A stretch of DNA of 64,000 nt from Solirubrobacterales bacterium (GTDB lineage: Bacteria; Actinomycetota; Thermoleophilia; Solirubrobacterales; 70-9): positions 1-64,000 of the forward strand of contig JAGQUR010000037.1 in the NCBI GenBank assembly GCA_020438395.1, written 5' to 3'. This document shows positions 1 to 64,000 of this stretch, piece by piece. Positions within the stretch are counted from its first letter, which is position 1; every line of letters starts with the position of its first letter. The position numbers and the translations under genes were made by a program. The notes beneath the pieces were generated by a model. That model was not told the origin of the DNA, made no database searches, and worked only from the letters and a program-made list of their open reading frames with translations.

Positions 1-2
1 TC

Positions 3-743
3 GAATGCTCGGCCATGGCCGAGGCGGAGCTTGGCCAGCCGTTCACCATTCACGGGGGTGGTTCCGACCTGGTCTTCCCCCACCACGAGAATGAGATCGC
101 CCAGTCCGAGGCCGCTCGCGGCAGGCAGCTCGCCCGGGTCTGGATGCACAACGGCATGATCGAGACCGGCTCGGAGAAGATGTCGAAGTCGATCGGCAAC
201 ATCTTCCAGCTATCCGAGGCCCTCGACGCCTACGGCCCCGAGACGGTGGTCGCCTACCTGATCTCGGGTCACTACCGCCAGCCCCTCGCCTTCGGCGAAG
301 GCCCGCTGGAGCAGGCCGCGGCCGGCAACGAGCGGCTGCGCAATTTTCTCCGTGAGAACCCTCCCGGCCAGGAACCCGGAGCCGATGCTGCCGCCGCTGC
401 GGAACGCTTCCGTGACGCGCTGGCCGATGACTTCAACACTCCCCGGGCGATGCGCGAGGCGTTCGACCTGGTCCGGAACGCCAACCAGCGGCCGGATGCG
501 CCGGAACTCGCCGGGGCCGGAACGGCGCTCGCCGGAATGCTCGAGCTGGTCGGGCTCGAGTCGCTCGCGGCCGGCGGGGGAGAGGGTCCCGACCAGGCGG
601 CACTCGATCTGCTCGAGGCGCGAAACACGGCCCGTGCCGAAAAGGACTGGGACCGCGCCGACGAGATCCGTGACCAATTGGCCGATCTCGGCTGGGAAGT
701 GCGGGACGGGGCCGAGGGCGCCCGGCTCGTACCCCGAAGCTGA
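3..743 (+). CDS. cysS: Cysteinyl-tRNA synthetase, 3' part
   Basis: This is the C-terminal part of the class I synthetase that charges tRNA-Cys in the cytoplasm. The gene enters from the left edge, and the reading frame is open from the first bases (E-C-S-A-M, matching the HIECSAM region). The GGGSDLVFPHHENE zinc and substrate region and the KMSKS ATP-binding loop are both intact. They are followed by the helical DALR-like anticodon-binding region and the usual short basic C-terminal tail (DWDRADEIRDQL). The stop is one base before the ATG of rlmB, so the two genes are probably co-transcribed. The 5' part lies outside the window. Identification is secure. Confidence 0.96.
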   Translation, partial: ECSAMAEAELGQPFTIHGGGSDLVFPHHENEIAQSEAARGRQLARVWMHNGMIETGSEKMSKSIGNIFQLSEALDAYGPETVVAYLISGHYRQPLAFGEGPLEQAAAGNERLRNFLRENPPGQEPGADAAAAAERFRDALADDFNTPRAMREAFDLVRNANQRPDAPELAGAGTALAGMLELVGLESLAAGGGEGPDQAALDLLEARNTARAEKDWDRADEIRDQLADLGWEVRDGAEGARLVPRS

Positions 744-744
744 G

Positions 745-1401
745 ATGGCATCGAACGAGATCATCTACGGCCGCAACCCCGTCGAAGAGGCGGAGAAGGG
801 CCGGCGGCGCGTGCTGCGGGTCTGGAGGTCCCCTGAAACCCCGGAATCGAAGCTGGCCGAGCTCTGTGGCTCGGCTGACCATCAGGGGATCGTCGCCGAG
901 GTTGAGCCATTTCCCTACGTGGATGGCGAGGAACTGCTTGAGGGCGACGAGTCCCTGGTCGTCGTTCTCGACCAGATTCAGGATCCCCGCAACCTGGGAG
1001 CGGTCTGCCGCTCCGCAGAGGCAGCGGGCGCGACCGGGGTGGTGATCCCCGACCGTCGCGCCGCATCGGTCACGGCCGCGGCCGCAAAGGCCTCGGCCGG
1101 CGCGGTCGAGCACCTGAAGATCGCCCGGGTCCGCAACATCAGCGACTGGATAACAGAAGCCAAGGACGCCGGATTCTGGATCTGGGGCGCCGACGGCCGT
1201 TCCGACCAGGCACCCTGGCAGGTCGACCTGACCGGAAAGACGGCCCTGGTTCTCGGGACCGAGGAAAAGGGCCTGAGGCCCCGTGTCGCGGATTCCTGCG
1301 ACGGTCTGATCGCCATTCCCCAGCAGGGGAAGGTGGACTCGCTGAACGTCTCGGTGGCCGCTTCGATCCTGATTTTCGAAGCTATCCGCCAGCGATCCTG
1401 A
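745..1401 (+). CDS. rlmB: 23S rRNA 2'-O-ribose methyltransferase, TrmH/SpoU family (RlmB-like)
   Basis: The 218-residue product is a SPOUT-fold RNA methyltransferase that would use SAM to methylate ribose on 23S rRNA. It has the short N-terminal substrate-binding domain (IIYGRNPVEEA) and then the knotted catalytic domain with its three family motifs: DQIQDPRNLGAVCRSAEAAG, VLGTEEKGL and IPQQGKVDSLNVSVAA. The ATG at 745 is preferred over in-frame upstream codons because those overlap cysS; it sits 1 bp after the cysS stop. The order cysS-rlmB-sigH is common in Gram-positive bacteria. RlmB versus another TrmH group member cannot be settled from sequence alone. Confidence 0.93.
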   Translation: MASNEIIYGRNPVEEAEKGRRRVLRVWRSPETPESKLAELCGSADHQGIVAEVEPFPYVDGEELLEGDESLVVVLDQIQDPRNLGAVCRSAEAAGATGVVIPDRRAASVTAAAAKASAGAVEHLKIARVRNISDWITEAKDAGFWIWGADGRSDQAPWQVDLTGKTALVLGTEEKGLRPRVADSCDGLIAIPQQGKVDSLNVSVAASILIFEAIRQRS

Positions 1402-1431
1402 GCCATCCGCCGGCCTATCCGGCGTCCCTCC

Positions 1432-1457
1432 GTCTGCAATCCGGATTGCAGACCTTT
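1432..1457 (+). terminator. Hairpin terminator after rlmB
   Basis: A perfect 22-base palindrome (1432-1453), which folds as a 9-bp stem with a CCGG loop, is followed by CTTTC. It lies 30 bp after the rlmB stop and just before the sigH promoter. Confidence 0.6.
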
Positions 1458-1467
1458 CACCCGCGAG

Positions 1468-1495
1468 TTGACAGAACTCTGCGCGTGTGTAAACT
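1468..1495 (+). promoter_or_regulatory. Sigma-70 promoter for sigH
   Basis: TTGACA at 1468-1473 and TAAACT at 1490-1495 are separated by 16 bp. The pair lies between the rlmB terminator and the sigma factor gene, leaving a leader of about 105 nt. Both boxes are close to the housekeeping consensus. Confidence 0.7.
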
Positions 1496-1606
1496 AATCG
1501 GAAGATAAAGGGTGAACCTCGACTTGAGTGTGAGGGTCATCTGTCAGCAAGGGCGTCCAGGGGAGGTAAGTGGCGCCACAGGCCTTCTTCTAAAGGAGAA
1601 TGTGCG

Positions 1607-2305
1607 GTGGCTACCCCAACCTCTATTTCCCATAATCAAGCTGTTTCCGACGTCCCTGCCAGATCTGGCTCGACTGGGTCTAAACCTCGACTTGAGCCTG
1701 ATGATGAGACTCTGGTCGCCTTCGCGAAGCGTGGCAAGACCGATGCTGCCGATCGTCTGATCCGGCGGTACCACAGCTTCGTACGGCTCAAGGCTTCGTC
1801 CTATTTCCTGGTCGGCGGAGACTCCGATGACCTCGTGCAGGAGGGCCTGCTGGGTCTCCACAAGGCGATTCGCGACTACCGGACCGACCGCGAGTCGAGC
1901 TTCCGCAACTTCGCCGAGCTCTGTATCACCCGTCAGATCATCACTGCGGTGAAAACCGCGACCAGGAACAAGCACGCACCGCTCAATCAGTACGTCTCCT
2001 TCGGTCAGTCGCCGGCGGCCAATACCGAGTCGGAAACCACCATGGAAGAGATCCTGCCCGGACCGACCGCCCTCGATCCGGTCAATCAGGCGATTTCATC
2101 GGAGGAGCTCGCCTCCCTCGTTTCCTGCCTGCAGGGCTCGCTTTCGGAGATGGAAAGCAGCGTTCTGGGCTACTACCTCGAGGATCGGTCCTATGAGGAT
2201 GTGGCGGCGCTGCTTGGCTGCGAGACCAAGACCGTCGACAACGCCCTCCAGCGTGTAAAGCGCAAGGTCAGCAAACACCTCGAGTCACGCGACGTAGCTG
2301 TCTGA
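1607..2305 (+). CDS. sigH: RNA polymerase sigma factor, SigH (Spo0H)-like
   Basis: A 232-residue sigma-70 family factor without region 1. Region 2 is at about residues 40-110 (DELVAFAKRGKTDAADRL-type start, DSDDLVQEGLLGLHKAIRDY, FRNFAELCITRQI) and region 4 at about 165-225 (LSEMESSVLGYYLEDRSYEDVAALLGCETKTVDNALQRVKRK). The arrangement matches Bacillus SigH, and SigH homologues occur next to rlmB in many Gram-positives. The start is GTG at 1607, with AAAGGAG 8 bp upstream. The N-terminal 30 residues are polar and poorly conserved. Targets cannot be read from the sequence. It is the last protein gene before tRNA-Thr, into which the ICE has inserted. Confidence 0.9.
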   Translation: MATPTSISHNQAVSDVPARSGSTGSKPRLEPDDETLVAFAKRGKTDAADRLIRRYHSFVRLKASSYFLVGGDSDDLVQEGLLGLHKAIRDYRTDRESSFRNFAELCITRQIITAVKTATRNKHAPLNQYVSFGQSPAANTESETTMEEILPGPTALDPVNQAISSEELASLVSCLQGSLSEMESSVLGYYLEDRSYEDVAALLGCETKTVDNALQRVKRKVSKHLESRDVAV

Positions 2306-2325
2306 CTGTCACAATCACGCCTCCT

Positions 2326-2399
2326 GCCCGGCTAGCTCAATTGGCTAGAGCACCTGTCTTGTAAACAGGAGGTTTCCGGTTCGACCCCGGAGCCGGGCT
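2326..2399 (+). tRNA. tRNA-Thr (anticodon TGT)
   Basis: A complete 74-nt cloverleaf: acceptor GCCCGGC/GCCGGGC, a D arm with AATTGGCTA, anticodon arm CCTGT-CTTGTAA-ACAGG with anticodon TGT, and T arm TCCGG-TTCGACC-CCGGA. CCA is not encoded. The 3' half from 2358 is duplicated at the right end of the ICE, so the element integrated here and left the tRNA intact. Confidence 0.97.
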
Positions 2400-2400
2400 T
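2358..2400 (+). repeat. attL, left attachment repeat
   Basis: 43 bp covering the anticodon loop to the 3' end of tRNA-Thr plus one base. It is matched at 53265-53307 with one mismatch (C in the T loop here, G at the right end). The element copy reconstitutes a functional tRNA. Confidence 0.92.
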
Positions 2401-2727
2401 CTCGTCACCTCTCTCGAACTCCATCTGTGAAGCCGAACCCGCAGCCTTAGTGCCGCGGAAGCCGCCTCACGAGACGCCAACGATGTACCGCAAAATGTAC
2501 CACCGGCTCTCGGGAACTGGCAATCGTCGTCCGGGCAGCAGCAGGTTCGATCCCCGTCGGTAGCCCTCTCGACAACTCCATCGTGATCAATTCTCGGTCT
2601 GCGGGCATGAAGGATTTCCGGATCTATCCATGCGACGCATCCGTTGGTCGCCGAAACTGCTCGCAAGATCCGTATTTGGCTCTCTTAGCCCACCAAATCC
2701 GTCCTGCCCGCATGACATCCTGCGCTA
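2401..2727. other. Left-end non-coding segment of the ICE
   Basis: No gene is supported between attL and the first cargo gene. The segment holds a pair of direct repeats of ATGTACC at 2483 and 2495, which mirror a pair near the right end (see the arm-site entries). It also holds a short stretch (2418-2434) resembling chromosomal DNA just outside attR. No convincing -35/-10 pair for the following operon was seen. Confidence 0.6.
2482..2502 (+). repeat. Paired ATGTACC direct repeats, candidate integrase/excisionase arm site (left)
   Basis: ATGTACC occurs at 2483 and 2495, 12 bp apart, 82 bp inside attL. The same heptamer pair with the same 12-bp period occurs at 53150/53162 inside attR. Symmetric placement next to both att cores is what arm-type recombinase sites look like; the assignment is inferred. 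Confidence 0.5.
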
Positions 2728-4569
2728 GTGAAGAAGTCCCCTTATCGCAACGAACTTGAAGCGCTCCCGGACACCTACTCCGCCATCCTAGACGCGGATG
2801 TTGGCTCATTACGCAGCGCCGTGGAGGCTCTCGGCCATGGTCCAGCTGCTTTTGCTGGGTCGGGTGGGACGATGGTGCTCGCTACTCTCGCCGCCCGACT
2901 GCACGAATGGGTTTTTCGGCAACCAGGTTGTGCCTGCACAGCGCTTGAGTTGATCGACTTGCCGCAGCTTTCGGAGCGTGGCGGATTGTTGTTCTCGTCG
3001 AGCGGAAAGCATCCGGACGCCGAACGGGTCTTCTCGGAATTTGAGCGGTCGCGTTTCCGGCCCGCCGTCGTGCTAACCCACCGAGCCGTCAAAGACCTTC
3101 AAGCGAAAGCGGGGCCGGATACCCGAATCGTCCAGTTGCCAGCGCCCGCGCAGCCCGACGGTTTTTTGGCCACTGGAAGCGTGATGCAGATGACGGTCGC
3201 GCTTCTCCGGGCGTATATCGACAGTCCAAAGTTGCCCGAGTCATTGCCGCGTATCCTTGACACAGAGCCTGAACTCAGACCTGAGGTATTGGTTTTGACT
3301 TCTCCGGCGTTGGCGGCTGTAGCTCGCGATATTGAGGTTCGGCTGGTCGAGTCAGGTCTAGCATCTGTGCAAGTGGCCGACTACCGTAACTTCGCTCATG
3401 GACGACATACGGGTTTCGCGCGCAGAATCCCCGATACGACGGTTATCTCGTTGAGCGATCCGGCGTCAGAGAAGCTAGCTTCGGGGACCGTCGCAGCGCT
3501 TCCGGGCGAAGCCGATGTGCGAACGTGGCATCACGAAGGTCCTTGGACCCAAGCACTGATCGTCTTGCTGCTCCGCTCGATGCACCTAGCTGGAGAAGAA
3601 GGACTGCGCGTCGGGGTAGACGTGGCCAGACCGTCCGTACCTGAATTTGGTCGTCGTCTCTATCGGCTGCCGTTGAAGCGGCGTCTCCCGGAGCACCTGG
3701 CAGACGGCGTCGAGCGCAAACTCTTGGCGCTGGGGGCTGGCGACAGCGATGAGTTTCGCGAATTTTATCTGCGGTCACAAGATGAGTGGAGCGATCTACT
3801 TCAGGCCCAGCGCTTTGCCGCAGTTGTCCTGGACTACGACGGGACCGTCTGTTTTACATCGCAACGTCGAGACCTGCCAGATGAGCCGGTGCAGCAAGGT
3901 GTTCGGCGACTGCTCGAAAGTGGCGCGCACGTTGGTTTTGCCAGCGGGCGAGGAAAATCGCTCTACCGCGACCTCCGACGGTGGGTGCCAGATCAATTTT
4001 GGGGCCAGGTGCTCTTGGGGCTCTACAACGGGGCAGTCGAGCTCTCGCTCGATGATCCGCTTCCAGAGCTTCGCGACCCAAGCGACTGGAGTCGCAAAGT
4101 AGTCGATGCGTTAAGCGATCTACCTCTCGGTGACCGACTTGAGATCGAAGAGCGCGGCGCTCAAGTCACAGTCTCGGCGCGAGGCGCACTACAGCACGGC
4201 CGACTGGCGGAACTTGTGCGCGAGAGACTGGTGAGCGCCGAGGTTGGCGCTCAAGTGGTCGCATCCGGGCACAGCGTCGATGTCATCTCGCCTGAGACTG
4301 GGAAGACCTCGGTATTGGATGCCGCGGGCGAGCTGTGGGGCAAAGCCATCCTTGCCATAGGCGACCAGGGGCAAATCGGGGGCAACGATCATGCCTTGTT
4401 AGGTCGAGGACCATTCTCGCTGACCGTTGACAAGTGTTCAGCGGACCCGACCAGGTGCTGGTATGTCGGTGATGGTACGCGGACTGGTCCAGCCCTCTTG
4501 GCGCGTCACCTGCGCGACCTGCGCCCCCTCAAGGGGGGGCTAGCCTTCAGGATCAGGGAGAAGAAATGA
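2728..4569 (+). CDS. SIS-domain / HAD-phosphatase fusion, first gene of the five-gene cargo operon
   Basis: 613 residues in two parts. The N-terminal half (about 1-190) resembles a SIS sugar-phosphate-binding domain: a glycine-rich loop AGSGGTM near residue 43 and LLFSSSGKHPDAERV about 50 residues later. The C-terminal part (from about 360) is a HAD hydrolase. Motif I is DYDGT at 369-373, motif II lies in FASGRGKS, and the acidic motif is GDQGQIGGND near 545-554. The long insert between motif II and the acidic motif suggests a C2-type cap, as in sugar phosphatases. A phosphosugar or nucleotide-sugar substrate is therefore likely but not identified. It starts with GTG at 2728, has no clear ribosome binding site, and may be leaderless or start elsewhere. 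Its stop overlaps the next ATG by 4 bp. Confidence 0.8.
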   Translation: MKKSPYRNELEALPDTYSAILDADVGSLRSAVEALGHGPAAFAGSGGTMVLATLAARLHEWVFRQPGCACTALELIDLPQLSERGGLLFSSSGKHPDAERVFSEFERSRFRPAVVLTHRAVKDLQAKAGPDTRIVQLPAPAQPDGFLATGSVMQMTVALLRAYIDSPKLPESLPRILDTEPELRPEVLVLTSPALAAVARDIEVRLVESGLASVQVADYRNFAHGRHTGFARRIPDTTVISLSDPASEKLASGTVAALPGEADVRTWHHEGPWTQALIVLLLRSMHLAGEEGLRVGVDVARPSVPEFGRRLYRLPLKRRLPEHLADGVERKLLALGAGDSDEFREFYLRSQDEWSDLLQAQRFAAVVLDYDGTVCFTSQRRDLPDEPVQQGVRRLLESGAHVGFASGRGKSLYRDLRRWVPDQFWGQVLLGLYNGAVELSLDDPLPELRDPSDWSRKVVDALSDLPLGDRLEIEERGAQVTVSARGALQHGRLAELVRERLVSAEVGAQVVASGHSVDVISPETGKTSVLDAAGELWGKAILAIGDQGQIGGNDHALLGRGPFSLTVDKCSADPTRCWYVGDGTRTGPALLARHLRDLRPLKGGLAFRIREKK

Positions 4570-5651
4570 AGTCCGAACTCGCGGAAGAGCTACTTGGTTC
4601 TCTGATGGGCTGGGATCGCGAGGCCTTCGCTGAGCAGGTACGTCGTCTTGAAGCTATGGCTAGTCACAAGTGGGATGAGTACGGCAATTTTCGTCCCGGT
4701 GTCAAGTTCTTCGAAAGTCTGGCTGCCTGGCTGAATCAGTTCTCTGACAGCGCTGACCGTGCCACTGCGCTGAACTTCGTTCTCGATCGGATGGTCTTTC
4801 TATCGGATGCCGAGATGACTCACTTGATCGAATTGGTGTACCCCGACCACATGGAGACGGTGCTTCTTCAACGCGTCGCTTCAGCCACCGGAATCTCTCC
4901 ATTCTGCGTCTCTGCGTTGGTCGAACACCCCGATTTTGTTGCGCTTAGGCGTCGCTCGCTTGTTCTTGGAGCCTCAGACGGGGCACGTTTGGACCGTTTA
5001 CGTCGTTCAGCGCCGTTTCTATCGCACGAACAGTTCCTGCAAAGCAGCGAACCTCCCGTCGAACTAATTAGGCCGATGGCAAACAAACTCTCTGAGGCTC
5101 TCAAAGATCAGGGGATTGACGCGCCAGCGACCTTTGGACATATTTTTCTTGTCGACGATTTCGCTGGGAGCGGCGAGACTCTTCTGCGTATTAAGGATGG
5201 TGAGCGCAAGGGCAAACTCCATAAGCTGAACGAGGCCATCAATGAGTTGCGAGAGGCCGACCTTGTGACAGAAGATATTGATGTCACTGTGATTCTCTAC
5301 ATTGCCAGCGAGCAAGCGCACCAACATGTTGTAGAGGCATTGGAGTCCACCTCGCTCCCGGCTTGGGAAGTTCGTCTTGTGCAGAGCCTGCCGAGCACCG
5401 TGAAAGTAGACCAAAGCGACCCCGCGATGGCTGACCTCTCCAGGCGTTTCTACGACGATGTGCTGACTGATGAACACAAAGGTCGTGCTCCGTTGGGATA
5501 CGCCGATTGTGCTCTCCCATTGGTTCTGTCCCACAACACGCCAAACAATTCAATCTCGCTGCTCTGGGCTGACACCACAGTCGAACCGCAAAGTTTGAAT
5601 CGTCTGGCGCTCTTCCCTCGTTACGAACGCCATCATCGGGATCGTCCGTGA
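4566..5651 (+). CDS. Phosphoribosyltransferase-like protein (PRTase-CE-like)
   Basis: 361 residues. The mostly helical N-terminal half is followed by a PRTase core. Its PRPP-binding loop is visible as VDDFAGSGET at 196-205, preceded by hydrophobic strand HIFLVDD. A further strand (VTVILYIASEQAHQHV) and a C-terminal acidic stretch with DCALPLVLSHNTPNN follow. PRTases transfer a phosphoribosyl group from PRPP to a base or release it. From memory, a divergent family called PRTase-CE has been described in predicted prokaryotic conflict systems together with ORC/CDC6-like ATPases, which matches the next gene. Substrate and activity are unknown. The two acidic residues of the PRPP loop are retained, which argues for an active enzyme. 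Confidence 0.8.
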   Translation: MKSELAEELLGSLMGWDREAFAEQVRRLEAMASHKWDEYGNFRPGVKFFESLAAWLNQFSDSADRATALNFVLDRMVFLSDAEMTHLIELVYPDHMETVLLQRVASATGISPFCVSALVEHPDFVALRRRSLVLGASDGARLDRLRRSAPFLSHEQFLQSSEPPVELIRPMANKLSEALKDQGIDAPATFGHIFLVDDFAGSGETLLRIKDGERKGKLHKLNEAINELREADLVTEDIDVTVILYIASEQAHQHVVEALESTSLPAWEVRLVQSLPSTVKVDQSDPAMADLSRRFYDDVLTDEHKGRAPLGYADCALPLVLSHNTPNNSISLLWADTTVEPQSLNRLALFPRYERHHRDRP

Positions 5652-7606
5652 GGTCGTACGTCAACCCATTTCGAGCACGAACGTCGGAGCAGATAGCTCA
5701 CCAGGGCTTGGACCGATACCTGCGGTCGTTCGGAGCTGACGCGCTTGACCTGTTGCCGGACGAACTATGGGACCGTCTCGTTTTGATTCGCAGCGCCCCG
5801 GGGGCCGGGAAAACTTCGCTCCTTCGTGCGGTGAGCGCGGAAACTCTGAAGGTGTTAGGTAGTCGCAGAAATTCGCATGATGATCTACGTGAACGACTGC
5901 GAAGTATGTCGGTGCTCGACGCGGATGATAGGCCGTGCGTTTTGGGATTTCGCGTTCCGCTCGGCCGTGACTTTAGAGCAATTGAGGATCTCGAATCTGA
6001 CTCAAGTGCTGGCCGACGCACTTTCCTGCGGCTGCTTGACGCTCGGATCATTGGAGCGTTCTGCGATGCCATAGAGCATTTGGCGGCAGTTGATGAAGGC
6101 TCAGTTCTCGCTGCTGTCAGGGTTGAGCCGGACTCGAGCGGAGGGGCGGCCCTCGAACGAGTTGGCGGTGAGAGCGGGGAAGATCTTCAGGCGTGGGCTC
6201 GGAGGACCGAGGATGAGATCCTCGATCGACTCGACGCCGTGTTGCCCCGCGATGAACCAGCCGACGGACATGCCGCCCTATACAGCTTGCGCGCGTTGAG
6301 TGATGCCAAGCTGCGAATTGATGGTCAGCTGTCCCAGCTTCGACCTCTCCTCTTACTGGACGATGGCCACGAGCTGGCAGCGAGCCAGCGCACACTTCTT
6401 CTAGACGCGCTCCATGATCGCGAGCTACATCTGGCTCGTTGGTACACGGAGAGATATTCCGCGATGGAGCCAGAGGAACTCGTCGGAGACGGTGAGCCGT
6501 GGCGTAACAACGTGCTTGTCGATCTGGAACTTGAAGCTCGACGCATGGGAACAGTTACCCGACGTGGTGGCAAGACTCGTCAGTTTGAAAAGCTCCTGGC
6601 CGATATCTCGGGCCGTCGGGCCTCCCGTCCTTTACTGCAGTACGACGACGAGGATCGAACTTTTGTCGAACTCTTGGATGGTGAACTCGGTGATGAAATC
6701 GAAGACCGTGCGGATCTTGCAATCAGATCCATCCGAGAGCGCCTTCTTAGCGTCGTCGATAGTGTCGATACCCGCTACAGCACATGGTTCACGGACGCGG
6801 ATGGATTGAGTGGGACGCAGGCCGCCATACGCTGGCGCGAACTTGAAATCATCATCACCCGGGACCTGGAACGACCGGAGCTTGGACTTTTTGAAGTCGA
6901 GCTAAGCGAAGAAGAGCGGAAAGCTCGCAGCGGCTCAGCTATTCGTGAGTCTGCCGACTTGTTCCTGCGCCGGGAGTTTGGATTGCCGTTTTACTTCGGG
7001 TCGGAGCGTCTCAGCAAGATGTCAGCTGAAAATATCGAGCAATATCTCAATCTGTGTGCTGACATGTTCGACGAGATGTTGGTCGGTATTACGTTGCGTC
7101 GTGGTGCCGAACTGCATCCCATCCGTCAGGACGCAGCACTAACGGCGGCGAGCGAGCAATTCTGGCGTGACATTCCTGCCCGTCGAGTCGGAGGACGCGG
7201 CATCCAACAGCTGTTGCGGCACATTGCCAAGCTCTGTCGAACGGAGACCTATCGGCGGAAAGCTCCATATGCACCGGGAGTAACGGGGACGGCACTAAGC
7301 ATGGACGATCGAGCCCGGCTTCTTGACCCAGCGGTCCGAGATCGAATTCCGGGTGCGGCAGAGCTGTTTGACGCACTTGGTGGCGCTATCGGACACAACC
7401 TGCTGCGCGCGCATACGAATCGGTCGGTGAAGAACAACAGATGGATGGTGCTGTACCTCAATCGACTGACATGCGTGCGCTACGGATTGCCACTGGGATA
7501 CGGTGGATTCAGAGAGCGGTCGCTCGAAGAGATGTGCAGGTGGATGCTCGACGACATCGAGGACGTGACGGAGTCGGGCGTGCAGGAATCTCTGGATATC
7601 GCATGA
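5648..7606 (+). CDS. ORC/CDC6-like P-loop ATPase of the cargo operon
   Basis: 652 residues. Walker A is SAPGAGKTS at about 49-57. A Walker B-like strand, LLLLDDGHEL, lies near 233-242, with an acidic pair and a following helix typical of AAA+/STAND proteins. Family members of this kind have been called ORC-CDC6-like in conflict systems; that name is applied from memory. The region after 300 is charged and helical, with no recognised nuclease motif. It probably acts as a regulator or sensor of the enzyme genes around it. The GTG start at 5648 overlaps the previous stop by 4 bp (GTGA), and its own stop overlaps the next ATG by 4 bp. Confidence 0.78.
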   Translation: MRSYVNPFRARTSEQIAHQGLDRYLRSFGADALDLLPDELWDRLVLIRSAPGAGKTSLLRAVSAETLKVLGSRRNSHDDLRERLRSMSVLDADDRPCVLGFRVPLGRDFRAIEDLESDSSAGRRTFLRLLDARIIGAFCDAIEHLAAVDEGSVLAAVRVEPDSSGGAALERVGGESGEDLQAWARRTEDEILDRLDAVLPRDEPADGHAALYSLRALSDAKLRIDGQLSQLRPLLLLDDGHELAASQRTLLLDALHDRELHLARWYTERYSAMEPEELVGDGEPWRNNVLVDLELEARRMGTVTRRGGKTRQFEKLLADISGRRASRPLLQYDDEDRTFVELLDGELGDEIEDRADLAIRSIRERLLSVVDSVDTRYSTWFTDADGLSGTQAAIRWRELEIIITRDLERPELGLFEVELSEEERKARSGSAIRESADLFLRREFGLPFYFGSERLSKMSAENIEQYLNLCADMFDEMLVGITLRRGAELHPIRQDAALTAASEQFWRDIPARRVGGRGIQQLLRHIAKLCRTETYRRKAPYAPGVTGTALSMDDRARLLDPAVRDRIPGAAELFDALGGAIGHNLLRAHTNRSVKNNRWMVLYLNRLTCVRYGLPLGYGGFRERSLEEMCRWMLDDIEDVTESGVQESLDIA

Positions 7607-8676
7607 CTCACTGGGAACATCCCCTTCTCGTATCTGAGAAGACCTTCGACGATGTCTGGTCGCGTCCCAACGATGAGCCGATCCTTTTTGTCGTGGGCTC
7701 AGGATTCGACCCGCGTGCCGCGGTCGTACTCAGCCGGTTGGTCGGCTCGACTGGTCGTCGAATCGATAGCGTGATGATCGATCTTCCAGAGGACGCTACA
7801 GATCTTGATGTTCGCCCAATGGCGATCGCGAACCGCACGCGCATTCAAGAACTGATCACGGAGGCGGGCGGCGAGTTACGTCACCAATCCCGCCCGGAGT
7901 TTCATGATCCCGGCGCCCTTGGTCGGCTAGTCAGTCGCGGGTTTCAACGAAGTGGTCTGCTTGAGCAGTACAAAGAAATAGTAGTGGAGATCTCCGCGAT
8001 GCCACGTTCGGTGTTTTTTCCGCTGATTCGCGGGATCCTGGAGCGCGCACACGCAGCTGATGGGGACGGACAGCCTTGGGCTGGGGATCTCCACGTAGCG
8101 GTTTGTGAGAACCCTGAGGCAGACGAGAGCATCCTCGAAGAGGGCACGACCGCGATGGCGCCAATCGGCGGCTTCGCACGCACCGGAGGAGAGACGCCAG
8201 CCACGACCATTTGGGTCCCGGTTCTGGGCGAGGGTGCGGTCGCCCGGGCCAGCCGTCTCTACGAAGAGCTTGATCCAGACGAGGTCTGTCCCGTGCTTCC
8301 CTTCCCGGCCCGCGATCCCCGTCGGGGGGACCGGATAGTCTCGGAATATCGCCAGCTGCTATTCGACGAGATCCGCATGGAACCTCGGAACGTGATCCAC
8401 GGCGCAGAACGCAATCCGTTCGATCTGTACCGCACTCTCGGTCGTCTTCACACACGATATTGTCAGGCTCTGAGTCCGCTCGGTCCAGTTGCCATGGTTC
8501 TTTCTTCGCATTCCTCCAAATTGCTCTCCGTTGGCGTTCTTCTGACCGCCTACGAACACGACCTCGAAGTCCAGCATGTGAGCCCGGGCACCTATGGGCT
8601 GCGAGATGGCGGTGACGGCTTGCGCGATCACGATGAGATCTTCGACCTCTGGTTGACTGGAGAGCCGTACCGATGA
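7603..8676 (+). CDS. Unrecognised Rossmann-like protein of the cargo operon
   Basis: 357 residues with no family recognised. An N-terminal strand-turn-helix (ILFVVGSGFDPRAAVVL) and further strands (IDSVMIDLP, EIVVEISAMPRSVFFPLI, LHVAVCENPEADESI) give a Rossmann-like alternation in the first 200 residues. A second alpha/beta segment with MVLSSHSSKLLSVGVLLTAY follows near 300. No membrane segment and no nuclease motif is visible. It could be a ligand sensor or an effector. The start is ATG at 7603, overlapping the ATPase stop (ATGA); upstream in-frame codons lie within the ATPase gene. Its stop overlaps the kinase start in the same way, so expression is coupled to both. Confidence 0.72.
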   Translation: MTHWEHPLLVSEKTFDDVWSRPNDEPILFVVGSGFDPRAAVVLSRLVGSTGRRIDSVMIDLPEDATDLDVRPMAIANRTRIQELITEAGGELRHQSRPEFHDPGALGRLVSRGFQRSGLLEQYKEIVVEISAMPRSVFFPLIRGILERAHAADGDGQPWAGDLHVAVCENPEADESILEEGTTAMAPIGGFARTGGETPATTIWVPVLGEGAVARASRLYEELDPDEVCPVLPFPARDPRRGDRIVSEYRQLLFDEIRMEPRNVIHGAERNPFDLYRTLGRLHTRYCQALSPLGPVAMVLSSHSSKLLSVGVLLTAYEHDLEVQHVSPGTYGLRDGGDGLRDHDEIFDLWLTGEPYR

Positions 8677-9686
8677 GAATTCGATCGGTCGTATCGGCTG
8701 GCTACATGCCGTTGGACGTCATCGGCTACCAGGGTGCGATCGCCTACCAGGCAGGAGGAACCGCAGCAAACGTTGCTGCGATCCTTGCCTTTCTCGGATG
8801 GGATGCGGCGCTGGCTGGTCAGACTGGGGATGATCGCGCCGGGCAGATCTTTATCGATGATCTCCAAGCGGCGGGCGTCAATACCAGTCAGATTTACCAA
8901 CCTGTCGGCATGGCAACGCCGCGCCTCATTCACCAGATTCATTCTGGAGAACACTCTTATGCCTACTCGTGTCCCAAGTGTGAGCGTCGACTGCCGCGAA
9001 GCCGGCCACTTACCTTGGGTCAAGCAAGTCTCTGCTTCGAATCGATACCGGCACCTGACGTCTATTTCTTCGATCGAGCGAACGCTGCGACCCTTTTTCT
9101 TGCCGAGTGCTACGCCGACGCTGGAAGCGTGATCGTCTTCGAGCCTTCGGTGCCCGCAAACGCCGAACTCCTGCGGCGCGCCGTCGTGGTTGCCCACGTC
9201 GTCAAACACAGTGATGATCGTTCGATTGGCGGGCTCGATGACTTGGGCGTAGAGCCGCAAGAAGGGCAGATCCGCATCGTTACTCATGGAGTTGGAGGAC
9301 TAGAAGTGCGCTCGGGCGGAGAGGCACCAAAGCGATTTCCGGCGCTTGCCGCCCCTCAGGTCGACAGCGGCGGGGCGGGCGACTGGACCACAGCTGGACT
9401 GATCACGATTGCAGTCCGCTCCGGTCGACTGGATTCGGAAGCCATCGACAGCGGTCTGCGATTTGGACAGGCTTTGGCCGCTCTCAGCTGCACAGCACCT
9501 GGCGCGCGGGGGTTGATGGGCTTGACTCGTCGAACCGTGACGCGCCGGGCACGAGATGTTCTCGCGCAGGGCAGTGTCTTGAAGAAGCCTCGATTCGCTC
9601 GGCCTACTCAGCACTCAGCACGCGGCGCATGCTCCACGTGCCTTATGCCGTACGCAGTTGACAGCGCCAAGGTCAAAGCTGCTTAG
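8673..9686 (+). CDS. PfkB/ribokinase-family sugar or nucleoside kinase
   Basis: 337 residues. The first PfkB signature is AGGTAANVAAILAFLG at about 27-42. The ATP-site signature is DSGGAGDWTTAG at about 231-242; the family norm is DTxGAGD, and the catalytic Asp is kept. Two CxxC pairs are unusual: CPKCERR near residue 100, in the substrate-lid region, and CSTC near 320, at the C-terminus. Together they could form a zinc site. The family phosphorylates sugars or nucleosides such as ribose, fructose-6-phosphate or adenosine. With a SIS-HAD protein and a PRTase in the same operon, a ribose- or nucleoside-related substrate is plausible. Last gene of the operon. Confidence 0.85.
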   Translation: MRIRSVVSAGYMPLDVIGYQGAIAYQAGGTAANVAAILAFLGWDAALAGQTGDDRAGQIFIDDLQAAGVNTSQIYQPVGMATPRLIHQIHSGEHSYAYSCPKCERRLPRSRPLTLGQASLCFESIPAPDVYFFDRANAATLFLAECYADAGSVIVFEPSVPANAELLRRAVVVAHVVKHSDDRSIGGLDDLGVEPQEGQIRIVTHGVGGLEVRSGGEAPKRFPALAAPQVDSGGAGDWTTAGLITIAVRSGRLDSEAIDSGLRFGQALAALSCTAPGARGLMGLTRRTVTRRARDVLAQGSVLKKPRFARPTQHSARGACSTCLMPYAVDSAKVKAA

Positions 9687-9698
9687 TCTTGTCTCGCG

Positions 9699-9714
9699 GC
9701 AGCCTACCGGCTGC
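9699..9714 (+). terminator. Weak hairpin after the cargo operon
   Basis: GCAGCC-TACC-GGCTGC gives a 6-bp stem with a 4-nt loop, 12 bp after the kinase stop and between converging genes. There is no strong T run, so terminator activity is uncertain. Confidence 0.35.
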
Positions 9715-9829
9715 TCTGATTCGGAATTAGATACGTGCGAGGCGGCTGCTTTGATTGAGTTCTTGTAGCCGATTTGATGAGTGGCTGGTGAACTAGGCGG
9801 CAAACAAGGATCAGGCTGAACCGAGCGGA

Positions 9830-10084
9830 CTAGTTCAGCGGACGTCTTTCCGCTGAACTGCTCCGGCGGGTGCTCACCCAGGCAGAAATGTCTTTCTTTG
9901 AGTAGCGGCGGAATTTGCCGAGTTTGTAGCTGGGGATGATGCCTCGCCTCGCCCAGTCGGCGACAGTGCAGGGGCGCACCTGGAGGATCACAGCAACTTG
10001 CTCGGCGGTAAGGACGTCGCCTCGGGGGTCGCTGTCGGGCCCGATCGTCGGGGCTTGGTCGTTTATCTGCTCCCGCTGGCTCAT
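9830..10084 (-). CDS. Small helix-turn-helix protein, excisionase/MerR-like (HTH_17 type)
   Basis: 84 residues. The core at about 25-70 (LTAEQVAVILQVRPCTVADWARRGIIPSYKLGKFRRYSKKDI) is the winged-helix pattern shared by phage and ICE excisionases and MerR-type N-termini: a recognition helix, then PSYKLG and a basic wing. Excisionases bind att arm sites and bias the integrase toward excision. Some relatives are transcription regulators, and distance from the integrase (about 42 kb in linear form) leaves that open; in the excised circle the two ends are adjacent. The ATG at 10084 overlaps the stop of the upstream wall hydrolase gene by 4 bp, so the two are co-transcribed. Confidence 0.75.
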   Translation of the reverse strand: MSQREQINDQAPTIGPDSDPRGDVLTAEQVAVILQVRPCTVADWARRGIIPSYKLGKFRRYSKKDISAWVSTRRSSSAERRPLN

Positions 10085-11061
10085 AGCCCTGGTGGGTGTC
10101 GTTTTTCGAAGGTGGAGAGGTAGCTGGAGCTGAAGTTGTCTTTGGTGATCCAGCCGGGTCCGGTCCATCCGCCTGGTCGCATGCCGGAGGTGCCCCAGAA
10201 GCGGTGTTCGGGCGGGGCGAAGCGGAACTCGAGGAAGGTGTGGCCGGCGTTGACGTAGATGGTCACCCACTTGCCGGCTCCGGCCTGGCCCCAGCCAAGG
10301 AGACCGTAGGTAGCCATCGTTGGGGCGTGGGTGCCGCCGACTTGGAGTAGGCGGCTGACGGCGGAGCTGCAGTCGAATTCTCGGGCTGAGTCGGGGATCG
10401 GACTGACTCCGTGGGAGCCGCCCCAGACGTAGGGGAGGTGGAGCGCGTCGAGGCGGCCTGCTTCTTGGTACATCCGGCCGACCGCTTCGTTGGGAGCGAT
10501 CGTCTGGTCGCAGGTTTGTCCTGAGCCTTCCGCCGGTCCCGGTGGGACGTTGAACTTCTTTGCGTCGCGGAGGACGTCTTGGACGTACCATTCGGCGTGG
10601 TTGTAGGCGAAGATGGCGTCGTGCCAGTTGCCGGGGGCTCCTGACGCTTTGAGGTAGCGGGCTGCCGCGAAGATCGCGTCCCAGGGGTTGTAGGGGTCTT
10701 TGGTGCCGTCGCCGTTGCCGTCGGTGCCCCACTCGTCCCACGTCGCGGGCATGAATTGCATCCATCCGAGAGCGCCAGCTGAGGAGGTTTCGTGGGCGGC
10801 GATGCCGAATCCGGTTTCGATCTTGTTGATCGCCGCAAGGATCGAGGGTCCCCGGGAGCCGAGCTTGTATTTCGTGGCTGCCTGTTGGTAGATCGGGATG
10901 AGCCTGGTCGGAACCCCGTGGGCTTTGCCTCCGGTCGCGGCGGTGGTGGTGCAGGCGTTGGCTCCCATGCTGGCTACCCCCAGCAGCCCGATGACGAGGG
11001 CGACGAAGATCGCGACCGGGATTGCGAGGAGCGCTCCAAGCGACTTGTTGGTCGTGCTCAT
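10081..11061 (-). CDS. Bifunctional lytic transglycosylase / NlpC-P60-like wall hydrolase
   Basis: About 326 residues. An N-terminal membrane anchor (about 9-33) is followed by an SLT/goose-type lysozyme domain with the catalytic Glu in NKIETGFG and the family stretch GALGWMQFMPATWDEWG. The C-terminal half is NlpC/P60-like: the Cys is in EFDCSSAVSRLL and the His in NAGHTFLEF. Such enzymes (VirB1-like, Orf14/TcpG-like) open peptidoglycan for conjugation machinery, which fits an ICE of a Gram-positive host. The start is uncertain: ATG at 11061 gives a signal-anchor-like N-terminus and is chosen; GTG at 11115 would add 18 residues. It is transcribed away from the sigma factor gene and overlaps the HTH gene. 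Confidence 0.85.
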   Translation of the reverse strand: MSTTNKSLGALLAIPVAIFVALVIGLLGVASMGANACTTTAATGGKAHGVPTRLIPIYQQAATKYKLGSRGPSILAAINKIETGFGIAAHETSSAGALGWMQFMPATWDEWGTDGNGDGTKDPYNPWDAIFAAARYLKASGAPGNWHDAIFAYNHAEWYVQDVLRDAKKFNVPPGPAEGSGQTCDQTIAPNEAVGRMYQEAGRLDALHLPYVWGGSHGVSPIPDSAREFDCSSAVSRLLQVGGTHAPTMATYGLLGWGQAGAGKWVTIYVNAGHTFLEFRFAPPEHRFWGTSGMRPGGWTGPGWITKDNFSSSYLSTFEKRHPPGL

Positions 11062-11157
11062 GCTCCGGGGGGAGTCGAGCGGCCGCTTTCGTAACGGTTT
11101 CGCGGGTTGGTGCACCTATTGCTTGAGACGTTCCGCGGCGTTAGTTTGGAAAGGTCG

Positions 11158-12417
11158 ATGGAGGCCGGCAATAAGACATCTGGGATCGAGCCCGATCACC
11201 TCACAGTCCGCGAGTTTGCACGGAAGAAGGTGTGGTCTATGACCGATCCTGGAACGGCCGAGCGATGGGCAGACGACATCGCGAGCGAGGTTCTGCTCGA
11301 ATGGATGGCTGCCTCGGTCAGGGAGGATCTTGAGATCCGAAACTGGCGAGGCTGGGTCGGATCCGCGGTCAGGTCGCGGCTATATGCGGAGCGTCGCCGT
11401 GAGCAGCTACGCCAGAGAGTTCACGAGAAATATGCGCTGGGGGCCGAACGAAGCCGGGGAGACCTGGAGCCGGTCGAGGTTGCCCAGGGCCATGAGGCGA
11501 TCACGGAGCTCGATGAGGCTATGCGTTCGCTTCGCAGTCGCAAGCAAAAGCAAGTGCTCGCTCTCTCGTACATGCAAGGTATGACGAGCAGCGAGATCGG
11601 TGAGGTGCTTGGAATGTCGGCGGAAAGCGTGCGTGGTTGCAAGATGCGAGCGATCGAAAAGCTCCGTGTTGCCCATCACGATCACGGCTTCGACGAAGCC
11701 TTGATGGGCGTAGAGATCGGGGTGGCGGCCACGCTCGCTCTACTTCAACGACACGGCCCAGCCGGATGGGTTTCTTCCACATCCTCACAGATATCCGATG
11801 CGCTTCAAGGGGCTGTGGCGAGCGCGAAGCAAACCATCGCTCGCCTCATGGGGATCGGTGGCGGCCACACGGGCGAGCCGACGGCCAGCACGGCCGGAGG
11901 GGTTGGCGGTGCCGCCGGTACCGCAGCGGCAGTTGGTGGCGGCAAGCTGCTCGTCGCGGTCTGCGCCGGGGTTGGCTCGGTCTGTGTGGCCGGAGCCCTG
12001 ATTACTGGTGCCGGGCCGGGCCTTCGGATACACCACGACCACGCATCGAAGCCAGCGGCTCCTAGTGAAACGGCTGCGGTTCCAGTTTCGGAGTCTTCGC
12101 AGCTCGATAGCGCACCGACCGCCACCGGCAAGGCAGGAGGCGAATCAGGCAATCGAAGCCGACCGTCCCACAGGTCACAAGCCGACCAGTCTACGTCTGA
12201 GACTTCAACCCCCGAAGCCAGTTCTTCGTCGTCGGCCGGCGCGGCGGTGAGTGCGAGCCCGTCGCAGGCGGCCGATGCGTTCAGCCCACCGGTAGGTGGC
12301 GGCCAAACAAGCAGCGGTTCCTCTGGCGGATCGTCTTCATCGACGGCCAGCAGCCAAGGGTCGAGCAGTGAAGCGTCGGCGGCTCAGGCCGCGAGCGCGT
12401 TCGGACCGCTCCCGTAG
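11158..12417 (+). CDS. Sigma-70 family factor fused to a membrane-spanning and Ser-rich C-terminal domain
   Basis: About 419 residues. Region 2-like helices lie around 25-80 (DIASEVLLEWMAASVREDLEIRNWRGWVG). Region 4 is at about 118-165 (SRKQKQVLALSYMQGMTSSEIGEVLGMSAESVRGCKMRAIEKLR). A Gly/Ala segment is followed by one transmembrane stretch near 262-284 (LLVAVCAGVGSVCVAGALITG). The rest is Ser/Thr/Ala-rich and presumably outside the cell. The protein ends in AASAFGPLP, like another ICE membrane protein at 27847-28500. A sigma factor tethered to the membrane suggests activation by cleavage or by an outside signal. ATG at 11158 is chosen because GGAAAGG precedes it; an upstream GTG at 11107 is in frame but lacks a site. 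Confidence 0.78.
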   Translation: MEAGNKTSGIEPDHLTVREFARKKVWSMTDPGTAERWADDIASEVLLEWMAASVREDLEIRNWRGWVGSAVRSRLYAERRREQLRQRVHEKYALGAERSRGDLEPVEVAQGHEAITELDEAMRSLRSRKQKQVLALSYMQGMTSSEIGEVLGMSAESVRGCKMRAIEKLRVAHHDHGFDEALMGVEIGVAATLALLQRHGPAGWVSSTSSQISDALQGAVASAKQTIARLMGIGGGHTGEPTASTAGGVGGAAGTAAAVGGGKLLVAVCAGVGSVCVAGALITGAGPGLRIHHDHASKPAAPSETAAVPVSESSQLDSAPTATGKAGGESGNRSRPSHRSQADQSTSETSTPEASSSSSAGAAVSASPSQAADAFSPPVGGGQTSSGSSGGSSSSTASSQGSSSEASAAQAASAFGPLP

Positions 12418-12588
12418 CCACCGGCCGCTGTTTGGTGGGGGCAGGTGACCTCCGGCTAGCAATCGATTGCGTCGGACGAGTGATGGCGAACATCTCGCAC
12501 CGAGCTTCTTGAAGCTCAGTCAACCACGCCGGGCTGCGGTTGCCACGCGAGATCTGGATCGAAGGGCCCGGAGCATCGCGAACCGGAG

Positions 12589-14331
12589 CTAACTCCGACC
12601 TTGGCAGGAAACCGCTTTGAACTTCGTTCGATCAAGACTCCGGTGGAGGCTCGCACCGAACCGAACGTCTTGTGGATGCACCTCAAGAGTTTTCGCGGTC
12701 TCGGACACCGATCCGAGACGGTCGAGTATTCGACTGCTTCTTCTCGCAAACCGAACCCATCCATCTCGGATCTTTGGGGGCCCAAAGCGCTTGATCGGTC
12801 GACCGTCCACTCGCCTGAGCTGACGGAGCAACTGGAGGTGGTCTTTCATCGAGACCTTGGGGCCGATGCCCTGCTGAAAGACGTTGTTGGAACCGACAAC
12901 CACTTGTGCGGCCGGAGTCAGAAGCCGTGACGCGCGAAGTCGACGCTTACCGGTAGTTGACGTGATGAGGATACCTCCTCTAAGCGACCTCGCCCTCCAG
13001 TTCGGTCCTACGTCGAGTGACGGACCGAACGGTGCGCCGCAAACTGGTCCGACCTCGATAGAGATCGGCGCTCCACAAGACACTCGGTGAAACGAAGAGC
13101 AGTCACCGTACGTGTAGGCATCCCAACGAGAACCGGGGATCACATACTCGACCGAGCTCAGGAGCCTCTCGCCTACGCGTGGGCCTGCCCAGAGCCGTGG
13201 CATGACGAACCGGTTCTTGTTTCGGGCCGGTTCGACTTCTACGAGCGGCCGGCGGTTCCGCATCCCGCACTTCTCGGGCGCAGTCGGGAGATCAGATGGC
13301 ACCCATTCAGGGTCGGTACTCGCAGGGGTCCCGTTGGTCAACCATGTCAGACAAGCCCCATCCGGTCTGACTGAATAGATCTCATGAGCCGTGGATCCGG
13401 CGGCCGGAAAGTTCCGTGAACTACTGAACGCGATTGTCGCTCCATCTGGTGAGTAGTCCGGTGCCGTGAACTCTCCAGGTCCCCGCACTATCTTCCTGCG
13501 GTTTGCCCCGTCAGTTCCGATCGTCCAAAGCCCGTTGCTCGGCCATCCCTTGATCCGGCATTGCACTTCCCCTACGCACTCGGCGGCAGCGAAGGCAACG
13601 TTCCTTCCGTCGTCGGAAAATGACGCGTCGGATGAACCGATGGCCACCACCCGATCGGTTCCGGTCGAGGGTTTCCGAATCCTCAGCATGAGTCGTGGGC
13701 CCTTGGCGTAGCTGTAGAGGATGTCCCCGTGGGGGGAGATGTCTTGGAATGAGACACTCTCATCGCTAAGCCACGATCCGTCCTCAGACGGAAAACTCCA
13801 CGACATGATGACGTCGCGGTCTTGGCCTGCGGCGTCCATCGACAGAAACTCGAAGTCGACGAAGGATCGGTCCCCCGTCGTCCTTGGAGAAATCTTGGTG
13901 ACAACAATTCGATCGTCTGCGGTCCAGTCCAACGTCTGGATCAGGCTGTCGCTCACAGTCTCGACAACCCTCGAACCAGTCCCGTCGATGCGGGCAACCA
14001 ACACCTTCTCTTGCGAGCTCGCCGGGAGTTGGCGAACGAACGCGATGTGAAGTCCGTCTGGGGAAGGCGCCGCCATGCTGTCACCCGGGGTCAACAGATA
14101 GTCCAGGCCAGAACGGCTGTTTATCGACGCTCGTGGTCGCGTAAGGACACGCCGATCATGACCGTTGGCGTCCATGGTCACGATCCGTCCAAAGTTCGAG
14201 AAGACGAGCTTCGCAGAGCCTGCGGGCGAACTGGCGTGGGCCATCGACGGGGCGATAGCTTGAATCGAGAAAAGCACCGTTGCGAAGACGGCGATCTTCC
14301 AAATCAACTGATGTCGAGAAGCTACGGGCAT
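12589..14331 (-). CDS. Secreted beta-propeller protein (TolB/PD40-like)
   Basis: 580 residues with a cleavable signal peptide (hydrophobic run at 11-31, then SMAHASSP). Repeated blades follow the PD40 pattern: SPDGLHIAFVR, SDDGRNVAFAA, YSPDGATIAFSSSRN. They alternate with xDADGx/IGTDGANRR-type strands, as in TolB-like propellers, which are usually protein- or glycan-binding. The last 200 residues are Cys-containing and of unknown fold. It is divergent from the giant secreted protein at 14603, with which it shares a 271-bp intergenic region. No enzyme motif was seen, so the role is unknown. Confidence 0.75.
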   Translation of the reverse strand: MPVASRHQLIWKIAVFATVLFSIQAIAPSMAHASSPAGSAKLVFSNFGRIVTMDANGHDRRVLTRPRASINSRSGLDYLLTPGDSMAAPSPDGLHIAFVRQLPASSQEKVLVARIDGTGSRVVETVSDSLIQTLDWTADDRIVVTKISPRTTGDRSFVDFEFLSMDAAGQDRDVIMSWSFPSEDGSWLSDESVSFQDISPHGDILYSYAKGPRLMLRIRKPSTGTDRVVAIGSSDASFSDDGRNVAFAAAECVGEVQCRIKGWPSNGLWTIGTDGANRRKIVRGPGEFTAPDYSPDGATIAFSSSRNFPAAGSTAHEIYSVRPDGACLTWLTNGTPASTDPEWVPSDLPTAPEKCGMRNRRPLVEVEPARNKNRFVMPRLWAGPRVGERLLSSVEYVIPGSRWDAYTYGDCSSFHRVSCGAPISIEVGPVCGAPFGPSLDVGPNWRARSLRGGILITSTTGKRRLRASRLLTPAAQVVVGSNNVFQQGIGPKVSMKDHLQLLRQLRRVDGRPIKRFGPPKIRDGWVRFARRSSRILDRLGSVSETAKTLEVHPQDVRFGASLHRSLDRTKFKAVSCQGRS

Positions 14332-14602
14332 CGTGGAGGTGTAACACGACGGAGCCGGGTTCGGTTCGCAGTCCTCGCAGTTGAAGAGCTAGACGGTTGC
14401 GGCGGTACTTGACGCAATTGCTGATCCAGAGCCGAAACTAGCGCCTCTCGAAGGGAGCAACGCAAACAGCATGCTGAATGTGCTAGCTTGCCGCGCTCGG
14501 TCATCAGGGGGTGATCGGCGTACTTATCGACCTTCCAGAGGGAAGGCCAATCAAAGAGAACCACCTGGCAGGGGGTTCACGGAAGAACCTAAGGGGGTTC
14601 AA

Positions 14603-17600
14603 ATGTCACGTGTGACTGCTTTCTTGCTGTCCACATTCGCAGTATTTGGTGTTTCCATCGCACTGACCAGCTCAATCGCAGCGGCCGATGGGATCGCGGA
14701 GCCGGCTTGGATCGGCGAAGGCACTTTCTCGTACGAAGCCCTGAGTGGCGGTACCTCGAAAGATCCTCTCGATGTCGAGAAGCTTGAAGCCCGAATCCGG
14801 ACTGCCCGGGCCGAACATGCACAGGAGATCTCCACCGCGGCGGCGAAGGCCGAGCGTGAAAACTCTGTTGATGCGTTCACCGATCTGGGTGCTAGCGCGG
14901 CAACTGAGTTGGTTACGGATGTGTTCTCGGATCCTCTTGAGGCTTTGACCACGTTGCCGACGGACCCGCTTCTGACCTCGGAAAGCGCTCCGGTCTTCAA
15001 CGCCGGATCTGATACTTCCGCGAGAATTGATCCTCCAGGAGCGGAAGATTCTCAGTTGGTCGTGTCCGATACTCCGCTCAAGAACGAGGACGGTCAGATC
15101 GTAAGCGGTCAACTTCAGGTCAACAACGACGGCTTCGGCCCGAAGGCACCGCTCGCGAACCTCCAGTTGCCCGACAAGGCTGACGAACCGGTCGCCTTGC
15201 CAGACGTCGACGTTAAGTTCGGATTCGCGAACGCGGATTCGACGGACGGTCGCCTGGTTGACGCTGCTGAAGGTGCGGGCAAGGAGATGGTGCTCTACCC
15301 GAACACGCAGACGGACACTGATACCGCGGTGACCTACACGCTGAACGGGATTGAAACGTTCAACTACCTGCGGTCCGAGGAGAGCCCGGAGGAGCTTTCG
15401 CTGAAGTACGACCTCCCCGAAGGCGCGACCCTCACCGCGACAGGAGACGGCGGCGCGATCGTGGTCGGCGAAAATGGAGACAGTTTGGTCACGGTATTTC
15501 CTCCTTACGCTGTCGACGCGCAGGGAACGACGGTCCCCATGACCCTTTCGGTCGATGGTGACGCTGTCCATCTTCACGTTCCCCACAAGGGCAAGGGATT
15601 TGCCTATCCGATCATGGTTGACCCCGTCCAACACGTGCGGGACTGGTGGACCAATGGTTCGACCGGTTTCGAAGGCTGGGGGTTCTACCAGGACGGCACG
15701 ACCGAGTACAACAACAGTCTCACCTGTCCGCCGTCCCTCGCTACCGTGGATCCGTGTGGCGGCACCGGTGGCGGCGTCTACGTGAGTGCCGTTCCGACTC
15801 GTACGTATCCCGCTGGCTCCAAGGCGTACTGGCGATGGGTTGCTCCGGGTGGAGCCTCCAGCTCGATCACCGGCGCCACGATCTCTTCATGGCGCTACCG
15901 CAAGGGCAACAACAATGCTGGCTGGGCTTTCTGGAATCTCTACAACACCACAACCGGCGTCTCGAACGGTTCAACCGCTACCGAAGGCGGGGGCGGCTCC
16001 GCCCTGAATCTCACTGGCGGGACCAGCGGGTTCAAGTACCTTCAGGCTGGCCTCGCTACAAACACGGCAAACACGATCCCCACCGGTGCCGCCAACTGGC
16101 GCTATAACCGTATCGCCGCCTACAGCCTCAACATGACCGATGGTGAAGCACCGAGCTTGACCGTCAGCGGCGCTCCGACGACGTGGATCGGCCCGAACAC
16201 TTCGTTCACGGCGAATGCGTCAGCATCGGACGCAGGTCTCGGCCTAGGTTGGATCAATGCGACCGTCGGCAATACCGCAGTCAACCAATGGGTTGGCTGG
16301 TGCACCGGCACATATCCCTACACGTGCCCAAACAGCACGGTCAATCAGACGATGACGTTTAACTCGAACAGCTTCGCGAGTGGAATCAACTCTGTCCCCG
16401 TGACGGCTATCGACATCGTTGCTGGTTCCGGTCATGAGACCGAGAAGACATTCGCCGCGCGGATCGACCGGACGAACCCGGTGATCAGCAAGGTTGGTGG
16501 ACTGACCAAGCCCAACCAGGCCGGCTACCAGATGACCCTTCAGGTCACCGACAACACCCTGGCGGGCCCGACCTATGATGCGAACGGCGAGATCACCAGT
16601 TCCGTTCCGCAGTCGAGCTACGGCAACCTCCAGTCCGGCGCCAAGCGCGTCCGGGTCTACGTGGACGATGTGCTCGACGCCGAACAGTCCCACAACTGCC
16701 AGGGTAGTTTGGGTAGCTGCAAGATCGGCGCGATCAGCTACACGATGCCGGCCGCCAACTACTCCGAAGGCAACCACGTCGTCAAGGTCGAAGCCACCGA
16801 CATGGTCGGCAACACCACGACGTCAACGTGGAACAAGCTTGTCGACCGGACCGCTCCGACCGTTCCGACTGTCACAAGGAACCCTTCTACGGGACCGGTC
16901 ACAAACGACCAGCTCGGCCTGACGGTGTCTACCACCGACGCCGGCTACGGAGTCAGGAAAATCGTCGCGAAGGTCGGTCCGCTGACCCAGACGTTCGATT
17001 TCGACTGCACCAGCGGTTGCTCGGCGAACGGCAGTCACGTCTTCTCGTTCGACGTATCGAGCCTGCCCGAGGGCAACCCACCAATCAGTGTCACCGTTTC
17101 CGATGAGGCCGACAACAGCCGGACCACTGATGCGGGAACGGTCTCGATCGATCGAGATGAACCTGAGATCTACGACCTGGAGACGACCGGGTGGGCGAAT
17201 GACTCGCTCGACCTCGATGTCGAAGCCGCGAACCTCGGTGCCGGCATCGACCAGCTTCGCCTCGAACGGAATGACACCCACGCCGTCCTCGGTTCGAAGA
17301 CGATGAATTGTTCAAACGGTTGCCCCGCCTATGTGGACGAAGCAATCAGCGCCGACGTGTCCGCGCTCGCGACTGGAGCTCACTCCGTTGACCTGAAGGT
17401 GTCGGCACCTGCTGGCCCCGACTCCACCAAGGTCATCAATCTGAACATCGATCGGTCGACGCCAGACGTGGACCAGATCAACGGTGCCCTGCTCGACGGC
17501 ACGACTGGCTCTCCCGTTGGGCAGAGCAGCGTCGTTCACGTCGAAGGAACTGACAGCGGTTCCGGCCTCCACCGGATAGAAGTGAGTGTCGGAGGGGAAC

Positions 17601-19192
17601 TAGCGGCCACCGAACTGATCAGTGATCTCGACAGCGAAGCGGGCGAACAGATCTGCGCCGCCGGCGAGTGCGAATTCGAGTTCGATGTCCCGGTCTCTCT
17701 TCCGCTAGAAGCAGTAACAGTAGTTCGAGATGTCGAGGTGGCCGTAGTGGACGGTGCGGGCAACCGCAGCGCATTCGACAACGAGGTGCTCCTCGACGCC
17801 ACCGCACCTTCGATCACCCTCGGAGGAGATCTCGCATCTCGTCACGGCCAGACCGTTGATCAAAACGAGACCCTTGGTTTGACCATCGACGCAAATGACG
17901 GTTCGTCCAACGACGAGGCCGGCGTCGAGACCGTCTCGGTGTCCGTTGACGGCGATCCCGTCACACTCGGGAGTACTGGACCCGACTGCTCGAACGCCTG
18001 CCCGGCGACCTGGTCGACAACTACACCGTTCCAGTACGACGCGTCCGAGTACGGCTCCGGCCCTCACACCATCCTGGTCGAGGCCAGTGATGCCGTGGGG
18101 AACGTGGACTCGACCGAAATCCAGATCAATCCGGATCAGTCGACGGTTCCGAGCGTGGAACCCGAGTGCCCGACAGGATCACCCGATCCAATCACCAATA
18201 CCGATGGAGGCTCCGTAGCTGGAGCGATCTCCACGCTTTCGCCGACGGTTCCGACGGTCGTAGATCCGACGGTTCCGTACTCGGTTGATGGTGTGGGTGA
18301 GGTCGAACCTCACCTCGAAGGTGACGTCAACGACGACACCCTCAAGATTGCGGAGACCCCGCTTGGCGGATCGGTCTCGACCGAGCCCGCCGGCGACATG
18401 ATCCTCAACCACGGCATGTGCTTCTCGCAGTCAGCGGTGAGCGACAACAACAGCGAAGTTGCGGTGGTCGGTGACCACAGCGTCGTCGTGGCCGACTCGA
18501 CGCCGAACGCCGACACGTTCGTCCGACCGAATGAACTCGGCCTAACGGTCGTCACTCAGCTGCGTAACCCTAACGGCGCCAGCGCCCTTAGCTGGGACAT
18601 CGGCGTCGCGGAGGATCAAACCCTCCAGGAGACTCCTACCGGTGGAGTCGCGCTCGTGACCGATGGTGATCCGATGCCTCCGATCGCGACCGATGTGTCT
18701 CGACCGACCATGAACGAAGTCCTGGCTGGCGTGAATGAAGTCGCCGATCAGCAGGAACCGGCCTCGTACGAGATCACCAAGGCATCTGCCTCGGTAGATG
18801 GCAAGCTTGCTGCGGTACTCGGCGAGCCCCGTGCGATCGACGCTAACGGCAATGAGATCCCGGTCGACCTGTCGATCAACGGAACCAGCAATGTCTCAAT
18901 CGCAGTACCGTCGAACGCGGCCTACCCGGTCACCGTGATCATGTCGGGCTTTACCGCCCCGGACCCGGCCAGCTCTTCTGCCTGGAAGTCAACCGTGACG
19001 ATCCCGGCAAGTACTGGTCCGAATGCCACGATCCCGTTGCTGAGCCGACCATTCAGGATCCTGTCGATGCGACGGAGATGGTGGACACGATCGATGCCAT
19101 GCTTGAAGATGACGCCGACGACGAACCCGAAGTCAGGTCGGCGCTTCAGGCACTGCGGAACGAATATCGGGCCGATGCCACGGCTTCCGTGA
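14603..19192 (+). CDS. Giant modular secreted protein with repeated Ig-like domains (frame broken near its 3' end)
   Basis: About 1,530 residues. The signal peptide is at 1-26 (AFLLSTFAVFGVSIAL). An N-terminal domain ends in FAYPIMVDPVQH. A beta-rich domain (about 345-510, containing VAPGGASSSITG) is shared with the secreted protein at 30870. At least five Ig-like repeats follow, each with a D-x-x-x-P hinge (DRTNPVI, DRTAPTV, DRDEPEI, DRSTPDV, DATAPSI), often with a short Cys-x-x-x-Cys loop. In this frame the last 40 or so residues (from about 19040) turn Arg/Trp-rich and meaningless. The overlapping +2 frame carries a good domain from 19006 onward, so the gene has a frameshift or an assembly error between about 18990 and 19050. 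The start is ATG at 14603 after AAGGGGG. Confidence 0.75.
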   Translation: MSRVTAFLLSTFAVFGVSIALTSSIAAADGIAEPAWIGEGTFSYEALSGGTSKDPLDVEKLEARIRTARAEHAQEISTAAAKAERENSVDAFTDLGASAATELVTDVFSDPLEALTTLPTDPLLTSESAPVFNAGSDTSARIDPPGAEDSQLVVSDTPLKNEDGQIVSGQLQVNNDGFGPKAPLANLQLPDKADEPVALPDVDVKFGFANADSTDGRLVDAAEGAGKEMVLYPNTQTDTDTAVTYTLNGIETFNYLRSEESPEELSLKYDLPEGATLTATGDGGAIVVGENGDSLVTVFPPYAVDAQGTTVPMTLSVDGDAVHLHVPHKGKGFAYPIMVDPVQHVRDWWTNGSTGFEGWGFYQDGTTEYNNSLTCPPSLATVDPCGGTGGGVYVSAVPTRTYPAGSKAYWRWVAPGGASSSITGATISSWRYRKGNNNAGWAFWNLYNTTTGVSNGSTATEGGGGSALNLTGGTSGFKYLQAGLATNTANTIPTGAANWRYNRIAAYSLNMTDGEAPSLTVSGAPTTWIGPNTSFTANASASDAGLGLGWINATVGNTAVNQWVGWCTGTYPYTCPNSTVNQTMTFNSNSFASGINSVPVTAIDIVAGSGHETEKTFAARIDRTNPVISKVGGLTKPNQAGYQMTLQVTDNTLAGPTYDANGEITSSVPQSSYGNLQSGAKRVRVYVDDVLDAEQSHNCQGSLGSCKIGAISYTMPAANYSEGNHVVKVEATDMVGNTTTSTWNKLVDRTAPTVPTVTRNPSTGPVTNDQLGLTVSTTDAGYGVRKIVAKVGPLTQTFDFDCTSGCSANGSHVFSFDVSSLPEGNPPISVTVSDEADNSRTTDAGTVSIDRDEPEIYDLETTGWANDSLDLDVEAANLGAGIDQLRLERNDTHAVLGSKTMNCSNGCPAYVDEAISADVSALATGAHSVDLKVSAPAGPDSTKVINLNIDRSTPDVDQINGALLDGTTGSPVGQSSVVHVEGTDSGSGLHRIEVSVGGELAATELISDLDSEAGEQICAAGECEFEFDVPVSLPLEAVTVVRDVEVAVVDGAGNRSAFDNEVLLDATAPSITLGGDLASRHGQTVDQNETLGLTIDANDGSSNDEAGVETVSVSVDGDPVTLGSTGPDCSNACPATWSTTTPFQYDASEYGSGPHTILVEASDAVGNVDSTEIQINPDQSTVPSVEPECPTGSPDPITNTDGGSVAGAISTLSPTVPTVVDPTVPYSVDGVGEVEPHLEGDVNDDTLKIAETPLGGSVSTEPAGDMILNHGMCFSQSAVSDNNSEVAVVGDHSVVVADSTPNADTFVRPNELGLTVVTQLRNPNGASALSWDIGVAEDQTLQETPTGGVALVTDGDPMPPIATDVSRPTMNEVLAGVNEVADQQEPASYEITKASASVDGKLAAVLGEPRAIDANGNEIPVDLSINGTSNVSIAVPSNAAYPVTVIMSGFTAPDPASSSAWKSTVTIPASTGPNATIPLLSRPFRILSMRRRWWTRSMPCLKMTPTTNPKSGRRFRHCGTNIGPMPRLP

Positions 19193-19734
19193 TCGCTAAC
19201 CCGCTATTCGGCTATGAACCCGAGTGGTCCGAGATATCGTTCTGCTCCAAGCCGTTCAAGCAGTGGACATGCAAACTGTTCTACGGCGATTCAAAGCAGG
19301 CTTCGGACTGGGCCGGCGACAACTTCACCAACTACACGAGCTCGAACCGTCCAGACGCAACTTGGGGTAACGCGTTCCAACACTCGTTGTGGGTAGCGCT
19401 CATGTCCAAGTCCGCGAGTACCAAGGACGCGCTCGATTTCGGAATGGCACACGAGGCGCCTTACAAGGGCTCGTCGGATCGCATGATCCGCCTAAGGACC
19501 GTCATGGATATCTGGAACAACCGGAAGGGTGCAAATTACTATCTGAGGTGGGGCACCGACAACAACGAACACGGTGTGTGCAGCATCCTCTACAACCAGT
19601 CAGCGTACGCGCAGCACATCGGGTACCACAATGCCCGCCGCTTCGGTAAGAAGACCGTGCTGAAGTACATATGGGTCAGGGGCATCGGAGGCCATGGTAA
19701 GAACGTTCTCCGAAGAGGCTCTAACCAGTGCTAG
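19078..19734 (+). CDS. C-terminal DUF6973-like domain, out of frame with the preceding giant protein
   Basis: 218 residues. The core WGNAFQHSLWVALM, FGMAHEAP and MDIWNNRKG matches the NAFRHA-W-x-A, AHE and D-x-x-NN pattern of DUF6973, a putative enzymatic domain that I recall at the C-termini of large secreted or toxin-like proteins. The frame is open upstream of the first ATG back to at least 18901 (EVNRDDPGKYW and on), and the ATG at 19078 has no usable ribosome binding site. It is therefore best read as the C-terminal module of the 14603 protein, restored by one frameshift. A small lipoprotein gene overlaps its stop by 7 bp, as expected for an effector with its immunity partner. Confidence 0.65.
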   Translation: MVDTIDAMLEDDADDEPEVRSALQALRNEYRADATASVIANPLFGYEPEWSEISFCSKPFKQWTCKLFYGDSKQASDWAGDNFTNYTSSNRPDATWGNAFQHSLWVALMSKSASTKDALDFGMAHEAPYKGSSDRMIRLRTVMDIWNNRKGANYYLRWGTDNNEHGVCSILYNQSAYAQHIGYHNARRFGKKTVLKYIWVRGIGGHGKNVLRRGSNQC

Positions 19735-20129
19735 AAAAGCGGCGGATAAGCAGGTGTGTGAGCGGAGCCATCGGGGGGACCCTCACGGGCCTCCTCGTGG
19801 CTCTGCTCGTGTTCTCTGGTTGTTCAGGATCCAAGCTCGACTGCGACTCGTTGAGTTCGAGCGGATGGCAAGAAGCCCACTCGCAGTTCAATCGCTCGAG
19901 CTCGGACGAGAGTGGAGAGAAAGCCCTCGATTACGCAGAGGCGATAGAGCGCTGCGGAATCCTGGAAGAAATGACGCGCACGGAAGCACTCACTTGGATG
20001 GGAAAGCCCGACCATGAGACCGGAAAGCACACCGCCGTGTGGGACGTCAGTCAGGATGAATTCTTCGACCTTCAATCAATCGAAGTCAACTGGGAGAACG
20101 GCAAAGTTCTCGTAACAGTGCGCCAGTAA
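19728..20129 (+). CDS. Small lipoprotein, candidate immunity or partner protein
   Basis: 133 residues. A basic N-terminus and hydrophobic segment (about 12-30) end in a lipobox-like VFSGC, so the mature protein would be lipid-anchored outside the membrane. The rest is acidic and soluble, with no recognised family. The C-terminal part (TRTEALTWMGKPD, then TAVWDVS) resembles SmpA/BamE-like beta folds only weakly. The GTG at 19728 overlaps the end of the DUF6973-like frame, so the two are translationally coupled. A perfect terminator follows 16 bp after the stop. An immunity role is inferred from position only. Confidence 0.65.
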   Translation: MLEKRRISRCVSGAIGGTLTGLLVALLVFSGCSGSKLDCDSLSSSGWQEAHSQFNRSSSDESGEKALDYAEAIERCGILEEMTRTEALTWMGKPDHETGKHTAVWDVSQDEFFDLQSIEVNWENGKVLVTVRQ

Positions 20130-20145
20130 ATCGTCGCTCGAACCT

Positions 20146-20180
20146 AGAAAGAACCCGCAATTTTGCGGGTTCTTTCTCGT
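20146..20180 (+). terminator. Strong intrinsic terminator
   Basis: A perfect 15-bp stem (20146-20160 with 20163-20177), very GC-rich at the top and A/T at the base, is followed by CGTTT. It closes the giant protein/lipoprotein operon and separates it from the conjugation operon. Confidence 0.88.
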
Positions 20181-20363
20181 TTAAGGATCATCGCAGCACC
20201 CTTACTTTTCTATACCGCCGAGTAGCGCCTTGGAAACGGGTTAGTTCCAAATGGCTCGGACCGTTTGCCTTGGTATTTCGGCGACGTCTCGCGGGAGCAT
20301 TACGGATTGGGCTGCTCATACCCCTTCGTTGCGACCGATGAATCGCACTCGAAGGAGGCAACC

Positions 20364-20792
20364 TTGAGCGGCAAAGCAAACATTCGCATCGTCCCCGACC
20401 GCCCCGGTCAAGGCCCGGTCTTCCACATCAGACGTGGCCGTCGAAGGCTCCGGGTGTTGCGCGACTGGCTTTCGGAGACCCGTCTGAAGTTGAGTGTTCT
20501 GGCCGGGTCGATGGCATTCACCCCGAACGTGTCACCCAACCAGAACGGACTTCCGGGCCTGGATGCCGTCCAAAAAGGCGTCGGTGGCGTCATGGCACTG
20601 GGGTTGATCGCCTGCGTGGCGTGGTTTGCGATCGGCGCGATCCGGGCCGGGATGGCGGGTCGCACCAACAACTATCAGCAGACCGCTGACGGCAAGCAGC
20701 AAATGCTCTGGGGTGCAGTTGGCGCTTTTGCGATCGGTGCTGCAGGGGCTGTCATCACATTCGCGTTCAAGGCGGGCGGCGGGGTCCACTAG
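20364..20792 (+). CDS. Small two-helix membrane protein, VirB2/TrbC-like position in the conjugation operon
   Basis: 142 residues with a basic N-terminal third and two transmembrane helices (about 72-94, ALGLIACVAWFAIGAIRAG, and 113-138, WGAVGAFAIGAAGAVITFAF), joined by a short polar loop. This topology and its place as first gene of the transfer operon fit a pilin/VirB2-like or TrbC-like subunit; sequence alone does not prove it. The start is TTG at 20364: GGAGG lies 7 bp upstream, while an upstream in-frame ATG-like start at 20265 has no site. The next gene begins immediately after the stop. Confidence 0.68.
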   Translation: MSGKANIRIVPDRPGQGPVFHIRRGRRRLRVLRDWLSETRLKLSVLAGSMAFTPNVSPNQNGLPGLDAVQKGVGGVMALGLIACVAWFAIGAIRAGMAGRTNNYQQTADGKQQMLWGAVGAFAIGAAGAVITFAFKAGGGVH

Positions 20793-21491
20793 ATGCGCCC
20801 CGCCTACGGAAAACTGTCCGCCAGCAACGGACAGGCCGCGGGAGGAGGACGGCTTGCGATGGCTGCGGCCATCGTCGCCGCATTGATCGTCGGGGTCTTG
20901 GTCGGCCGGTCGACGGCACCTGGAACCACGTTGCCGGCCGGGGCGCCGGTCGGCCCAACCGGCGTGTCCGGGTTCGACCGCTCCTGTACGGGGGCTGCTT
21001 CCGCGGCGGGCAGGTACTTCACCGTGATGAACTCTCCGACGGTCGCCCTCGACAGCAAGGCGAGCCGTGAGACGATCGACCAGATCGCTTCCGGTCGCAT
21101 GGCCGGTGAGCTGAACGCGGCCGTGCCTTATCTGGTCGCGCCGTATGCGGCAGGCACGATCGGGCAGGAGTACCGGGCTGGTGTACCGACGATCCAGCTC
21201 GGGGTGCCGCTCGGCTACAAGATCCTGACCTGCACACCTGATCGGGTGACGGTGCGGATCTGGACCGTCACCGTGCGTGGCAACGGGGGGTCGGTGTCGC
21301 CGATGCAGTTTTGGCGCACGGTCCAGACCGAGCTTGCCTGGCAGGACGGAGGGTGGCGGATCGTCAAGGGATGGAACCGTGACGGCCCGGTCCCTTACTG
21401 GACTCAGAGGCCGCTTCCCAGTCGGTCCGAGAATCAGGTGTTGGTGATGCGGGTCGCCAGGGGGATGAAGTCCTTTGACTCTCTCCCGTAG
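20793..21491 (+). CDS. VirB8/TcpC-like conjugation membrane protein
   Basis: 232 residues. One N-terminal transmembrane helix (about 22-43, AMAAAIVAALIVGVLVG) is followed by an extracytoplasmic alpha+beta domain. The end of that domain has the NTF2-like pattern of VirB8/TcpC: VRIWTVTVRGNGGSVSPMQFWRTVQTELAWQDGGWRIVKG. These proteins are scaffold parts of the type IV channel. ATG at 20793 directly follows the previous stop, and its 3' end overlaps the VirB6-like gene by 17 bp. Confidence 0.78.
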   Translation: MRPAYGKLSASNGQAAGGGRLAMAAAIVAALIVGVLVGRSTAPGTTLPAGAPVGPTGVSGFDRSCTGAASAAGRYFTVMNSPTVALDSKASRETIDQIASGRMAGELNAAVPYLVAPYAAGTIGQEYRAGVPTIQLGVPLGYKILTCTPDRVTVRIWTVTVRGNGGSVSPMQFWRTVQTELAWQDGGWRIVKGWNRDGPVPYWTQRPLPSRSENQVLVMRVARGMKSFDSLP

Positions 21492-23280
21492 ACACCTGAC
21501 AATCGCCGGCCGACGGCTGCTGGTCGCGGCGCTCTGCCTGGTCCTGGTGACACCGGCGGTTGTCTTGGTTCCGGCACCGGAGCATGCCCAGGCGAACGTG
21601 TGCGACGCACCGCTCATCGGAACCGGATGCGAAGTCGGAAGCTGGGTCGGCAACAAGGTAGGAGGCGGCGCCGCTGATCTCATCACCAACCCTACCGAGG
21701 CACTGACCGGTGGCGTCAAAGGTCTGGCCGGTGTGATCGGAGGCCAAGTAGGCAAGGCCGTAAGCAAAGCGATCAAGAACGGAACCAAGGGGGTCTTTGA
21801 CCAGCTCACCGAGTGGGTCGGAACCGCCGCAGGCTGGCTGTTCCTCAAGGTCGTAGCGCTGATCTCGAACACAACCTCACCTGATCTCTTTCATCAGGCG
21901 TTTCTCGTGAAGTACCGGCAGATCCTCGCCCTTGCCGCGATCTTGACCGCCGGTGTGGTCGCGATGGCCGTGATCGAAGGGGGAAGACGCGGCGACGTGG
22001 GTCAGCTCACCTCAATGCTTGTCGGTGGCCTGCCGACCGCGGTGCTCGGCATGGTCGCCGGCATCGCGATCATTCAACTGAGCCTCAACCTCGTCGACAC
22101 TTTGTCGGCCGGGGTAGCTGAGGCAACGAAGTCCGACATCCAAAAATGGTTTGAGGCCGGAGCGAAATGGATGGTCAAAGGACTTACGCACTCGACTGCG
22201 GCCGGGACGGGCGGCGGCAACGCTCAGGAAGTCGCAACCAACGCTGCCGCTAGCGCAACCCCTGGATTTGTGTTGTTCATCTCGGAGCTTCTGGCTGTGA
22301 TCGGCGCGTTTGGACTCTGGATCGAACTACTCATGCGAGACGCCGCTATATATGTGTGCGCTCTTTTTCTGCCGCTCGGGTTGGCGGCGAGCGTGTGGCC
22401 GCGCTGGTCGGGGGTGCTGCGTAAGACGTTCGAGATTCTGGTCTGTCTGATCGTCTCGAAGTTCATGATCGTGATGGTCATAAGCCTCGCCGCGAGCTTT
22501 CTGGGAAAGCCGGATGGGGTGGAGTCCCTGCTTGCCGGCTCGGCGATGATGATCGTCGCTTTGCTTTGCCCCTTCATGCTCTTGAAGGTCATTCCCTTTA
22601 TGGAGGGTGTGATGCTCACTTCGGGAGCGACCGGCATGGCCCGCTCGGCCGCTTCGACCGGCAGCCAGGTCTCCCTCATGCGCTACCACATGGGACACCT
22701 AGGAAGCGGGGGCGGCGGCGGTGGGTCGGGCGCTGGAAGCTACGGGCCGTTCGGACCTTCGGGCGCATCCCAGGCACAGACCGCAGCCGCGACAGGTGCC
22801 GGAGCGGGTGTCGGGGCTGGCGCCTCGGCTGGGGCCGGTGCGGCAGCAGCCCCGGCGACCGCGGGGGCGTCGGTCGCGGTCGCCGCGGCCGGGCAGGCAG
22901 CCGGAGCTGCCAGCAGGGCTGGGCAGGCTCACGCCGCGGCACCGATCGACGCCGCGGCATCGGCAGGATCAGCTCCTCGTCCGGCCTCGACAGGCGACCA
23001 ACAGCAGACACCAGCGCGGTCTGCGGAGAGCGTGGCCTCACCAGCCACGGACCCGGCCAGACCGTCACCGGCACGATCTCAAACGGCCGGTGGCGCCCCG
23101 GGCCGGGAGCAGTCCGGCCAACCGGGAAAGTCGGATGTTGCGTGGCGGCCGAGCTCCGGTGCTGACCCAACACCGGCACCGGAGTTGCCAGCCAGCGGTG
23201 CCAGCCAAGCCAGCGACGCAAGCTCGCCGGGACCGCCGATCCCGGACGAGCCGAAGCCAAGGAGGACCGAAGGTGCCTGA
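21475..23280 (+). CDS. VirB6/TrbL-like polytopic conjugation protein
   Basis: 601 residues: a signal-like first helix, a second hydrophobic region near 120-140, and a cluster of transmembrane helices at about 150-380 (ILALAAILTAGVVAMAVI, AVLGMVAGIAIIQLSLNLV, FVLFISELLAVIGAFGLWIE, CALFLPLGLAASVWP, ILVCLIVSKFMIVMVISL). This is the TrbL/VirB6 channel layout. The last 190 residues are a low-complexity Ala/Gly/Pro/Ser tail, typical of actinobacterial members and probably cytoplasmic. The start is TTG at 21475 with AGGGGG upstream. The stop overlaps the next gene start by 8 bp. Confidence 0.82.
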   Translation: MTLSRRHLTIAGRRLLVAALCLVLVTPAVVLVPAPEHAQANVCDAPLIGTGCEVGSWVGNKVGGGAADLITNPTEALTGGVKGLAGVIGGQVGKAVSKAIKNGTKGVFDQLTEWVGTAAGWLFLKVVALISNTTSPDLFHQAFLVKYRQILALAAILTAGVVAMAVIEGGRRGDVGQLTSMLVGGLPTAVLGMVAGIAIIQLSLNLVDTLSAGVAEATKSDIQKWFEAGAKWMVKGLTHSTAAGTGGGNAQEVATNAAASATPGFVLFISELLAVIGAFGLWIELLMRDAAIYVCALFLPLGLAASVWPRWSGVLRKTFEILVCLIVSKFMIVMVISLAASFLGKPDGVESLLAGSAMMIVALLCPFMLLKVIPFMEGVMLTSGATGMARSAASTGSQVSLMRYHMGHLGSGGGGGGSGAGSYGPFGPSGASQAQTAAATGAGAGVGAGASAGAGAAAAPATAGASVAVAAAGQAAGAASRAGQAHAAAPIDAAASAGSAPRPASTGDQQQTPARSAESVASPATDPARPSPARSQTAGGAPGREQSGQPGKSDVAWRPSSGADPTPAPELPASGASQASDASSPGPPIPDEPKPRRTEGA

Positions 23281-24784
23281 GATCGAGGCAAGACGCCGGT
23301 ACCAGTTCGACCAGCGAGAGGAGATCGGCACGCTCGGAACCTTTCGGCCTGCGCAGGCCGCGATCCTTGGCCTCGCGGCGGCGGTTGTGCTGGGGACGCT
23401 CTATCTGACTCAGAGCGTGACCGGGCTGGTTCTGGCGGGTGCCCAGTTGATCGCGGTCGGTGCGGTGATAACGGTGCCGGTACGGGGCAGGAAGCTGGAC
23501 GAGTGGGCGCCGGTATGGGTGAACTGGAGGTTGCGCCGCCGGAGGGTGGAGGCGGGCTATCGCTCGCGGGTACCGACCGCCGGCATCCGCGTCGTCGGGA
23601 GTGAAGCGAAAGATCCGGCGGCCTGTCTCCCGATCCAGCTTAGGGATCTCGACATGCTCCAGGTGGAATACGGGCGCGGTCAAGTCGGCGTGATCCGCGA
23701 CAGCAGCCAAGGCACCTACACCGCGCTCATCAAGGTAAGAGTCGGGTCGTTCGGCTTCCGAGACCACGGCGAACAAGAGCGACAGCTTGAGGCTTACGGA
23801 CTCGCGTTGGCCGCAGCCGCCCAGGACGGTTCCGCGATCCGTCGCATCCAATGGATCGAACGCACTCTCCCGCAAGGCGGTGACGAGCTGGCCGCCTACC
23901 TTCAGCGCGAGCGAGATGAGCATGTGCCGCTGGAGTCCGATGCGGTTCGCTCATATATAGAGCTGATCGAGCAGGCCGCCCCGACCGCGCAGGAGCACGA
24001 GATACTTCTTGCCGTCCAAGTCGATGCGAAGTCGGCCGGACGCGAAGCGAAGCGTCACGGCAAAGGCGAAGACGGTTTCGTGGCAGTGCTGCTCTCGGAG
24101 GTCGAGAACTTCGCCGAGGGAATCAGCCGGGCAGGGGTCGTGCCGGTCGGAATCTTGACGCCGCGGCAGTACGCCCGGTCGATCCGTGACGGGTTCGACC
24201 CTTGGGGCAGGGAGGCTCGTCAGCGGCTCGGGGTCATAGACGCAGGCAGGGCCGATGTGGCTCCGGGGCGGATGGGACCGCTCGCGGACCAGGGAGCGTG
24301 GAACCACTATCGCTCCGACGGTGCGGTTCATATCGCTTACTGGATCGCCTCGTGGCCGAGAGTGCAGGTGCATGCCAGCTTCTTGATGCCGCTGCTGATG
24401 CAAAGCCAGGCGGTCCGGGCCGTGTCGGTGGTGATGGCACCGATCCCTTTTTCGGTTGCCATGAGGCGGGCGGAGCATCGCCAGACCGCCGAAGACGCCG
24501 ACGAAATCCAGCGAAGCAAGCAGGGCTTCTCCTCGACCGCCAGGGTTCGCAATCGAAAGCGAGCGGCGACCCGGAAAGACGAGGAGCTGGCGGTCGGGCA
24601 CGGTGAGATGAGATTCAGCGGGTATCTGGTCGCCTCTGGGCCAACAGTCGATCGGGCCGAGGAAGCAGCCTTGACGATGGAGCGCTCCGCAATGCGGATC
24701 GGCCTGGAGCTTCAGCGCCTCGATGGTGAGCACGACATCGCGGTCGCTTTCGGCCTGCCGCTTTGTCGGGGACTTGTGAAATGA
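23273..24784 (+). CDS. PrgI/SCO6880-like conjugation protein
   Basis: 503 residues. Two N-terminal membrane helices (about 28-68, AAILGLAAAVVLGTLYL and LVLAGAQLIAVGAVITVPV) resemble PrgI/VirB3-type proteins. They are followed by a large soluble domain with DLDMLQVEYGRGQVGVIRD and RVQVHASFLMPLL. Proteins of this layout sit directly before the VirB4 ATPase in actinobacterial elements (SCO6880 type), where VirB3-like and N-terminal VirB4-like parts are combined. GTG at 23273 is chosen: AAGGAGG precedes it by 7 bp, and the stop of the VirB6-like gene falls within its first codons. The stop overlaps the next ATG by 4 bp. Confidence 0.8.
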   Translation: MPEIEARRRYQFDQREEIGTLGTFRPAQAAILGLAAAVVLGTLYLTQSVTGLVLAGAQLIAVGAVITVPVRGRKLDEWAPVWVNWRLRRRRVEAGYRSRVPTAGIRVVGSEAKDPAACLPIQLRDLDMLQVEYGRGQVGVIRDSSQGTYTALIKVRVGSFGFRDHGEQERQLEAYGLALAAAAQDGSAIRRIQWIERTLPQGGDELAAYLQRERDEHVPLESDAVRSYIELIEQAAPTAQEHEILLAVQVDAKSAGREAKRHGKGEDGFVAVLLSEVENFAEGISRAGVVPVGILTPRQYARSIRDGFDPWGREARQRLGVIDAGRADVAPGRMGPLADQGAWNHYRSDGAVHIAYWIASWPRVQVHASFLMPLLMQSQAVRAVSVVMAPIPFSVAMRRAEHRQTAEDADEIQRSKQGFSSTARVRNRKRAATRKDEELAVGHGEMRFSGYLVASGPTVDRAEEAALTMERSAMRIGLELQRLDGEHDIAVAFGLPLCRGLVK

Positions 24785-26148
24785 CCCGAAAGGCGAAAAA
24801 GAAACTGCTGGTCCCTGTCGTGTCTCATCCGCATCCCCAGGGTGCGGTCAAGTCGCGGCAGCTTCCCCGGCTGACTGGCAGACCGGGCGAGCGAGCCGGC
24901 CACTCGGCGACCACGGCGCATCTTCAGGCTGCCTACCCGTTCATGGCCGAATCACCACTCACCTCAGCCGGTGTCCTGATTGGCCATGACGCCTACGGAG
25001 CGAGCTTTGTCTACGACCCCTGGACGCTTTACGAGGCGGGGCATGTGACCGGCCCCAACATGGTCGTGGTTGGGATCATCGGTCGCGGCAAGTCAGCTTT
25101 GTTGAAGTCGTATTTGTATCGGCAGCGGGTCTTCGGCAGGGAGGCGTGGGTGGTCGACCCGAAGGGTGAGTTTCGCGCCCTGGCAGAGGCCTTCGGTTGC
25201 GAGCCGATCTCTCTTCGGCCTGGCGGTGAGATGCGGCTGAACCCGCTTACCCGCCGTGGCGGAAGCCACGGTCAGCAGAGCCTTCTTCGCTCGGTCGCCC
25301 AGGCGGCGCTCGCGCGTCCCCTGAAACCGGAAGAAGACGCCGGCCTTCGTGTCGCCTTGGCCCGGGCTGATCGTGACGCCTTGCCGGCGGAGCCAACCCT
25401 GCCAGATGTCGTTGAAGCGCTGCTGAGACCGGACGCGGAGATGGCAAGGACCCTCGTCACAAGTGAGGCCGAGTTGGCCGCCGGGTGCCGGGAAGCAGCA
25501 CTCGCCCTCCAACGACTCTGTGAGGGTGATCTTCGAGGGATGTTCGACGGTCAGACGAGCTCCGGGATCGACCTCGACGCCCCCTGTGTGGTCATCGACC
25601 TGAGCGCGGTCAGTGACTCCCAGGCAATGGGAATCCTTATGACCTGCGCGACGGCCTGGCAGCGCGGAATCGTGCTGGACCGCAAACGACGATCCGAGCA
25701 GCGCGGCGAAATAGGTGCCAAACAAATCCTTCTCCTCGACGAGGCCTGGCGCGCAACCTCTCACGTCGGCATCACCGACTACCTGCAACAGAGCTTCAAG
25801 CTCTCCCGCGACCTTGGCGTGCAGAACGTGATCGTGCTGCACCGCCTCTCCGATCTCGCTGCCGCGGGAGCAGCCGGGTCGAGGGAACGAACGATCGCCG
25901 AAGGGCTGTTGGCCGACGCGGAAACGAAAGTCGTTCTTGCTCAGACCCCGGATGAGCTTGAGCAGATCGGTCAAAGCCTTGCCTTGACGAAACCCGAACT
26001 CGAGCTTGTGCCGGATCTCGCGCGTGGGGAGGCTCTTTGGCAGATCGGCCAGCGCACCTTCTATGTCCGACATACCCTCTCGCGGTTCGAGTGGCCGCTG
26101 ATCGACACCGACGCCCGGATGCGGGCCGGTGAAAAGAAAGCCGCCTGA
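24781..26148 (+). CDS. VirB4-like conjugation ATPase
   Basis: 455 residues. The N-terminal lead-in (AYPFMAESPLTSAGVLIGHDAYGASFVYDPW) is characteristic of VirB4/TraE-type ATPases. Walker A is GIIGRGKSALLKS at about 98-110, followed by the strand AWVVDPKGEF. Walker B is ILLLDEAWR near 316-324, and an HRLSDL segment follows. The protein energises assembly and substrate transfer of the type IV channel at the inner face of the membrane. It is short for VirB4 because the N-terminal portion appears to be encoded by the preceding SCO6880-like gene. The start ATG overlaps the previous stop (ATGA), and its stop shares one base with the next start (TGATG). Confidence 0.9.
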   Translation: MTRKAKKKLLVPVVSHPHPQGAVKSRQLPRLTGRPGERAGHSATTAHLQAAYPFMAESPLTSAGVLIGHDAYGASFVYDPWTLYEAGHVTGPNMVVVGIIGRGKSALLKSYLYRQRVFGREAWVVDPKGEFRALAEAFGCEPISLRPGGEMRLNPLTRRGGSHGQQSLLRSVAQAALARPLKPEEDAGLRVALARADRDALPAEPTLPDVVEALLRPDAEMARTLVTSEAELAAGCREAALALQRLCEGDLRGMFDGQTSSGIDLDAPCVVIDLSAVSDSQAMGILMTCATAWQRGIVLDRKRRSEQRGEIGAKQILLLDEAWRATSHVGITDYLQQSFKLSRDLGVQNVIVLHRLSDLAAAGAAGSRERTIAEGLLADAETKVVLAQTPDELEQIGQSLALTKPELELVPDLARGEALWQIGQRTFYVRHTLSRFEWPLIDTDARMRAGEKKAA

Positions 26149-27854
26149 TGACACCACGGTCAACAACAGGAGGCTGGGCGGTCGCGATCCTGATCGCCGC
26201 GTTGGTCTGGGTGAGCTGGGTTGGGGGATCGCTCGCGGCACTCGTCAGCACCGGCAACTGGCCCTCGGTCGAGCTGGGCGATGTCACTCGGATCTCGGCC
26301 GGAACGTTGTTGAACCTGAGCGACCCGGCCTCGGCGTGGCCTGAGCCCTGGAAGTCACGGATGCCGTCACCGATCGTGATGTATCTCGGGGCACTGGCAG
26401 CAACCGTGGCAGCGCTGCTATTTGTTGCGTTGATGGTCCGGCTCTGGGGATTGGCCGCCGACCGTCTCAGACGAGGCGGTGGTGGTGACCCGGAGGCAGC
26501 ACGGTGGGCGGGCCGCCGAAGCCTCAAAGGCCTCGTGGTCAACAGACCCGAGCGAGGGCGTCTGACGCTCGGCAGTTTCGGACGGTCCCTGGTCGCGGCG
26601 GAGGAGCGTCACTCGGTTCTCGTCGCCGGTCCGACACAATCGGGCAAGACGGCCGGACTGGTCATCCCCGCGATTCTTGAATGGCAGGGCCCGGTGATCG
26701 CGACCAGCGTGAAAAGCGATCTCGTGGACACCACAATCGCTCGACGTCGCAAGGTCGGATCGGTGTTCGTGTTCGACCCAACCGAAGCGACAACACATAG
26801 GAGAGTCAGCGCATCGCCGCTTCGTAGCTGCGGCTCATGGCAGCAGGCAAGACAGGTCGCGCATTGGCTTACCCAAGCCTCGAGGTCCGGTGGTGGCGCT
26901 GGATTTCAGGATGCGAATTTTTGGTACGGACAGGCAGAGAAGCTGATCGCACCGATGCTGTTCTCAGCTCGCAGTCAGGGCGCGTCGATCGACCAAGTTG
27001 TTCGATGGCTCGACGGCGGCCCAGCCATCCAGGCTGAGGTAGAAACCGGGTTGGTCGACGAGCCACGGGCGGCGGAAGCGTGGCGGGCCTGTCAGGGCCG
27101 GGAGGAAAAACAGCTCTCCTCGATCTACGCGACCGCGGAGCTGATCCTCAGCTGCTTCGCCGACCCGAAAGTCGCCAGGAACTCGGAGCGAGACGAATAC
27201 AGCCCTGCCGCGCTCCTCGACGGCGGTGCGAACACTCTCTTCCTCGTCGCGCCACTTCACGAGCAAGAACGCCTAGCACCGCTGTTCGCGACGATGGTTC
27301 AAGAGGCGGTCAGGGTCGCTATCGAGATCGCCACAGCATCGGCAAGCTGCGACGGACGCGCCCCGCTCGACCCGCCGCTTCTGTTGGCGTTGGACGAGCT
27401 GACCAACATCGCGCCACTACCGGACTTGGACAAGATCGCCTCAACCGGAGCCGCCCATGGCATCCAGCTTCTCTCAGCGATCCAGGACGTCTCTCAGCTC
27501 AAGGAACGCTTCGGAGCAGAACGTGCCCAGACGATCGTCAACAACCACCGCGCCCGCATGTTCGCTTCCGGGCTCGGTGACCCGGAAACCCTGGACTACA
27601 TCCAACGGGTGACCGGTGCCGGCCAGTTCGCGCAGCACTCCGAAACGGTGGGCGAGAAAAGCGGATCTAGGACCGAGGGAGTCCTGTACCGGGATCTCGC
27701 CCCGGCGAACGTGGTGCGTGAGCAGAAACCGGGCGAAGCACTGTTGATCTACGGGTCGAGGAGACCTGCCCGAATCCGGCTTCGTCCGTGGTACAAACAA
27801 AAGAGGCTGCGGGCCTTGGCCCAAGCGCAGAGCGAGGAGGCGAGCAATGTCTGA
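26148..27854 (+). CDS. Type IV coupling protein (VirD4/TraG family)
   Basis: 568 residues. Two N-terminal transmembrane helices (about 9-31 and 65-95) are followed by the RecA-like motor. Walker A is AGPTQSGKTAGLVIPAIL at about 160-177, then VIATSVKSDLVD. Walker B is LLLALDELTNIAPLP near 408-421. GIQLLSAIQDVSQLKERFG and the late VNNHRARMFASGLGD segment are coupling-protein hallmarks. It would bring the relaxase-DNA complex to the channel. The stop overlaps the next ATG by 8 bp. Confidence 0.93.
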   Translation: MTPRSTTGGWAVAILIAALVWVSWVGGSLAALVSTGNWPSVELGDVTRISAGTLLNLSDPASAWPEPWKSRMPSPIVMYLGALAATVAALLFVALMVRLWGLAADRLRRGGGGDPEAARWAGRRSLKGLVVNRPERGRLTLGSFGRSLVAAEERHSVLVAGPTQSGKTAGLVIPAILEWQGPVIATSVKSDLVDTTIARRRKVGSVFVFDPTEATTHRRVSASPLRSCGSWQQARQVAHWLTQASRSGGGAGFQDANFWYGQAEKLIAPMLFSARSQGASIDQVVRWLDGGPAIQAEVETGLVDEPRAAEAWRACQGREEKQLSSIYATAELILSCFADPKVARNSERDEYSPAALLDGGANTLFLVAPLHEQERLAPLFATMVQEAVRVAIEIATASASCDGRAPLDPPLLLALDELTNIAPLPDLDKIASTGAAHGIQLLSAIQDVSQLKERFGAERAQTIVNNHRARMFASGLGDPETLDYIQRVTGAGQFAQHSETVGEKSGSRTEGVLYRDLAPANVVREQKPGEALLIYGSRRPARIRLRPWYKQKRLRALAQAQSEEASNV

Positions 27855-28500
27855 CCACGGCGAGGAAGAAATTCCGATCGAACCGGACGAGGCGGCGGAG
27901 GAAACCGATGAGCTGGTCCCGTTGTTCGAGCCCGGTCAACGCGACGAAGAAGAAGCCGAGCTGCTGGAAGCATGGGCATCCGCCTCAGAAGACGAGCAGA
28001 TCGCCCAGCTAGCCGGTAGAGGAGACCGGCCGGTCAAGGCGACGATTGCCCTGGCGGTCCTTGCCGGGGTGGCCGCGCTGGTTTTCATGGTCGTAACGCT
28101 TGCCGGCGGTGGCTCCTCAACCGATGACACCCCACAGGTCGAGGTCAACAGCCAGGCCGCGTCGATGAGGCTCGTAGAGGAAAGACGGGCAGATAGGAGA
28201 GCCGTGTTGCGCAGGCGAGCTGAAGTGCGACAGAAGCGCAAGCGGATGGCCGCAAGACGGGCAAGACAGCGGGCACGCAGGGCCGAAATCGCGTCTCGGC
28301 GGGCGCAGCAGCTAGAACCGTCAACTGAGAGTTCTCCGGCGGTAGCCAATTCGACAAGCGCACCCTCAGCGTCGCCACCGCCGTCAGCGACTCCTTCGCC
28401 AGCACCGGCACCGGTCCCAGACCCAACACCGGCACCGTCGCAAGAACCAGCACCGGCAACGGCGGGGCAGGCGGCCGATGCTTTCGGTCCCGGACCCTGA
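27847..28500 (+). CDS. Single-pass membrane protein with acidic head and Pro-rich tail, end of the conjugation operon
   Basis: 217 residues: a very acidic cytoplasmic N-terminus (1-60), one transmembrane helix (about 66-90, ATIALAVLAGVAALVFMVVTL), a highly basic coiled coil (RRADRRAVLRRRAEVRQKRKRM) and then a Pro/Ala/Ser tail ending QAADAFGPGP. The end matches the tail of the membrane-anchored sigma factor at 11158-12417 (AASAFGPLP, and an inner AADAFSPP). It is probably an accessory part of the transfer apparatus; no family was recognised. Translation is coupled to the VirD4 gene by overlap. Confidence 0.72.
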   Translation: MSDHGEEEIPIEPDEAAEETDELVPLFEPGQRDEEEAELLEAWASASEDEQIAQLAGRGDRPVKATIALAVLAGVAALVFMVVTLAGGGSSTDDTPQVEVNSQAASMRLVEERRADRRAVLRRRAEVRQKRKRMAARRARQRARRAEIASRRAQQLEPSTESSPAVANSTSAPSASPPPSATPSPAPAPVPDPTPAPSQEPAPATAGQAADAFGPGP

Positions 28501-28608
28501 AAAACATTACGGAGCCATGCCCTCAATTCCCTCACGGGCATGAACGAGAAATGGATCACATTTTCGTGGTCGATCCGGTTAGGTTGTTTCTTAGAACAAG
28601 GAGGGGAC

Positions 28609-30726
28609 GTGAGACACGCAGGCAGGTTTTCAAGGCACGGCGTTTCGTTGGCTTTGGTTTTGCTGCTGGTCTTAGGGGGAGCGGGACTGGCTATGCCGGC
28701 GGCGAGCATGGGATCAGGGGCTTATCCGGTCAGGTTGTGTTCACCGGAGACATTCCGATCTGACGGCACCGGCGGTACGTTCGGGACCGGTAACACGAGC
28801 ATCGGTTCGCTTCGGACTTACACAAGCGATCAAGGTGCCATCTCCTATGGCAACGTAGGTAGTTGGAGCATCTGGAATCCGGCGTTGCAATGCGCCGCCA
28901 TGAACAACACCAATCCGGGGCAATTCAATTTCGGAATGCATCTGTTCACCGACTACGAGGTCGGCTGGAAGCGCGGGCAGGGCGGCGGCCTGGAGATCGT
29001 CGCGCCGGCCGGCACAACGATCGGTCAGGTCGGCTTCAAGGCCCGGGCCTTGCTGCCACCAAGCTACGGTGCCCAAGGCGGTCTGGCTGGTGGTGGCACG
29101 AAGATGGTGTGGGAGTTCGTCGGCGCCGCAAACGGCGCCGGTACAAGCGGGCAAGCAGTGCCGTCCAACGCGAGCTTTGGCAGCTATGGCGGCGCAGGTG
29201 CGGTGCAAAGTGTTTCCGCCTACCGGATCGGTCAGGTTTGTGAGGCACCGAACGGTGCGTCGATCTGTTTCGGCCCCGGTCAGTCACTGCTTATCCAGGA
29301 CCTCGTAGTGACTCTCCTCGACACCGCTAAACCGAACGTTCATCTCCTCGATAGTCCAGTCAGTCGCGGTGAATGGGTGTCTGGCAAACAGAGCGTCAGG
29401 TATCTCGTCCACGACGGCGAATCCGGCATACGCCAAGCGCAGGTCTTCCTCGATAACAACCTGATCGACACGAAAGACTTTCCGTGCTCGACAGTGAGCG
29501 GCATCGGGGCCGGAGAAACAAACGAATCCATGGCAGCAAAAATGACACCGTGCTCAACGCAGCTCGAAGGTGGCACGGTCACCGTCGATACGCGAGGCTA
29601 CGGTGACGGTGAGCACCAGCTCAAGATCTGCGCCCGTGACTTCGCCAGCGCAACAACCTACTGGGGTCAAGACACCCCCTCCTGCGTCAACACGACCGTT
29701 CGCATCGACAACACAGCACCAGCCGCACCGGAAGGACTGGACGCGGTATCAACCCGCGTCCCGCGATCGGTCGTGCCAGACGACATCGACTGGAAGAATC
29801 CCGGCAACGGTGATCCTGGCGCCCCAATCAGAGAGTCGATCTACGAGATCGTCAACCCGGACGGGAAGGTAGTGGTGCCAGCGCAGACCGTGAAAGTCGA
29901 AGGCCCGGCATCCGTTTCCGCCGACAGCGTACACGCGGAAAACGTCGAGGCCATACCCACGCTGAAGACACCGGAACAAGGAGGGGACTTCACGCTGCGA
30001 ACCCGTCTTGTCGACGCGGTCGGACACGTCTCTGGCGTATCGACCGTCCCGCTTCACTACTCCTGCGAGAACGCCGGCGGGGCGCTCCCCGAAACGAACG
30101 TCGCCCTCGGGCTCCTACGTCAAGGGCAGGATGAGACAGCCGCGACCGCGAGGTTAGCGTTAGTCCAAGGAGACAAAGCAGCACTGCTCGGTCGGGTCCG
30201 TGGACCGGGAGGAATGCCAGTCGACGATGCCACAACCTGCGTGGACGCAAAGCCTGTCACCGATCCTCAGCTGGAGACATTGGCCAGGGTTGACACCGAC
30301 GAAGACGGTGAGTACCGAATTCCCCTTCCGGCAGGGCCAAGCCGAAACCTAGTTGCGGTGGTGCGCCAGGGACACCGCGAGTCCTGGTCCGACCAGGCTT
30401 TGACGAGAGTCAGGGTGAAGCCCCGGCTCAAGATCAAGCAGAAGCGGATCAGCGCCGGACAGATGCTCCACTTCACCGGAAAGATCCCTGGGCCTCACGC
30501 CGACCGGGTAACCGTCGTGCTACAGGCCAAAGTCGGCAAGGGCTGGCAGGCATTTCGGTACTACAGGACCGGTCGGCAAGGCCGCTACCACCTCCGATAC
30601 AGGCCCCGTGCCGGCGGTCTGACTCGACCGACCAAGTTCGTCGTGAGAACCATCGTGCCGCTCCAGTCGGGCTACCCCTACCAGCAGGGAACCTCGGGAC
30701 GCCGGGTGGTAGTGATCCGCCCCTGA
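28609..30726 (+). CDS. Secreted multi-domain surface protein with a C-terminal carboxypeptidase-regulatory-like domain
   Basis: 705 residues. The signal peptide at 1-32 (VSLALVLLLVLGGAGLAM) is followed by a beta-rich lectin-like domain (about 35-220). Next come an Ig-like region with AKPNVHLLDSPVSRGEWVSGKQSV and a region with DNTAPAAPEGLDAVSTRVP. A C-terminal part has the DTDEDGEYRIPLPAGPSRN signature of carboxypeptidase-regulatory domains, then a basic beta module (KIKQKRISAGQML). GTG at 28609 is chosen because AAGGAGG lies 6 bp before it; an upstream ATG at 28540 has no site. Probably a wall-associated adhesin or mating-pair factor, given its place after the conjugation operon; function unknown. 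Confidence 0.72.
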   Translation: MRHAGRFSRHGVSLALVLLLVLGGAGLAMPAASMGSGAYPVRLCSPETFRSDGTGGTFGTGNTSIGSLRTYTSDQGAISYGNVGSWSIWNPALQCAAMNNTNPGQFNFGMHLFTDYEVGWKRGQGGGLEIVAPAGTTIGQVGFKARALLPPSYGAQGGLAGGGTKMVWEFVGAANGAGTSGQAVPSNASFGSYGGAGAVQSVSAYRIGQVCEAPNGASICFGPGQSLLIQDLVVTLLDTAKPNVHLLDSPVSRGEWVSGKQSVRYLVHDGESGIRQAQVFLDNNLIDTKDFPCSTVSGIGAGETNESMAAKMTPCSTQLEGGTVTVDTRGYGDGEHQLKICARDFASATTYWGQDTPSCVNTTVRIDNTAPAAPEGLDAVSTRVPRSVVPDDIDWKNPGNGDPGAPIRESIYEIVNPDGKVVVPAQTVKVEGPASVSADSVHAENVEAIPTLKTPEQGGDFTLRTRLVDAVGHVSGVSTVPLHYSCENAGGALPETNVALGLLRQGQDETAATARLALVQGDKAALLGRVRGPGGMPVDDATTCVDAKPVTDPQLETLARVDTDEDGEYRIPLPAGPSRNLVAVVRQGHRESWSDQALTRVRVKPRLKIKQKRISAGQMLHFTGKIPGPHADRVTVVLQAKVGKGWQAFRYYRTGRQGRYHLRYRPRAGGLTRPTKFVVRTIVPLQSGYPYQQGTSGRRVVVIRP

Positions 30727-30869
30727 GGCAGCCATAGTCGAGCACCGGGGATGGGCCGAGGAGATTCCTCAGGTTTGGCGCCGTAGACCGGTCAAGAACC
30801 GAACCGCTACAATCCGCCCCATCAATCGGGTCTCGTCCATGTGGCCCGCAATCAGGGTTAGGGAGTTAG

Positions 30870-33800
30870 ATGCGCGAAAGAGTGGTTGCTCTGGCGGTTG
30901 CTGTCACGGCGGCAGTGTCCGTTTTCTTTGTGGGGTATTCTCAAGCTGAGAGTGTTGGGTTGCCTCCGTTGCCGGACGACGTGAAGATGCTGAACGGCAA
31001 CCGGGCGGATGTCCCGTCGGATGCCGACGTGGCGCGACTCGTTGGTCTGCTGGAACGCCACGAGCCCAAGGTTCATAACCGCCCTTCGGAACTGACCGGC
31101 ATATCTAACGAAGAGGCTCGGCAGGTTCTGTTCGATAACTTTCAGTCGGATCTTGCCGCACTAAATGGCGATCCGCTTCGTCTCGTTTCGGGCGTGGATG
31201 TCGAAAAAGTTCGTAACGACTACACGGCTGTTGTGAATACGGGTCACGACCAGCCCGCGCTGCTTTCGAGCTCCATGCCGATCTTCCAAACTGGTCAACA
31301 TATTCCCAGCCTGCACCTCGAAAGTCATTCTCAGGGGTTCTCGCCGGAGGACCCGCTTGTGGACCTGACTATCGGACACGAGATCGGAGATGGAGTTAAG
31401 TTTCCAGGTCTTGACTTAAGTCCTCTTGGGGCTGATACCTCTGCCAGGGCAGCCCGCTTTGGTGAGATGAACGCCATTTATGCGAATGCATATGACGATG
31501 CGGACCTCCTCATATCGCCGATGGCACAAGGTGCGGAGTTTTTCGTCCAGGTCAGAAGTGAGGACTCGCCCGGAACCTATGAGTTTGATCTGAACACCGA
31601 TGAGCCTCTTAGTCAGGCTGGGGACGGTAGCATTCTGATCGGCGACCCGTCCGCGCCGACTGCGACGATCACGCCCGCCGAAAGCCACGACGCGAACGGG
31701 GTCGAAGTCCCGACCAGTACGCGACTCACCGCTGACGGGCGACTAGTGATCGAGCTCGATCGGCGAGGTGACTATGAGTATCCGATCCTCGTTGATCCAA
31801 ACTATGTTTACGAGAATTGGGAATCGTGGTATGCCAACCAAGACTTGAACGGCCTGAACAAGTGGCAATGGGGCACGAATGCCGCGATGAATCTCTATGC
31901 ACCAAGGCTAGATTGTGCCTCAGGTCTAACATGCTGGGGGTCCGGAAAGGGCCTCTACATGTACTCGCGACCTAGCACAAGTTACGCAGCCAACTCCTAC
32001 GGTCAGTTTGTATATACAGCACCAGGAGGAGCCGCAAGCTCAATCTTGTCCGCTTCGTTTCGTATGTACATGAATCGGAACGGCTGCACTGGGTCCAATA
32101 ATCCATATGGCTACATCGGTCTATATAACTCCAATACTTCAACCTGGCACGGATACAGTAACTTTTCCATGAATCTGTCGGGGAGTAATATGACTGCTAG
32201 TGGTACCGGTGGAGATCGGCTGGCAATTGTTGGAATCTCGGCGGGAAGTTCGGCAGTCAATTTGAGCTGCTGGCGAGAAATTGCTGCCGGAGGGGCAACA
32301 CTTACATTGACTGATGGAGACGATCCCACGCTGGAGAATGTGTCAGCACCGACCGGCTGGATCTCCAGCGGAAACGCCAGCTTCGGCGCGACAGTGAGGG
32401 ATGGCGGATTGGGACCCAAGTTTTTCTGGGTCTTTTACGATGGTCCGAGCGGCGCTCAGCAGTACGCTCTTCTAGATAGGGGGTGCAGCGGCGGGAGCGA
32501 AGATCCATGCACAAACCCTTGGGATAAGACCGGGAGTAACTCTTATCTTGTACCGGCCAGTCAACTCAAGAATGGCCAGTCGACGGTGTACTTTATGGGG
32601 TCTGACGCGCTGGCAAAGCCGAGCGCGATAGCTAGCAAGAATATCCGCGTAGATACCACGAAGCCAGTAGTCACCTTGGGTGGAAATGCGTATGACCGGA
32701 GAAATACAGTGGTCTCGTCGATCCCACTTGGATTAAATATTTTTGCAAGCGACGGCAGTACTGCACAAATAGGTTCCGGCGTGGTCAAGATCCAGGTGCT
32801 CGTCGATGGATTGCCCGTAGCGACACCCTTTCAGCAGGCTTGCTCTTCGGGGCAGAATTGTTCCGCATCAGCGACGTGGGCGCTAGATCCCGCTGGGCTA
32901 TCAAATGGAACTCACACGATCAAAGTGGTTGCCACAGACGGCGTAGGTTGGACGGAGCCGAAAGAGATTTCTCTGATAGTGGATCACGCCAGCCCATGTG
33001 CCGACCGGGGATTTGGTGTGTCGTGTACGCCGGTGACTACTGGTCCCGTGTATAAAGCTACGCTCACGGATGCCTCAGGTAGTTATGTGGCCACCGAGTG
33101 GGTGCAGCCGGGAAGCAACCTCGCCCGGCGCGAGGAGCAATTCCTAACGACGGCCCGAGGCTACGGAGCGTGTCCTGATGGGAACGGTTCCTGCGATCAA
33201 GTCAGGGAGATCACGGACTATCCGGTTATCCCCGGCGCCACTAGTACCGGGCCAGGCGCTCACGGCTACTCGGTCGAGTACGCCCGCACGTCCACGAGTG
33301 ACCTCGACCCGGTCGCGGACACTTTGAGCATGGAAGGCGCCGATCCTTCGGTTCCTACGGAAATCGTGCCCGCGAATACCGTGCTACGCCTCGGCCAAGT
33401 TGCACCGCCTGGGAGCAGCACATCAGCCGTCCGCTTCGATTCGGCGAATCCGAGCGATGGAGGTTCATCGGAGCGAACGTGGGTTGACTCGGCTACGGGT
33501 CTTCCGATCAAGTCCGTGTCGATCGTTGATGGTGAGACAGACAACGAGCAGTACTACTCGTATCAGGCAACCACCATAGACCCGGCTTCACTGAGCTCGA
33601 CGTTCTTCCTGCCGGCGAACAATACGGGCTTCTCGGCAGAGTCCGTTATCAATCTTGACTCCATCCCGAATGACACAACATCTGTGGATTCCTCGCCAAC
33701 AAGGTCCGAGCGCGAGTCATCGGCGCGGGAATTCAGGCAAACATTCGGACTTTCGGACGACGAGGAGACGGTGGAGGACTCGTTCGATGATCCTGACATG

Positions 33801-35057
33801 CAAGCCGGTATAGCCAAGTGGGGTGTACCTCTAGATGAATCTGAAATCCAGTACATGGATGACGTTGACAAGCTTGCTGACATCGCAGGAAATGTCGAGA
33901 GTTGGGCGAGTCAGCCATCGCAGGATGACCTCATCGGCGGGGTATGGATGAGCTATACCAATGGTGAGCCAACAATCAACGTGGCTGCAGAAAACACTAG
34001 TGATCCAGGTCTGGTCAATAAAGTTGCTGACGTAGAAGATCAAGTCTCTGAGCTGCCGTCAGAGTTTGGTGTCGAAGTCCACCCGTCAGACTATTCCTAC
34101 GAGGATCTTGAGAACACCTCTGACGAAGTAGCAGACGAAGTATCTCAGATGACCTCTGATATTCAGTTGCAGAGCGTTAGTACTGATGTACCAACTGGCA
34201 CGGTTGATGTTGAGGTTACTGACGCGACACCGACTGAAATTAGCAATATCGAGAGTGACTTCGACCTAGTTGACGTGACCGAGGTTGAATCTGAGGATCT
34301 GCCCATTTCACGAAGCGATCCCTGCAAGGGCCGTGGTAACGCCCAGAAATTCAAGAAGGCAAAGTTTGGCACTTGGAGGAACGGCACGTGTAGTCCGCCT
34401 GTGTTCGGGGGTTTAGGGCTGAACGGACCTCTATTTACAGCCTCAGGACAGTTTGTGCGGACGTCGGGCTGTTCGGTTTCGATGGCAGTATCGATCGATC
34501 AATCAAGTGGGCCTTCGGCACGCGGAGTGTTGACAGCAGGTCATTGCCCGATATTTGGGCCCAATAGATACCGACAAGGACGGAAGAAGGTGGGCAAGGC
34601 GTTGGCTACTGCCTACCGTGACGCATTCGACTGGGCCTTTATTCACGTTGGTCGTACGCGGGTGTCTAGAAGATTTCTTCCGGATCGTCACACGGTAACT
34701 AAGTACGATCATGTCGGGTACGGTGCGAACGCAAGCATAGGGATGCCGATTTGCCTTGCCGGCATGCATTTTGACGAAATGGTGTGTCGCAAACTCACCG
34801 ACAAGTCGTGGAGTGGATGGTCGTACGTGCAATGGCCCAATGGCGTCTGGAACAAGACCTGGCTGAAAGATATGGGTGAAACGAATATCTCCACAATTGG
34901 GGGGGATAGTGGAGGCCCGGCCGTTAGCAAGAATGGGAAGGTGATTTGGGGCATGATTTCGAATGGCTCGGACACGGTTGCCGAAACGCATTTCATGTGG
35001 TTGGGTAAGCTCTTCCCATCTGGCTCTCCGATCCACCCCCTGGTGGTGAATCCGTAA
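30870..35057 (+). CDS. Giant modular secreted protein with a C-terminal trypsin-like serine protease domain
   Basis: 1,395 residues. A signal peptide (6-27) is followed by an N-terminal domain that ends in YEYPILVDPNYVYENW. A beta-rich domain containing APGGAASSIL is related to the same region of the 14603 protein. Ig-like repeats (DDPTLENV, DTTKPVVTLGG) and an acidic Asp/Glu/Ser-rich linker (about 930-1150) follow. The last 200 residues are a chymotrypsin-fold protease: catalytic His in GVLTAGHC near 1224, Asp in DAFDWAFIHV near 1253, Ser in GGDSGGPAV near 1345. The acidic linker may act as a pro-region or spacer. The stop overlaps the ATG of a small secreted protein, repeating the effector-plus-partner layout of 14603-20129. 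Base composition is visibly less GC-rich than the conjugation genes. Confidence 0.82.
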   Translation: MRERVVALAVAVTAAVSVFFVGYSQAESVGLPPLPDDVKMLNGNRADVPSDADVARLVGLLERHEPKVHNRPSELTGISNEEARQVLFDNFQSDLAALNGDPLRLVSGVDVEKVRNDYTAVVNTGHDQPALLSSSMPIFQTGQHIPSLHLESHSQGFSPEDPLVDLTIGHEIGDGVKFPGLDLSPLGADTSARAARFGEMNAIYANAYDDADLLISPMAQGAEFFVQVRSEDSPGTYEFDLNTDEPLSQAGDGSILIGDPSAPTATITPAESHDANGVEVPTSTRLTADGRLVIELDRRGDYEYPILVDPNYVYENWESWYANQDLNGLNKWQWGTNAAMNLYAPRLDCASGLTCWGSGKGLYMYSRPSTSYAANSYGQFVYTAPGGAASSILSASFRMYMNRNGCTGSNNPYGYIGLYNSNTSTWHGYSNFSMNLSGSNMTASGTGGDRLAIVGISAGSSAVNLSCWREIAAGGATLTLTDGDDPTLENVSAPTGWISSGNASFGATVRDGGLGPKFFWVFYDGPSGAQQYALLDRGCSGGSEDPCTNPWDKTGSNSYLVPASQLKNGQSTVYFMGSDALAKPSAIASKNIRVDTTKPVVTLGGNAYDRRNTVVSSIPLGLNIFASDGSTAQIGSGVVKIQVLVDGLPVATPFQQACSSGQNCSASATWALDPAGLSNGTHTIKVVATDGVGWTEPKEISLIVDHASPCADRGFGVSCTPVTTGPVYKATLTDASGSYVATEWVQPGSNLARREEQFLTTARGYGACPDGNGSCDQVREITDYPVIPGATSTGPGAHGYSVEYARTSTSDLDPVADTLSMEGADPSVPTEIVPANTVLRLGQVAPPGSSTSAVRFDSANPSDGGSSERTWVDSATGLPIKSVSIVDGETDNEQYYSYQATTIDPASLSSTFFLPANNTGFSAESVINLDSIPNDTTSVDSSPTRSERESSAREFRQTFGLSDDEETVEDSFDDPDMQAGIAKWGVPLDESEIQYMDDVDKLADIAGNVESWASQPSQDDLIGGVWMSYTNGEPTINVAAENTSDPGLVNKVADVEDQVSELPSEFGVEVHPSDYSYEDLENTSDEVADEVSQMTSDIQLQSVSTDVPTGTVDVEVTDATPTEISNIESDFDLVDVTEVESEDLPISRSDPCKGRGNAQKFKKAKFGTWRNGTCSPPVFGGLGLNGPLFTASGQFVRTSGCSVSMAVSIDQSSGPSARGVLTAGHCPIFGPNRYRQGRKKVGKALATAYRDAFDWAFIHVGRTRVSRRFLPDRHTVTKYDHVGYGANASIGMPICLAGMHFDEMVCRKLTDKSWSGWSYVQWPNGVWNKTWLKDMGETNISTIGGDSGGPAVSKNGKVIWGMISNGSDTVAETHFMWLGKLFPSGSPIHPLVVNP

Positions 35058-35533
35058 TGCGACGTTTCTGCCCGATTCTGATCGTGTTGTTGGTGCCGTT
35101 GTTGGTGGTTTCCGGGGGATCGGCCAGCGGTCAAAACGCTCTCCCGGGGTGCAAGTCCGTCGCTAAGCTGGGAGGACTTCATGACCGAGCTGTGGTAATC
35201 AGGTCGAACTGCGTCTTCCAGATATCGGCTATGGAGATCCGCGGCGCCGGGAACCTGGCCATCCCGACTAGCTTTGCTTGGTCGGCCTCAGGCCGCGGCG
35301 GTGATTGCGTTTCATTGGGCAGCAAGACAGGCGGCCGTATCAGGTGCACGGGGCTCCGCGATCTGAATAGTCGAAGACGCTGGGTGTGGGTCGGAATTAG
35401 GGCCCGCAAAGACCGCTGCGCCTTGAAACTCGCGGTCGTCTTGTCAGGTGACACTCGGTGCAAGCCGAACGTGAGTTGTGCTGGCATGTCGTTTTCGGAA
35501 CGGAACCAACCTCTTAGAATCCGCGGCTGTTAG
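35057..35533 (+). CDS. Small secreted Cys-containing protein, candidate inhibitor or partner of the protease
   Basis: 158 residues with a signal peptide (about 5-24, ILIVLLVPLLVVSGGSASG). The mature basic protein has eight or so cysteines (including NALPGC, NCVF, GGDC, IRCTG, DRCAL, DTRCK and NVSCAG), probably in disulfides. No family was recognised. The ATG overlaps the final base of the protease gene stop (TAATG), so it is co-translated. An inhibitory or chaperone role is an inference from this coupling. Confidence 0.65.
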   Translation: MRRFCPILIVLLVPLLVVSGGSASGQNALPGCKSVAKLGGLHDRAVVIRSNCVFQISAMEIRGAGNLAIPTSFAWSASGRGGDCVSLGSKTGGRIRCTGLRDLNSRRRWVWVGIRARKDRCALKLAVVLSGDTRCKPNVSCAGMSFSERNQPLRIRGC

Positions 35534-35931
35534 TGCCCTCAGCGACGGCCGTAAGGCTTGTCGAGGTGCACATTGCGGCAAGCCCGTCCAGCAGAGCTAG
35601 GCCGGCTTTCGTGTCCACGACGGTTGCTGAGGTCGCTTGCCGGGCTCCCGAAAGCCCCGGCCTTAGGAAGCCCGGGCCGGCGCTACAGGACGATCTGAAC
35701 GGCCTCGCGCCTGAAAGCCTCCGGTCATGTGGGACGTGTTCTCGGCCTGTCCAGATACCTCCTTTCTAGGCTTTCGATCGAAGGCTAGAAACGTCCGAAA
35801 AAACGGGGGAATGCCGGATTCCCCCAAGAATCTTGCTTCGCTACCCATCGCAGGTGGCCTTACGTAGGATTCGCCGAATGGTGGTCGCGTCTGGGGCTCA
35901 GATGTGACGCTTGCGTTGGGCATCACACAGC

Positions 35932-35960
35932 TTGACTCCAACGCTCTAGTGGGTTAGGCT
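35932..35960 (+). promoter_or_regulatory. Sigma-70 promoter upstream of the 36035 operon
   Basis: TTGACT (35932-35937) and TAGGCT (35955-35960) are separated by exactly 17 bp. The predicted start falls at about 35967, at the beginning of an 18-bp tandem repeat. Confidence 0.72.
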
Positions 35961-35965
35961 CGGCG

Positions 35966-36001
35966 CAACGTTGTCGAAGTACTCAACGTTGTCGAAGTAC
36001 T
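35966..36001 (+). repeat. Two perfect 18-bp tandem repeats at the predicted transcription start
   Basis: The unit CAACGTTGTCGAAGTACT occurs at 35966-35983 and 35984-36001 with no mismatch. It contains AACGTT, a 6-bp palindrome. Placement directly downstream of the -10 box suggests an operator or a leader element. Confidence 0.75.
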
Positions 36002-36034
36002 GTTTCGATCACGCTACAGAGGAATGGAGACCAA

Positions 36035-36361
36035 GTGAGGCGAAGCTCTAAAGTTGCAGCGACGGTTCTAGTTGGGTTGGCAGTTGCTTGTCCGGTCGGT
36101 TACGCGGTTGGGAGTGACAGTCCGGACGGTGTCGAGAATTCGGCAGCCCAGGCGACCGATATGGATGGCATTTACGCCGGGGTCCCGGAGAAGTTTTCAG
36201 ACGCTCAGATTCAGATGTGCGAAGAGGCGGTCAAGAGGGACAGTAACTCGGAGTGCGCTCAAATGCTTGAGATAGTCAAGTTGAAGAACGAGGGGATCGT
36301 CAAGCCAGGCCTTTATACAAAAGACGAATTTCAAGCCTACTTCGACACTCCGCTTCCATGA
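36035..36361 (+). CDS. Small secreted or anchored protein of unknown function
   Basis: 108 residues: a signal-like N-terminus (KVAATVLVGLAVACPVGYAVG), then an acidic soluble part with two Cys (QMCEEAVKRDSNSECAQ) that could form a disulfide within a helical hairpin. The start is GTG at 36035 after GGAGACCAA. The stop overlaps the region where the next gene begins, so it forms a two-gene operon with the RTX-like protein. No family recognised. Confidence 0.65.
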   Translation: MRRSSKVAATVLVGLAVACPVGYAVGSDSPDGVENSAAQATDMDGIYAGVPEKFSDAQIQMCEEAVKRDSNSECAQMLEIVKLKNEGIVKPGLYTKDEFQAYFDTPLP

Positions 36362-36372
36362 AGGAGACTGGA

Positions 36373-36936
36373 ATGACTACACGATTTGTCGCGTTCGATC
36401 AAAGAGCGCTCTCGCGCTGGATCTTGGTCGCAGTACTGGGAGTTACGTGCGCGGTGGGCTTCTACGTATCGTATGCTTATGCCGCTACGATTAACTGCTC
36501 ATCTGATCCTTGCCATGGAACGCCGAACAACGACGTAATCAACGGCACGAGTTCGGGTGAGGTGATTTTCGCGGGGTCGGGAGATGACACGGTCAACGCG
36601 GGCGGAGGTCCTGATTTCGCTTACGGCAACGAAGATGCGGACTTGATCTACGGCGGCCCCGGGGCCGATTTCGTCGAAGGTAATCCAGGTAATGACCGCA
36701 ATACCCTAGACGGTGGCCTCTACGGAAATGACGGCAACGATTCCATCTACGGTGGCGACGGTATTGATACCTTGTGGGGTAATGCTGGAGTAGACGAGCT
36801 GTACGGTCAGGCTCACAATGATGCATTACATGCCCAGGACGGGCAGGGCGATAATGTCTTCGGTGGCGGTGGATTCAACAATTGTTGGGTCGATAGAGGT
36901 CTTGACTATTGGCAGGGATGTGACGGATATCCTTAG
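36373..36936 (+). CDS. Secreted RTX-type calcium-binding repeat protein
   Basis: About 187 residues. An N-terminal membrane/signal segment (about 16-37, WILVAVLGVTCAVGFYVSY) is followed by degenerate glycine-aspartate nonapeptide repeats (GSGDDTVNAGGG, YGGPGADFVEG, YGNDGNDSIYGGDGIDTLWGN) that form a calcium-loaded beta-roll. A short Cys-containing cap follows. There is no catalytic domain. ATG at 36373 is preferred over 36358 because GAAGGAG lies 6 bp upstream of it. Its beta-roll may help folding or attachment outside the cell. Confidence 0.8.
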   Translation: MTTRFVAFDQRALSRWILVAVLGVTCAVGFYVSYAYAATINCSSDPCHGTPNNDVINGTSSGEVIFAGSGDDTVNAGGGPDFAYGNEDADLIYGGPGADFVEGNPGNDRNTLDGGLYGNDGNDSIYGGDGIDTLWGNAGVDELYGQAHNDALHAQDGQGDNVFGGGGFNNCWVDRGLDYWQGCDGYP

Positions 36937-37359
36937 AGACGTCATTCGTTAGCATTTGCGCCGGGGGCCAGTCGATGCCCCCGGCGTTTTGTGTCAGGTC
37001 GTCACCAAAGCATCTTAGGGGCGCAAACATGTTGTGAGACCAAGTCAGGTCGATATTGATGGAGGGCCTACGGTCGGCCTCGAAACGCGGTTGATTCCGG
37101 GCCTGACTCATGACTTCCACCTCTGCCAGGGCGCTCCGTTGAACGTGACTTCGGGTTGTGCGACACGAGGTCAGGCTGATATTCGCGACTACGGATGGCC
37201 GCGCAGGATCAGATCTCGTCGTGAGGAACGCTACGTGGTCCGGTTTTCATCTACGTGCTGGCTCTGACCGGTTGCCGGGTCACGACACAGGAAGAGGACC
37301 AAAGCACGTGGGCTGGTCGGCGGGTCGACTCCGGGCCGCACTTCAGGCGCAGGAGCCCA
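36937..37359. other. Non-coding segment between converging genes
   Basis: It contains the terminator at 36959-36990. The remainder holds only short open frames without ribosome sites, and I see nothing else in it. Confidence 0.55.
36959..36990 (+). terminator. Intrinsic terminator after the RTX-like gene
   Basis: A 10-bp GC stem (36959-36968 with 36977-36986) with an 8-nt loop is followed by TTTT, 22 bp after the stop codon. Confidence 0.88.
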
Positions 37360-37866
37360 TTATCTGTCGTAGCAGGTAGCGGTGACCGATCCGGTGGATG
37401 CCTCGTTTCCGAGTACGATTTCGGCTCGCCATTCTCTTCTTGCGTTTTGGGGTCCCATGGAGGTGGTTGCGACTATGTTTGATCCCCAAGTCCAGCCTGT
37501 GAGTACCCAGTCGCCGGTGTTGCAGGTTGCGGTGACGGCTCCTGATCCGGTTCGGGTGGCTGTGATTTCGTATAGTCGATTCGGGTCTACGATTCCGTCG
37601 GTGCCTGGGTCACCCTGATGTCCTGTTGTGCCGGTCGGTCCGGAAGGTCCCGTGGGGCCCTGCGCGCCTCTGGCTCCGGGGCGGGTCTTCTGATTCAGCT
37701 GCCGTTTGATGTTGTTTGCGAGCTTGGGTTTCGTGACCGCACCGTTTCGGATCTGGTTGGTGCCGATCTTGTTGATGGCGTAGGCGGAGCCCCCGAGCGA
37801 TATGAAAAGCGCCAGGAGGGCGATCGCGGTGGCCGGCGTTGGCCGGTGTCTGCGATTGCCTTTCAT
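37360..37866 (-). CDS. Secreted collagen-like protein
   Basis: 168 residues. An N-terminal signal (ATAIALLALFISLGGSAYA) is followed by a KIGTNQIRNGAVTKPKLANN segment and a short Gly-x-y stretch ([19 protein letters not shown]). A C-terminal beta domain with two Cys closes the protein. This N-terminal layout is common in Solirubrobacterales secreted proteins and helps place the host. The start ATG is preceded by GAGGAGG. It lies inside the ICE next to the relaxase gene and reads in the same direction; function unknown. Confidence 0.78.
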   Translation of the reverse strand: MKGNRRHRPTPATAIALLALFISLGGSAYAINKIGTNQIRNGAVTKPKLANNIKRQLNQKTRPGARGAQGPTGPSGPTGTTGHQGDPGTDGIVDPNRLYEITATRTGSGAVTATCNTGDWVLTGWTWGSNIVATTSMGPQNARREWRAEIVLGNEASTGSVTATCYDR

Positions 37867-37969
37867 GGGACCTCCTCTCGTCCTCTGACACCCTGCCGAT
37901 TGAGGTGTCGATGTCCTGATCCGATCCTTGCATATGAAGCTGGGTGAATCAACGTCTGAAACGCAGGCT

Positions 37970-40900
37970 TCATCCAGGCTGGCTAATGGCGGGCACGCTG
38001 GGCTCGGGTTGACAGGCTGCCTTATCGAATGACTCGGCTCGTTGCGGGCCGGCGGTTTTTGTGAGGGTTCGTTCTCTGGTTGTGGGTGTCGCGTTCTCGA
38101 GTTGGGTGATCTCTTTCTGTCGGTCGGCCAGTTTCCCGGTTAGCTTGCGCCACTCTGCCTTCTGTTTGGGATCGGTTGGTTCGTGGCCGAGTGCCGTTGT
38201 CTTGCTGGCGACCGAGTGGAGCTGTCGGTAACGCTCGACTTGATCGACGGACTTGATCCACATGGCCCTGGCCAGGGGGTCGGTTGGGGGTGTTCCTAGG
38301 GTCGCGGTTATGTATTCGGGTGGCTTGGTGCGGTCGGCTGTGACTTGGGCTTGCCGGCGGGTTTGGAGTTCGCGTTCGATCAGGGTCCGTTCGGCTTTCT
38401 GTTCTGCTCGTCGTGACGGTGAGTCGAAAGGCTTGAACTCGTCCAGGTCGGCTTGTGCATGGGCGACGCGATCGGAAGCCGCTGTCTGCCGCTGGGTGAG
38501 CTGTCGCCAGAGCGCAGCTGGGGCTTGTTCGGTCTCGGTCTCGATGTCGCGCAGCTCGCCTTTCGCGTCGGCGAGCCTACGGGTGAGCCGATCGCGGGCC
38601 GCCTTATCGGCCGCGGCTTGCTCGTCGGCGTGGTCGAGGCTGTGGAGGCGGTGGGTGAGGCTGGTGTCGCCGAGCTGGGAGAGCTCGGCTCTGAGACCTT
38701 CGTCGACGGCTGAGGTCTCGGCGGCGTCGCGGGACACGGAGGCCGTGAGATCGTCCCAGTCGGTTCGGTTGTGGGCGGGTCCTGTTTCGAGGTCGATCGG
38801 TTCTTCGCCGACCACGGCGTAGAGACACATCTCTTCTTTGGCCCTGGATAGTGCGGTGGTCGCCCATTGCCGGTATATGCCGGCTTCGGCCTGGGCGAAC
38901 ACCGCGGCCCGGGTTGTGCCCTGGGCGGTGTGGCCGGTGACCGCGTAGCCGTGCTGTAGGGAGGGCCGATCGTGACGAGTTGTGGCGTCGAGGTAGCTGG
39001 CGCCGACGGTCACCTCGTGGGTGTCGTCGATCGACCGGAGCCGCAGCTCCCTTACCTCGGCGTTGGTTTCGACTACCTGCCAGCGTTGAAGGTTCCTGAT
39101 CCCGGCCCGGTGGTCGTTGATTCGAGTGACGACGAGATCCCCGGCCGCGAAGTTGGCGTCACCTGCCTGGACCGTTTCGGTGCCGAGCCGGTTGTGGTCG
39201 GCCATCAACGCCCGGGCCAATGTATTCAGTTCGGCTACCGCCGTGTTGGTTTGTGCGAGCATCACCGCGTCGTTGCCGGTCGAAAACGACTGCCACCAGT
39301 CAGCGACGAGGGCCTGGTCTCGCTCCGTGCCGTTGTTGGCGACGATAACCCCGTTGGTGGTGCGGAGAAGGTTGAGTGCTTCGGTGCCGTGCCCGGTGGA
39401 GATCAGTTCGAGGATGTGCCGATCGACTTGCTGCTGTTGGCGGTAGGAGTGGGGCATGGTCGCGATCCCGTGGCGTTCGTAGGTGGCTCGGAACAGGCCG
39501 CCGGCACCGATTGCTTGGAGTTGGTCGTAGTCACCGATCAGTACGAGCTTGCCTTCGGCCTGCTCGACGTGCTCGTGGAGGCGAACGAGGTCGCGGGTAT
39601 CGACGGTGGCGGCTTCGTCGACGACGAGGACGGCCCCTTTCGGGAGGGCGAGGTGCCCGCGGCTTGTCGCGTTGTCGAATTCGGCGAGACGGGAGGCGAT
39701 GCTCTTGGTGGGGATGCCGGTGCTCGCGGCAAGGACGTCGGCGGCCTGCCAGCTCGCACACGCCCCCAAGACCGGATAGCCCTCGGCCCGCCAGGCCTCG
39801 TGGGCGGCGGCGAGAGCGTGGGTCTTGCCGGCCCCGGCAACCCCAGCGATCGCGGCGACCGCATCGCCGCCACCCGTCACCGCCTGAACCATCTTGCGTT
39901 GCTGGGCGATCACCGACCGAAGTTGAGGGTCTGCTTGCTCGTTTTCGGTGTGTTGGTCGAGGCCGCGGGCGGCAAGGATCGCGTCAGTTCGGCTGGGCGC
40001 GACGAGGCCTCGGCCGGCGTCTTGTCCGTCGGCGGTCGCGTCGAGGAATCCTCGTTCGAGTTCAAGGATCTCGCGGGTGGTGTGGATGGATCCCCACGGC
40101 ACGTCCCCGATCCGCACAACCGTCTCGGTGTCTAGGAAACGGTCGGCAGCCTGTTCTATTTCGGGGACGGGCGCTCCTTCGGGGGCCAGTTCACAGAGGG
40201 TCTGGATTATGTCGCGGCGCTCAAAGTGCGATGCCTGCTCGGTGACCCTGCGGGTGAGAACGGCGGGGTCGGCCGGGACAGGTGGTGTCTCCCGGCCGGG
40301 ACCGACCAGTTGCCGGATGGTCTCCGGGGTCAGTCCGACCGTCGCGGCGCGCTCGATCCAGTCGGCCTCGAGTTCACCCGCTTCGAGATCAGTGTTCTTC
40401 GCTTTGCGGGTCTCCAAGGTCGATGATTGCCATGAGGCACGGGTGCCGGTACCGGAGGCGGCCTGGGCGGCTTCGATCTCAGAACGCCTGCGGGAAAAGA
40501 TCGCCTCGGCGGGCTCCTCGATCCCTTCGATGGACGCGGTGCCTCTTAGTACCTCACCCCACCGGACGCCGAGGGTCCGGGTGAGCTGGTCGCGTAGTTC
40601 GGCCTGGTAGAGAAAGCCGGCCGTCTTGGCGTTGGCGTAGAGGCTTGGGCTGTGGAGGCAGGTCCAACGACCATCGCCTGCTTTCACCAGCTTCGACACC
40701 AAGACGTGCGTGTGGAGCTGCGGGTCCCCGGCCCGGGAGGTCCGGTGACGGTAGGCCGCCCCGATCAGGTTCGGGGCTTGAAGGAAAGTGCCGCCACCGG
40801 CACCGCGACGGGCGAGAGCCGCGTGTCTTTCAAGATGGCCGAGCGCTTGGTCGACAGCGGCCTCGTGGGCGGCGATCACCCTTGAGCGAACCTGGTCGTC

Positions 40901-41200
40901 ACCGAACGCCCAAAGAAGCGACACCGACTTCGGGGCGCTGAAAGTTAAGTCGAATCCGGGTCCGTTCATGGTCTGCTCGCGGTCTTGTAGCGGCTGACCG
41001 GTGACCGGGTTCTTCGCAGCGAGCATCGCCTGGAGTTGGTCGCTGCTCACGCTGCCTTCAAGACCCAGGGCGGCGGCTCCAGATCCTGTCCAACGTCCCT
41101 CTGCTTCCCCGCCACCGACGTAATAGTCCTCGATCCCTTCAGCTACTTTGCCGAGGTAATAGGCCTCCTGGCCTGCGGCGAGTTTCCCGATCGAAAGCAC
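37970..41200 (-). CDS. Conjugative relaxase with helicase domain, MobF (TrwC/TraA) family
   Basis: About 1,076 residues. The N-terminal LSIGKLAAGQEAYYLGK segment carries the likely nicking tyrosines. It is followed by FDLTFSAPKSVSLLWA and the metal-binding HTH in DPQLHTHVLVSK near residue 163. The second half is a superfamily I helicase: Walker A GVAGAGKTHAL near 453 and Walker B VLVVDEAATVD near 524. A basic coiled-coil C-terminus ends the protein. It nicks the origin of transfer, stays bound to the 5' end and unwinds DNA. GTG at 41200 is chosen since relatives begin M-L-S-I-G-K-L; TTG at 41206 is the alternative. A consensus SOS box lies 48 bp upstream. Confidence 0.93.
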   Translation of the reverse strand: MLSIGKLAAGQEAYYLGKVAEGIEDYYVGGGEAEGRWTGSGAAALGLEGSVSSDQLQAMLAAKNPVTGQPLQDREQTMNGPGFDLTFSAPKSVSLLWAFGDDQVRSRVIAAHEAAVDQALGHLERHAALARRGAGGGTFLQAPNLIGAAYRHRTSRAGDPQLHTHVLVSKLVKAGDGRWTCLHSPSLYANAKTAGFLYQAELRDQLTRTLGVRWGEVLRGTASIEGIEEPAEAIFSRRRSEIEAAQAASGTGTRASWQSSTLETRKAKNTDLEAGELEADWIERAATVGLTPETIRQLVGPGRETPPVPADPAVLTRRVTEQASHFERRDIIQTLCELAPEGAPVPEIEQAADRFLDTETVVRIGDVPWGSIHTTREILELERGFLDATADGQDAGRGLVAPSRTDAILAARGLDQHTENEQADPQLRSVIAQQRKMVQAVTGGGDAVAAIAGVAGAGKTHALAAAHEAWRAEGYPVLGACASWQAADVLAASTGIPTKSIASRLAEFDNATSRGHLALPKGAVLVVDEAATVDTRDLVRLHEHVEQAEGKLVLIGDYDQLQAIGAGGLFRATYERHGIATMPHSYRQQQQVDRHILELISTGHGTEALNLLRTTNGVIVANNGTERDQALVADWWQSFSTGNDAVMLAQTNTAVAELNTLARALMADHNRLGTETVQAGDANFAAGDLVVTRINDHRAGIRNLQRWQVVETNAEVRELRLRSIDDTHEVTVGASYLDATTRHDRPSLQHGYAVTGHTAQGTTRAAVFAQAEAGIYRQWATTALSRAKEEMCLYAVVGEEPIDLETGPAHNRTDWDDLTASVSRDAAETSAVDEGLRAELSQLGDTSLTHRLHSLDHADEQAAADKAARDRLTRRLADAKGELRDIETETEQAPAALWRQLTQRQTAASDRVAHAQADLDEFKPFDSPSRRAEQKAERTLIERELQTRRQAQVTADRTKPPEYITATLGTPPTDPLARAMWIKSVDQVERYRQLHSVASKTTALGHEPTDPKQKAEWRKLTGKLADRQKEITQLENATPTTRERTLTKTAGPQRAESFDKAACQPEPSVPAISQPG

Positions 41201-41247
41201 GCCCAAAAGGGGACCGGGGGAGCCGGTCTGTTACGTTTTTCATCACC

Positions 41248-41261
41248 CGAACGTATGTTCG
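41248..41261. promoter_or_regulatory. SOS box (LexA site) upstream of the relaxase gene
   Basis: CGAAC-GTAT-GTTCG is a perfect match to the Gram-positive/actinobacterial LexA palindrome CGAAC-N4-GTTCG. It lies 48-61 bp before the relaxase start. It predicts repression of the relaxase by LexA and induction by DNA damage. Confidence 0.72.
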
Positions 41262-41493
41262 GTGATACTGTGTGGGATGGGTGCGGGGCTGGTGCCGGGG
41301 AGAGCTTCAGGGGGTCGCCGAAGGATCGCTCGAAGCCGAGAATCACCCTTGTCTAGGGCTCGGTGAGGGCGGTTCGCTGGGTGCTGCTGGTTTGCCTGTG
41401 GGTCTGCGGTCGAGTGATCCTTCTCTGAATGAGGCAGGCGAAGTGGGAGGGGCTTGAGCACCCATCCCACACGAGCGCAGCGAGTTTGCGGCG

Positions 41494-41513
41494 CCGCCCG
41501 CATCGGCGGGCGG
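41494..41513. repeat. GC-rich hairpin
   Basis: CCGCCCGC-ATCG-GCGGGCGG is a perfect 8-bp stem with a 4-nt loop, just downstream of the 41531-41995 gene on the minus strand. It could be a terminator without a T run, or part of an origin region. Confidence 0.5.
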
Positions 41514-41530
41514 GCTATATCCGGCTGACG

Positions 41531-41995
41531 CTAGTCAGCCAGCGCGGGCTTGACCTTTGGTGGATTCGGCGGCTCTGCGTCTTGTCCCGCCGCGATCTTC
41601 TTGTAGAGATAGATGTTTCGCGGGTCGCCCAGCACGAGCGGGTCCCACTTGGTTCCCCACCAGTATCGAATCCGGTTGCGGTACTTCGGATCGAGCTTCC
41701 AGCCGGGCGCAGGGTCCGGTGGGGGTTCCAGGTCGCTGATCTCGTCTTCGTCGTCGATCCAGGCAAGCCCTTGGGCGGTAAGTGCGACATGCGAAGCAGC
41801 CCAAAACGTCCGGTCCGGGTCGATGCCGTGCTCGTAGGCCAGGATCTCAGCCGCCGCGATCTCGATACCGCTCCAGGCGCTTTCTGCGAAATACAGCATC
41901 TCCTTGATCTCGACCACGGAGAACTCCAGGGACTCGCCCGGCGTGCTTCGATCGTTGCCGTCGTCATCGGGCCGGTGGTCATTTTCAACGGGCAT
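41531..41995 (-). CDS. Acidic protein of unknown function
   Basis: 154 residues, no recognised family. The middle is a helical region (LEFSVVEIKEMLYFAESAWSGIEIAAAEILAYEHG). A C-terminal stretch rich in W, Y and P (WKLDPKYRNRIRYWWGTKWDP) follows. ATG at 41995 is chosen because GGAGGG lies 6 bp upstream; the longer in-frame version from 42040 lacks a site. It is divergent from the XRE regulator at 42142, with which it shares a repeat-rich intergenic region. Confidence 0.62.
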   Translation of the reverse strand: MPVENDHRPDDDGNDRSTPGESLEFSVVEIKEMLYFAESAWSGIEIAAAEILAYEHGIDPDRTFWAASHVALTAQGLAWIDDEDEISDLEPPPDPAPGWKLDPKYRNRIRYWWGTKWDPLVLGDPRNIYLYKKIAAGQDAEPPNPPKVKPALAD

Positions 41996-42063
41996 GGCTT
42001 CCCTCCGTCCATCTGCATGTGTGGCATCGAGGGAGATCATCGTGGCCGATCCACCTCGACCTA

Positions 42064-42125
42064 TTCAGCATATTCAGATACAGCCTAACAACTGTCAGCA
42101 TATCTAGGGTAGACATATAGGCTGA
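42064..42125. promoter_or_regulatory. Repeat-rich divergent operator region
   Basis: TCAGCATAT occurs twice as a direct repeat (42065 and 42095). The second copy forms a partial palindrome with ATAT-AGGCTGA ending at 42125, and a TAGGCT -10-like box lies at 42118. The region lies between the divergent unknown gene and the XRE gene, so autoregulation by the XRE protein is likely. Confidence 0.45.
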
Positions 42126-42141
42126 AACGATCCATGCTGCG

Positions 42142-42375
42142 GTGGTGCCGACAACGGGATCACCGGAGAACCTCGCGCTGGGTCGTGCCATGAGGGCCAC
42201 GCGAGAAGAGCAGGGCATAAGCCAGGAGGCGCTGGCGCTTAAGGCTGGCCTTCATCGCAACTACTACAGCAGCATCGAACGCGGCAACCACAACCCCAGT
42301 CATCTCGTGATCTTGAAGATCGCCGAGGCGCTCGACGTCAAGGCCTCAGAGCTATTGGCCCGTGCGGGCCAATAG
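42142..42375 (+). CDS. XRE-family transcriptional regulator
   Basis: 77 residues, essentially one Cro/C1 helix-turn-helix: LGRAMRATREEQGISQEALALKAGLHRNYYSSIERGNHNPSHLVILKIAEALDV, with the recognition helix around HRNYYSSIERG. Such small repressors often control conjugation genes of ICEs. It starts at GTG 42142, or GTG 42145 one codon later. The adjacent operator-like repeats support local autoregulation. It converges on ardC. Confidence 0.85.
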   Translation: MVPTTGSPENLALGRAMRATREEQGISQEALALKAGLHRNYYSSIERGNHNPSHLVILKIAEALDVKASELLARAGQ

Positions 42376-42398
42376 CTCTGGTGGGTTGCCCGTCGCCG

Positions 42399-43262
42399 TC
42401 AGTAGGCGAGGGCGAGGTTCATCGAGTAATCCACCGCGTCGGCGGCGAGGGCTGCGGCGGTGAAGATCGCCTTGTTGTCGTTCTCGAGCAGCTGAACCCA
42501 GTCGGCCAGGTAACGGGCCGTGTCCTGGGTGGTGGTAGCTTCCATGTCGAACTCGGCGGCGAGGAAGTGAGCGCCAAGCTCCGCGACGAGCTCTTCTGCC
42601 GCGTAGCGTCGGTCACCGAATCTGCCGGTCATGTTCCGGTCGAGCCGGTGGGCCGCGCCGGTCCAGTGGGTCAGTTCGTGAAACGCCGTGGCGTAGTAGT
42701 GCTCGGTGCTGGTGAACTGCTCCCTCTGAGGGAGGGTTATGTAGTCGCCTTTCTTGTTCCAGAAGGCCCGGTCGCCGCCGTGCCTGATCTCGGCTTCTGT
42801 GGTGTCCAAGAAGTCCTCGGCGGTCCGGTCGATCTCGGCCACGTCCGGTAGCTCGATCTCGGCAGGTTCGTATCCGTCGACCTGGGCGGCGTTGAAGACG
42901 GTCGGCCAACAAACCACGGTGCGAATCCTCTTGCCTTCGGGTGCGGTGTCGTCCTCGACCTCCTTGCGGGTGACGTATCGGATCACGGTTCCCTTCTCGC
43001 CTTTTCGGACCTGCGCGTCGCGGTCTCGCCACTGCCCGTAACCGGCCCACTCGTTCGTCGCGTATTCGCGCTCGGCCGCAGTAACCCAGAGTTGCAGGAC
43101 GTTGCCGCCCCGGTAGCGCTTCGAGGTGGTTGGGTTGATCGGCCTGCCGCCTTTGGTTCGGCTGACCCATCCGGGCCGCCACTCGGCGGGGTCGGCGTCG
43201 CGCATCTCGTCGAGGATGCGGTCGGTGAGGTTGGAGTATCGGTCGTGTTGTCTGCGGTCCAT
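42399..43262 (-). CDS. ardC: ArdC-family antirestriction protein
   Basis: 287 residues. The N-terminal ssDNA-binding domain (about 1-125, DRYSNLTDRILDEM through KGEKGTVIRYV) is followed by a metallopeptidase-like domain with the zinc motif HELTHW near residue 204 and the downstream Glu in AAEELVAELGAHFL. ArdC proteins protect incoming single-stranded DNA from host restriction in the recipient. ATG at 43262 has AAGGAG 8 bp upstream. A large inverted repeat lies 59 bp upstream, which could be a single-strand promoter. Confidence 0.9.
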   Translation of the reverse strand: MDRRQHDRYSNLTDRILDEMRDADPAEWRPGWVSRTKGGRPINPTTSKRYRGGNVLQLWVTAAEREYATNEWAGYGQWRDRDAQVRKGEKGTVIRYVTRKEVEDDTAPEGKRIRTVVCWPTVFNAAQVDGYEPAEIELPDVAEIDRTAEDFLDTTEAEIRHGGDRAFWNKKGDYITLPQREQFTSTEHYYATAFHELTHWTGAAHRLDRNMTGRFGDRRYAAEELVAELGAHFLAAEFDMEATTTQDTARYLADWVQLLENDNKAIFTAAALAADAVDYSMNLALAY

Positions 43263-43320
43263 CGTGGTCTCCTTGTCTCGGCACCTGGGGTGCTGTCTCT
43301 CGGAACCGGGGCGATGGCCT

Positions 43321-43410
43321 GTGGCTTGTTCCTCGGTTCCGACTCGGAGGCCACCCGCCGATCTCTGATCGGCCAAAATGGCCGGAGGTTGGAACCGAGG
43401 AACAAGCCAC
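43321..43410. repeat. 20-bp perfect inverted repeat with nested hairpins upstream of ardC
   Basis: 43321-43340 is the exact reverse complement of 43391-43410. The 50-nt interior holds another perfect 7-bp hairpin (43357-43373, TCT loop) and a GGCC-AAAAT-GGCC alternative (43371-43383). The whole 90 nt would fold into a strong structure when single-stranded. It lies between parB and ardC and upstream of the ardC ribosome site. Confidence 0.85.
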
Positions 43411-43427
43411 CTCACCCGCCCCTTCGG

Positions 43428-43462
43428 GAAGCCCCCGCCCCGGAGTCGAACCGGGAAGGACC
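43428..43462. repeat. T-arm-like repeat, copy A
   Basis: On the minus strand this reads like a tRNA T arm (CCCGG-TTCGACT-CCGGG). It resembles copy B at 45133-45168, with about three-quarters of bases identical by eye. The two copies flank the parB gene. No full cloverleaf is present. Confidence 0.5.
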
Positions 43463-43480
43463 ATCCGGGGGCCGCAGCAT

Positions 43481-45076
43481 CTACTCGCCTGAGTCCTCCT
43501 TTCCGTCACCGATGGCCTTGACGATCTGCGCCTCTTCGCTGGCGAGGATGTCCCGAGCCGTCGCGTCAAGGCAGCCGGGCAGGAGCCGGGGCGAGGACGG
43601 ATGGCCCTTCACGCGCTTGGCCTGCGGCAACTCGTGCTCGTCGGTGAGGTGCGCCGCGACCAGCGCATCAGAGACCACCTGCACGATCTGCTCAGGCGAG
43701 GTAGCCGAGTCGATCCGTCGCAGCAGATACTCGGTGGCCTCGTCCGGGTCGGCGAACGTCACCTTCGTTCGCTGATTGCCGGACTTGCTTGTCGTGACCT
43801 CGACCTCGGAGAGAGCCGGGTCGGTGAGCCGGAGCCCTGCGGCGGCGAGCTTGTCGTCGGCAAGCACCGTCGCGTGAGCCATCAGCTTCACCACGTCAAG
43901 CACCCGCCGCTTGCCCGGAGCACGTTTCGCCCGGCGTGAAAGCGCCTGCCCGACAGCGCCGTTGTGGGACCGGGCGGCAGCCTTAGCGGCCTTCCGTTCG
44001 GCGGCTTTCCGCTGACCTTCCGACTGCTCGGGCTTGCCCGTTTCACCTTCGGCGTGGGTCTGCTTGGCGTTGGCCTTCTCCTGCTCGGCCAACTCCTTCT
44101 TGACCTGCTTCTCCTGCGTCTCAACCAGCACTTCGATCTCGGTGCGAAGCAACGGCACGTCGAAGATGAACTGGTGGGTGCGCTGCCACCCGCCGTGATC
44201 GGCCTCAACTTCAAGCAGAGCACCGGCTGCTCGCAACCGATCAGTCGAATCCGATCCGAGCGTGAACCGCACCTCGTCCTCATAGGCGCTGATCCCCGAG
44301 ACGTGAACGCCTGAGCCAACCAACACCGCGACGCGATCTGTCAACTCCTGCTTCGCGGCTTCGTCGTAGTCGAGCGTTTCGAGCGCGATGCGATGCACGC
44401 CGGTAACTGTCGTCCCTTCCGGCAACTCGGTCGATCCCGAAGCGACAAGCTCCGCGAGGGAACTGAGAGCATTGGGCATGTCGAGCCGCAAGGCTCGGTC
44501 CCAATCGTCAGAGGCCACGGCCTGCTTGGCGAGCTTCACCGCGACCGCCTTGCCTCCGGCGACCTCAGCGACCGGCAAAAGTGCCGCCGCTGTTGCCGGG
44601 CCGAACTGGTGACAGGTGAGCACTTCCTCCTGCACCTCGTCGGGCAGACGGGTCATCGCGACCAGTTGACTAACCACCCGCGGTGAGATACCGACCTCGG
44701 CCGCGAGCGCCTTCTGCGTCCCGAAGTGCGCAAGCTGCCTCTTCAAGGACCTGGCCCTGGCCATCGGGGTCATGTCCTCGCGCTGCTCGTTTTCGGTGTA
44801 GGCCGCGCTCTCGCGATTGTCGAGCGAGCGAACGTGCACTGGGACTTCTTTGAGGCCGGCTTGTTTGGCGGCTGCCGCGCGGCGGTAGCCGGCGGTGAGC
44901 CGGTAGCCGTCGTCGGTCGGCTCGACCAGAAGCGGGGTGAGGACACCCTGCGACTTGATGCTTTCGGCCAGACCCGCGATGCTCTCCGGCTCGATCTTCC
45001 CACGCGGATTGTCCGCCGGGTCAATGACAAGCTCCGTGAGCTTGACCGTCGTTGATGTGGTTGCTGCTTCCATCAT
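43481..45076 (-). CDS. ParB/Spo0J-family protein
   Basis: About 531 residues. The N-terminal ParB CTPase domain (KIEPESIAGLAESIKSQGVLTPLLVEP, TAGYRRAAAAKQAG, ENEQREDM) is followed by the helix-turn-helix (FGTQKALAAEVGISPRVVSQLVAMTRLPDEV). A long Lys/Ala/Glu linker and a C-terminal region of unknown fold follow. It is longer than chromosomal ParB, and no ParA gene is adjacent. ICE ParB-like proteins can act in maintenance or as transcription regulators (KorB-like). ATG at 45076 or 45073 follows GAGG; GTG at 45103 lacks a site. Confidence 0.85.
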   Translation of the reverse strand: MMEAATTSTTVKLTELVIDPADNPRGKIEPESIAGLAESIKSQGVLTPLLVEPTDDGYRLTAGYRRAAAAKQAGLKEVPVHVRSLDNRESAAYTENEQREDMTPMARARSLKRQLAHFGTQKALAAEVGISPRVVSQLVAMTRLPDEVQEEVLTCHQFGPATAAALLPVAEVAGGKAVAVKLAKQAVASDDWDRALRLDMPNALSSLAELVASGSTELPEGTTVTGVHRIALETLDYDEAAKQELTDRVAVLVGSGVHVSGISAYEDEVRFTLGSDSTDRLRAAGALLEVEADHGGWQRTHQFIFDVPLLRTEIEVLVETQEKQVKKELAEQEKANAKQTHAEGETGKPEQSEGQRKAAERKAAKAAARSHNGAVGQALSRRAKRAPGKRRVLDVVKLMAHATVLADDKLAAAGLRLTDPALSEVEVTTSKSGNQRTKVTFADPDEATEYLLRRIDSATSPEQIVQVVSDALVAAHLTDEHELPQAKRVKGHPSSPRLLPGCLDATARDILASEEAQIVKAIGDGKEDSGE

Positions 45077-45132
45077 GTACCTCGTTTCCGGGTGTGTGTG
45101 CACCCTTTGTTGGTTTCTGATCTATGGGAGTT

Positions 45133-45168
45133 GAAGTCCCGCGCCCGGAATCGAACCGAGCCAAGACC
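45133..45168. repeat. T-arm-like repeat, copy B
   Basis: The minus strand reads CTCGG-TTCGATT-CCGGG with flanks resembling copy A at 43428. It lies 57 bp upstream of parB. No anticodon or acceptor partner was found. Confidence 0.45.
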
Positions 45169-45344
45169 AAAGCGGGGAGGTGGAGATCCGGGAAGGTCGC
45201 GCTGCTACCGAAACGTGGTGCTAGGTTCGGTGGAGAGCGACGCGCTTCCGTACCTCGGAGCGGGTTGCCGGGCGGCGCGTGTGTGCGCGTCGCCAAGGCG
45301 GAAGCAAGCCCGGCCCACACGGGCCGGGCCGCTCCGCCCAACGG

Positions 45345-45725
45345 CTACGCGCTCGCCGTGGCCGTCGCTTCGACCGGTTCCGGGTGGGTCGTGTTCCTCG
45401 GCTTGCTCCCGAAGATCACATGCTCGGCCACCACATACAGGCGTGAGCGGCGCTCGTCGTCGGTGCCCCAGCTTTCCTGCCGGAGCCGCCCGGAGATCGT
45501 GACCGCCTGACCCTTGACAAGACTCTTGGTGCAGGCTTCGGCCTGGCCCTGCCAGACCTTGACCGGCACGAAATTCGGCCGATCAGCGTAGCTGCCGTCC
45601 TCGCCTTTCACTCGGTCGTTGACGGCTACCCGAAACTCGGTGTAAGCGGTGCCGTTTGGCGTCTGCTTCAACTCGACGTCCGTCGCGACCCGTCCGGTGA
45701 TGGTTGTGGTGTTGATGTCCTGCAT
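45345..45725 (-). CDS. ssb: Single-stranded DNA-binding protein
   Basis: 126 residues with the OB-fold pattern of bacterial SSB: TTTITGRVATDVELKQTPNGTAYTEFRVAVNDR, then FVPVKVWQGQAEACTKSLVKGQAVTISGRLRQESW. It is shorter than chromosomal SSB and lacks the acidic DDDIPF-type tail, ending in EATATASA instead, so it may not recruit the usual host partners. ATG at 45725 is preceded by AAGGAGG. SSB genes are typical of conjugative leading regions, together with ardC. Confidence 0.92.
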   Translation of the reverse strand: MQDINTTTITGRVATDVELKQTPNGTAYTEFRVAVNDRVKGEDGSYADRPNFVPVKVWQGQAEACTKSLVKGQAVTISGRLRQESWGTDDERRSRLYVVAEHVIFGSKPRNTTHPEPVEATATASA

Positions 45726-46092
45726 GATGGCCTCCTTGGGCTGGTGTTTCCTCTTAGGGCCACATGGATCGCAATCTGTTCGCGGCACGCGGTTCCCTCG
45801 TTGATTGGATGCCAAGTTGTGGCTCTGCCGCTGCAGTCACCGAGCGAAAGCGAGGGGAACCCCGAAGGGGTTGACGGCAGCGTCAGAGCCGCCAAACTGG
45901 CAGGAGGTCAACGAGGGAGGTGACCCACATCCCCGCAAGGGGATGCACGCCGACGGCAGTCCCCGCGAGGCGAGCGCTCCTAACTCACAAGGTGGGGCGC
46001 TCGTCGAGTGTTCGCCCAGGTGCCCCGTGTAGCGGGTTTGTCGGTGCTGGCCTTTGGGTTCTCAAACATGAGGTGCGTCTGGAAACGGTGGC
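45726..46092. other. Non-coding region with a cluster of small hairpins
   Basis: No gene is supported. Tight stem-loops stand out: 45858-45872 (6-bp stem, GAA loop), 45872-45885 (TGACG/CGTCA, GCAG loop) and 45928-45945 (7-bp stem, GCAA loop). They lie upstream of ssb. A structured leader, a small RNA or part of an origin are all possible. Confidence 0.5.
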
Positions 46093-46851
46093 TCAGCCTG
46101 GATGGTCGAGTGCATAGATCGAGACGTGGCGGCTACTTGTCGAGGTGAACTCGGATCCAGTCCAATCGGCGTACCGACAGCGCAAGCTGAACCCGGCTGT
46201 CTCACCAAGCAGATCGAGTTCTCCCGGAGATGCGTAGGTGTCGAATACTGAAACGAACTTCGGACCTTCTGGCCGCAGATGCACAAGGGTGCGCTCGACT
46301 CGGCTGTCAGAGATGTTGAAGCGCATTAGCTGTAGCTCAACGTGATTTTCTCCGACATAGCGAGGAGCAATCGACCAATCGCCACTCCGCTGGGCATCGC
46401 TGAGAACGAATGACTCGACCACAAAAAGTCCGGCAGGAACCAGATGTGCGGCGGCATTCTTGAAGATATCCCGCTGAGCCTGGCGACCCCGGGGATCAAG
46501 AATCCCGTTGAATGCGAGCAAGACGACCGAATGTTTGTCACCGGTCCTGGTGGATCGGTAGTCGCCGATGGCGACTTCAATCCGCTCCGCCCCGGGTTTA
46601 TCGTGCAGCTGGGCGACCATGCTTTCGGAGCCATCGAGCCCAGATACGTGGATGTCCTTGGCAACTAGGCCGAGGGCTATGCGGCCGGTACCGATTCCGA
46701 ATTCGAGAAGTGATCGCGGGTGACGTTCGTTGGTGAGGTCGGCGAGCATCAAGATCGTTGCCTCTGTGTCAAGGCCGTCGCCTGGGTAGAGCGTGTCGTA
46801 CTCGTCCCCGACCGACTTCCCGTACTTGCTAGCGTCGTATTCCGTAGTCAT
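46093..46851 (-). CDS. Class I SAM-dependent methyltransferase
   Basis: 252 residues. The SAM-binding motif I is LLEFGIGTGRIALGLV at about 48-63, followed by acidic motif II in VSGLDGSESMV and a motif IV-like VVLLAFNGI. The layout resembles small-molecule methyltransferases more than DNA methylases, since no NPPY/DPPY motif is seen. ATG at 46851 follows AAGGA; a longer version from 46869 is possible. The gene diverges from the zinc-ribbon gene at 46922. Substrate unknown. Confidence 0.82.
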   Translation of the reverse strand: MTTEYDASKYGKSVGDEYDTLYPGDGLDTEATILMLADLTNERHPRSLLEFGIGTGRIALGLVAKDIHVSGLDGSESMVAQLHDKPGAERIEVAIGDYRSTRTGDKHSVVLLAFNGILDPRGRQAQRDIFKNAAAHLVPAGLFVVESFVLSDAQRSGDWSIAPRYVGENHVELQLMRFNISDSRVERTLVHLRPEGPKFVSVFDTYASPGELDLLGETAGFSLRCRYADWTGSEFTSTSSRHVSIYALDHPG

Positions 46852-46921
46852 CGTTCCTTGCTGGAACATCCTAAAAGCAATGTGGCAAACCTATCCGGTT
46901 TCACACGGACTTGAGAAGAGA

Positions 46922-47410
46922 ATGGATACGGTACCGCGCATGGAAGCCGTGCATTGCACACGATGCGGTCGTGAACCGCGTCCCGAGGAGTTCACCGACC
47001 TCGGTCAACTCGTGCAGACACTTCCTCAGGAATCGAACGCGGGCGGAAGCCCGTTTGGGACGGCTACTCCTTGGGCCAGGTTGGACGACAAGTTGATTTG
47101 CCCGAGTTGTCAAAGTCAAACCGAAGCCGAGATTGTCGCTTTCCGCTTGATCGAAGCAATCGAGGAGGAAATTGAACGGCTACGGCAGGAGGGAGTCGAT
47201 CCCACTCGCCATGAATCTGCTCTCATCGCTTACGCGATGTTTCTCCGAGAGCGATTGCAATCCCCCCCCCCCCCGAATGATGCACCGGCTCACGTCTCCG
47301 CAGCCAGGTATTTCCGGGGGAGAATCGGGCGCCTACTCGTTGAGGGTTGCAGTTACAGGGGCCTTCCTGACCGGTTGCCCGCTGCAAGTCAGGTTCGGTG
47401 CGTACCGTGA
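46922..47410 (+). CDS. Zinc-ribbon protein, first half of a locus split by a poly-C tract
   Basis: 162 residues as read. An N-terminal zinc ribbon (HCTRCGREPRPEE ... LICPSCQSQTEAE, residues about 11-65) is followed by an acidic helix (FRLIEAIEEEIERLRQEG) and ALIAYAMFLRERLQS. Then comes a run of prolines encoded by 13 C residues at 47262-47274. Beyond the tract the frame becomes Arg/Gly-rich and ends without obvious structure. Removing one C would join this domain to the long membrane protein frame downstream. ATG at 46922 has a weak AGAAGAG site. No family recognised. Confidence 0.55.
   Translation: MDTVPRMEAVHCTRCGREPRPEEFTDLGQLVQTLPQESNAGGSPFGTATPWARLDDKLICPSCQSQTEAEIVAFRLIEAIEEEIERLRQEGVDPTRHESALIAYAMFLRERLQSPPPPNDAPAHVSAARYFRGRIGRLLVEGCSYRGLPDRLPAASQVRCVP
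47262..47274 (+). repeat. C13 homopolymer within a coding region
   Basis: Thirteen consecutive C residues, the longest homopolymer I saw in the window. It lies exactly where two good coding frames meet. Either a phase-variable slippage tract or a sequencing length error. Confidence 0.9.
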
Positions 47411-48737
47411 TCTCCAGAAGAAGCTAGAGGCAGAGTTTCGGGAGTTCGGGGAGATCGGATGGACCGTCGAACCCGAGGCATGGCGCATAGGTGGTACATA
47501 TGACTCGGGCGGCGGCTTCGCTCAGATGCTGCCGTCGGTGATCGCACGTCGTGGGGGACCCGCTCTGCTTGGGAAGCTTCTCGATCTGATCGGCGGCAGG
47601 GTCGGGGAGGAATCCCAATGGATAGCAGAGCAAACTGACGGGTGGAACTTCGAGGCACTCTCAGTCCGCGTGGACTTTCATGACGTGGGGGTAGCAGTAC
47701 TAAACGCGACTTTTGAAGTTCGGGCTCCGGACGCTATGCCCCTTTCCGACGTCGCAAGATTACTCAAGGGTCTGGTCTTGCTGAAACCGAACATCCGCGG
47801 AGTCAGCTCCCCAATCACGGCTGCATTCCGGGAATTGGCTACGGAGACATCAAGTCAGTTCGCTCAGGCGATCCGAAGGGGCGTTCCCGAAGCAATCCAA
47901 GAGAGATGGCTTTCATCGCTTCGATTCTCCGGTCGGGGCGATAACGATCAACCTGGGTCGGACGACGATCGTGGACGGCTTCTTTGGCTACATCCCGTTC
48001 ACATTTTGGAAGTCGACGCTGAAACGGAGCCCCTCCAGAAGGCACTTGACCTCGCCCCGCCTTTTAGGGAAACGATTCGGATCTCGGACGGTGTCTTTGC
48101 GCCTGGGATCGGGTGGAGCGCGATAGTAATCAAGGCGGGATCATCGGCCGAACAGATCCCACTCCGGCTTATTGAGCTTCAGTGGGCATACATCGCCCAT
48201 TACATGGAGATTGATCGCGGTTTGCTCGGCTTACTAGATGACGACCGGTGGAACGAGCTTGAGTCTCTCGCTGCTTTGGAATCCGATGCCGATCGAGTGT
48301 TCGGTAACTACATGAGAGTGATGCACGTGCGCGCCCGTCTTGACAGTGATCTAGCCAGTCTCGGTGGGGACGAGTTCGCCCTGTGGGAGACGATCTCGGA
48401 AGTCGCCAAATTTGGCCCTCTAATAGAGGGAGTCGACCGCAAGATGAAAGGTCTCCAGCAGGTGTCGGAACGCCGGGTACAGCAGGCTGAAGCCCAGAGA
48501 TTGCGGAGGACGAGTCGAATTCTCGGTGGCCTGACGGCCTTGACGATCGTGACGGTTACGGTCGCCTTGATCGGCAATTTTCTGGGCTCTAGGTCGGATG
48601 AACCGGGACACCTCGAGTGGCGGGTCGTGATCGTTGCGGCGGCGCTAGCTGGCTCAGTGCTCGTCTATTGGCTTGCTCACCGCGAGAAGGCGCACAAGCT
48701 GAGGGGCCTGGGGTCGAAACCAGCGGGTCGCGCCTGA
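47277..48737 (+). CDS. Membrane protein of unknown function, second half of the split locus
   Basis: About 486 residues from the first ATG after the C tract; the frame is open back to 47172. A soluble alpha/beta region (about 20-390) includes YRDLQKKLEAEFREFGEIGW and repeated acidic helices. It is followed by a basic coiled coil (MKGLQQVSERRVQQAEAQRLRR) and two C-terminal transmembrane helices (GGLTALTIVTVTVALIGNFLG and WRVVIVAAALAGSVLVYWLA). No enzyme motif is evident. ATG at 47277 has no ribosome site, which supports translation as a fusion with the upstream zinc-ribbon protein when the tract has 12 C residues. Confidence 0.62.
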   Translation: MMHRLTSPQPGISGGESGAYSLRVAVTGAFLTGCPLQVRFGAYRDLQKKLEAEFREFGEIGWTVEPEAWRIGGTYDSGGGFAQMLPSVIARRGGPALLGKLLDLIGGRVGEESQWIAEQTDGWNFEALSVRVDFHDVGVAVLNATFEVRAPDAMPLSDVARLLKGLVLLKPNIRGVSSPITAAFRELATETSSQFAQAIRRGVPEAIQERWLSSLRFSGRGDNDQPGSDDDRGRLLWLHPVHILEVDAETEPLQKALDLAPPFRETIRISDGVFAPGIGWSAIVIKAGSSAEQIPLRLIELQWAYIAHYMEIDRGLLGLLDDDRWNELESLAALESDADRVFGNYMRVMHVRARLDSDLASLGGDEFALWETISEVAKFGPLIEGVDRKMKGLQQVSERRVQQAEAQRLRRTSRILGGLTALTIVTVTVALIGNFLGSRSDEPGHLEWRVVIVAAALAGSVLVYWLAHREKAHKLRGLGSKPAGRA

Positions 48738-48787
48738 CCGGCTGTCGATGGACATCTCGTGTGGTTATGGAGTGAATGTGGTCCGCC

Positions 48788-49849
48788 TTAGAAGTCGTCT
48801 GGCTCGGGTACGTAGTCGTCGATCTTCCAGATTTCTTCGATCAGCATGGCTGCGATTCCGTTCAGAATCGGCTCTTTCGAAGTATCGGGATGATCTTGGA
48901 GTTCGTCCAGGTAGTAGCCCATCAGAGCCTTCCAGAGTCTCGATCCTACGCTGGCGCTCAGCTGGCCTGCGCCGGATATCGAACTGTTGATACGGATGGC
49001 TTCAATGTCGGAATAGCCCAGAGCATCGAGCCAGGCGACACAGATCCCAAGTGCCTGCATGAGGGCTTCTCTTGTGTCTCTGCCCATCGGGTCATGGTTG
49101 GGGTCGGACATGGTTTGCTCCATCGATCGCTCGCCTTGCTCGATTTCGTCGCGAAGCATCGCTGCGGTTGCCGCGTCATTCTCGGGAATATCGACACCGA
49201 GCGCCGCGGCCTCTTCGATTCTCTTGCTGCGCTCTCCTTTCACAATGTCATCGAAAGCCCCAACACCCCTTCGGAATCCTCGCCTGGTCTGTCTCAGCTC
49301 AGAAGCGTCGGCAATGTAGATGTCGGCGCGGGCGATGAGGTGGTCCTTCTTCTTCACCAGCAGCTCGGCAAGACGCTCGCCTGTCGAGACGGATTCGAGC
49401 TCCTCCCGCGTCAGGAGAATGACTTGTTGCCCCTCGTTGAGCGCGGTGGCGACTTCGAACCGTGCTGCGGTCAGGCGTTCCGCGTTGCCAGTGATTCCCT
49501 TCGCGGCGACGAGTACCCCCGTGCTGCGATTGCGCCGCCTCATCTTGCTGGCCAGCCAGTTGACCTCGATTGCACCGACGTTCGATTTCCAGTTCTTGGC
49601 CTCGACGAGCAGCTCCGATTCGAACCTAACGAGGCCATCTTCGTGGGCGAGGTTCGAGAAGAGCAGATCTATCTCTTCCGTTTCAAACGAATTTCGTTGG
49701 TCCTGCATGAGGCACGAAACGCCAGGGATCTGCTCGAAGACGTAGCGGATAGCTTCCTCAAGCGCCTGTCCCTTAGCGTGGCTATCTGCGCTTGGCTGAT
49801 CGCCTGGCGCCAGAAGTTCATGCACTCGAACCGAGTCGATCTTCGTCAT
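48788..49849 (-). CDS. Putative PD-(D/E)XK (Mrr-like) nuclease
   Basis: 353 residues. An N-terminal nuclease core shows the spaced acidic pair and lysine of PD-(D/E)XK enzymes: EIDLLFSN near 59-66, then ELLVEAKNWKSNVG near 78-91. Helix VNWLASKMRRRN and strand TGVLVAAKGITGN follow, as in Mrr-type restriction endonucleases. The C-terminal half is helical and acidic. No methyltransferase or specificity partner is adjacent, so it could be a solitary modification-dependent or anti-phage nuclease. ATG at 49849. Confidence 0.72.
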   Translation of the reverse strand: MTKIDSVRVHELLAPGDQPSADSHAKGQALEEAIRYVFEQIPGVSCLMQDQRNSFETEEIDLLFSNLAHEDGLVRFESELLVEAKNWKSNVGAIEVNWLASKMRRRNRSTGVLVAAKGITGNAERLTAARFEVATALNEGQQVILLTREELESVSTGERLAELLVKKKDHLIARADIYIADASELRQTRRGFRRGVGAFDDIVKGERSKRIEEAAALGVDIPENDAATAAMLRDEIEQGERSMEQTMSDPNHDPMGRDTREALMQALGICVAWLDALGYSDIEAIRINSSISGAGQLSASVGSRLWKALMGYYLDELQDHPDTSKEPILNGIAAMLIEEIWKIDDYVPEPDDF

Positions 49850-49946
49850 GGCAACCAGAATAGGGCGGCTTCTAACAGGCCGTTGCCCTCAAGGCCAGGC
49901 AGATCCGAGACTAGAACCCTGGATCGAGTAGAGCGTTCAACGAATC

Positions 49947-49983
49947 GGAAGCGCCGCACGGTCGGTGTCCGTGCGGCGCTTCC
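49947..49983. terminator. Long perfect hairpin, terminator-like
   Basis: A perfect 15-bp stem (49947-49961 with 49969-49983) with a 7-nt loop, 26 bp after the stop of the 50009-50794 gene on the minus strand. No strong T run follows, but its stability and position fit a terminator. Confidence 0.65.
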
Positions 49984-50008
49984 GTCAATCGCGGTTCGTT
50001 GCTGCTTC

Positions 50009-50794
50009 CTAAGTGGCTCGCTCGACGAAGGTCACGATCGTCAAGATCGTGCCGATCCCGACGAAGCCGAGAATCGCTCGTGCTCGGGCACCGGCTGCCT
50101 TGAACCAACGAATGGGCCGACCAAGCACAGGCCATCGGGTAGGCCGCACCCTTCGATGCTTCTCAAGGAGAATGGTGTCGGTGGGGACGGTCGTCTTGAC
50201 TTTCGAGATCTTGACGGTCGGCAGTGCCCTCGCGTCCTTGGTGGTCGGGTTACGCGGCGGACGTAGGACTTCCCATCGGATGGCCAACCAGAAGAGATCG
50301 TCCGTCGGCCACTTCGAGTCAGACATCAGAATCATGTGCTGCTTAAGGTGGAACACCTTGTGGCGAACCAGCATGAATGCTGCGTTCGTAGTGTCTCGTT
50401 CGTGGACAGCCGCGTGGAGCTGCGAGATTCCGTCAACCAGATCTTTGCGGCCGCGAAGGTCGGCAACCTTGGCTGCTGGGGCGCGCAGTCTACGCACCGT
50501 CCACTCAGTCTCAAACTCACGGCGCAGCGCATCGAGCTCAGCGGGAGTGGGATCTCCACTGGGGTAGCGCTTCAGGGTCAGCGCGCGAAAAATATGGGTC
50601 TCGCTGGTGCCAGCCAGGAAGATAAGGAGCTGACCTCTGGGGCAGCCGAGGTCAAGGTACTCCGATCCTTTGCGACCGGGGAGGGCCTTCCCCGGTCGCT
50701 TGCGGAAGGCGAAGAAAACCGGATCTGGCAGGACCTGGTTGATGTCCTGAAGCTCTTCGGGGTACTGGGCCCAATCTCGCGGTGCCCAGTTCAA
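50009..50794 (-). CDS. Unknown protein with a C-terminal membrane anchor
   Basis: 261 residues, no recognised family. The soluble part is alpha/beta with HAAVHERDTTNAAFMLVRHKVFHLKQHM near the middle. A basic linker (PTRWPVLGRPIRWFKAAGARAR) leads to one hydrophobic C-terminal helix (AILGFVGIGTILTIVTFV), giving a tail-anchored topology. The apparent start is TTG at 50794 with GGGGGA 5-10 bp upstream, so the first residues are uncertain. It may pair functionally with the neighbouring nuclease; this is only positional. Confidence 0.6.
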   Translation of the reverse strand: MNWAPRDWAQYPEELQDINQVLPDPVFFAFRKRPGKALPGRKGSEYLDLGCPRGQLLIFLAGTSETHIFRALTLKRYPSGDPTPAELDALRREFETEWTVRRLRAPAAKVADLRGRKDLVDGISQLHAAVHERDTTNAAFMLVRHKVFHLKQHMILMSDSKWPTDDLFWLAIRWEVLRPPRNPTTKDARALPTVKISKVKTTVPTDTILLEKHRRVRPTRWPVLGRPIRWFKAAGARARAILGFVGIGTILTIVTFVERAT

Positions 50795-51147
50795 CGCGTC
50801 CCCCGATCACCACCCAAATCGAGGCAAAGCTCAAAGCAGCTACTACACGGAAAAACGGACTGATACGCAGCTTCCATCTTTTCTCCCTCTCGCAAGGTCT
50901 ACCACTGGCCAGGACACCCTCAAATTCAGTGTATCACTGGTTGTCCGGTCAGGTTCCGTATACTGGCCCAGTGATGGAGTGGGTCGTGATGCGCATCAGG
51001 GCAGGGCAAGATTTGGTGTGAAACGTGGCCTATTCTTGACTTTTGCTTGGGTACCGATTACGGTCTCGGCGATCCAGTCCCGGACCTACGAGCCAGGGCA
51101 GGCGGCTCAGTTAGCCGTCTTCGCAGTCTTTCCATTCCAGTACCGCC
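50795..51147. other. Intergenic region with an 8-bp inverted repeat around TATACT
   Basis: No gene is supported. ATCACTGG at 50933-50940 and its reverse complement at 50968-50975 flank a TATACT box at 50959-50964, a plausible promoter with an operator; no good -35 box was seen. A TTGACT box occurs further on, without a clear partner. Confidence 0.4.
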
Positions 51148-51579
51148 ATGAACATTGAAAACGCGAAGCATCCAGATGTCCGTGCAGACCACGACGAAAC
51201 GCAAGGGGGTGAAGACCCTGTCCTTGCGGCGCTTCAACCAGGTGAGCTCAGGAGCAGACAGCTCGAAGCCCTCATATCCCAACTCGGGTTCAGGGTCTCA
51301 GACCTCGCCCGGGCAGGATCGGTCTCGACCCAGTCCATCCGAAACTGGCGGGCAGATGCGAACGGCGTCGGTCTCCCGGAGCATCTCGACGACATTCGGG
51401 CGATCGCCGAATTCCTGATCGACACCACCGATGCCACTCCAGCGCAGGTAGGGGTGTGGTTTCAGCAACGGAACCGAGCACTCGATCACCGGCGACCATT
51501 GGATCTCCTATGTGCGGGTGAGTTCGATCAGGTGTTACGGGCCTCGACTGAGCGCGCAGGCGTTCTCGTACCCGCTTAA
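51148..51579 (+). CDS. Xre/MbcA/ParS-like antitoxin or regulator
   Basis: 143 residues. A helix-turn-helix (about 32-62, LEALISQLGFRVSDLARAGSVSTQSIRNWRADANG) is followed by a helical part. The C-terminal pattern VGVWFQQRNRALDHRRPLDLLCAGEFDQVL is the toxin-binding domain of Xre/MbcA/ParS antitoxins (the R-P-x-D-L-L core). These normally precede a RES-domain NADase toxin; none was found downstream, where only a 71-codon unrecognised frame precedes the integrase. It may be a solitary regulator or a remnant of a toxin-antitoxin pair. Confidence 0.75.
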   Translation: MNIENAKHPDVRADHDETQGGEDPVLAALQPGELRSRQLEALISQLGFRVSDLARAGSVSTQSIRNWRADANGVGLPEHLDDIRAIAEFLIDTTDATPAQVGVWFQQRNRALDHRRPLDLLCAGEFDQVLRASTERAGVLVPA

Positions 51580-51791
51580 GTGGCGAATCGGGAACGAGAA
51601 GGCACCAGGGCAGGGAAAACGCCTGCTCGCGGAGCCGAGCTCAAACTCTCGAACTGCAGCGAGAATGTTGCATGGAGATTCCGGTTGGTCCTTGCGCCGG
51701 ACCTCGCGGATGACGACATCGCCGTTGGTCTCCTTGAGCACCGTCGGGAGCTTCTCGCTAGCTCCGACTCAGCGCCGTTCCCTTGTTCGTC

Positions 51792-53072
51792 CTAGGCGTC
51801 CGATTCGAAGGCCTCGCTTAGCTTTGCCGCATCGTCGGCTCTGGGACGGCTGTGAAGGTAGCGTTCGGTGGTGCTCAGGCTGGAATGGCCCATCAGGGAT
51901 TGGACTGTCACCGGGTCGAAGCGGCGAACGGCGACCGAGCCGAAGGTGTGGCGAAGGTCGTGGAAGCGACGGACTCTTAGGCCGGCTTTCTCTTGGACTC
52001 GACGAAACCGTCTCCTGAGGGCGGACTCGTCGAGGATTCCTCCAGCACCTCCGCAGAAGACGAGGTCCTCTGGCTCAAGGAAGTGAGACCGGGAGGCTAC
52101 GCCCTTGAGATGGCGGCACGCCGTATTGGTCAACGGAACGGTTCGGATACGGCGGCTCTTGGTCGTTGAGACTTCACCATCGGAGATTGCCGCCTCGACT
52201 GTCACTCGTTGACCTTCTAGGTCGACGTGGCGCCAGCGAAGTGCGCGGAGCTCACCTTGTCTGAGGCCGGTATGGGCGGCGACGATGATGATCGCGGCGT
52301 CCTGCTGATTGAGTCGCCGCCATTCGACGAAGACTCCCGGGCCGTAGAAGTCGTCGGGCTGTGATCGATGCTCGCCGTCCAAGGCGACGCGTTCGATCGA
52401 GGCAAGCTCAGCGGCGGAGAATGTGTCGATGGCCGCTTCGCCACCGTGACGTTGCTTTTCTGTGCCGGCCACCGGATTCGTTGGAAGCTTGAAGGCGCCG
52501 GGTTTCATTCCGAAGGCATAGATCGCGTGAAGGACCGCACGGTGCTTGTTGACATTACGGGGCGACAGGCCTTCGATCACGAGTCCGTTGAGGAACTCGG
52601 CGATTTCGTCGGTGGTGATAGCGACGGCTTCGCATCCGGCGAACCGCTCCATGATTCGCGCTTTCCGTTCGAGTTTGCCTCGGATGGCCGAACGGGGGTA
52701 GACGAGGAGCAGTCGGTAGTCCTTGAGCGTTGATGGTTTAGCTCGTCCCCCGCGAGATAGGTAGTCGAGCCAGGCCGCAGCAAGTTCGTCGAATGAAAGT
52801 GCTGGCTGGCTTGCTTCCAGTTCGATCTCGCGGTCACGTTCTGCGATCAACTCGGCCATACGGATATAGGCGGCCTGTTGGTCGAAATACCCGAGCTGGA
52901 GTCGGCCAGGGCGGGGAACCCACAGGCCATCTTCCTTGACCAGCCAAGCAGGACCGATAGTGGGTGCACACTGCCGTCCGTCGCGATCCCGCCACTTCGC
53001 CCGGTAACGTGGCTCTCCAGTCTTCGTTTCGTAGATGACCAGGGATCCGCGCGGGAGCTTGTTCGGTTTCAT
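51792..53072 (-). CDS. int: Tyrosine site-specific recombinase, ICE integrase
   Basis: 426 residues. An N-terminal AP2-like arm-binding region (RYRAKWRDRDGRQ) and a SAM-like core-binding domain (about 92-205) are followed by the catalytic domain with all active-site residues: Arg271 (HTGLRQGEL), Lys305 (STTKSRR), His371 and Arg374 (FHDLRHTFG), His396 (MGHSSLSTT) and the nucleophile Tyr405. It would integrate the circular element into the tRNA-Thr 3' end. It lies 193 bp inside attR and reads inward, so it would be transcribed from near the att junction. The ATG at 53072 follows AAGGAAGG. Confidence 0.95.
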   Translation of the reverse strand: MKPNKLPRGSLVIYETKTGEPRYRAKWRDRDGRQCAPTIGPAWLVKEDGLWVPRPGRLQLGYFDQQAAYIRMAELIAERDREIELEASQPALSFDELAAAWLDYLSRGGRAKPSTLKDYRLLLVYPRSAIRGKLERKARIMERFAGCEAVAITTDEIAEFLNGLVIEGLSPRNVNKHRAVLHAIYAFGMKPGAFKLPTNPVAGTEKQRHGGEAAIDTFSAAELASIERVALDGEHRSQPDDFYGPGVFVEWRRLNQQDAAIIIVAAHTGLRQGELRALRWRHVDLEGQRVTVEAAISDGEVSTTKSRRIRTVPLTNTACRHLKGVASRSHFLEPEDLVFCGGAGGILDESALRRRFRRVQEKAGLRVRRFHDLRHTFGSVAVRRFDPVTVQSLMGHSSLSTTERYLHSRPRADDAAKLSEAFESDA

Positions 53073-53148
53073 GGTGACGCCTTCCTTTCTGAATGGATGG
53101 CGTCTCAGGGGCTCGAGGTGTTACGCAGACGGTGACCCGGATGGGAGC

Positions 53149-53168
53149 GATGTACCACTCGATGTACC
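53149..53168 (+). repeat. Paired GATGTACC direct repeats, candidate integrase/excisionase arm site (right)
   Basis: GATGTACC occurs at 53149 and 53161, 12 bp apart, 97 bp inside attR and 77 bp upstream of the integrase gene. The heptamer and period match the left-end pair at 2483/2495. Confidence 0.55.
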
Positions 53169-53264
53169 AACCCAGACCGATAGAGGCCAATGGAGGCCGA
53201 GCCAACTTGGCTCTATCGGGCGAAATCGATGTGATTGGACTCATCAAGACCCACCAGTCGGACC

Positions 53265-53307
53265 CTTGTAAACAGGAGGTTTCCGGTTCGAGCCCGGAGC
53301 CGGGCTT
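53265..53307 (+). repeat. attR, right attachment repeat
   Basis: Copy of the tRNA-Thr 3' end, differing from attL at one T-loop base. It marks the right boundary of the ICE. The sequence 20 bp beyond it (53327-53343) resembles 2418-2434 just inside attL. Confidence 0.92.
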
Positions 53308-53432
53308 GATTCGGTTCATTTGCCGGACTCCATCTGCGAAGTCAGGCTGACTTGCGTTACCGGTGTGGCTGCGAGATAGTGATCTCACGCCGTCGGTGTT
53401 GGCAGGTGACCCCGAAGGGAAGAGGGATTGAG

Positions 53433-54695
53433 ATGACTTCGCAGTTTGTTCGGCCACGCGGCATCGCCGTCGGATTTCTTTTGGCCATCGCTGCTTTGGC
53501 GATGTTGGTTTCCGCCCCGCCAACTCAGGCCAGTTCGGCGGCAGGCGCCAGCAATGCGAAGAAGGCCCAGCGCAAGATTGGCCCGCCCAAGCTCCGCTTC
53601 TACACACCACCCAAACAGTTGCCGAAGCAGCATGGTCGGTTGATCTGGCAGCGCAAGACGGGGAAGAAGCCACTCACCGCAGCCGCGGGTACCCGCCGCG
53701 TGCTCTACACCTCCAAGACCCTGGCCGGAAAGATCACCGCGGTATCGGGCACGGTGAGCTTTCCCAGGGGCAAACCACCGGCCGGCGGCTGGCCCGTAAT
53801 CACCTACGCCCACGGAACGACCGGGATCGCCAACAAGTGCGCCCCATCGCGCAACCTGTTCGCCGGTCCCGCGCTCACGTATGTGAACTATGTGTACCCC
53901 GAGATCAATGACTGGCTCAGGGCCGGTTACGCGGTGCTGCAGACCGACTACCAGGGTCTCGGGACTCCCGGCACCCATCCTTACCTGGTGGGTGTGCCCG
54001 AGGGGCGAAGCGTGCTCGACATCGTGCGGGCATCCCGGGGCTTCCGCTTCTTCCCGAAGCTTTCCAACCGCTACCTGATCGCCGGACACTCCCAGGGCGG
54101 CCACGCCGCACTCTTCGCCGCCGGTCTCGCAGCAAGCTGGACTCCGGAGATAAAGCTTCGTGGGACCGTCGCATATGCGCCGGCATCCCAGCTCAAGGAG
54201 CAGGCGCAACTGCTGCAGCTGCTGACCAACCCGAGCCCCGCCAGCGGCCTCGCCGGATTGATCATCCGGGGAATGAGCGTCGACTACAGCCAGATTCAGC
54301 CCTCGCAACTGCTCTCGGATCCGGCCCTGGCGCTATTCCCCCAGACCCTGTCGCAGTGCATTCCCTATCTGATCCGCCCGGTAAGCCTTGGTGGACTCGC
54401 GCCCGCGGCACTGATCAGGTCGGGGGCCGACATGAACCCGCTCTACAACGTGCTCGGAAAGCAGAACCCCGCGGTCAAGACCGCCGCGCCGATATTCCTC
54501 GCGCAGGGGACGGCGGACACCACGGTGATTCCGTCCTTCACCACCCAGTTGGACGGACAGCTCACCGCCCTGAACGACAAGGTCGACTACAAGACCTACC
54601 AGGGCGCCACCCACAGCGGGGTGATACCGGCAGCCGAGACCGACGTGATGTCTTTCTTCGCCCAGCGCCTCCCGAGCCCGGGCAACAAGCCTTGA
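53433..54695 (+). CDS. Secreted lipase-type alpha/beta hydrolase
   Basis: 420 residues. The signal peptide is at about 9-34 (GFLLAIAALAMLVSAPPTQA). The alpha/beta-hydrolase core has an HGTTG oxyanion strand near 127-131 and the nucleophile elbow GHSQGGHAAL with Ser220. The acid lies in AQGTADTTVIP and the His in GATHSGV. The overall layout fits the secretory lipase (LIP) family, which hydrolyses acylglycerols outside the cell. It is the first chromosomal gene after attR. ATG at 53433 follows GAAGAGGGA; longer in-frame versions have no site. Confidence 0.88.
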   Translation: MTSQFVRPRGIAVGFLLAIAALAMLVSAPPTQASSAAGASNAKKAQRKIGPPKLRFYTPPKQLPKQHGRLIWQRKTGKKPLTAAAGTRRVLYTSKTLAGKITAVSGTVSFPRGKPPAGGWPVITYAHGTTGIANKCAPSRNLFAGPALTYVNYVYPEINDWLRAGYAVLQTDYQGLGTPGTHPYLVGVPEGRSVLDIVRASRGFRFFPKLSNRYLIAGHSQGGHAALFAAGLAASWTPEIKLRGTVAYAPASQLKEQAQLLQLLTNPSPASGLAGLIIRGMSVDYSQIQPSQLLSDPALALFPQTLSQCIPYLIRPVSLGGLAPAALIRSGADMNPLYNVLGKQNPAVKTAAPIFLAQGTADTTVIPSFTTQLDGQLTALNDKVDYKTYQGATHSGVIPAAETDVMSFFAQRLPSPGNKP

Positions 54696-54745
54696 GAAGC
54701 TTGACCAGGAATTGAGGCGCTGCTTCGGCGCTAACATGCGGTTTC

Positions 54746-55495
54746 GTGGTGAACGGTGAAACACCAGGGGGCAGTCGAGCGTCGCTCGCGCGGGGGTCGG
54801 TGGTGGCAGCAGCCCTTTGTGTGGCCGGAATGGCGATCCTTTTCGGGGCGGGAAAACCCAGCCTTTCGAAGGCGGCCGAGACTGCCGGTGATCAGGCTTC
54901 CGGGAGCGTGATTCCCTGCGGCCGTCCGGTCATTCTGACCGCGGTCTACCGGAAGGAAGGGCGAATCCGCTTCGAGGGTGTCAGTGACCCCGGTTTCGCC
55001 GGCAAGACGGTTCGTATATTCAGCCGTCAGGGCGACAGGGTTGCGACGGGAAAGGTGGACCAGGACGGGATCTTCTGGGCCTCGGCGGATTCGAGGGTCC
55101 GCCGCTACACCTGGCTTTCCGGATTCATGGCCAAAGTCGGCGGGCAGAGTTCTCGCTGGCGGAGGCTCGGCCAGGCGGTCGGTATGCGCGAGCGCAAGCC
55201 GGTGACGCTTCCCGCGACCAGGGGCAGTCACGGGAAGCCCCGCAAACGGACCCGGGTGACGGTGAAGGTCACCGGTGAAGAGAAGTCGCTGGTCGTGATC
55301 GGACTTCAGACCGGCTGTTCCCGTTTTGACGTTCGGGAACTCGCCTCCACTTATACGGACCCGAACGGGGTTACCGAGCTCAATCTGCCCAGGCCGACCG
55401 ACGGAAGTCCCTACGCGATCTACCGGGTGAGCACCGAGGACGACTGGAAGATCTCGCCCCCGATCGTGGTCCGGGCCCTGGACACGGCTCCCTGA
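54746..55495 (+). CDS. Secreted or anchored protein of unknown function
   Basis: 249 residues. One N-terminal hydrophobic segment (about 15-35, SVVAAALCVAGMAILFGAG) acts as signal or anchor. The exported part is predicted beta-rich, with TAVYRKEGRIRFEGVSDPGFAGKTVRIF resembling an Ig-like or bacterial surface domain. Two Cys (IPCGRP, TGCSRF) may pair. The C-terminus ends in VVRALDTAP. GTG at 54746. No family recognised; spacing from the lipase suggests separate transcription. Confidence 0.62.
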   Translation: MVNGETPGGSRASLARGSVVAAALCVAGMAILFGAGKPSLSKAAETAGDQASGSVIPCGRPVILTAVYRKEGRIRFEGVSDPGFAGKTVRIFSRQGDRVATGKVDQDGIFWASADSRVRRYTWLSGFMAKVGGQSSRWRRLGQAVGMRERKPVTLPATRGSHGKPRKRTRVTVKVTGEEKSLVVIGLQTGCSRFDVRELASTYTDPNGVTELNLPRPTDGSPYAIYRVSTEDDWKISPPIVVRALDTAP

Positions 55496-55544
55496 GTGGC
55501 TACCTGCTTGTAACCGTCTCCGGGCGGGCGTGTAGGAGTCTTTT

Positions 55545-57209
55545 GTGACTCAGGAGCAACTCGAGGCCTACCACGAGTACACGCGAAAGCACGGGGTGAA
55601 CCGCGGCCTCTATCTGTTCGCGCGCATCATCCTGCAGCCGTTCTTCCTCATCTACTTCAGGCTCTCCCGGCAGGGACGGAAGAACTCGCACATCAGGGGC
55701 GGCACGATCGTGGCCGCCAACCATCGCAGTTTCCTCGACCCCTTCGTGATCGGTTCCTGCCTGCCCTGGGGCAAGCCGATGAACTACGTGGCGAAGGTCG
55801 AACTCTTCGAGAAGCGCTGGCAGGGATTCCTGCTCTGCCGGGTCGGGGCCTTCCCGATCCGCCGGGGCGAGGCCGATGAGTTGGCGATCGAGACAGCGGA
55901 ACTGGTTCTCGAGCGGGGCGGGACGATCTGCATTTTCCCCGAGGGGACCAGAATCAGGAAAGGTTCGCTGGGACAGCCGAAGCGGGGTGTGGGCAGGCTC
56001 GCGCTCCGCAGCGGGGCTCCGGTACTCCCGGTCGCGGTGAGCGGTACCGAGCGGGTCCGGCGCGGCTGGAAGATCCGGCCGCGGAAGGTGGACATCCGGG
56101 TCGGCCGGCCGATGTCATTCCCTCAGTCCGAGTCTCCCTCGCCGGCCCTGGCCGCCTCGGTCACCGACCGCATCTGGCCGAACGTCGAGCTTCAGTGGGA
56201 GGACATCGGCGGTTTGCCTCCAATGCGCCGAGCCGCGGTGATCGGCGCCGGCAGCTGGGGAACTGCGGTGGCGGTCCTGCTGGCCCGAGGCGGTCTCGAG
56301 GTCCAGCTCGGCACCCGGACCACCGCCCAGGCGGAGGAGATGGCCCTGGCCCGCGAAAACGCCAAGTACCTTCCGGGTGTGAGGCTGCCCGACGGCATCG
56401 AGGTCAGGCCTTCAAACCAGATTGAACTGGGAGGGGTGGACCTGCTCTGCATTGCCGTGCCTTCGGCTTCATACCCGCAGGCCGTGGGCTCCGTCGCCGA
56501 TCGGGTCGGTCGCCGGGCGGGCGTGCTGCTCCTTGCCAAGGGCCTGATCGCTCCGAAGGGACAGCTTCCTGCCGAATATGTGGGAGAACGGATCCGCTCG
56601 AGGGGGGTTTCCTGCCTCGGGGGACCGGCCCACGCGAGGGAGGCGGTCTCGGGCTCGGCCGCGCTCGTCCTGGGCAGCTCCGACGGTGACCTCCGCGCCC
56701 AGCTCGGCGACGTCTTCGACCGGGCCGGCCTCGTCTGCGAGCGCTCCCGGGACGTGGTCGGGGTCGAGATGTCCGGTGCCGCCAAGAACGCCGCGGTTCT
56801 CGCCGCCGCTGCCGCGGAACCGCATGGCCTGAACGCCGCCGGCATCGCGGCGGCCGCGGTCTGGGACGAATGTGTCGGATACGCGGTCAAGCACGGGGCG
56901 GACCTCGAGACCTTCAACGGCCTGGCCGGGGTCGGGGACCTCCTCGCCACCGTCATGGCATCCGGCAGTCGCAACCGCCGGGCCGGAGAGTTGCTCGGCA
57001 AGGGCAGCGCCCCGGAGCAGATCCGCGAAACGATCGGGCAGGCCTCCGAGGCCCTCGATTCGGTCCCGCAGATCGCGGCAACGGTGGCGGCCGACGGCTG
57101 TCCGGCCGAGGCACTTACCGGGCTGGCCGACCTTGCAACCGGCCGGATCAGCTCCGACGAGTGGGTCGCCGCACTGCGGCGTTCCGGACATTCAAGGAGA
57201 GCGGCATGA
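55545..57209 (+). CDS. Fusion of 1-acylglycerol-3-phosphate acyltransferase (PlsC) and glycerol-3-phosphate dehydrogenase (GpsA)
   Basis: 554 residues in one uninterrupted frame. Residues 1-215 are a PlsC-type acyltransferase: an N-terminal membrane-associated helix, NHRSFLD (His60, Asp65), then FPEGTR at 131-136. Residues from about 227 are GpsA: Rossmann loop GAGSWGT, then GPAHAREA, SGAAKNAAVLAAA and LAGVGDLLATVMASGSRNR. GpsA makes glycerol-3-phosphate from dihydroxyacetone phosphate and PlsC acylates lysophosphatidate, so two steps of phospholipid synthesis are linked. GTG at 55545 follows AGGAG. An internal ATG at 56223 could give a separate GpsA, but it lacks a clear ribosome site. Confidence 0.88.
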   Translation: MTQEQLEAYHEYTRKHGVNRGLYLFARIILQPFFLIYFRLSRQGRKNSHIRGGTIVAANHRSFLDPFVIGSCLPWGKPMNYVAKVELFEKRWQGFLLCRVGAFPIRRGEADELAIETAELVLERGGTICIFPEGTRIRKGSLGQPKRGVGRLALRSGAPVLPVAVSGTERVRRGWKIRPRKVDIRVGRPMSFPQSESPSPALAASVTDRIWPNVELQWEDIGGLPPMRRAAVIGAGSWGTAVAVLLARGGLEVQLGTRTTAQAEEMALARENAKYLPGVRLPDGIEVRPSNQIELGGVDLLCIAVPSASYPQAVGSVADRVGRRAGVLLLAKGLIAPKGQLPAEYVGERIRSRGVSCLGGPAHAREAVSGSAALVLGSSDGDLRAQLGDVFDRAGLVCERSRDVVGVEMSGAAKNAAVLAAAAAEPHGLNAAGIAAAAVWDECVGYAVKHGADLETFNGLAGVGDLLATVMASGSRNRRAGELLGKGSAPEQIRETIGQASEALDSVPQIAATVAADGCPAEALTGLADLATGRISSDEWVAALRRSGHSRRAA

Positions 57210-57233
57210 ACCGGTTGGGGATAAGGTGCGGGC

Positions 57234-57800
57234 GTGTCCGGCCCCGACGCGCAACCAACACCGGAGTCGAAGGCCGAGATCGATCGGGCCTTCGAGCAGC
57301 TCTATCGCGATCACCTCAAGGACGTCTATTCCTACGCCTACTACCGGATCGGCAACCATCACGACGCCGAGGACCTGACCGAACAGACCTTCCTTCAGGC
57401 CTACCGCCACTTCGCCCGGGCCCGGCGGGAATCGGACGGCCGTCCCCTGCGGCCATGGCTGATCCGCATTGCCCACAACCTCGCCGCGAACTATCACCGC
57501 GACCGGTCACGCAAGCCACAGACGCCGCTGGAGAGCATCGAGCCCCCGGCCGCCCGGCATTCGACCGAGGACCTGGTCGAAGGACGGGCCGAGCTCAGGG
57601 CGGTGATCGAGAACCTTCAGGAACTCCCCGACGATCGCCGCGAGGCACTGGTCATGCGCTTCGCGCTGGGCATGGACAACCGGGAGATCGCCCGGGCGAT
57701 GGGCAAGTCCGACGGCGCGACGAAGGTGCTGATTCACCGCGCGATAAAGCAGCTGCAGGAACAGCTCGATGCGGAAGGAGCCCCGGTTGAGCATGGATGA
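57234..57800 (+). CDS. ECF-type RNA polymerase sigma factor
   Basis: 188 residues. Region 2 is at about 20-85 (FEQLYRDHLKDVYSYAYYRIGNHHDAEDLTEQTFLQAYRHFARAR, RPWLIRIAHNLAANYHRDRSRK). Region 4 is at about 122-175 (LQELPDDRREALVMRFALGMDNREIARAMGKSDGATKVLIHRAIKQL). This is the standard two-region ECF layout. GTG at 57234. It overlaps the following small membrane protein gene, a common arrangement for sigma/anti-sigma pairs. Confidence 0.9.
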   Translation: MSGPDAQPTPESKAEIDRAFEQLYRDHLKDVYSYAYYRIGNHHDAEDLTEQTFLQAYRHFARARRESDGRPLRPWLIRIAHNLAANYHRDRSRKPQTPLESIEPPAARHSTEDLVEGRAELRAVIENLQELPDDRREALVMRFALGMDNREIARAMGKSDGATKVLIHRAIKQLQEQLDAEGAPVEHG

Positions 57801-58074
57801 GATCCGCATCGAAAACCTGCTCGCCGACGCCCTGAAGCCGGTTGATCCGCCCCAGCGGATGTCGGACCGCCTGCATGACACCTTCTCGGCAATCACCGAC
57901 GCCGCCGCCTCCGACCTTGCCGACTGGGCCGAGGAGCTGACCGAGTCGGAACTCGAATCGCTGCGGGATCCGCGCAACTGGATCCGGCCGGTCACCGCCC
58001 TGGCCGCCGGCGGAGTCGCCACCGGCGCCCTGATCCTGGTCGGGTTCCGCCGCCGCAGCCGCTTCCGCGGCTGA
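57787..58074 (+). CDS. Small C-terminally anchored protein, possible anti-sigma factor
   Basis: 95 residues: an acidic N-terminal region (IRIENLLADALKPVDPPQRMSDRLHDTF), then one transmembrane helix near the C-terminus (VTALAAGGVATGALILVGF) and a basic tail. There is no zinc (HxxxCxxC) anti-sigma motif. TTG at 57787 is preferred because GGAAGGAG lies 6 bp upstream; ATG at 57793 is the alternative. It overlaps the sigma factor stop, which is the only evidence for a regulatory role. Confidence 0.62.
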   Translation: MSMDEIRIENLLADALKPVDPPQRMSDRLHDTFSAITDAAASDLADWAEELTESELESLRDPRNWIRPVTALAAGGVATGALILVGFRRRSRFRG

Positions 58075-58077
58075 GTC

Positions 58078-58587
58078 TCAGCCCCCTGCCGCGGTGCGCC
58101 GCTTGCGGATCTTTCTCCGCCGCCGCTTCTGGCGCCGGGTTTCTGCCCGCGCTTCGAACCGCGATTCGAGCCCCCCGGCCCAGCCGGAGATCCGGTCCCA
58201 GCGGCTGGCCGTATAGGCGACGATTCCTGCGATTCCGATCAGCAGGTTGATCAGGTTGACCCAGCGGTTGGCCGGCAGGCCGCCGAGCAGCCAGGTCCCG
58301 TTGGCGGCGAGGATTCCCCAGATGCCGAGCGCTGTGAAAACTACCCCGGCGACGATCGCGTAGAGACGGGGCAGGGGCCGGGCCAGCAGCAGGCCGAGCA
58401 GTCCGGCACCGACGTGGAAAATCCCCGACCACCCGTTTATCGCGTAGAAACCGAACAGCTCGGTGGTCAGCTCCTTGGCGCTGAATTCGGTGTTCTCCAG
58501 CAGCCCGACAAAGCCGAGCAGCACCAGAAACGCGCCGGCCGTCGTCGCATAGAGGCGTGCGTATGCGGTCCTCTCCATCGGGCTCAT
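58078..58587 (-). CDS. DUF4383-like four-helix membrane protein
   Basis: 169 residues with four hydrophobic helices: AFLVLLGFVGLLE, IFHVGAGLLGLLLA, YAIVAGVVFTALGIWGIL, and LINLLIGIAGIVAYTAS. The signatures NGWSGIFHVGAGLLGL and NRWVNLINLLIGIAGI are those of DUF4383. The last 35 residues are strongly basic and cytoplasmic. ATG at 58587, or 58578. Function of the family is unknown. Confidence 0.78.
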   Translation of the reverse strand: MSPMERTAYARLYATTAGAFLVLLGFVGLLENTEFSAKELTTELFGFYAINGWSGIFHVGAGLLGLLLARPLPRLYAIVAGVVFTALGIWGILAANGTWLLGGLPANRWVNLINLLIGIAGIVAYTASRWDRISGWAGGLESRFEARAETRRQKRRRRKIRKRRTAAGG

Positions 58588-58634
58588 TGTCACAGGAACG
58601 CCGGACCCGGGCACCCCGATAGGGTTGACGGCCC

Positions 58635-59501
58635 TTGGCCACCTGCTACCGCCACCCCAACGTCGAGACCGGCGTTTCCTGTTCGAGCTGCGGTCGTCCG
58701 ATCTGCCCGGACTGCATGACGACGACCCCGGTCGGCATGCGCTGCCCGGAATGCGCGACCGAGAAGACGAGAGTCCGCAGCGGCGCGGCGGCGACCTCAC
58801 AGGTTGGTGGCTACCCGGCGACGATCGCTCTGATCGCGATCAACGTGGTCGTCTTCCTGGCCGAGATGGCGACCGGATCGGGCGGGTTGAGTTCGACCAC
58901 CTCCGACCTGATCGGCGATTTCGGCCTGCGCGGCGCCCAGGTGGCCGACGGCGAGTGGTACCGGCTGGTGACCAGCGGCTTCCTCCACGCCGGATTCATG
59001 CACATCGCCTTCAACATGATCGCCCTGTACTTCCTGGGAAGGGTGCTCGAGCCATCGATCGGCACGGTCAGGTTCCTGATGGTGTATTTCGCCTCCCTTC
59101 TGGCCGGCTCCTTCGGGGCGATCCTGCTCAGCGACAACCTCGCTCTCACCGTCGGCGCCTCGGGCGCGGTGTTCGGCCTCTTCGCGGCGACTTTCATCAT
59201 CGCCTACGGTCGCGGGCTGGGCCACGTGGCAAACGAGATCGGCGTGATCATCGGGATCAACCTGCTTCTCACCTTCACAATCAGCGGGATCAGCATCGGC
59301 GGCCACATCGGTGGCCTGATCGGCGGCGCTCTCTGTGGCCTGCTGGTCATCGCCGGCGAGCGCGGCTACTTCGGCTCGAACGCCCGCCTTTTCGAGTACG
59401 GCGGGATGATCGCGATCGGCGCTGTTTCCGTGTTCGCGGCGTTATCGGCCGCCGAGCCCGTTCACGGAATCCAGTTCGCCCTCGTCAGTCTTCCCTTCTG
59501 A
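58635..59501 (+). CDS. Rhomboid-family intramembrane serine protease with N-terminal zinc finger
   Basis: 288 residues. An N-terminal B-box-like zinc finger (CYRHPNVETGVSCSSCGRPICPDCM, then MRCPEC) is followed by six or seven membrane helices. Rhomboid hallmarks are HAGFMHIAFNMIAL, the catalytic Ser in GASGAVFGL, and the catalytic His in GGHIGGLIGG. The family cleaves membrane proteins within or near the bilayer. TTG at 58635 begins the zinc finger. Zinc finger plus rhomboid is a usual actinobacterial layout. Confidence 0.92.
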   Translation: MATCYRHPNVETGVSCSSCGRPICPDCMTTTPVGMRCPECATEKTRVRSGAAATSQVGGYPATIALIAINVVVFLAEMATGSGGLSSTTSDLIGDFGLRGAQVADGEWYRLVTSGFLHAGFMHIAFNMIALYFLGRVLEPSIGTVRFLMVYFASLLAGSFGAILLSDNLALTVGASGAVFGLFAATFIIAYGRGLGHVANEIGVIIGINLLLTFTISGISIGGHIGGLIGGALCGLLVIAGERGYFGSNARLFEYGGMIAIGAVSVFAALSAAEPVHGIQFALVSLPF

Positions 59502-60384
59502 CCTCGACCCGGGCCAGACCTTCGGTTGCTGTGGCGGCCGCGGGATGGAGCAGCTCTGCCAGGAGCTCGATGCCGTCCACCAGACGGGGACCGGGTCTCG
59601 AGAAGGAAGCGGCGGCATCCACGGCGACGATGCGGCGGGTCCCGGTTGACCTGATCCTGCCTTCGTATTCACGAGCCTGCGCGGCCGCGGCTCCGGCGTC
59701 GTAGCCGCAGGGCATGACCACGGTCAGGTCCGGGTCGAGCCCGACCAGTTCGTGCCATTCGTGTTCGGCCGATTCGCTGCCTGGCTCACCGACGAGGTCC
59801 CGGCCTCCCGCGTTCCCGATCATCTCCGGAACCCAGTGTCCCCCGGTGAAGGGCGGGTCAAGCCACTCGAGGGCGAGCACGGTGGGCCGCTCCAGGCCCT
59901 CGACGCTCCTGCGGACCGATTCGATGCGGGACTCCATCTCTGTCTTCAGGGCCGTCCCTGCTTCGGGCACTCCGGCCGCCTCCGCCACATCGACAGCGTT
60001 TTCCAGCACTTCGGCCAGGGAAGTCGGGTCCTGTCGAAGCACCACCGGTTTCCCCGGCAGGCGGGCGGCGATCGCCAGCACGTCGTCATATGAAACGGCG
60101 CAGACCGCGCAGACGTCCTGGGCGATGATCAGGTCCGGTCTGACCGACTCGAGGACCTCGGCCTTCAACCGGTAAAGCGGATCGCCCTGGCCGACCACCC
60201 GCTTTACCTCGGCGTCGATTTCGGCCGGAGTAAGTCCCGGTGCGATGACCGTTTCACTGAGGTGGGGGAGTTCCGGGGCCTCGGGCGGAAAGTCGCATTC
60301 GTGGGTGACCGCCACGACCTGATCGCCGAGACCAAGCGCGAAGAGCATCTCGGTGGAGGAGGGAACGAGTGAGGCGATACGCAT
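59485..60384 (-). CDS. Cobalamin-binding-protein-like (BtuF family) substrate-binding protein
   Basis: 299 residues. The fold matches class III periplasmic binding proteins: RIASLVPSSTEMLFALGLGDQVVAVTHECDFP at the start, PDLIIAQDVCAVCAVS, and LEWLDPPFTGGHWVPEMIGNAGG in the second lobe. No signal peptide or lipobox is present, and no transporter genes adjoin, so it is probably cytoplasmic and may sense or carry a ligand rather than feed a transporter. ATG at 60384. It shares a 34-bp intergenic region with the divergent PCD gene. Confidence 0.85.
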   Translation of the reverse strand: MRIASLVPSSTEMLFALGLGDQVVAVTHECDFPPEAPELPHLSETVIAPGLTPAEIDAEVKRVVGQGDPLYRLKAEVLESVRPDLIIAQDVCAVCAVSYDDVLAIAARLPGKPVVLRQDPTSLAEVLENAVDVAEAAGVPEAGTALKTEMESRIESVRRSVEGLERPTVLALEWLDPPFTGGHWVPEMIGNAGGRDLVGEPGSESAEHEWHELVGLDPDLTVVMPCGYDAGAAAAQAREYEGRIRSTGTRRIVAVDAAASFSRPGPRLVDGIELLAELLHPAAATATEGLARVEVRRED

Positions 60385-60418
60385 GGGTGAAATATGCCAT
60401 CCCGGGTAACCTCGAATC

Positions 60419-60703
60419 ATGGGCCTGTTGGGTGATGCGGAGATTCAGGGCCGGCTGGCGGAACTCGACGGCTGGTCGCTCGAGAAAGACAGGATCGTGC
60501 GGCAGTTCGAGTTCGAAGACTTCGTCGGCTCGATTCGCTTCGTCGACTCGCTGGTGGAGCCGGCCGAGAACATGAACCACCACCCGGATCTCGAGGTCTC
60601 CTGGAACAAGGTCAGGGTCTCGATAACCAACCACGCGGAAGGCGGCCTGACCGAAAAGGACTTCGAACTGGCCGAAAGAATCGGCGCCCTGGGTCAGGAA
60701 TAG
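60419..60703 (+). CDS. Pterin-4a-carbinolamine dehydratase
   Basis: 94 residues, full length for the PCD/DCoH family. The family signature is EPAENMNHHPDLEVSWNKVRVSITNHAEGGLTEKDFELA, containing the paired His of the active site and the distal His (NHA). The enzyme dehydrates 4a-hydroxytetrahydrobiopterin in aromatic amino acid hydroxylation. ATG at 60419. The 3' end overlaps the converging dehydrogenase gene by 10 bp. Confidence 0.92.
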   Translation: MGLLGDAEIQGRLAELDGWSLEKDRIVRQFEFEDFVGSIRFVDSLVEPAENMNHHPDLEVSWNKVRVSITNHAEGGLTEKDFELAERIGALGQE

Positions 60704-61521
60704 TCGTAGAAGCCCTGGCCGCTCTTGCGGCCGAGATGACCGGCCGCCACGAAATCCTGGACGGTGGCCGGGGCAAGGTGGTCCGGGTTGCCGGATTCGG
60801 CGTTCAGGGCTTCGCCGATCGCGATCGCGACATCCAGGCCGACCAGGTCCAGCAGCGCCAGGGGGCCCATCGGGTGGGCGACACCGAGGGTCATACACTG
60901 ATCGACGGCGGCCGCTTCCAGGCCGGTTCGCTCCTGGTAGCGGACCGCATCGAAGAGGTAGGGGAAGAGGAGACGGTTGACCGCGAACCCGGCGGTGTCA
61001 GGCACCTCGACCGCGGTCTTCTCGATCAGATGGCACCAGTCGTGGGCCCGCTCGGCGACCTCGTCGCCCACCGCGTCGGGAAAGATCAACTCGACCAGCT
61101 TCATCGCCGGAACCGGGTTGAAAACGTGAAGTCCGTAGACCCGGTCCGCGCAACCGGAATCCTCGCCCAGCCGGGTGATCGAAAGCGAAGAGGTCGTGGT
61201 TGCAAGGTCGGCGGCCGGAGCGACTGCTGAAACCCGGCGGAGCAGGTCCGCCTTGACGGCCGCGTCCTCGATCACCGCTTCGACCAGGAGGTCGGCCCCG
61301 GCGAGATCATCGATGTCCAACGTGGCGGTGACCCGGGAAGGATCCGCGCCGGGAATCCGCCGGCAGGCCTTCTCGACCGCGGTGAGCGCCCGGTTAGCCG
61401 ATTCCTCAGAGCGGACGAGCATCAATACGCGCGGGCTGGAGGTTGATGCCACGGCAGCGAGACCGGTCGCGATGGTGCCGCTGCCGGCGATCGCGACGAA
61501 TTCGTAGGGTGTTGCCGTCAT
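60694..61521 (-). CDS. 3-hydroxyacyl-CoA (3-hydroxybutyryl-CoA) dehydrogenase
   Basis: 275 residues. The NAD-binding loop is IAGSGTIATGLAAVAS at about 10-25. The middle has LLVEAVIEDAAVKADLLRRVSAVAP and LHVFNPVPAMKLVELI, including the catalytic His. The C-terminal domain has DTAGFAVNRLLFPYLFDAVRY and PMGPLALLDLVGLDV. It oxidises L-3-hydroxyacyl-CoA to 3-ketoacyl-CoA or the reverse, and it diverges from a thiolase that uses the product. ATG at 61521. Confidence 0.92.
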   Translation of the reverse strand: MTATPYEFVAIAGSGTIATGLAAVASTSSPRVLMLVRSEESANRALTAVEKACRRIPGADPSRVTATLDIDDLAGADLLVEAVIEDAAVKADLLRRVSAVAPAADLATTTSSLSITRLGEDSGCADRVYGLHVFNPVPAMKLVELIFPDAVGDEVAERAHDWCHLIEKTAVEVPDTAGFAVNRLLFPYLFDAVRYQERTGLEAAAVDQCMTLGVAHPMGPLALLDLVGLDVAIAIGEALNAESGNPDHLAPATVQDFVAAGHLGRKSGQGFYDYS

Positions 61522-61557
61522 CCGGCCGAACCCTATTGAGATCGAGCGCCGCCCGGT

Positions 61558-61575
61558 ATTGACTGACGAGTCAAT
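61558..61575. promoter_or_regulatory. 7-bp perfect inverted repeat, TetR-type operator between dehydrogenase and thiolase
   Basis: ATTGACT-GACG-AGTCAAT lies in the 120-bp divergent intergenic region. It overlaps a TTGACT -35-like hexamer directed at the thiolase. A repressor binding here could control both fatty-acid genes. Confidence 0.55.
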
Positions 61576-61641
61576 CAGCTACGATTGACACAAGCTTTTT
61601 CCCCCAACAGCCACAGACTGGATTACCGAGAAAGGCAGATG

Positions 61642-62814
61642 ATGACCAAGTTTGGCGGTCGTGAAGTCGTAATCGTGGAGGCGGTCCGCACCCCGGTCGG
61701 CCGCGGCCACAAGGAGAAGGGTTACTACAAGGACGTACATCCCTCGAACCTGCTTGCCCATGCCTACAAGAACGTCGTCGAACGGGCGGGCATCGACCCG
61801 GCCGAGGTTGAGGACGTCGTGGCCGGCTGCGTGCAGCAGTTCGGCGAGCAGACCCTCAACATCGGGCGAAACGCCTGGCTCGAGGCCGGCTTCCCGATCG
61901 AGACCCCGGCGACCACGATCGACCGCCAGTGCGGCTCGGCCCAGCAGGCGATCAACTACGCCGCGGCGATGATCGCCTCCGGCGTCCACGACGTGATGAT
62001 CGGCGGCGGCGTCGAGCACATGGGTCACATCTCCTTCGCCGATTCGGCCAAGGTGATGAGCGAATACGGCTTCGCCTACTCGCCGGAGCTGCTCGAGAAG
62101 TACGACCTCGTGAACCAGGGCATCTCGGCCGAGATGATCGCCGACAAGTGGGAGATCCCCAAGGTTGACCTCGACGAGCTCGCCGTGCGTTCGCATGCCC
62201 GTGCCCAGCAGGCCACCGAAGAGGGTCGTTTCGAGCGTGAGATCGCCCCGTTCCAGGTCAACGGCGACACCTACGCCACCGACCAGGGCATTCGTCCGGG
62301 GACCAGTCTCGAGGCCCTGGCCGGCCTGAAGCCCGCCTTCAAGGAGGACGGCAAGATCACTGCTGGCAACTCCTCCCAGGTATCGGACGGCGCTGCCGCG
62401 GTGTTGCTGATGACCAGGGAGAAGGCCGACGAGCTCGGACTCAAGCCCCGCGCCCGGATCGTCGACCAGACGGCGGTCGGCGTCGATCCGGTGATGATGC
62501 TCACCGGTCCGATCCCGGCCACGAAGAAGATCCTCGAGCGCAATGACATGACCATGGACGACATCGACCTGACCGAGATCAACGAGGCGTTTGCTTCGGT
62601 GGTCAAGGCATGGGAGATCGAACTCCAGCCCGACATGGACACGGTCAACGTCAACGGCGGCGCGATCGCGATCGGCCACCCGCTCGGCTCGACCGGCGCC
62701 CGGCTGCTGACCACACTCCTCCACGAACTGGAGCGTCAGGACAAGAAGACCGGTCTGGTCACCATGTGCTGCGGCGGCGGTATTGGAACCGCCACTCTCA
62801 TCGAGCGCCTGTAG
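61642..62814 (+). CDS. Acetyl-CoA acyltransferase (thiolase)
   Basis: 390 residues. The active-site Cys is in TTIDRQCGSAQQAIN near 89. The second signature is NVNGGAIAIGHPLGSTGAR with the catalytic His, and the C-terminal Cys is in MCCGGGIGTA. The family condenses or cleaves acyl-CoA in beta-oxidation or acetoacetyl-CoA synthesis. ATG ATG at 61639/61642; the second has better spacing (6 bp) from AAAGG. A strong terminator follows. Confidence 0.95.
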   Translation: MTKFGGREVVIVEAVRTPVGRGHKEKGYYKDVHPSNLLAHAYKNVVERAGIDPAEVEDVVAGCVQQFGEQTLNIGRNAWLEAGFPIETPATTIDRQCGSAQQAINYAAAMIASGVHDVMIGGGVEHMGHISFADSAKVMSEYGFAYSPELLEKYDLVNQGISAEMIADKWEIPKVDLDELAVRSHARAQQATEEGRFEREIAPFQVNGDTYATDQGIRPGTSLEALAGLKPAFKEDGKITAGNSSQVSDGAAAVLLMTREKADELGLKPRARIVDQTAVGVDPVMMLTGPIPATKKILERNDMTMDDIDLTEINEAFASVVKAWEIELQPDMDTVNVNGGAIAIGHPLGSTGARLLTTLLHELERQDKKTGLVTMCCGGGIGTATLIERL

Positions 62815-62838
62815 AACCGGCTCGATTCAAGACACAAC

Positions 62839-62875
62839 AAGGGCCCGCGTTCTTCGTTGAACGCGGGCCCTTTTT
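62839..62875 (+). terminator. Intrinsic terminator after the thiolase gene
   Basis: A perfect 14-bp GC-rich stem (62839-62852 with 62859-62872) with a TTCGTT loop is followed by a T run. Since AA/TT flank both sides, it may act in both directions between the converging genes. Confidence 0.92.
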
Positions 62876-62901
62876 CGTGACTGCCTCAGATATGTCCGTA
62901 T

Positions 62902-64000
62902 CTACTTCGAGGCGCTACGAACCTTGTATTTGTGGAAGACGACCTTGCGCTTGCCATGCCTGAAGCGCTTGGCGCGGACCACCTGCCGGACCACCATCAG
63001 TTTCCGGTTGGGCCGCTTTGCGTAGCGAGCGATGCGCCGCTTGTACTTCGGCCTGACCCGCAGCTTCACGACCTTCCACTTGCCGGCCCTTTGCCTGGCA
63101 TTGGCGTACCTGGTCATCGGCCGGGCCAGCTTGCGCTTCGGTGACTTGCGGGTCACTCCGACGGCCTTGCCCAGACAACGCGGCCTGAACCGTTTCGGAC
63201 ACTTGAGACGCAGGAACAGGAACTTCCCGTTGTAGATCGCGGTGACGTTGTTCGGCGGCCTGGTTGACGGGCTATTCGGTCCCGAGGGCCCGGTCGGACC
63301 AGTCGGACCGGTGCTGCCGGTCGGCGATGTCGGTCCCGTGGGCGAAGTCGGGCCGGTGGGACCGGTGGGGGAGGTCGCGCCGGTGGGTCCGGTCGGGTCG
63401 GTCGGTCCCGTCGGGCCGGTGGGCCCTGTCGGAGTCGGCCTTCTGGCAGTCAGGGCCACCTGGTCGTAATCAAAGGTGCCCGACGGCAGGAGCCCGATCA
63501 GGTCGGCGACCACATTGGTCGTGATCACGATCCGGTAGGACTCACCGATGTCGAGAGCAGCGGCGTCCAGGGCGCTGCCCGGAACGTTGACCCAGTTGTC
63601 CGAATTGGTTGCGTCGCCGTTGGGAATCAGCGGGATGACCGAACTGTCGCTGCTCTTGACGAGATCGACCTGCCAGTTCGCGTTCGCCTGGCTCAACAGG
63701 TCGGTCAGCGCACCCTTGCGGGCCAGGCCGAAGCCGAGGCTCTCGGCCGGCTCGCCCTCGGCTCCGTCGTAGGTGAACTCGGGGCTGGTCCAGATTCCGG
63801 TCGAGGTCTGACCGAGCGCGGTCGGCGTAACCGTGAGACCGGTGGCCGTGTCGCGGAGGAAGCCGTCGGCCGCGCCTCCGCTGCCGTCGGCCGGCTCGAA
63901 GGTTCCGTTCATCGCCGGGCAGAGGACGCCCGGCGTCAGGCCGCAGAGGGCGCCGTAAGAGGTGCTGTGGGTCCAGCCACCGTCGGTCGTCTCGAGACTG
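62902..64000 (-). CDS. Secreted collagen-like protein with basic C-terminal domain, 5' end outside the window
   Basis: The frame is open from the right edge; an internal ATG at 63912 is not the likely start, because good coding continues upstream ([14 protein letters not shown]). A beta-rich domain ([37 protein letters not shown]) is followed by about 17 Gly-Pro-Thr-type triplets. An Arg/Lys-rich domain with [17 protein letters not shown] closes the protein. Such proteins are a repeated surface class in this lineage. The triplet tract at about 63280-63440 is a low-complexity repeat. Function is probably structural or adhesive. Confidence 0.82.

Follow-up and report, generated by a model that had tools for sequence, protein, structure and literature searches.

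The gap between parB and ardC in an integrative conjugative element (ICE) of a Solirubrobacterales bacterium contains a long inverted repeat, and the locus raises the question of whether this repeat serves to express ardC from single-stranded DNA entering a recipient. A preliminary description had interpreted it as a hairpin-forming single-strand promoter or origin of the Frpo/ssi type. To our knowledge, F-like plasmids are the main source of known single-strand promoters, which have been sought through a -35/-10 consensus or by similarity. The window comprised the whole analysed stretch of 64,000 nucleotides (GCA_020438395.1, contig JAGQUR010000037.1, positions 1 to 64,000), to which all coordinates refer.

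The ardC repeat and its host element

The repeat consists of a left arm at 43321..43343 and a right arm at 43388..43410. Complementarity between 43321-43340 and 43391-43410 was perfect over 20 bp and extended to 22 of 23 bp, and the perfect 20-bp repeat with nested hairpins reported for the ardC leader was thus confirmed in coordinates and complementarity. The single arm mismatch (43341/43390) reads as G.T on the + strand and as C.A on the mRNA-sense strand. The spacer holds two nested hairpins (43357..43383), GCCGATC-TCT-GATCGGC and GGCCA-AAA-TGGCC on the + strand; the first (43357-43373) has 7 bp and a TCT loop, the second (43371-43383) 5 bp and an AAA loop. This was the longest perfect-arm inverted repeat in the window at spacers of up to 150, and when the 64 kb were shuffled 100 times with dinucleotides preserved, no arm exceeded 15 bp. 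The hairpin is genuine, and its origin by chance is very unlikely. Folding as single-stranded DNA gave -40.0 kcal/mol (z -8.9) for the + (transferred) strand and -38.4 kcal/mol (z -7.2) for the - strand. The repeat follows the parB stop (43481) and precedes the ardC start (43262), lying 58 nt ahead of the ATG, in a short gap between two co-directional genes. The claimed proximity to parB and ssb held for parB; ssb lies about 2 kb off and is not directly adjacent.

Gene content was assigned with Pfam. On the - strand, ardC (42399..43262, 287 aa) carries ArdcN and zincin-like MPTase-PolyVal domains (2.6e-26 and 1.9e-46), the parB-like gene (43481..45076) ParB_N and HTH_ParB, ssb (45345..45725) an SSB domain (2e-25), and the relaxase-helicase gene (37970..41206) a TrwC/MOBF domain (1.1e-80). 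An integrase, VirD4 and a VirB4-like ATPase were also present, and because of these genes together the element was classed as a MOBF conjugative element, in agreement with the ICE setting originally claimed. The order ssb-parB-relaxase on one strand recurs across related genomes. The relaxase gave no plasmid match at 1e-40, and no ArdC relative was found within the class at E 1e-35 (399 genomes); diverged ArdcN genes are present in L145 and L136. Directly past ardC, at 42347-42380, is a perfect 16-bp palindromic hairpin, possibly a terminator without a T run. A run of approximately 13 G on the - strand (47262-47274), upstream of a methyltransferase gene, may be a slippage site or an assembly error.

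Transfer polarity was read from a putative oriT nic region on the + strand (41248..41276), directly upstream of the relaxase gene, comprising the hairpin CGAAC-GTAT-GTTCG followed by GTGATACTGTGTGGG (also given as TACTGTGTGGG). In 14 of the 43 relaxase loci examined in the class, a short hairpin and, after it, (A/T)A.TGTGT were found 6-45 nt ahead of the relaxase start; in the common orientation they were on the + strand every time and never on the other, and 662 kb contained 16 such sites in total. The nic geometry of MOBF systems is established from R388 and F, where the cleaved strand carries the hairpin 5' of nic. Because of this geometry and of the nic-like motif on +, the + strand is probably the transferred strand, the ardC/parB/ssb side would enter first, and the + strand would be the template of ardC, parB and ssb, at a predicted nick position. 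The polarity on which the preliminary description depended, with the + strand presented as ardC template, was thereby upheld, the motif being on + and ardC on -. As for Frpo/ssi elements, the repeat would belong to the leading region and the gene after it, ardC, would have the transferred strand as its template, the exact nick being predicted. Its folding (z -8.9 as single-stranded DNA) provides the stable transferred-strand hairpin that also characterises them.

Comparison with Frpo elements and with other leaders in the window

A scan for the sigma70 consensus, which covered this sigma type, returned no -35/-10 site in 43200-43520, and there was no intrinsic terminator in the same interval. 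The TCT and AAA loops are outside the stable-DNA class, and neither is the GNA-type template-strand loop of an N4-type promoter. Copies of the repeat were absent from its own genome, from viral contigs and from plasmids, and the ardC leader had no convincing match among 72,556 plasmids. Rfam returned nothing above family threshold for these structures; the output was limited to a tRNA and one sub-threshold match without meaning. Such hairpins were found at 6/90 ArdC loci versus 15/900 control windows. With the window itself and L034 excepted, the repeats at these loci were AT-rich chance cases, with one 13-bp case; on these grounds the hairpin was dropped as a general ardC trait. Identity with Frpo was not supported, for want of a -35/-10, of a counterpart at the 90 other ArdC genes, of a second genomic copy and of a stable-DNA apical loop.

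The Frpo/ssi elements of F-type plasmids (PMC11541004, PMC9849209) nevertheless resemble the system in leading-region position, in the use of the transferred strand as template, in hairpins before ssb and anti-defence genes and, in relatives of the window ICE, in the presence of several hairpins per element. Unlike them, the ardC hairpin is GC-rich without -35/-10-like elements, and the relatives have as their core structure a short hairpin whose loop is of the GNA type and whose spacing to the ATG is fixed.

Directly upstream of the ardC repeat is a leader hairpin on the - strand (43430..43475), GCCCCCG..CCCGGTTCGACTCCGGG..CGGGGGC. A matching hairpin, CTCGGTTCGATTCCGGG, stands upstream of parB on the same strand (45125..45172), and CGGTTCGAYTCCG occurs twice in the window, once in each of the two leaders. 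Because the same hairpin precedes parB, the 43430-43475 structure was considered a repeated leader, and its explanation as a tRNA remnant was dropped. The distance from the shared hairpin to the ATG is approximately 75 nt for parB and 187 nt for ardC, and the ardC repeat lies within the extra length.

The ssb leader contains a long nested hairpin (45790..45945) whose + strand loops are GAA (45860-45870), GAAA (45842-45855) and GCAA (45929-45944). All three are of the stable-DNA GNA/GNNA class and on the transferred strand. Loops of the GNA and GNNA types are exceptionally stable in DNA (PMC4686876), and the same is stated of GNNA and GNAB loops in a passage of PMC8373063 that cites Nakano 2002. 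Portions of this leader are conserved ahead of ssb in L143, L145, L136 and L137. Because it has three stable-DNA loops on the + strand and the ardC repeat has none, the ssb leader appears to be the better candidate for a single-strand element in the window.

A two-hairpin leader family in related ICEs

Related ICEs had been proposed as the place to look for a conserved structure. The exact repeat was absent from them, which by the preliminary description's own criterion counts against its reading of this repeat; other hairpins were found at the equivalent place. Their ssb and parB leaders are strongly structured, and structured leaders recur ahead of ssb, parB, ardC-like genes, DprA and other genes. 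A covariance model (R1) was built from five leader copies, four upstream of parB and one upstream of another gene. It comprises a hairpin (GC-rich lower stem, internal loop, upper stem) followed by ACCGGCTCCCGCAnCGGGCGGGnGC as a second hairpin. There were 36 distinct copies, with further matches in the family and the order at E down to 1e-13; matches included L143, L144, L145, L146, L136 and L137, with up to about ten per genome (G408). Among 178 phylum-wide genomes there was no match at 1e-3, a result that is weak owing to strict filters, and no Rfam family corresponded. R1 is, on its predicted structure, an uncatalogued two-hairpin leader element of MOBF ICEs. When scored with R1, the ardC leader reached 9.7 bits at best, which is not significant; this weak resemblance is that of the 43430..43475 hairpin, and the repeat is not an R1 copy.

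R1 usually ends 16-26 nt before a start codon; in 23 of 24 examined cases the distance to the ATG was 17-24 nt, with a Shine-Dalgarno sequence between. The downstream genes include parB, ArdcN proteins (L145, L136) and a DprA. The family is not restricted to the leading region, because some copies stand beyond the relaxase, on the late-entering side.

The apical loops of the R1 upper hairpin, read on the template strand, were GNA (23 copies), GNAB (5), GNNA (4), CNNG (3) and other (1). Thus 35/36 copies have a stable-DNA loop, against a background GNA share of approximately 10% in comparable hairpins of the same loci, and the family contains the 5-7 bp template-strand hairpin with GNA loop of the N4 type. 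Ten of these loops lie 60-64 nt before their own start codons. A leader scan independent of R1 found stable-DNA loops on the transferred strand in 22/43 and on the sense strand in 2/43 (P = 1.6e-6), and after removal of the R1 leaders in 11/32 versus 2/32 (P = 0.011), P values that overstate independence since related copies share ancestry. In coding DNA the same scan gave 57/572 versus 36/572. The ssb leader of the window carries the same loop signature as the R1 leaders of the relatives.

The stems gave a different signal. In the R1 lower stem and mainly the second hairpin, sense-strand G.U occupied 20 alignment cells versus 4 for C.A, which points to mRNA, with the caveat that the R1 model itself favours G.U. 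Consensus folding of R1 also preferred the sense strand (-28.8 versus -24.0); ssb leaders folded slightly better as the transferred strand. Transition-type arm mismatches, which in the window, L144, L145 and L143 had all seemed to indicate the transferred strand, were set aside as the basis of the argument because the R1 stems point the opposite way. The loop test and the stem-pairing test therefore disagree in part. Both would be accommodated if a template-strand DNA hairpin set the transcription start and the second hairpin were formed in the transcript.

Candidate functions of the leaders

In the mechanism proposed here, the + strand would enter the recipient 5' end first from nic (approximately 41.27 kb). 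The ardC repeat, which on computed folding is able to form in this strand, the template of ardC, would then fold with its leader, and the folded single strand would permit expression of ardC before the second strand is made. In the relatives the same task would be performed by the conserved two-hairpin leader, in which a DNA hairpin on the template strand, bearing a GNA-type loop and standing approximately 60-64 nt before the start codon, would be followed by the second hairpin, the Shine-Dalgarno sequence and the ATG. Transcription would start between the two hairpins, because the second obeys the pairing rules of mRNA. The ardC repeat would represent an element-specific, divergent form that lacks a recognisable promoter consensus. 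This role for the leader of ardC, situated within the leading region of the MOBF ICE, is put forward tentatively, as a reading that could well prove wrong.

The same degree of reserve applies to the broader proposal that MOBF ICEs of the order may use uncatalogued single-strand promoters. Ahead of every early gene (parB, ardC-like, ssb and others), a GNA-class DNA mini-hairpin on the template strand would stand at a set distance from the start codon. It would need no sigma70 consensus elements, would resemble the promoters of the N4 virion polymerase, and would be accompanied by a 5' mRNA hairpin close to the ribosome site; the ardC repeat would then be either a divergent member or a substitute. 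Promoters of the N4 virion RNA polymerase are hairpins of the template strand whose loop has a sheared G:A, and they are recognised in DNA that is single-stranded or extruded (PMC4496689). The R1 upper hairpin, though not the ardC repeat, resembles these promoters in being a short DNA hairpin of the template strand that is capped by a G-N-A loop; R1 differs in its second hairpin and lower stem, in its 60-64 nt distance to the ATG, and in that no dedicated or N4-like RNA polymerase was found among the proteins examined. A giant protein of L145, considered as a transferred RNA polymerase, was rejected as an RHS protein.

A structured mRNA leader would explain part of these data, and we regard it as a possible though rather doubtful alternative. 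The parB-ardC transcript would fold, and the hairpin would insulate ardC translation, protect or process the mRNA or bind a regulator, R1 being a cis-regulatory RNA adjoining the ribosome footprint. The position of R1 beside the Shine-Dalgarno sequence, 17-24 nt before the ATG, is consistent with this, as are the covariation of its alignment with sense-strand G.U over C.A (20 versus 4), the folding preference for the sense strand and the short co-directional parB-ardC gap; cis-regulatory leader RNAs likewise present conserved covarying hairpins beside the Shine-Dalgarno sequence. Against it, R1 matches no Rfam family, its template-strand loops are almost all of stable-DNA types, and its sense-strand loops (UNC, UNNC) do not belong to the known stable RNA loops. 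The bias towards transferred-strand loops also persists outside R1, and ssb leaders fold slightly better as that strand.

We consider it improbable that the repeat acts, in place of an ardC promoter, as a single-strand origin or priming site (ssi/sso) from which the second strand would be made after transfer. A large transferred-strand hairpin near oriT would suit this function, stem-loops in the transferred strand are known from sso1 of ICEBs1 and other single-strand origins (PMC4595007), and Frpo is described as serving both transcription and primer synthesis in a title cited in PMC11541004. However, an sso is present once per element and is not phased to start codons, while the related leaders are so phased and are found at several places in one element, one for each gene, an arrangement that priming does not need. 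Insertion of the 90-bp repeat as a MITE-like palindrome between an older leader hairpin and ardC, with no role in expression, is similarly unlikely. The surplus of the ardC over the parB leader (approximately 187 versus 75 nt from the shared hairpin to the ATG) contains the repeat, and CT flanks it on both sides; a 2-bp flank match is weak, being expected in 1 of 16 cases by chance, and the repeat is a single genomic copy with no match in plasmids or viral contigs.

The single-strand expression reading was thus partly supported. The MOBF ICE, the + strand as probable template of ardC and the relatives' structured, ATG-phased leaders with a template-strand DNA-loop signature argue for it. The length of the ardC repeat, its fold in the transferred strand and its G.T mismatch on that strand count in favour as well; its loops and its lack of a -35/-10 count against. 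For this class of ICE an element for single-strand expression is plausible, and for the ardC repeat it is unproven, so that the original idea suits the class better than the structure on which it was based. If correct, a family of ATG-phased template-strand hairpins in the ICEs of another lineage would widen the modes by which incoming DNA can be expressed before it becomes double-stranded. The loop class on the transferred strand would be a searchable signature separating single-stranded DNA from mRNA function, and the DNA loop and the mRNA hairpin are separately mutable, so the choice between DNA and mRNA is testable.

Leaders of other kinds were also observed in the class. In another ICE (L132:3682-3768), a perfect 23-bp inverted repeat with a spacer of 41 lies 101 nt ahead of a gene encoding an SLFN/AlbA_2 and RecG-like protein. 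An element of the same genus (L129, oriented offsets 7921 and 13857) carries a leader of its own, GCGGGGGTCGCTCCCCGCG...AAAGCGAAAGGAACAAC-ATG, repeated before parB and an SNF2-like gene.
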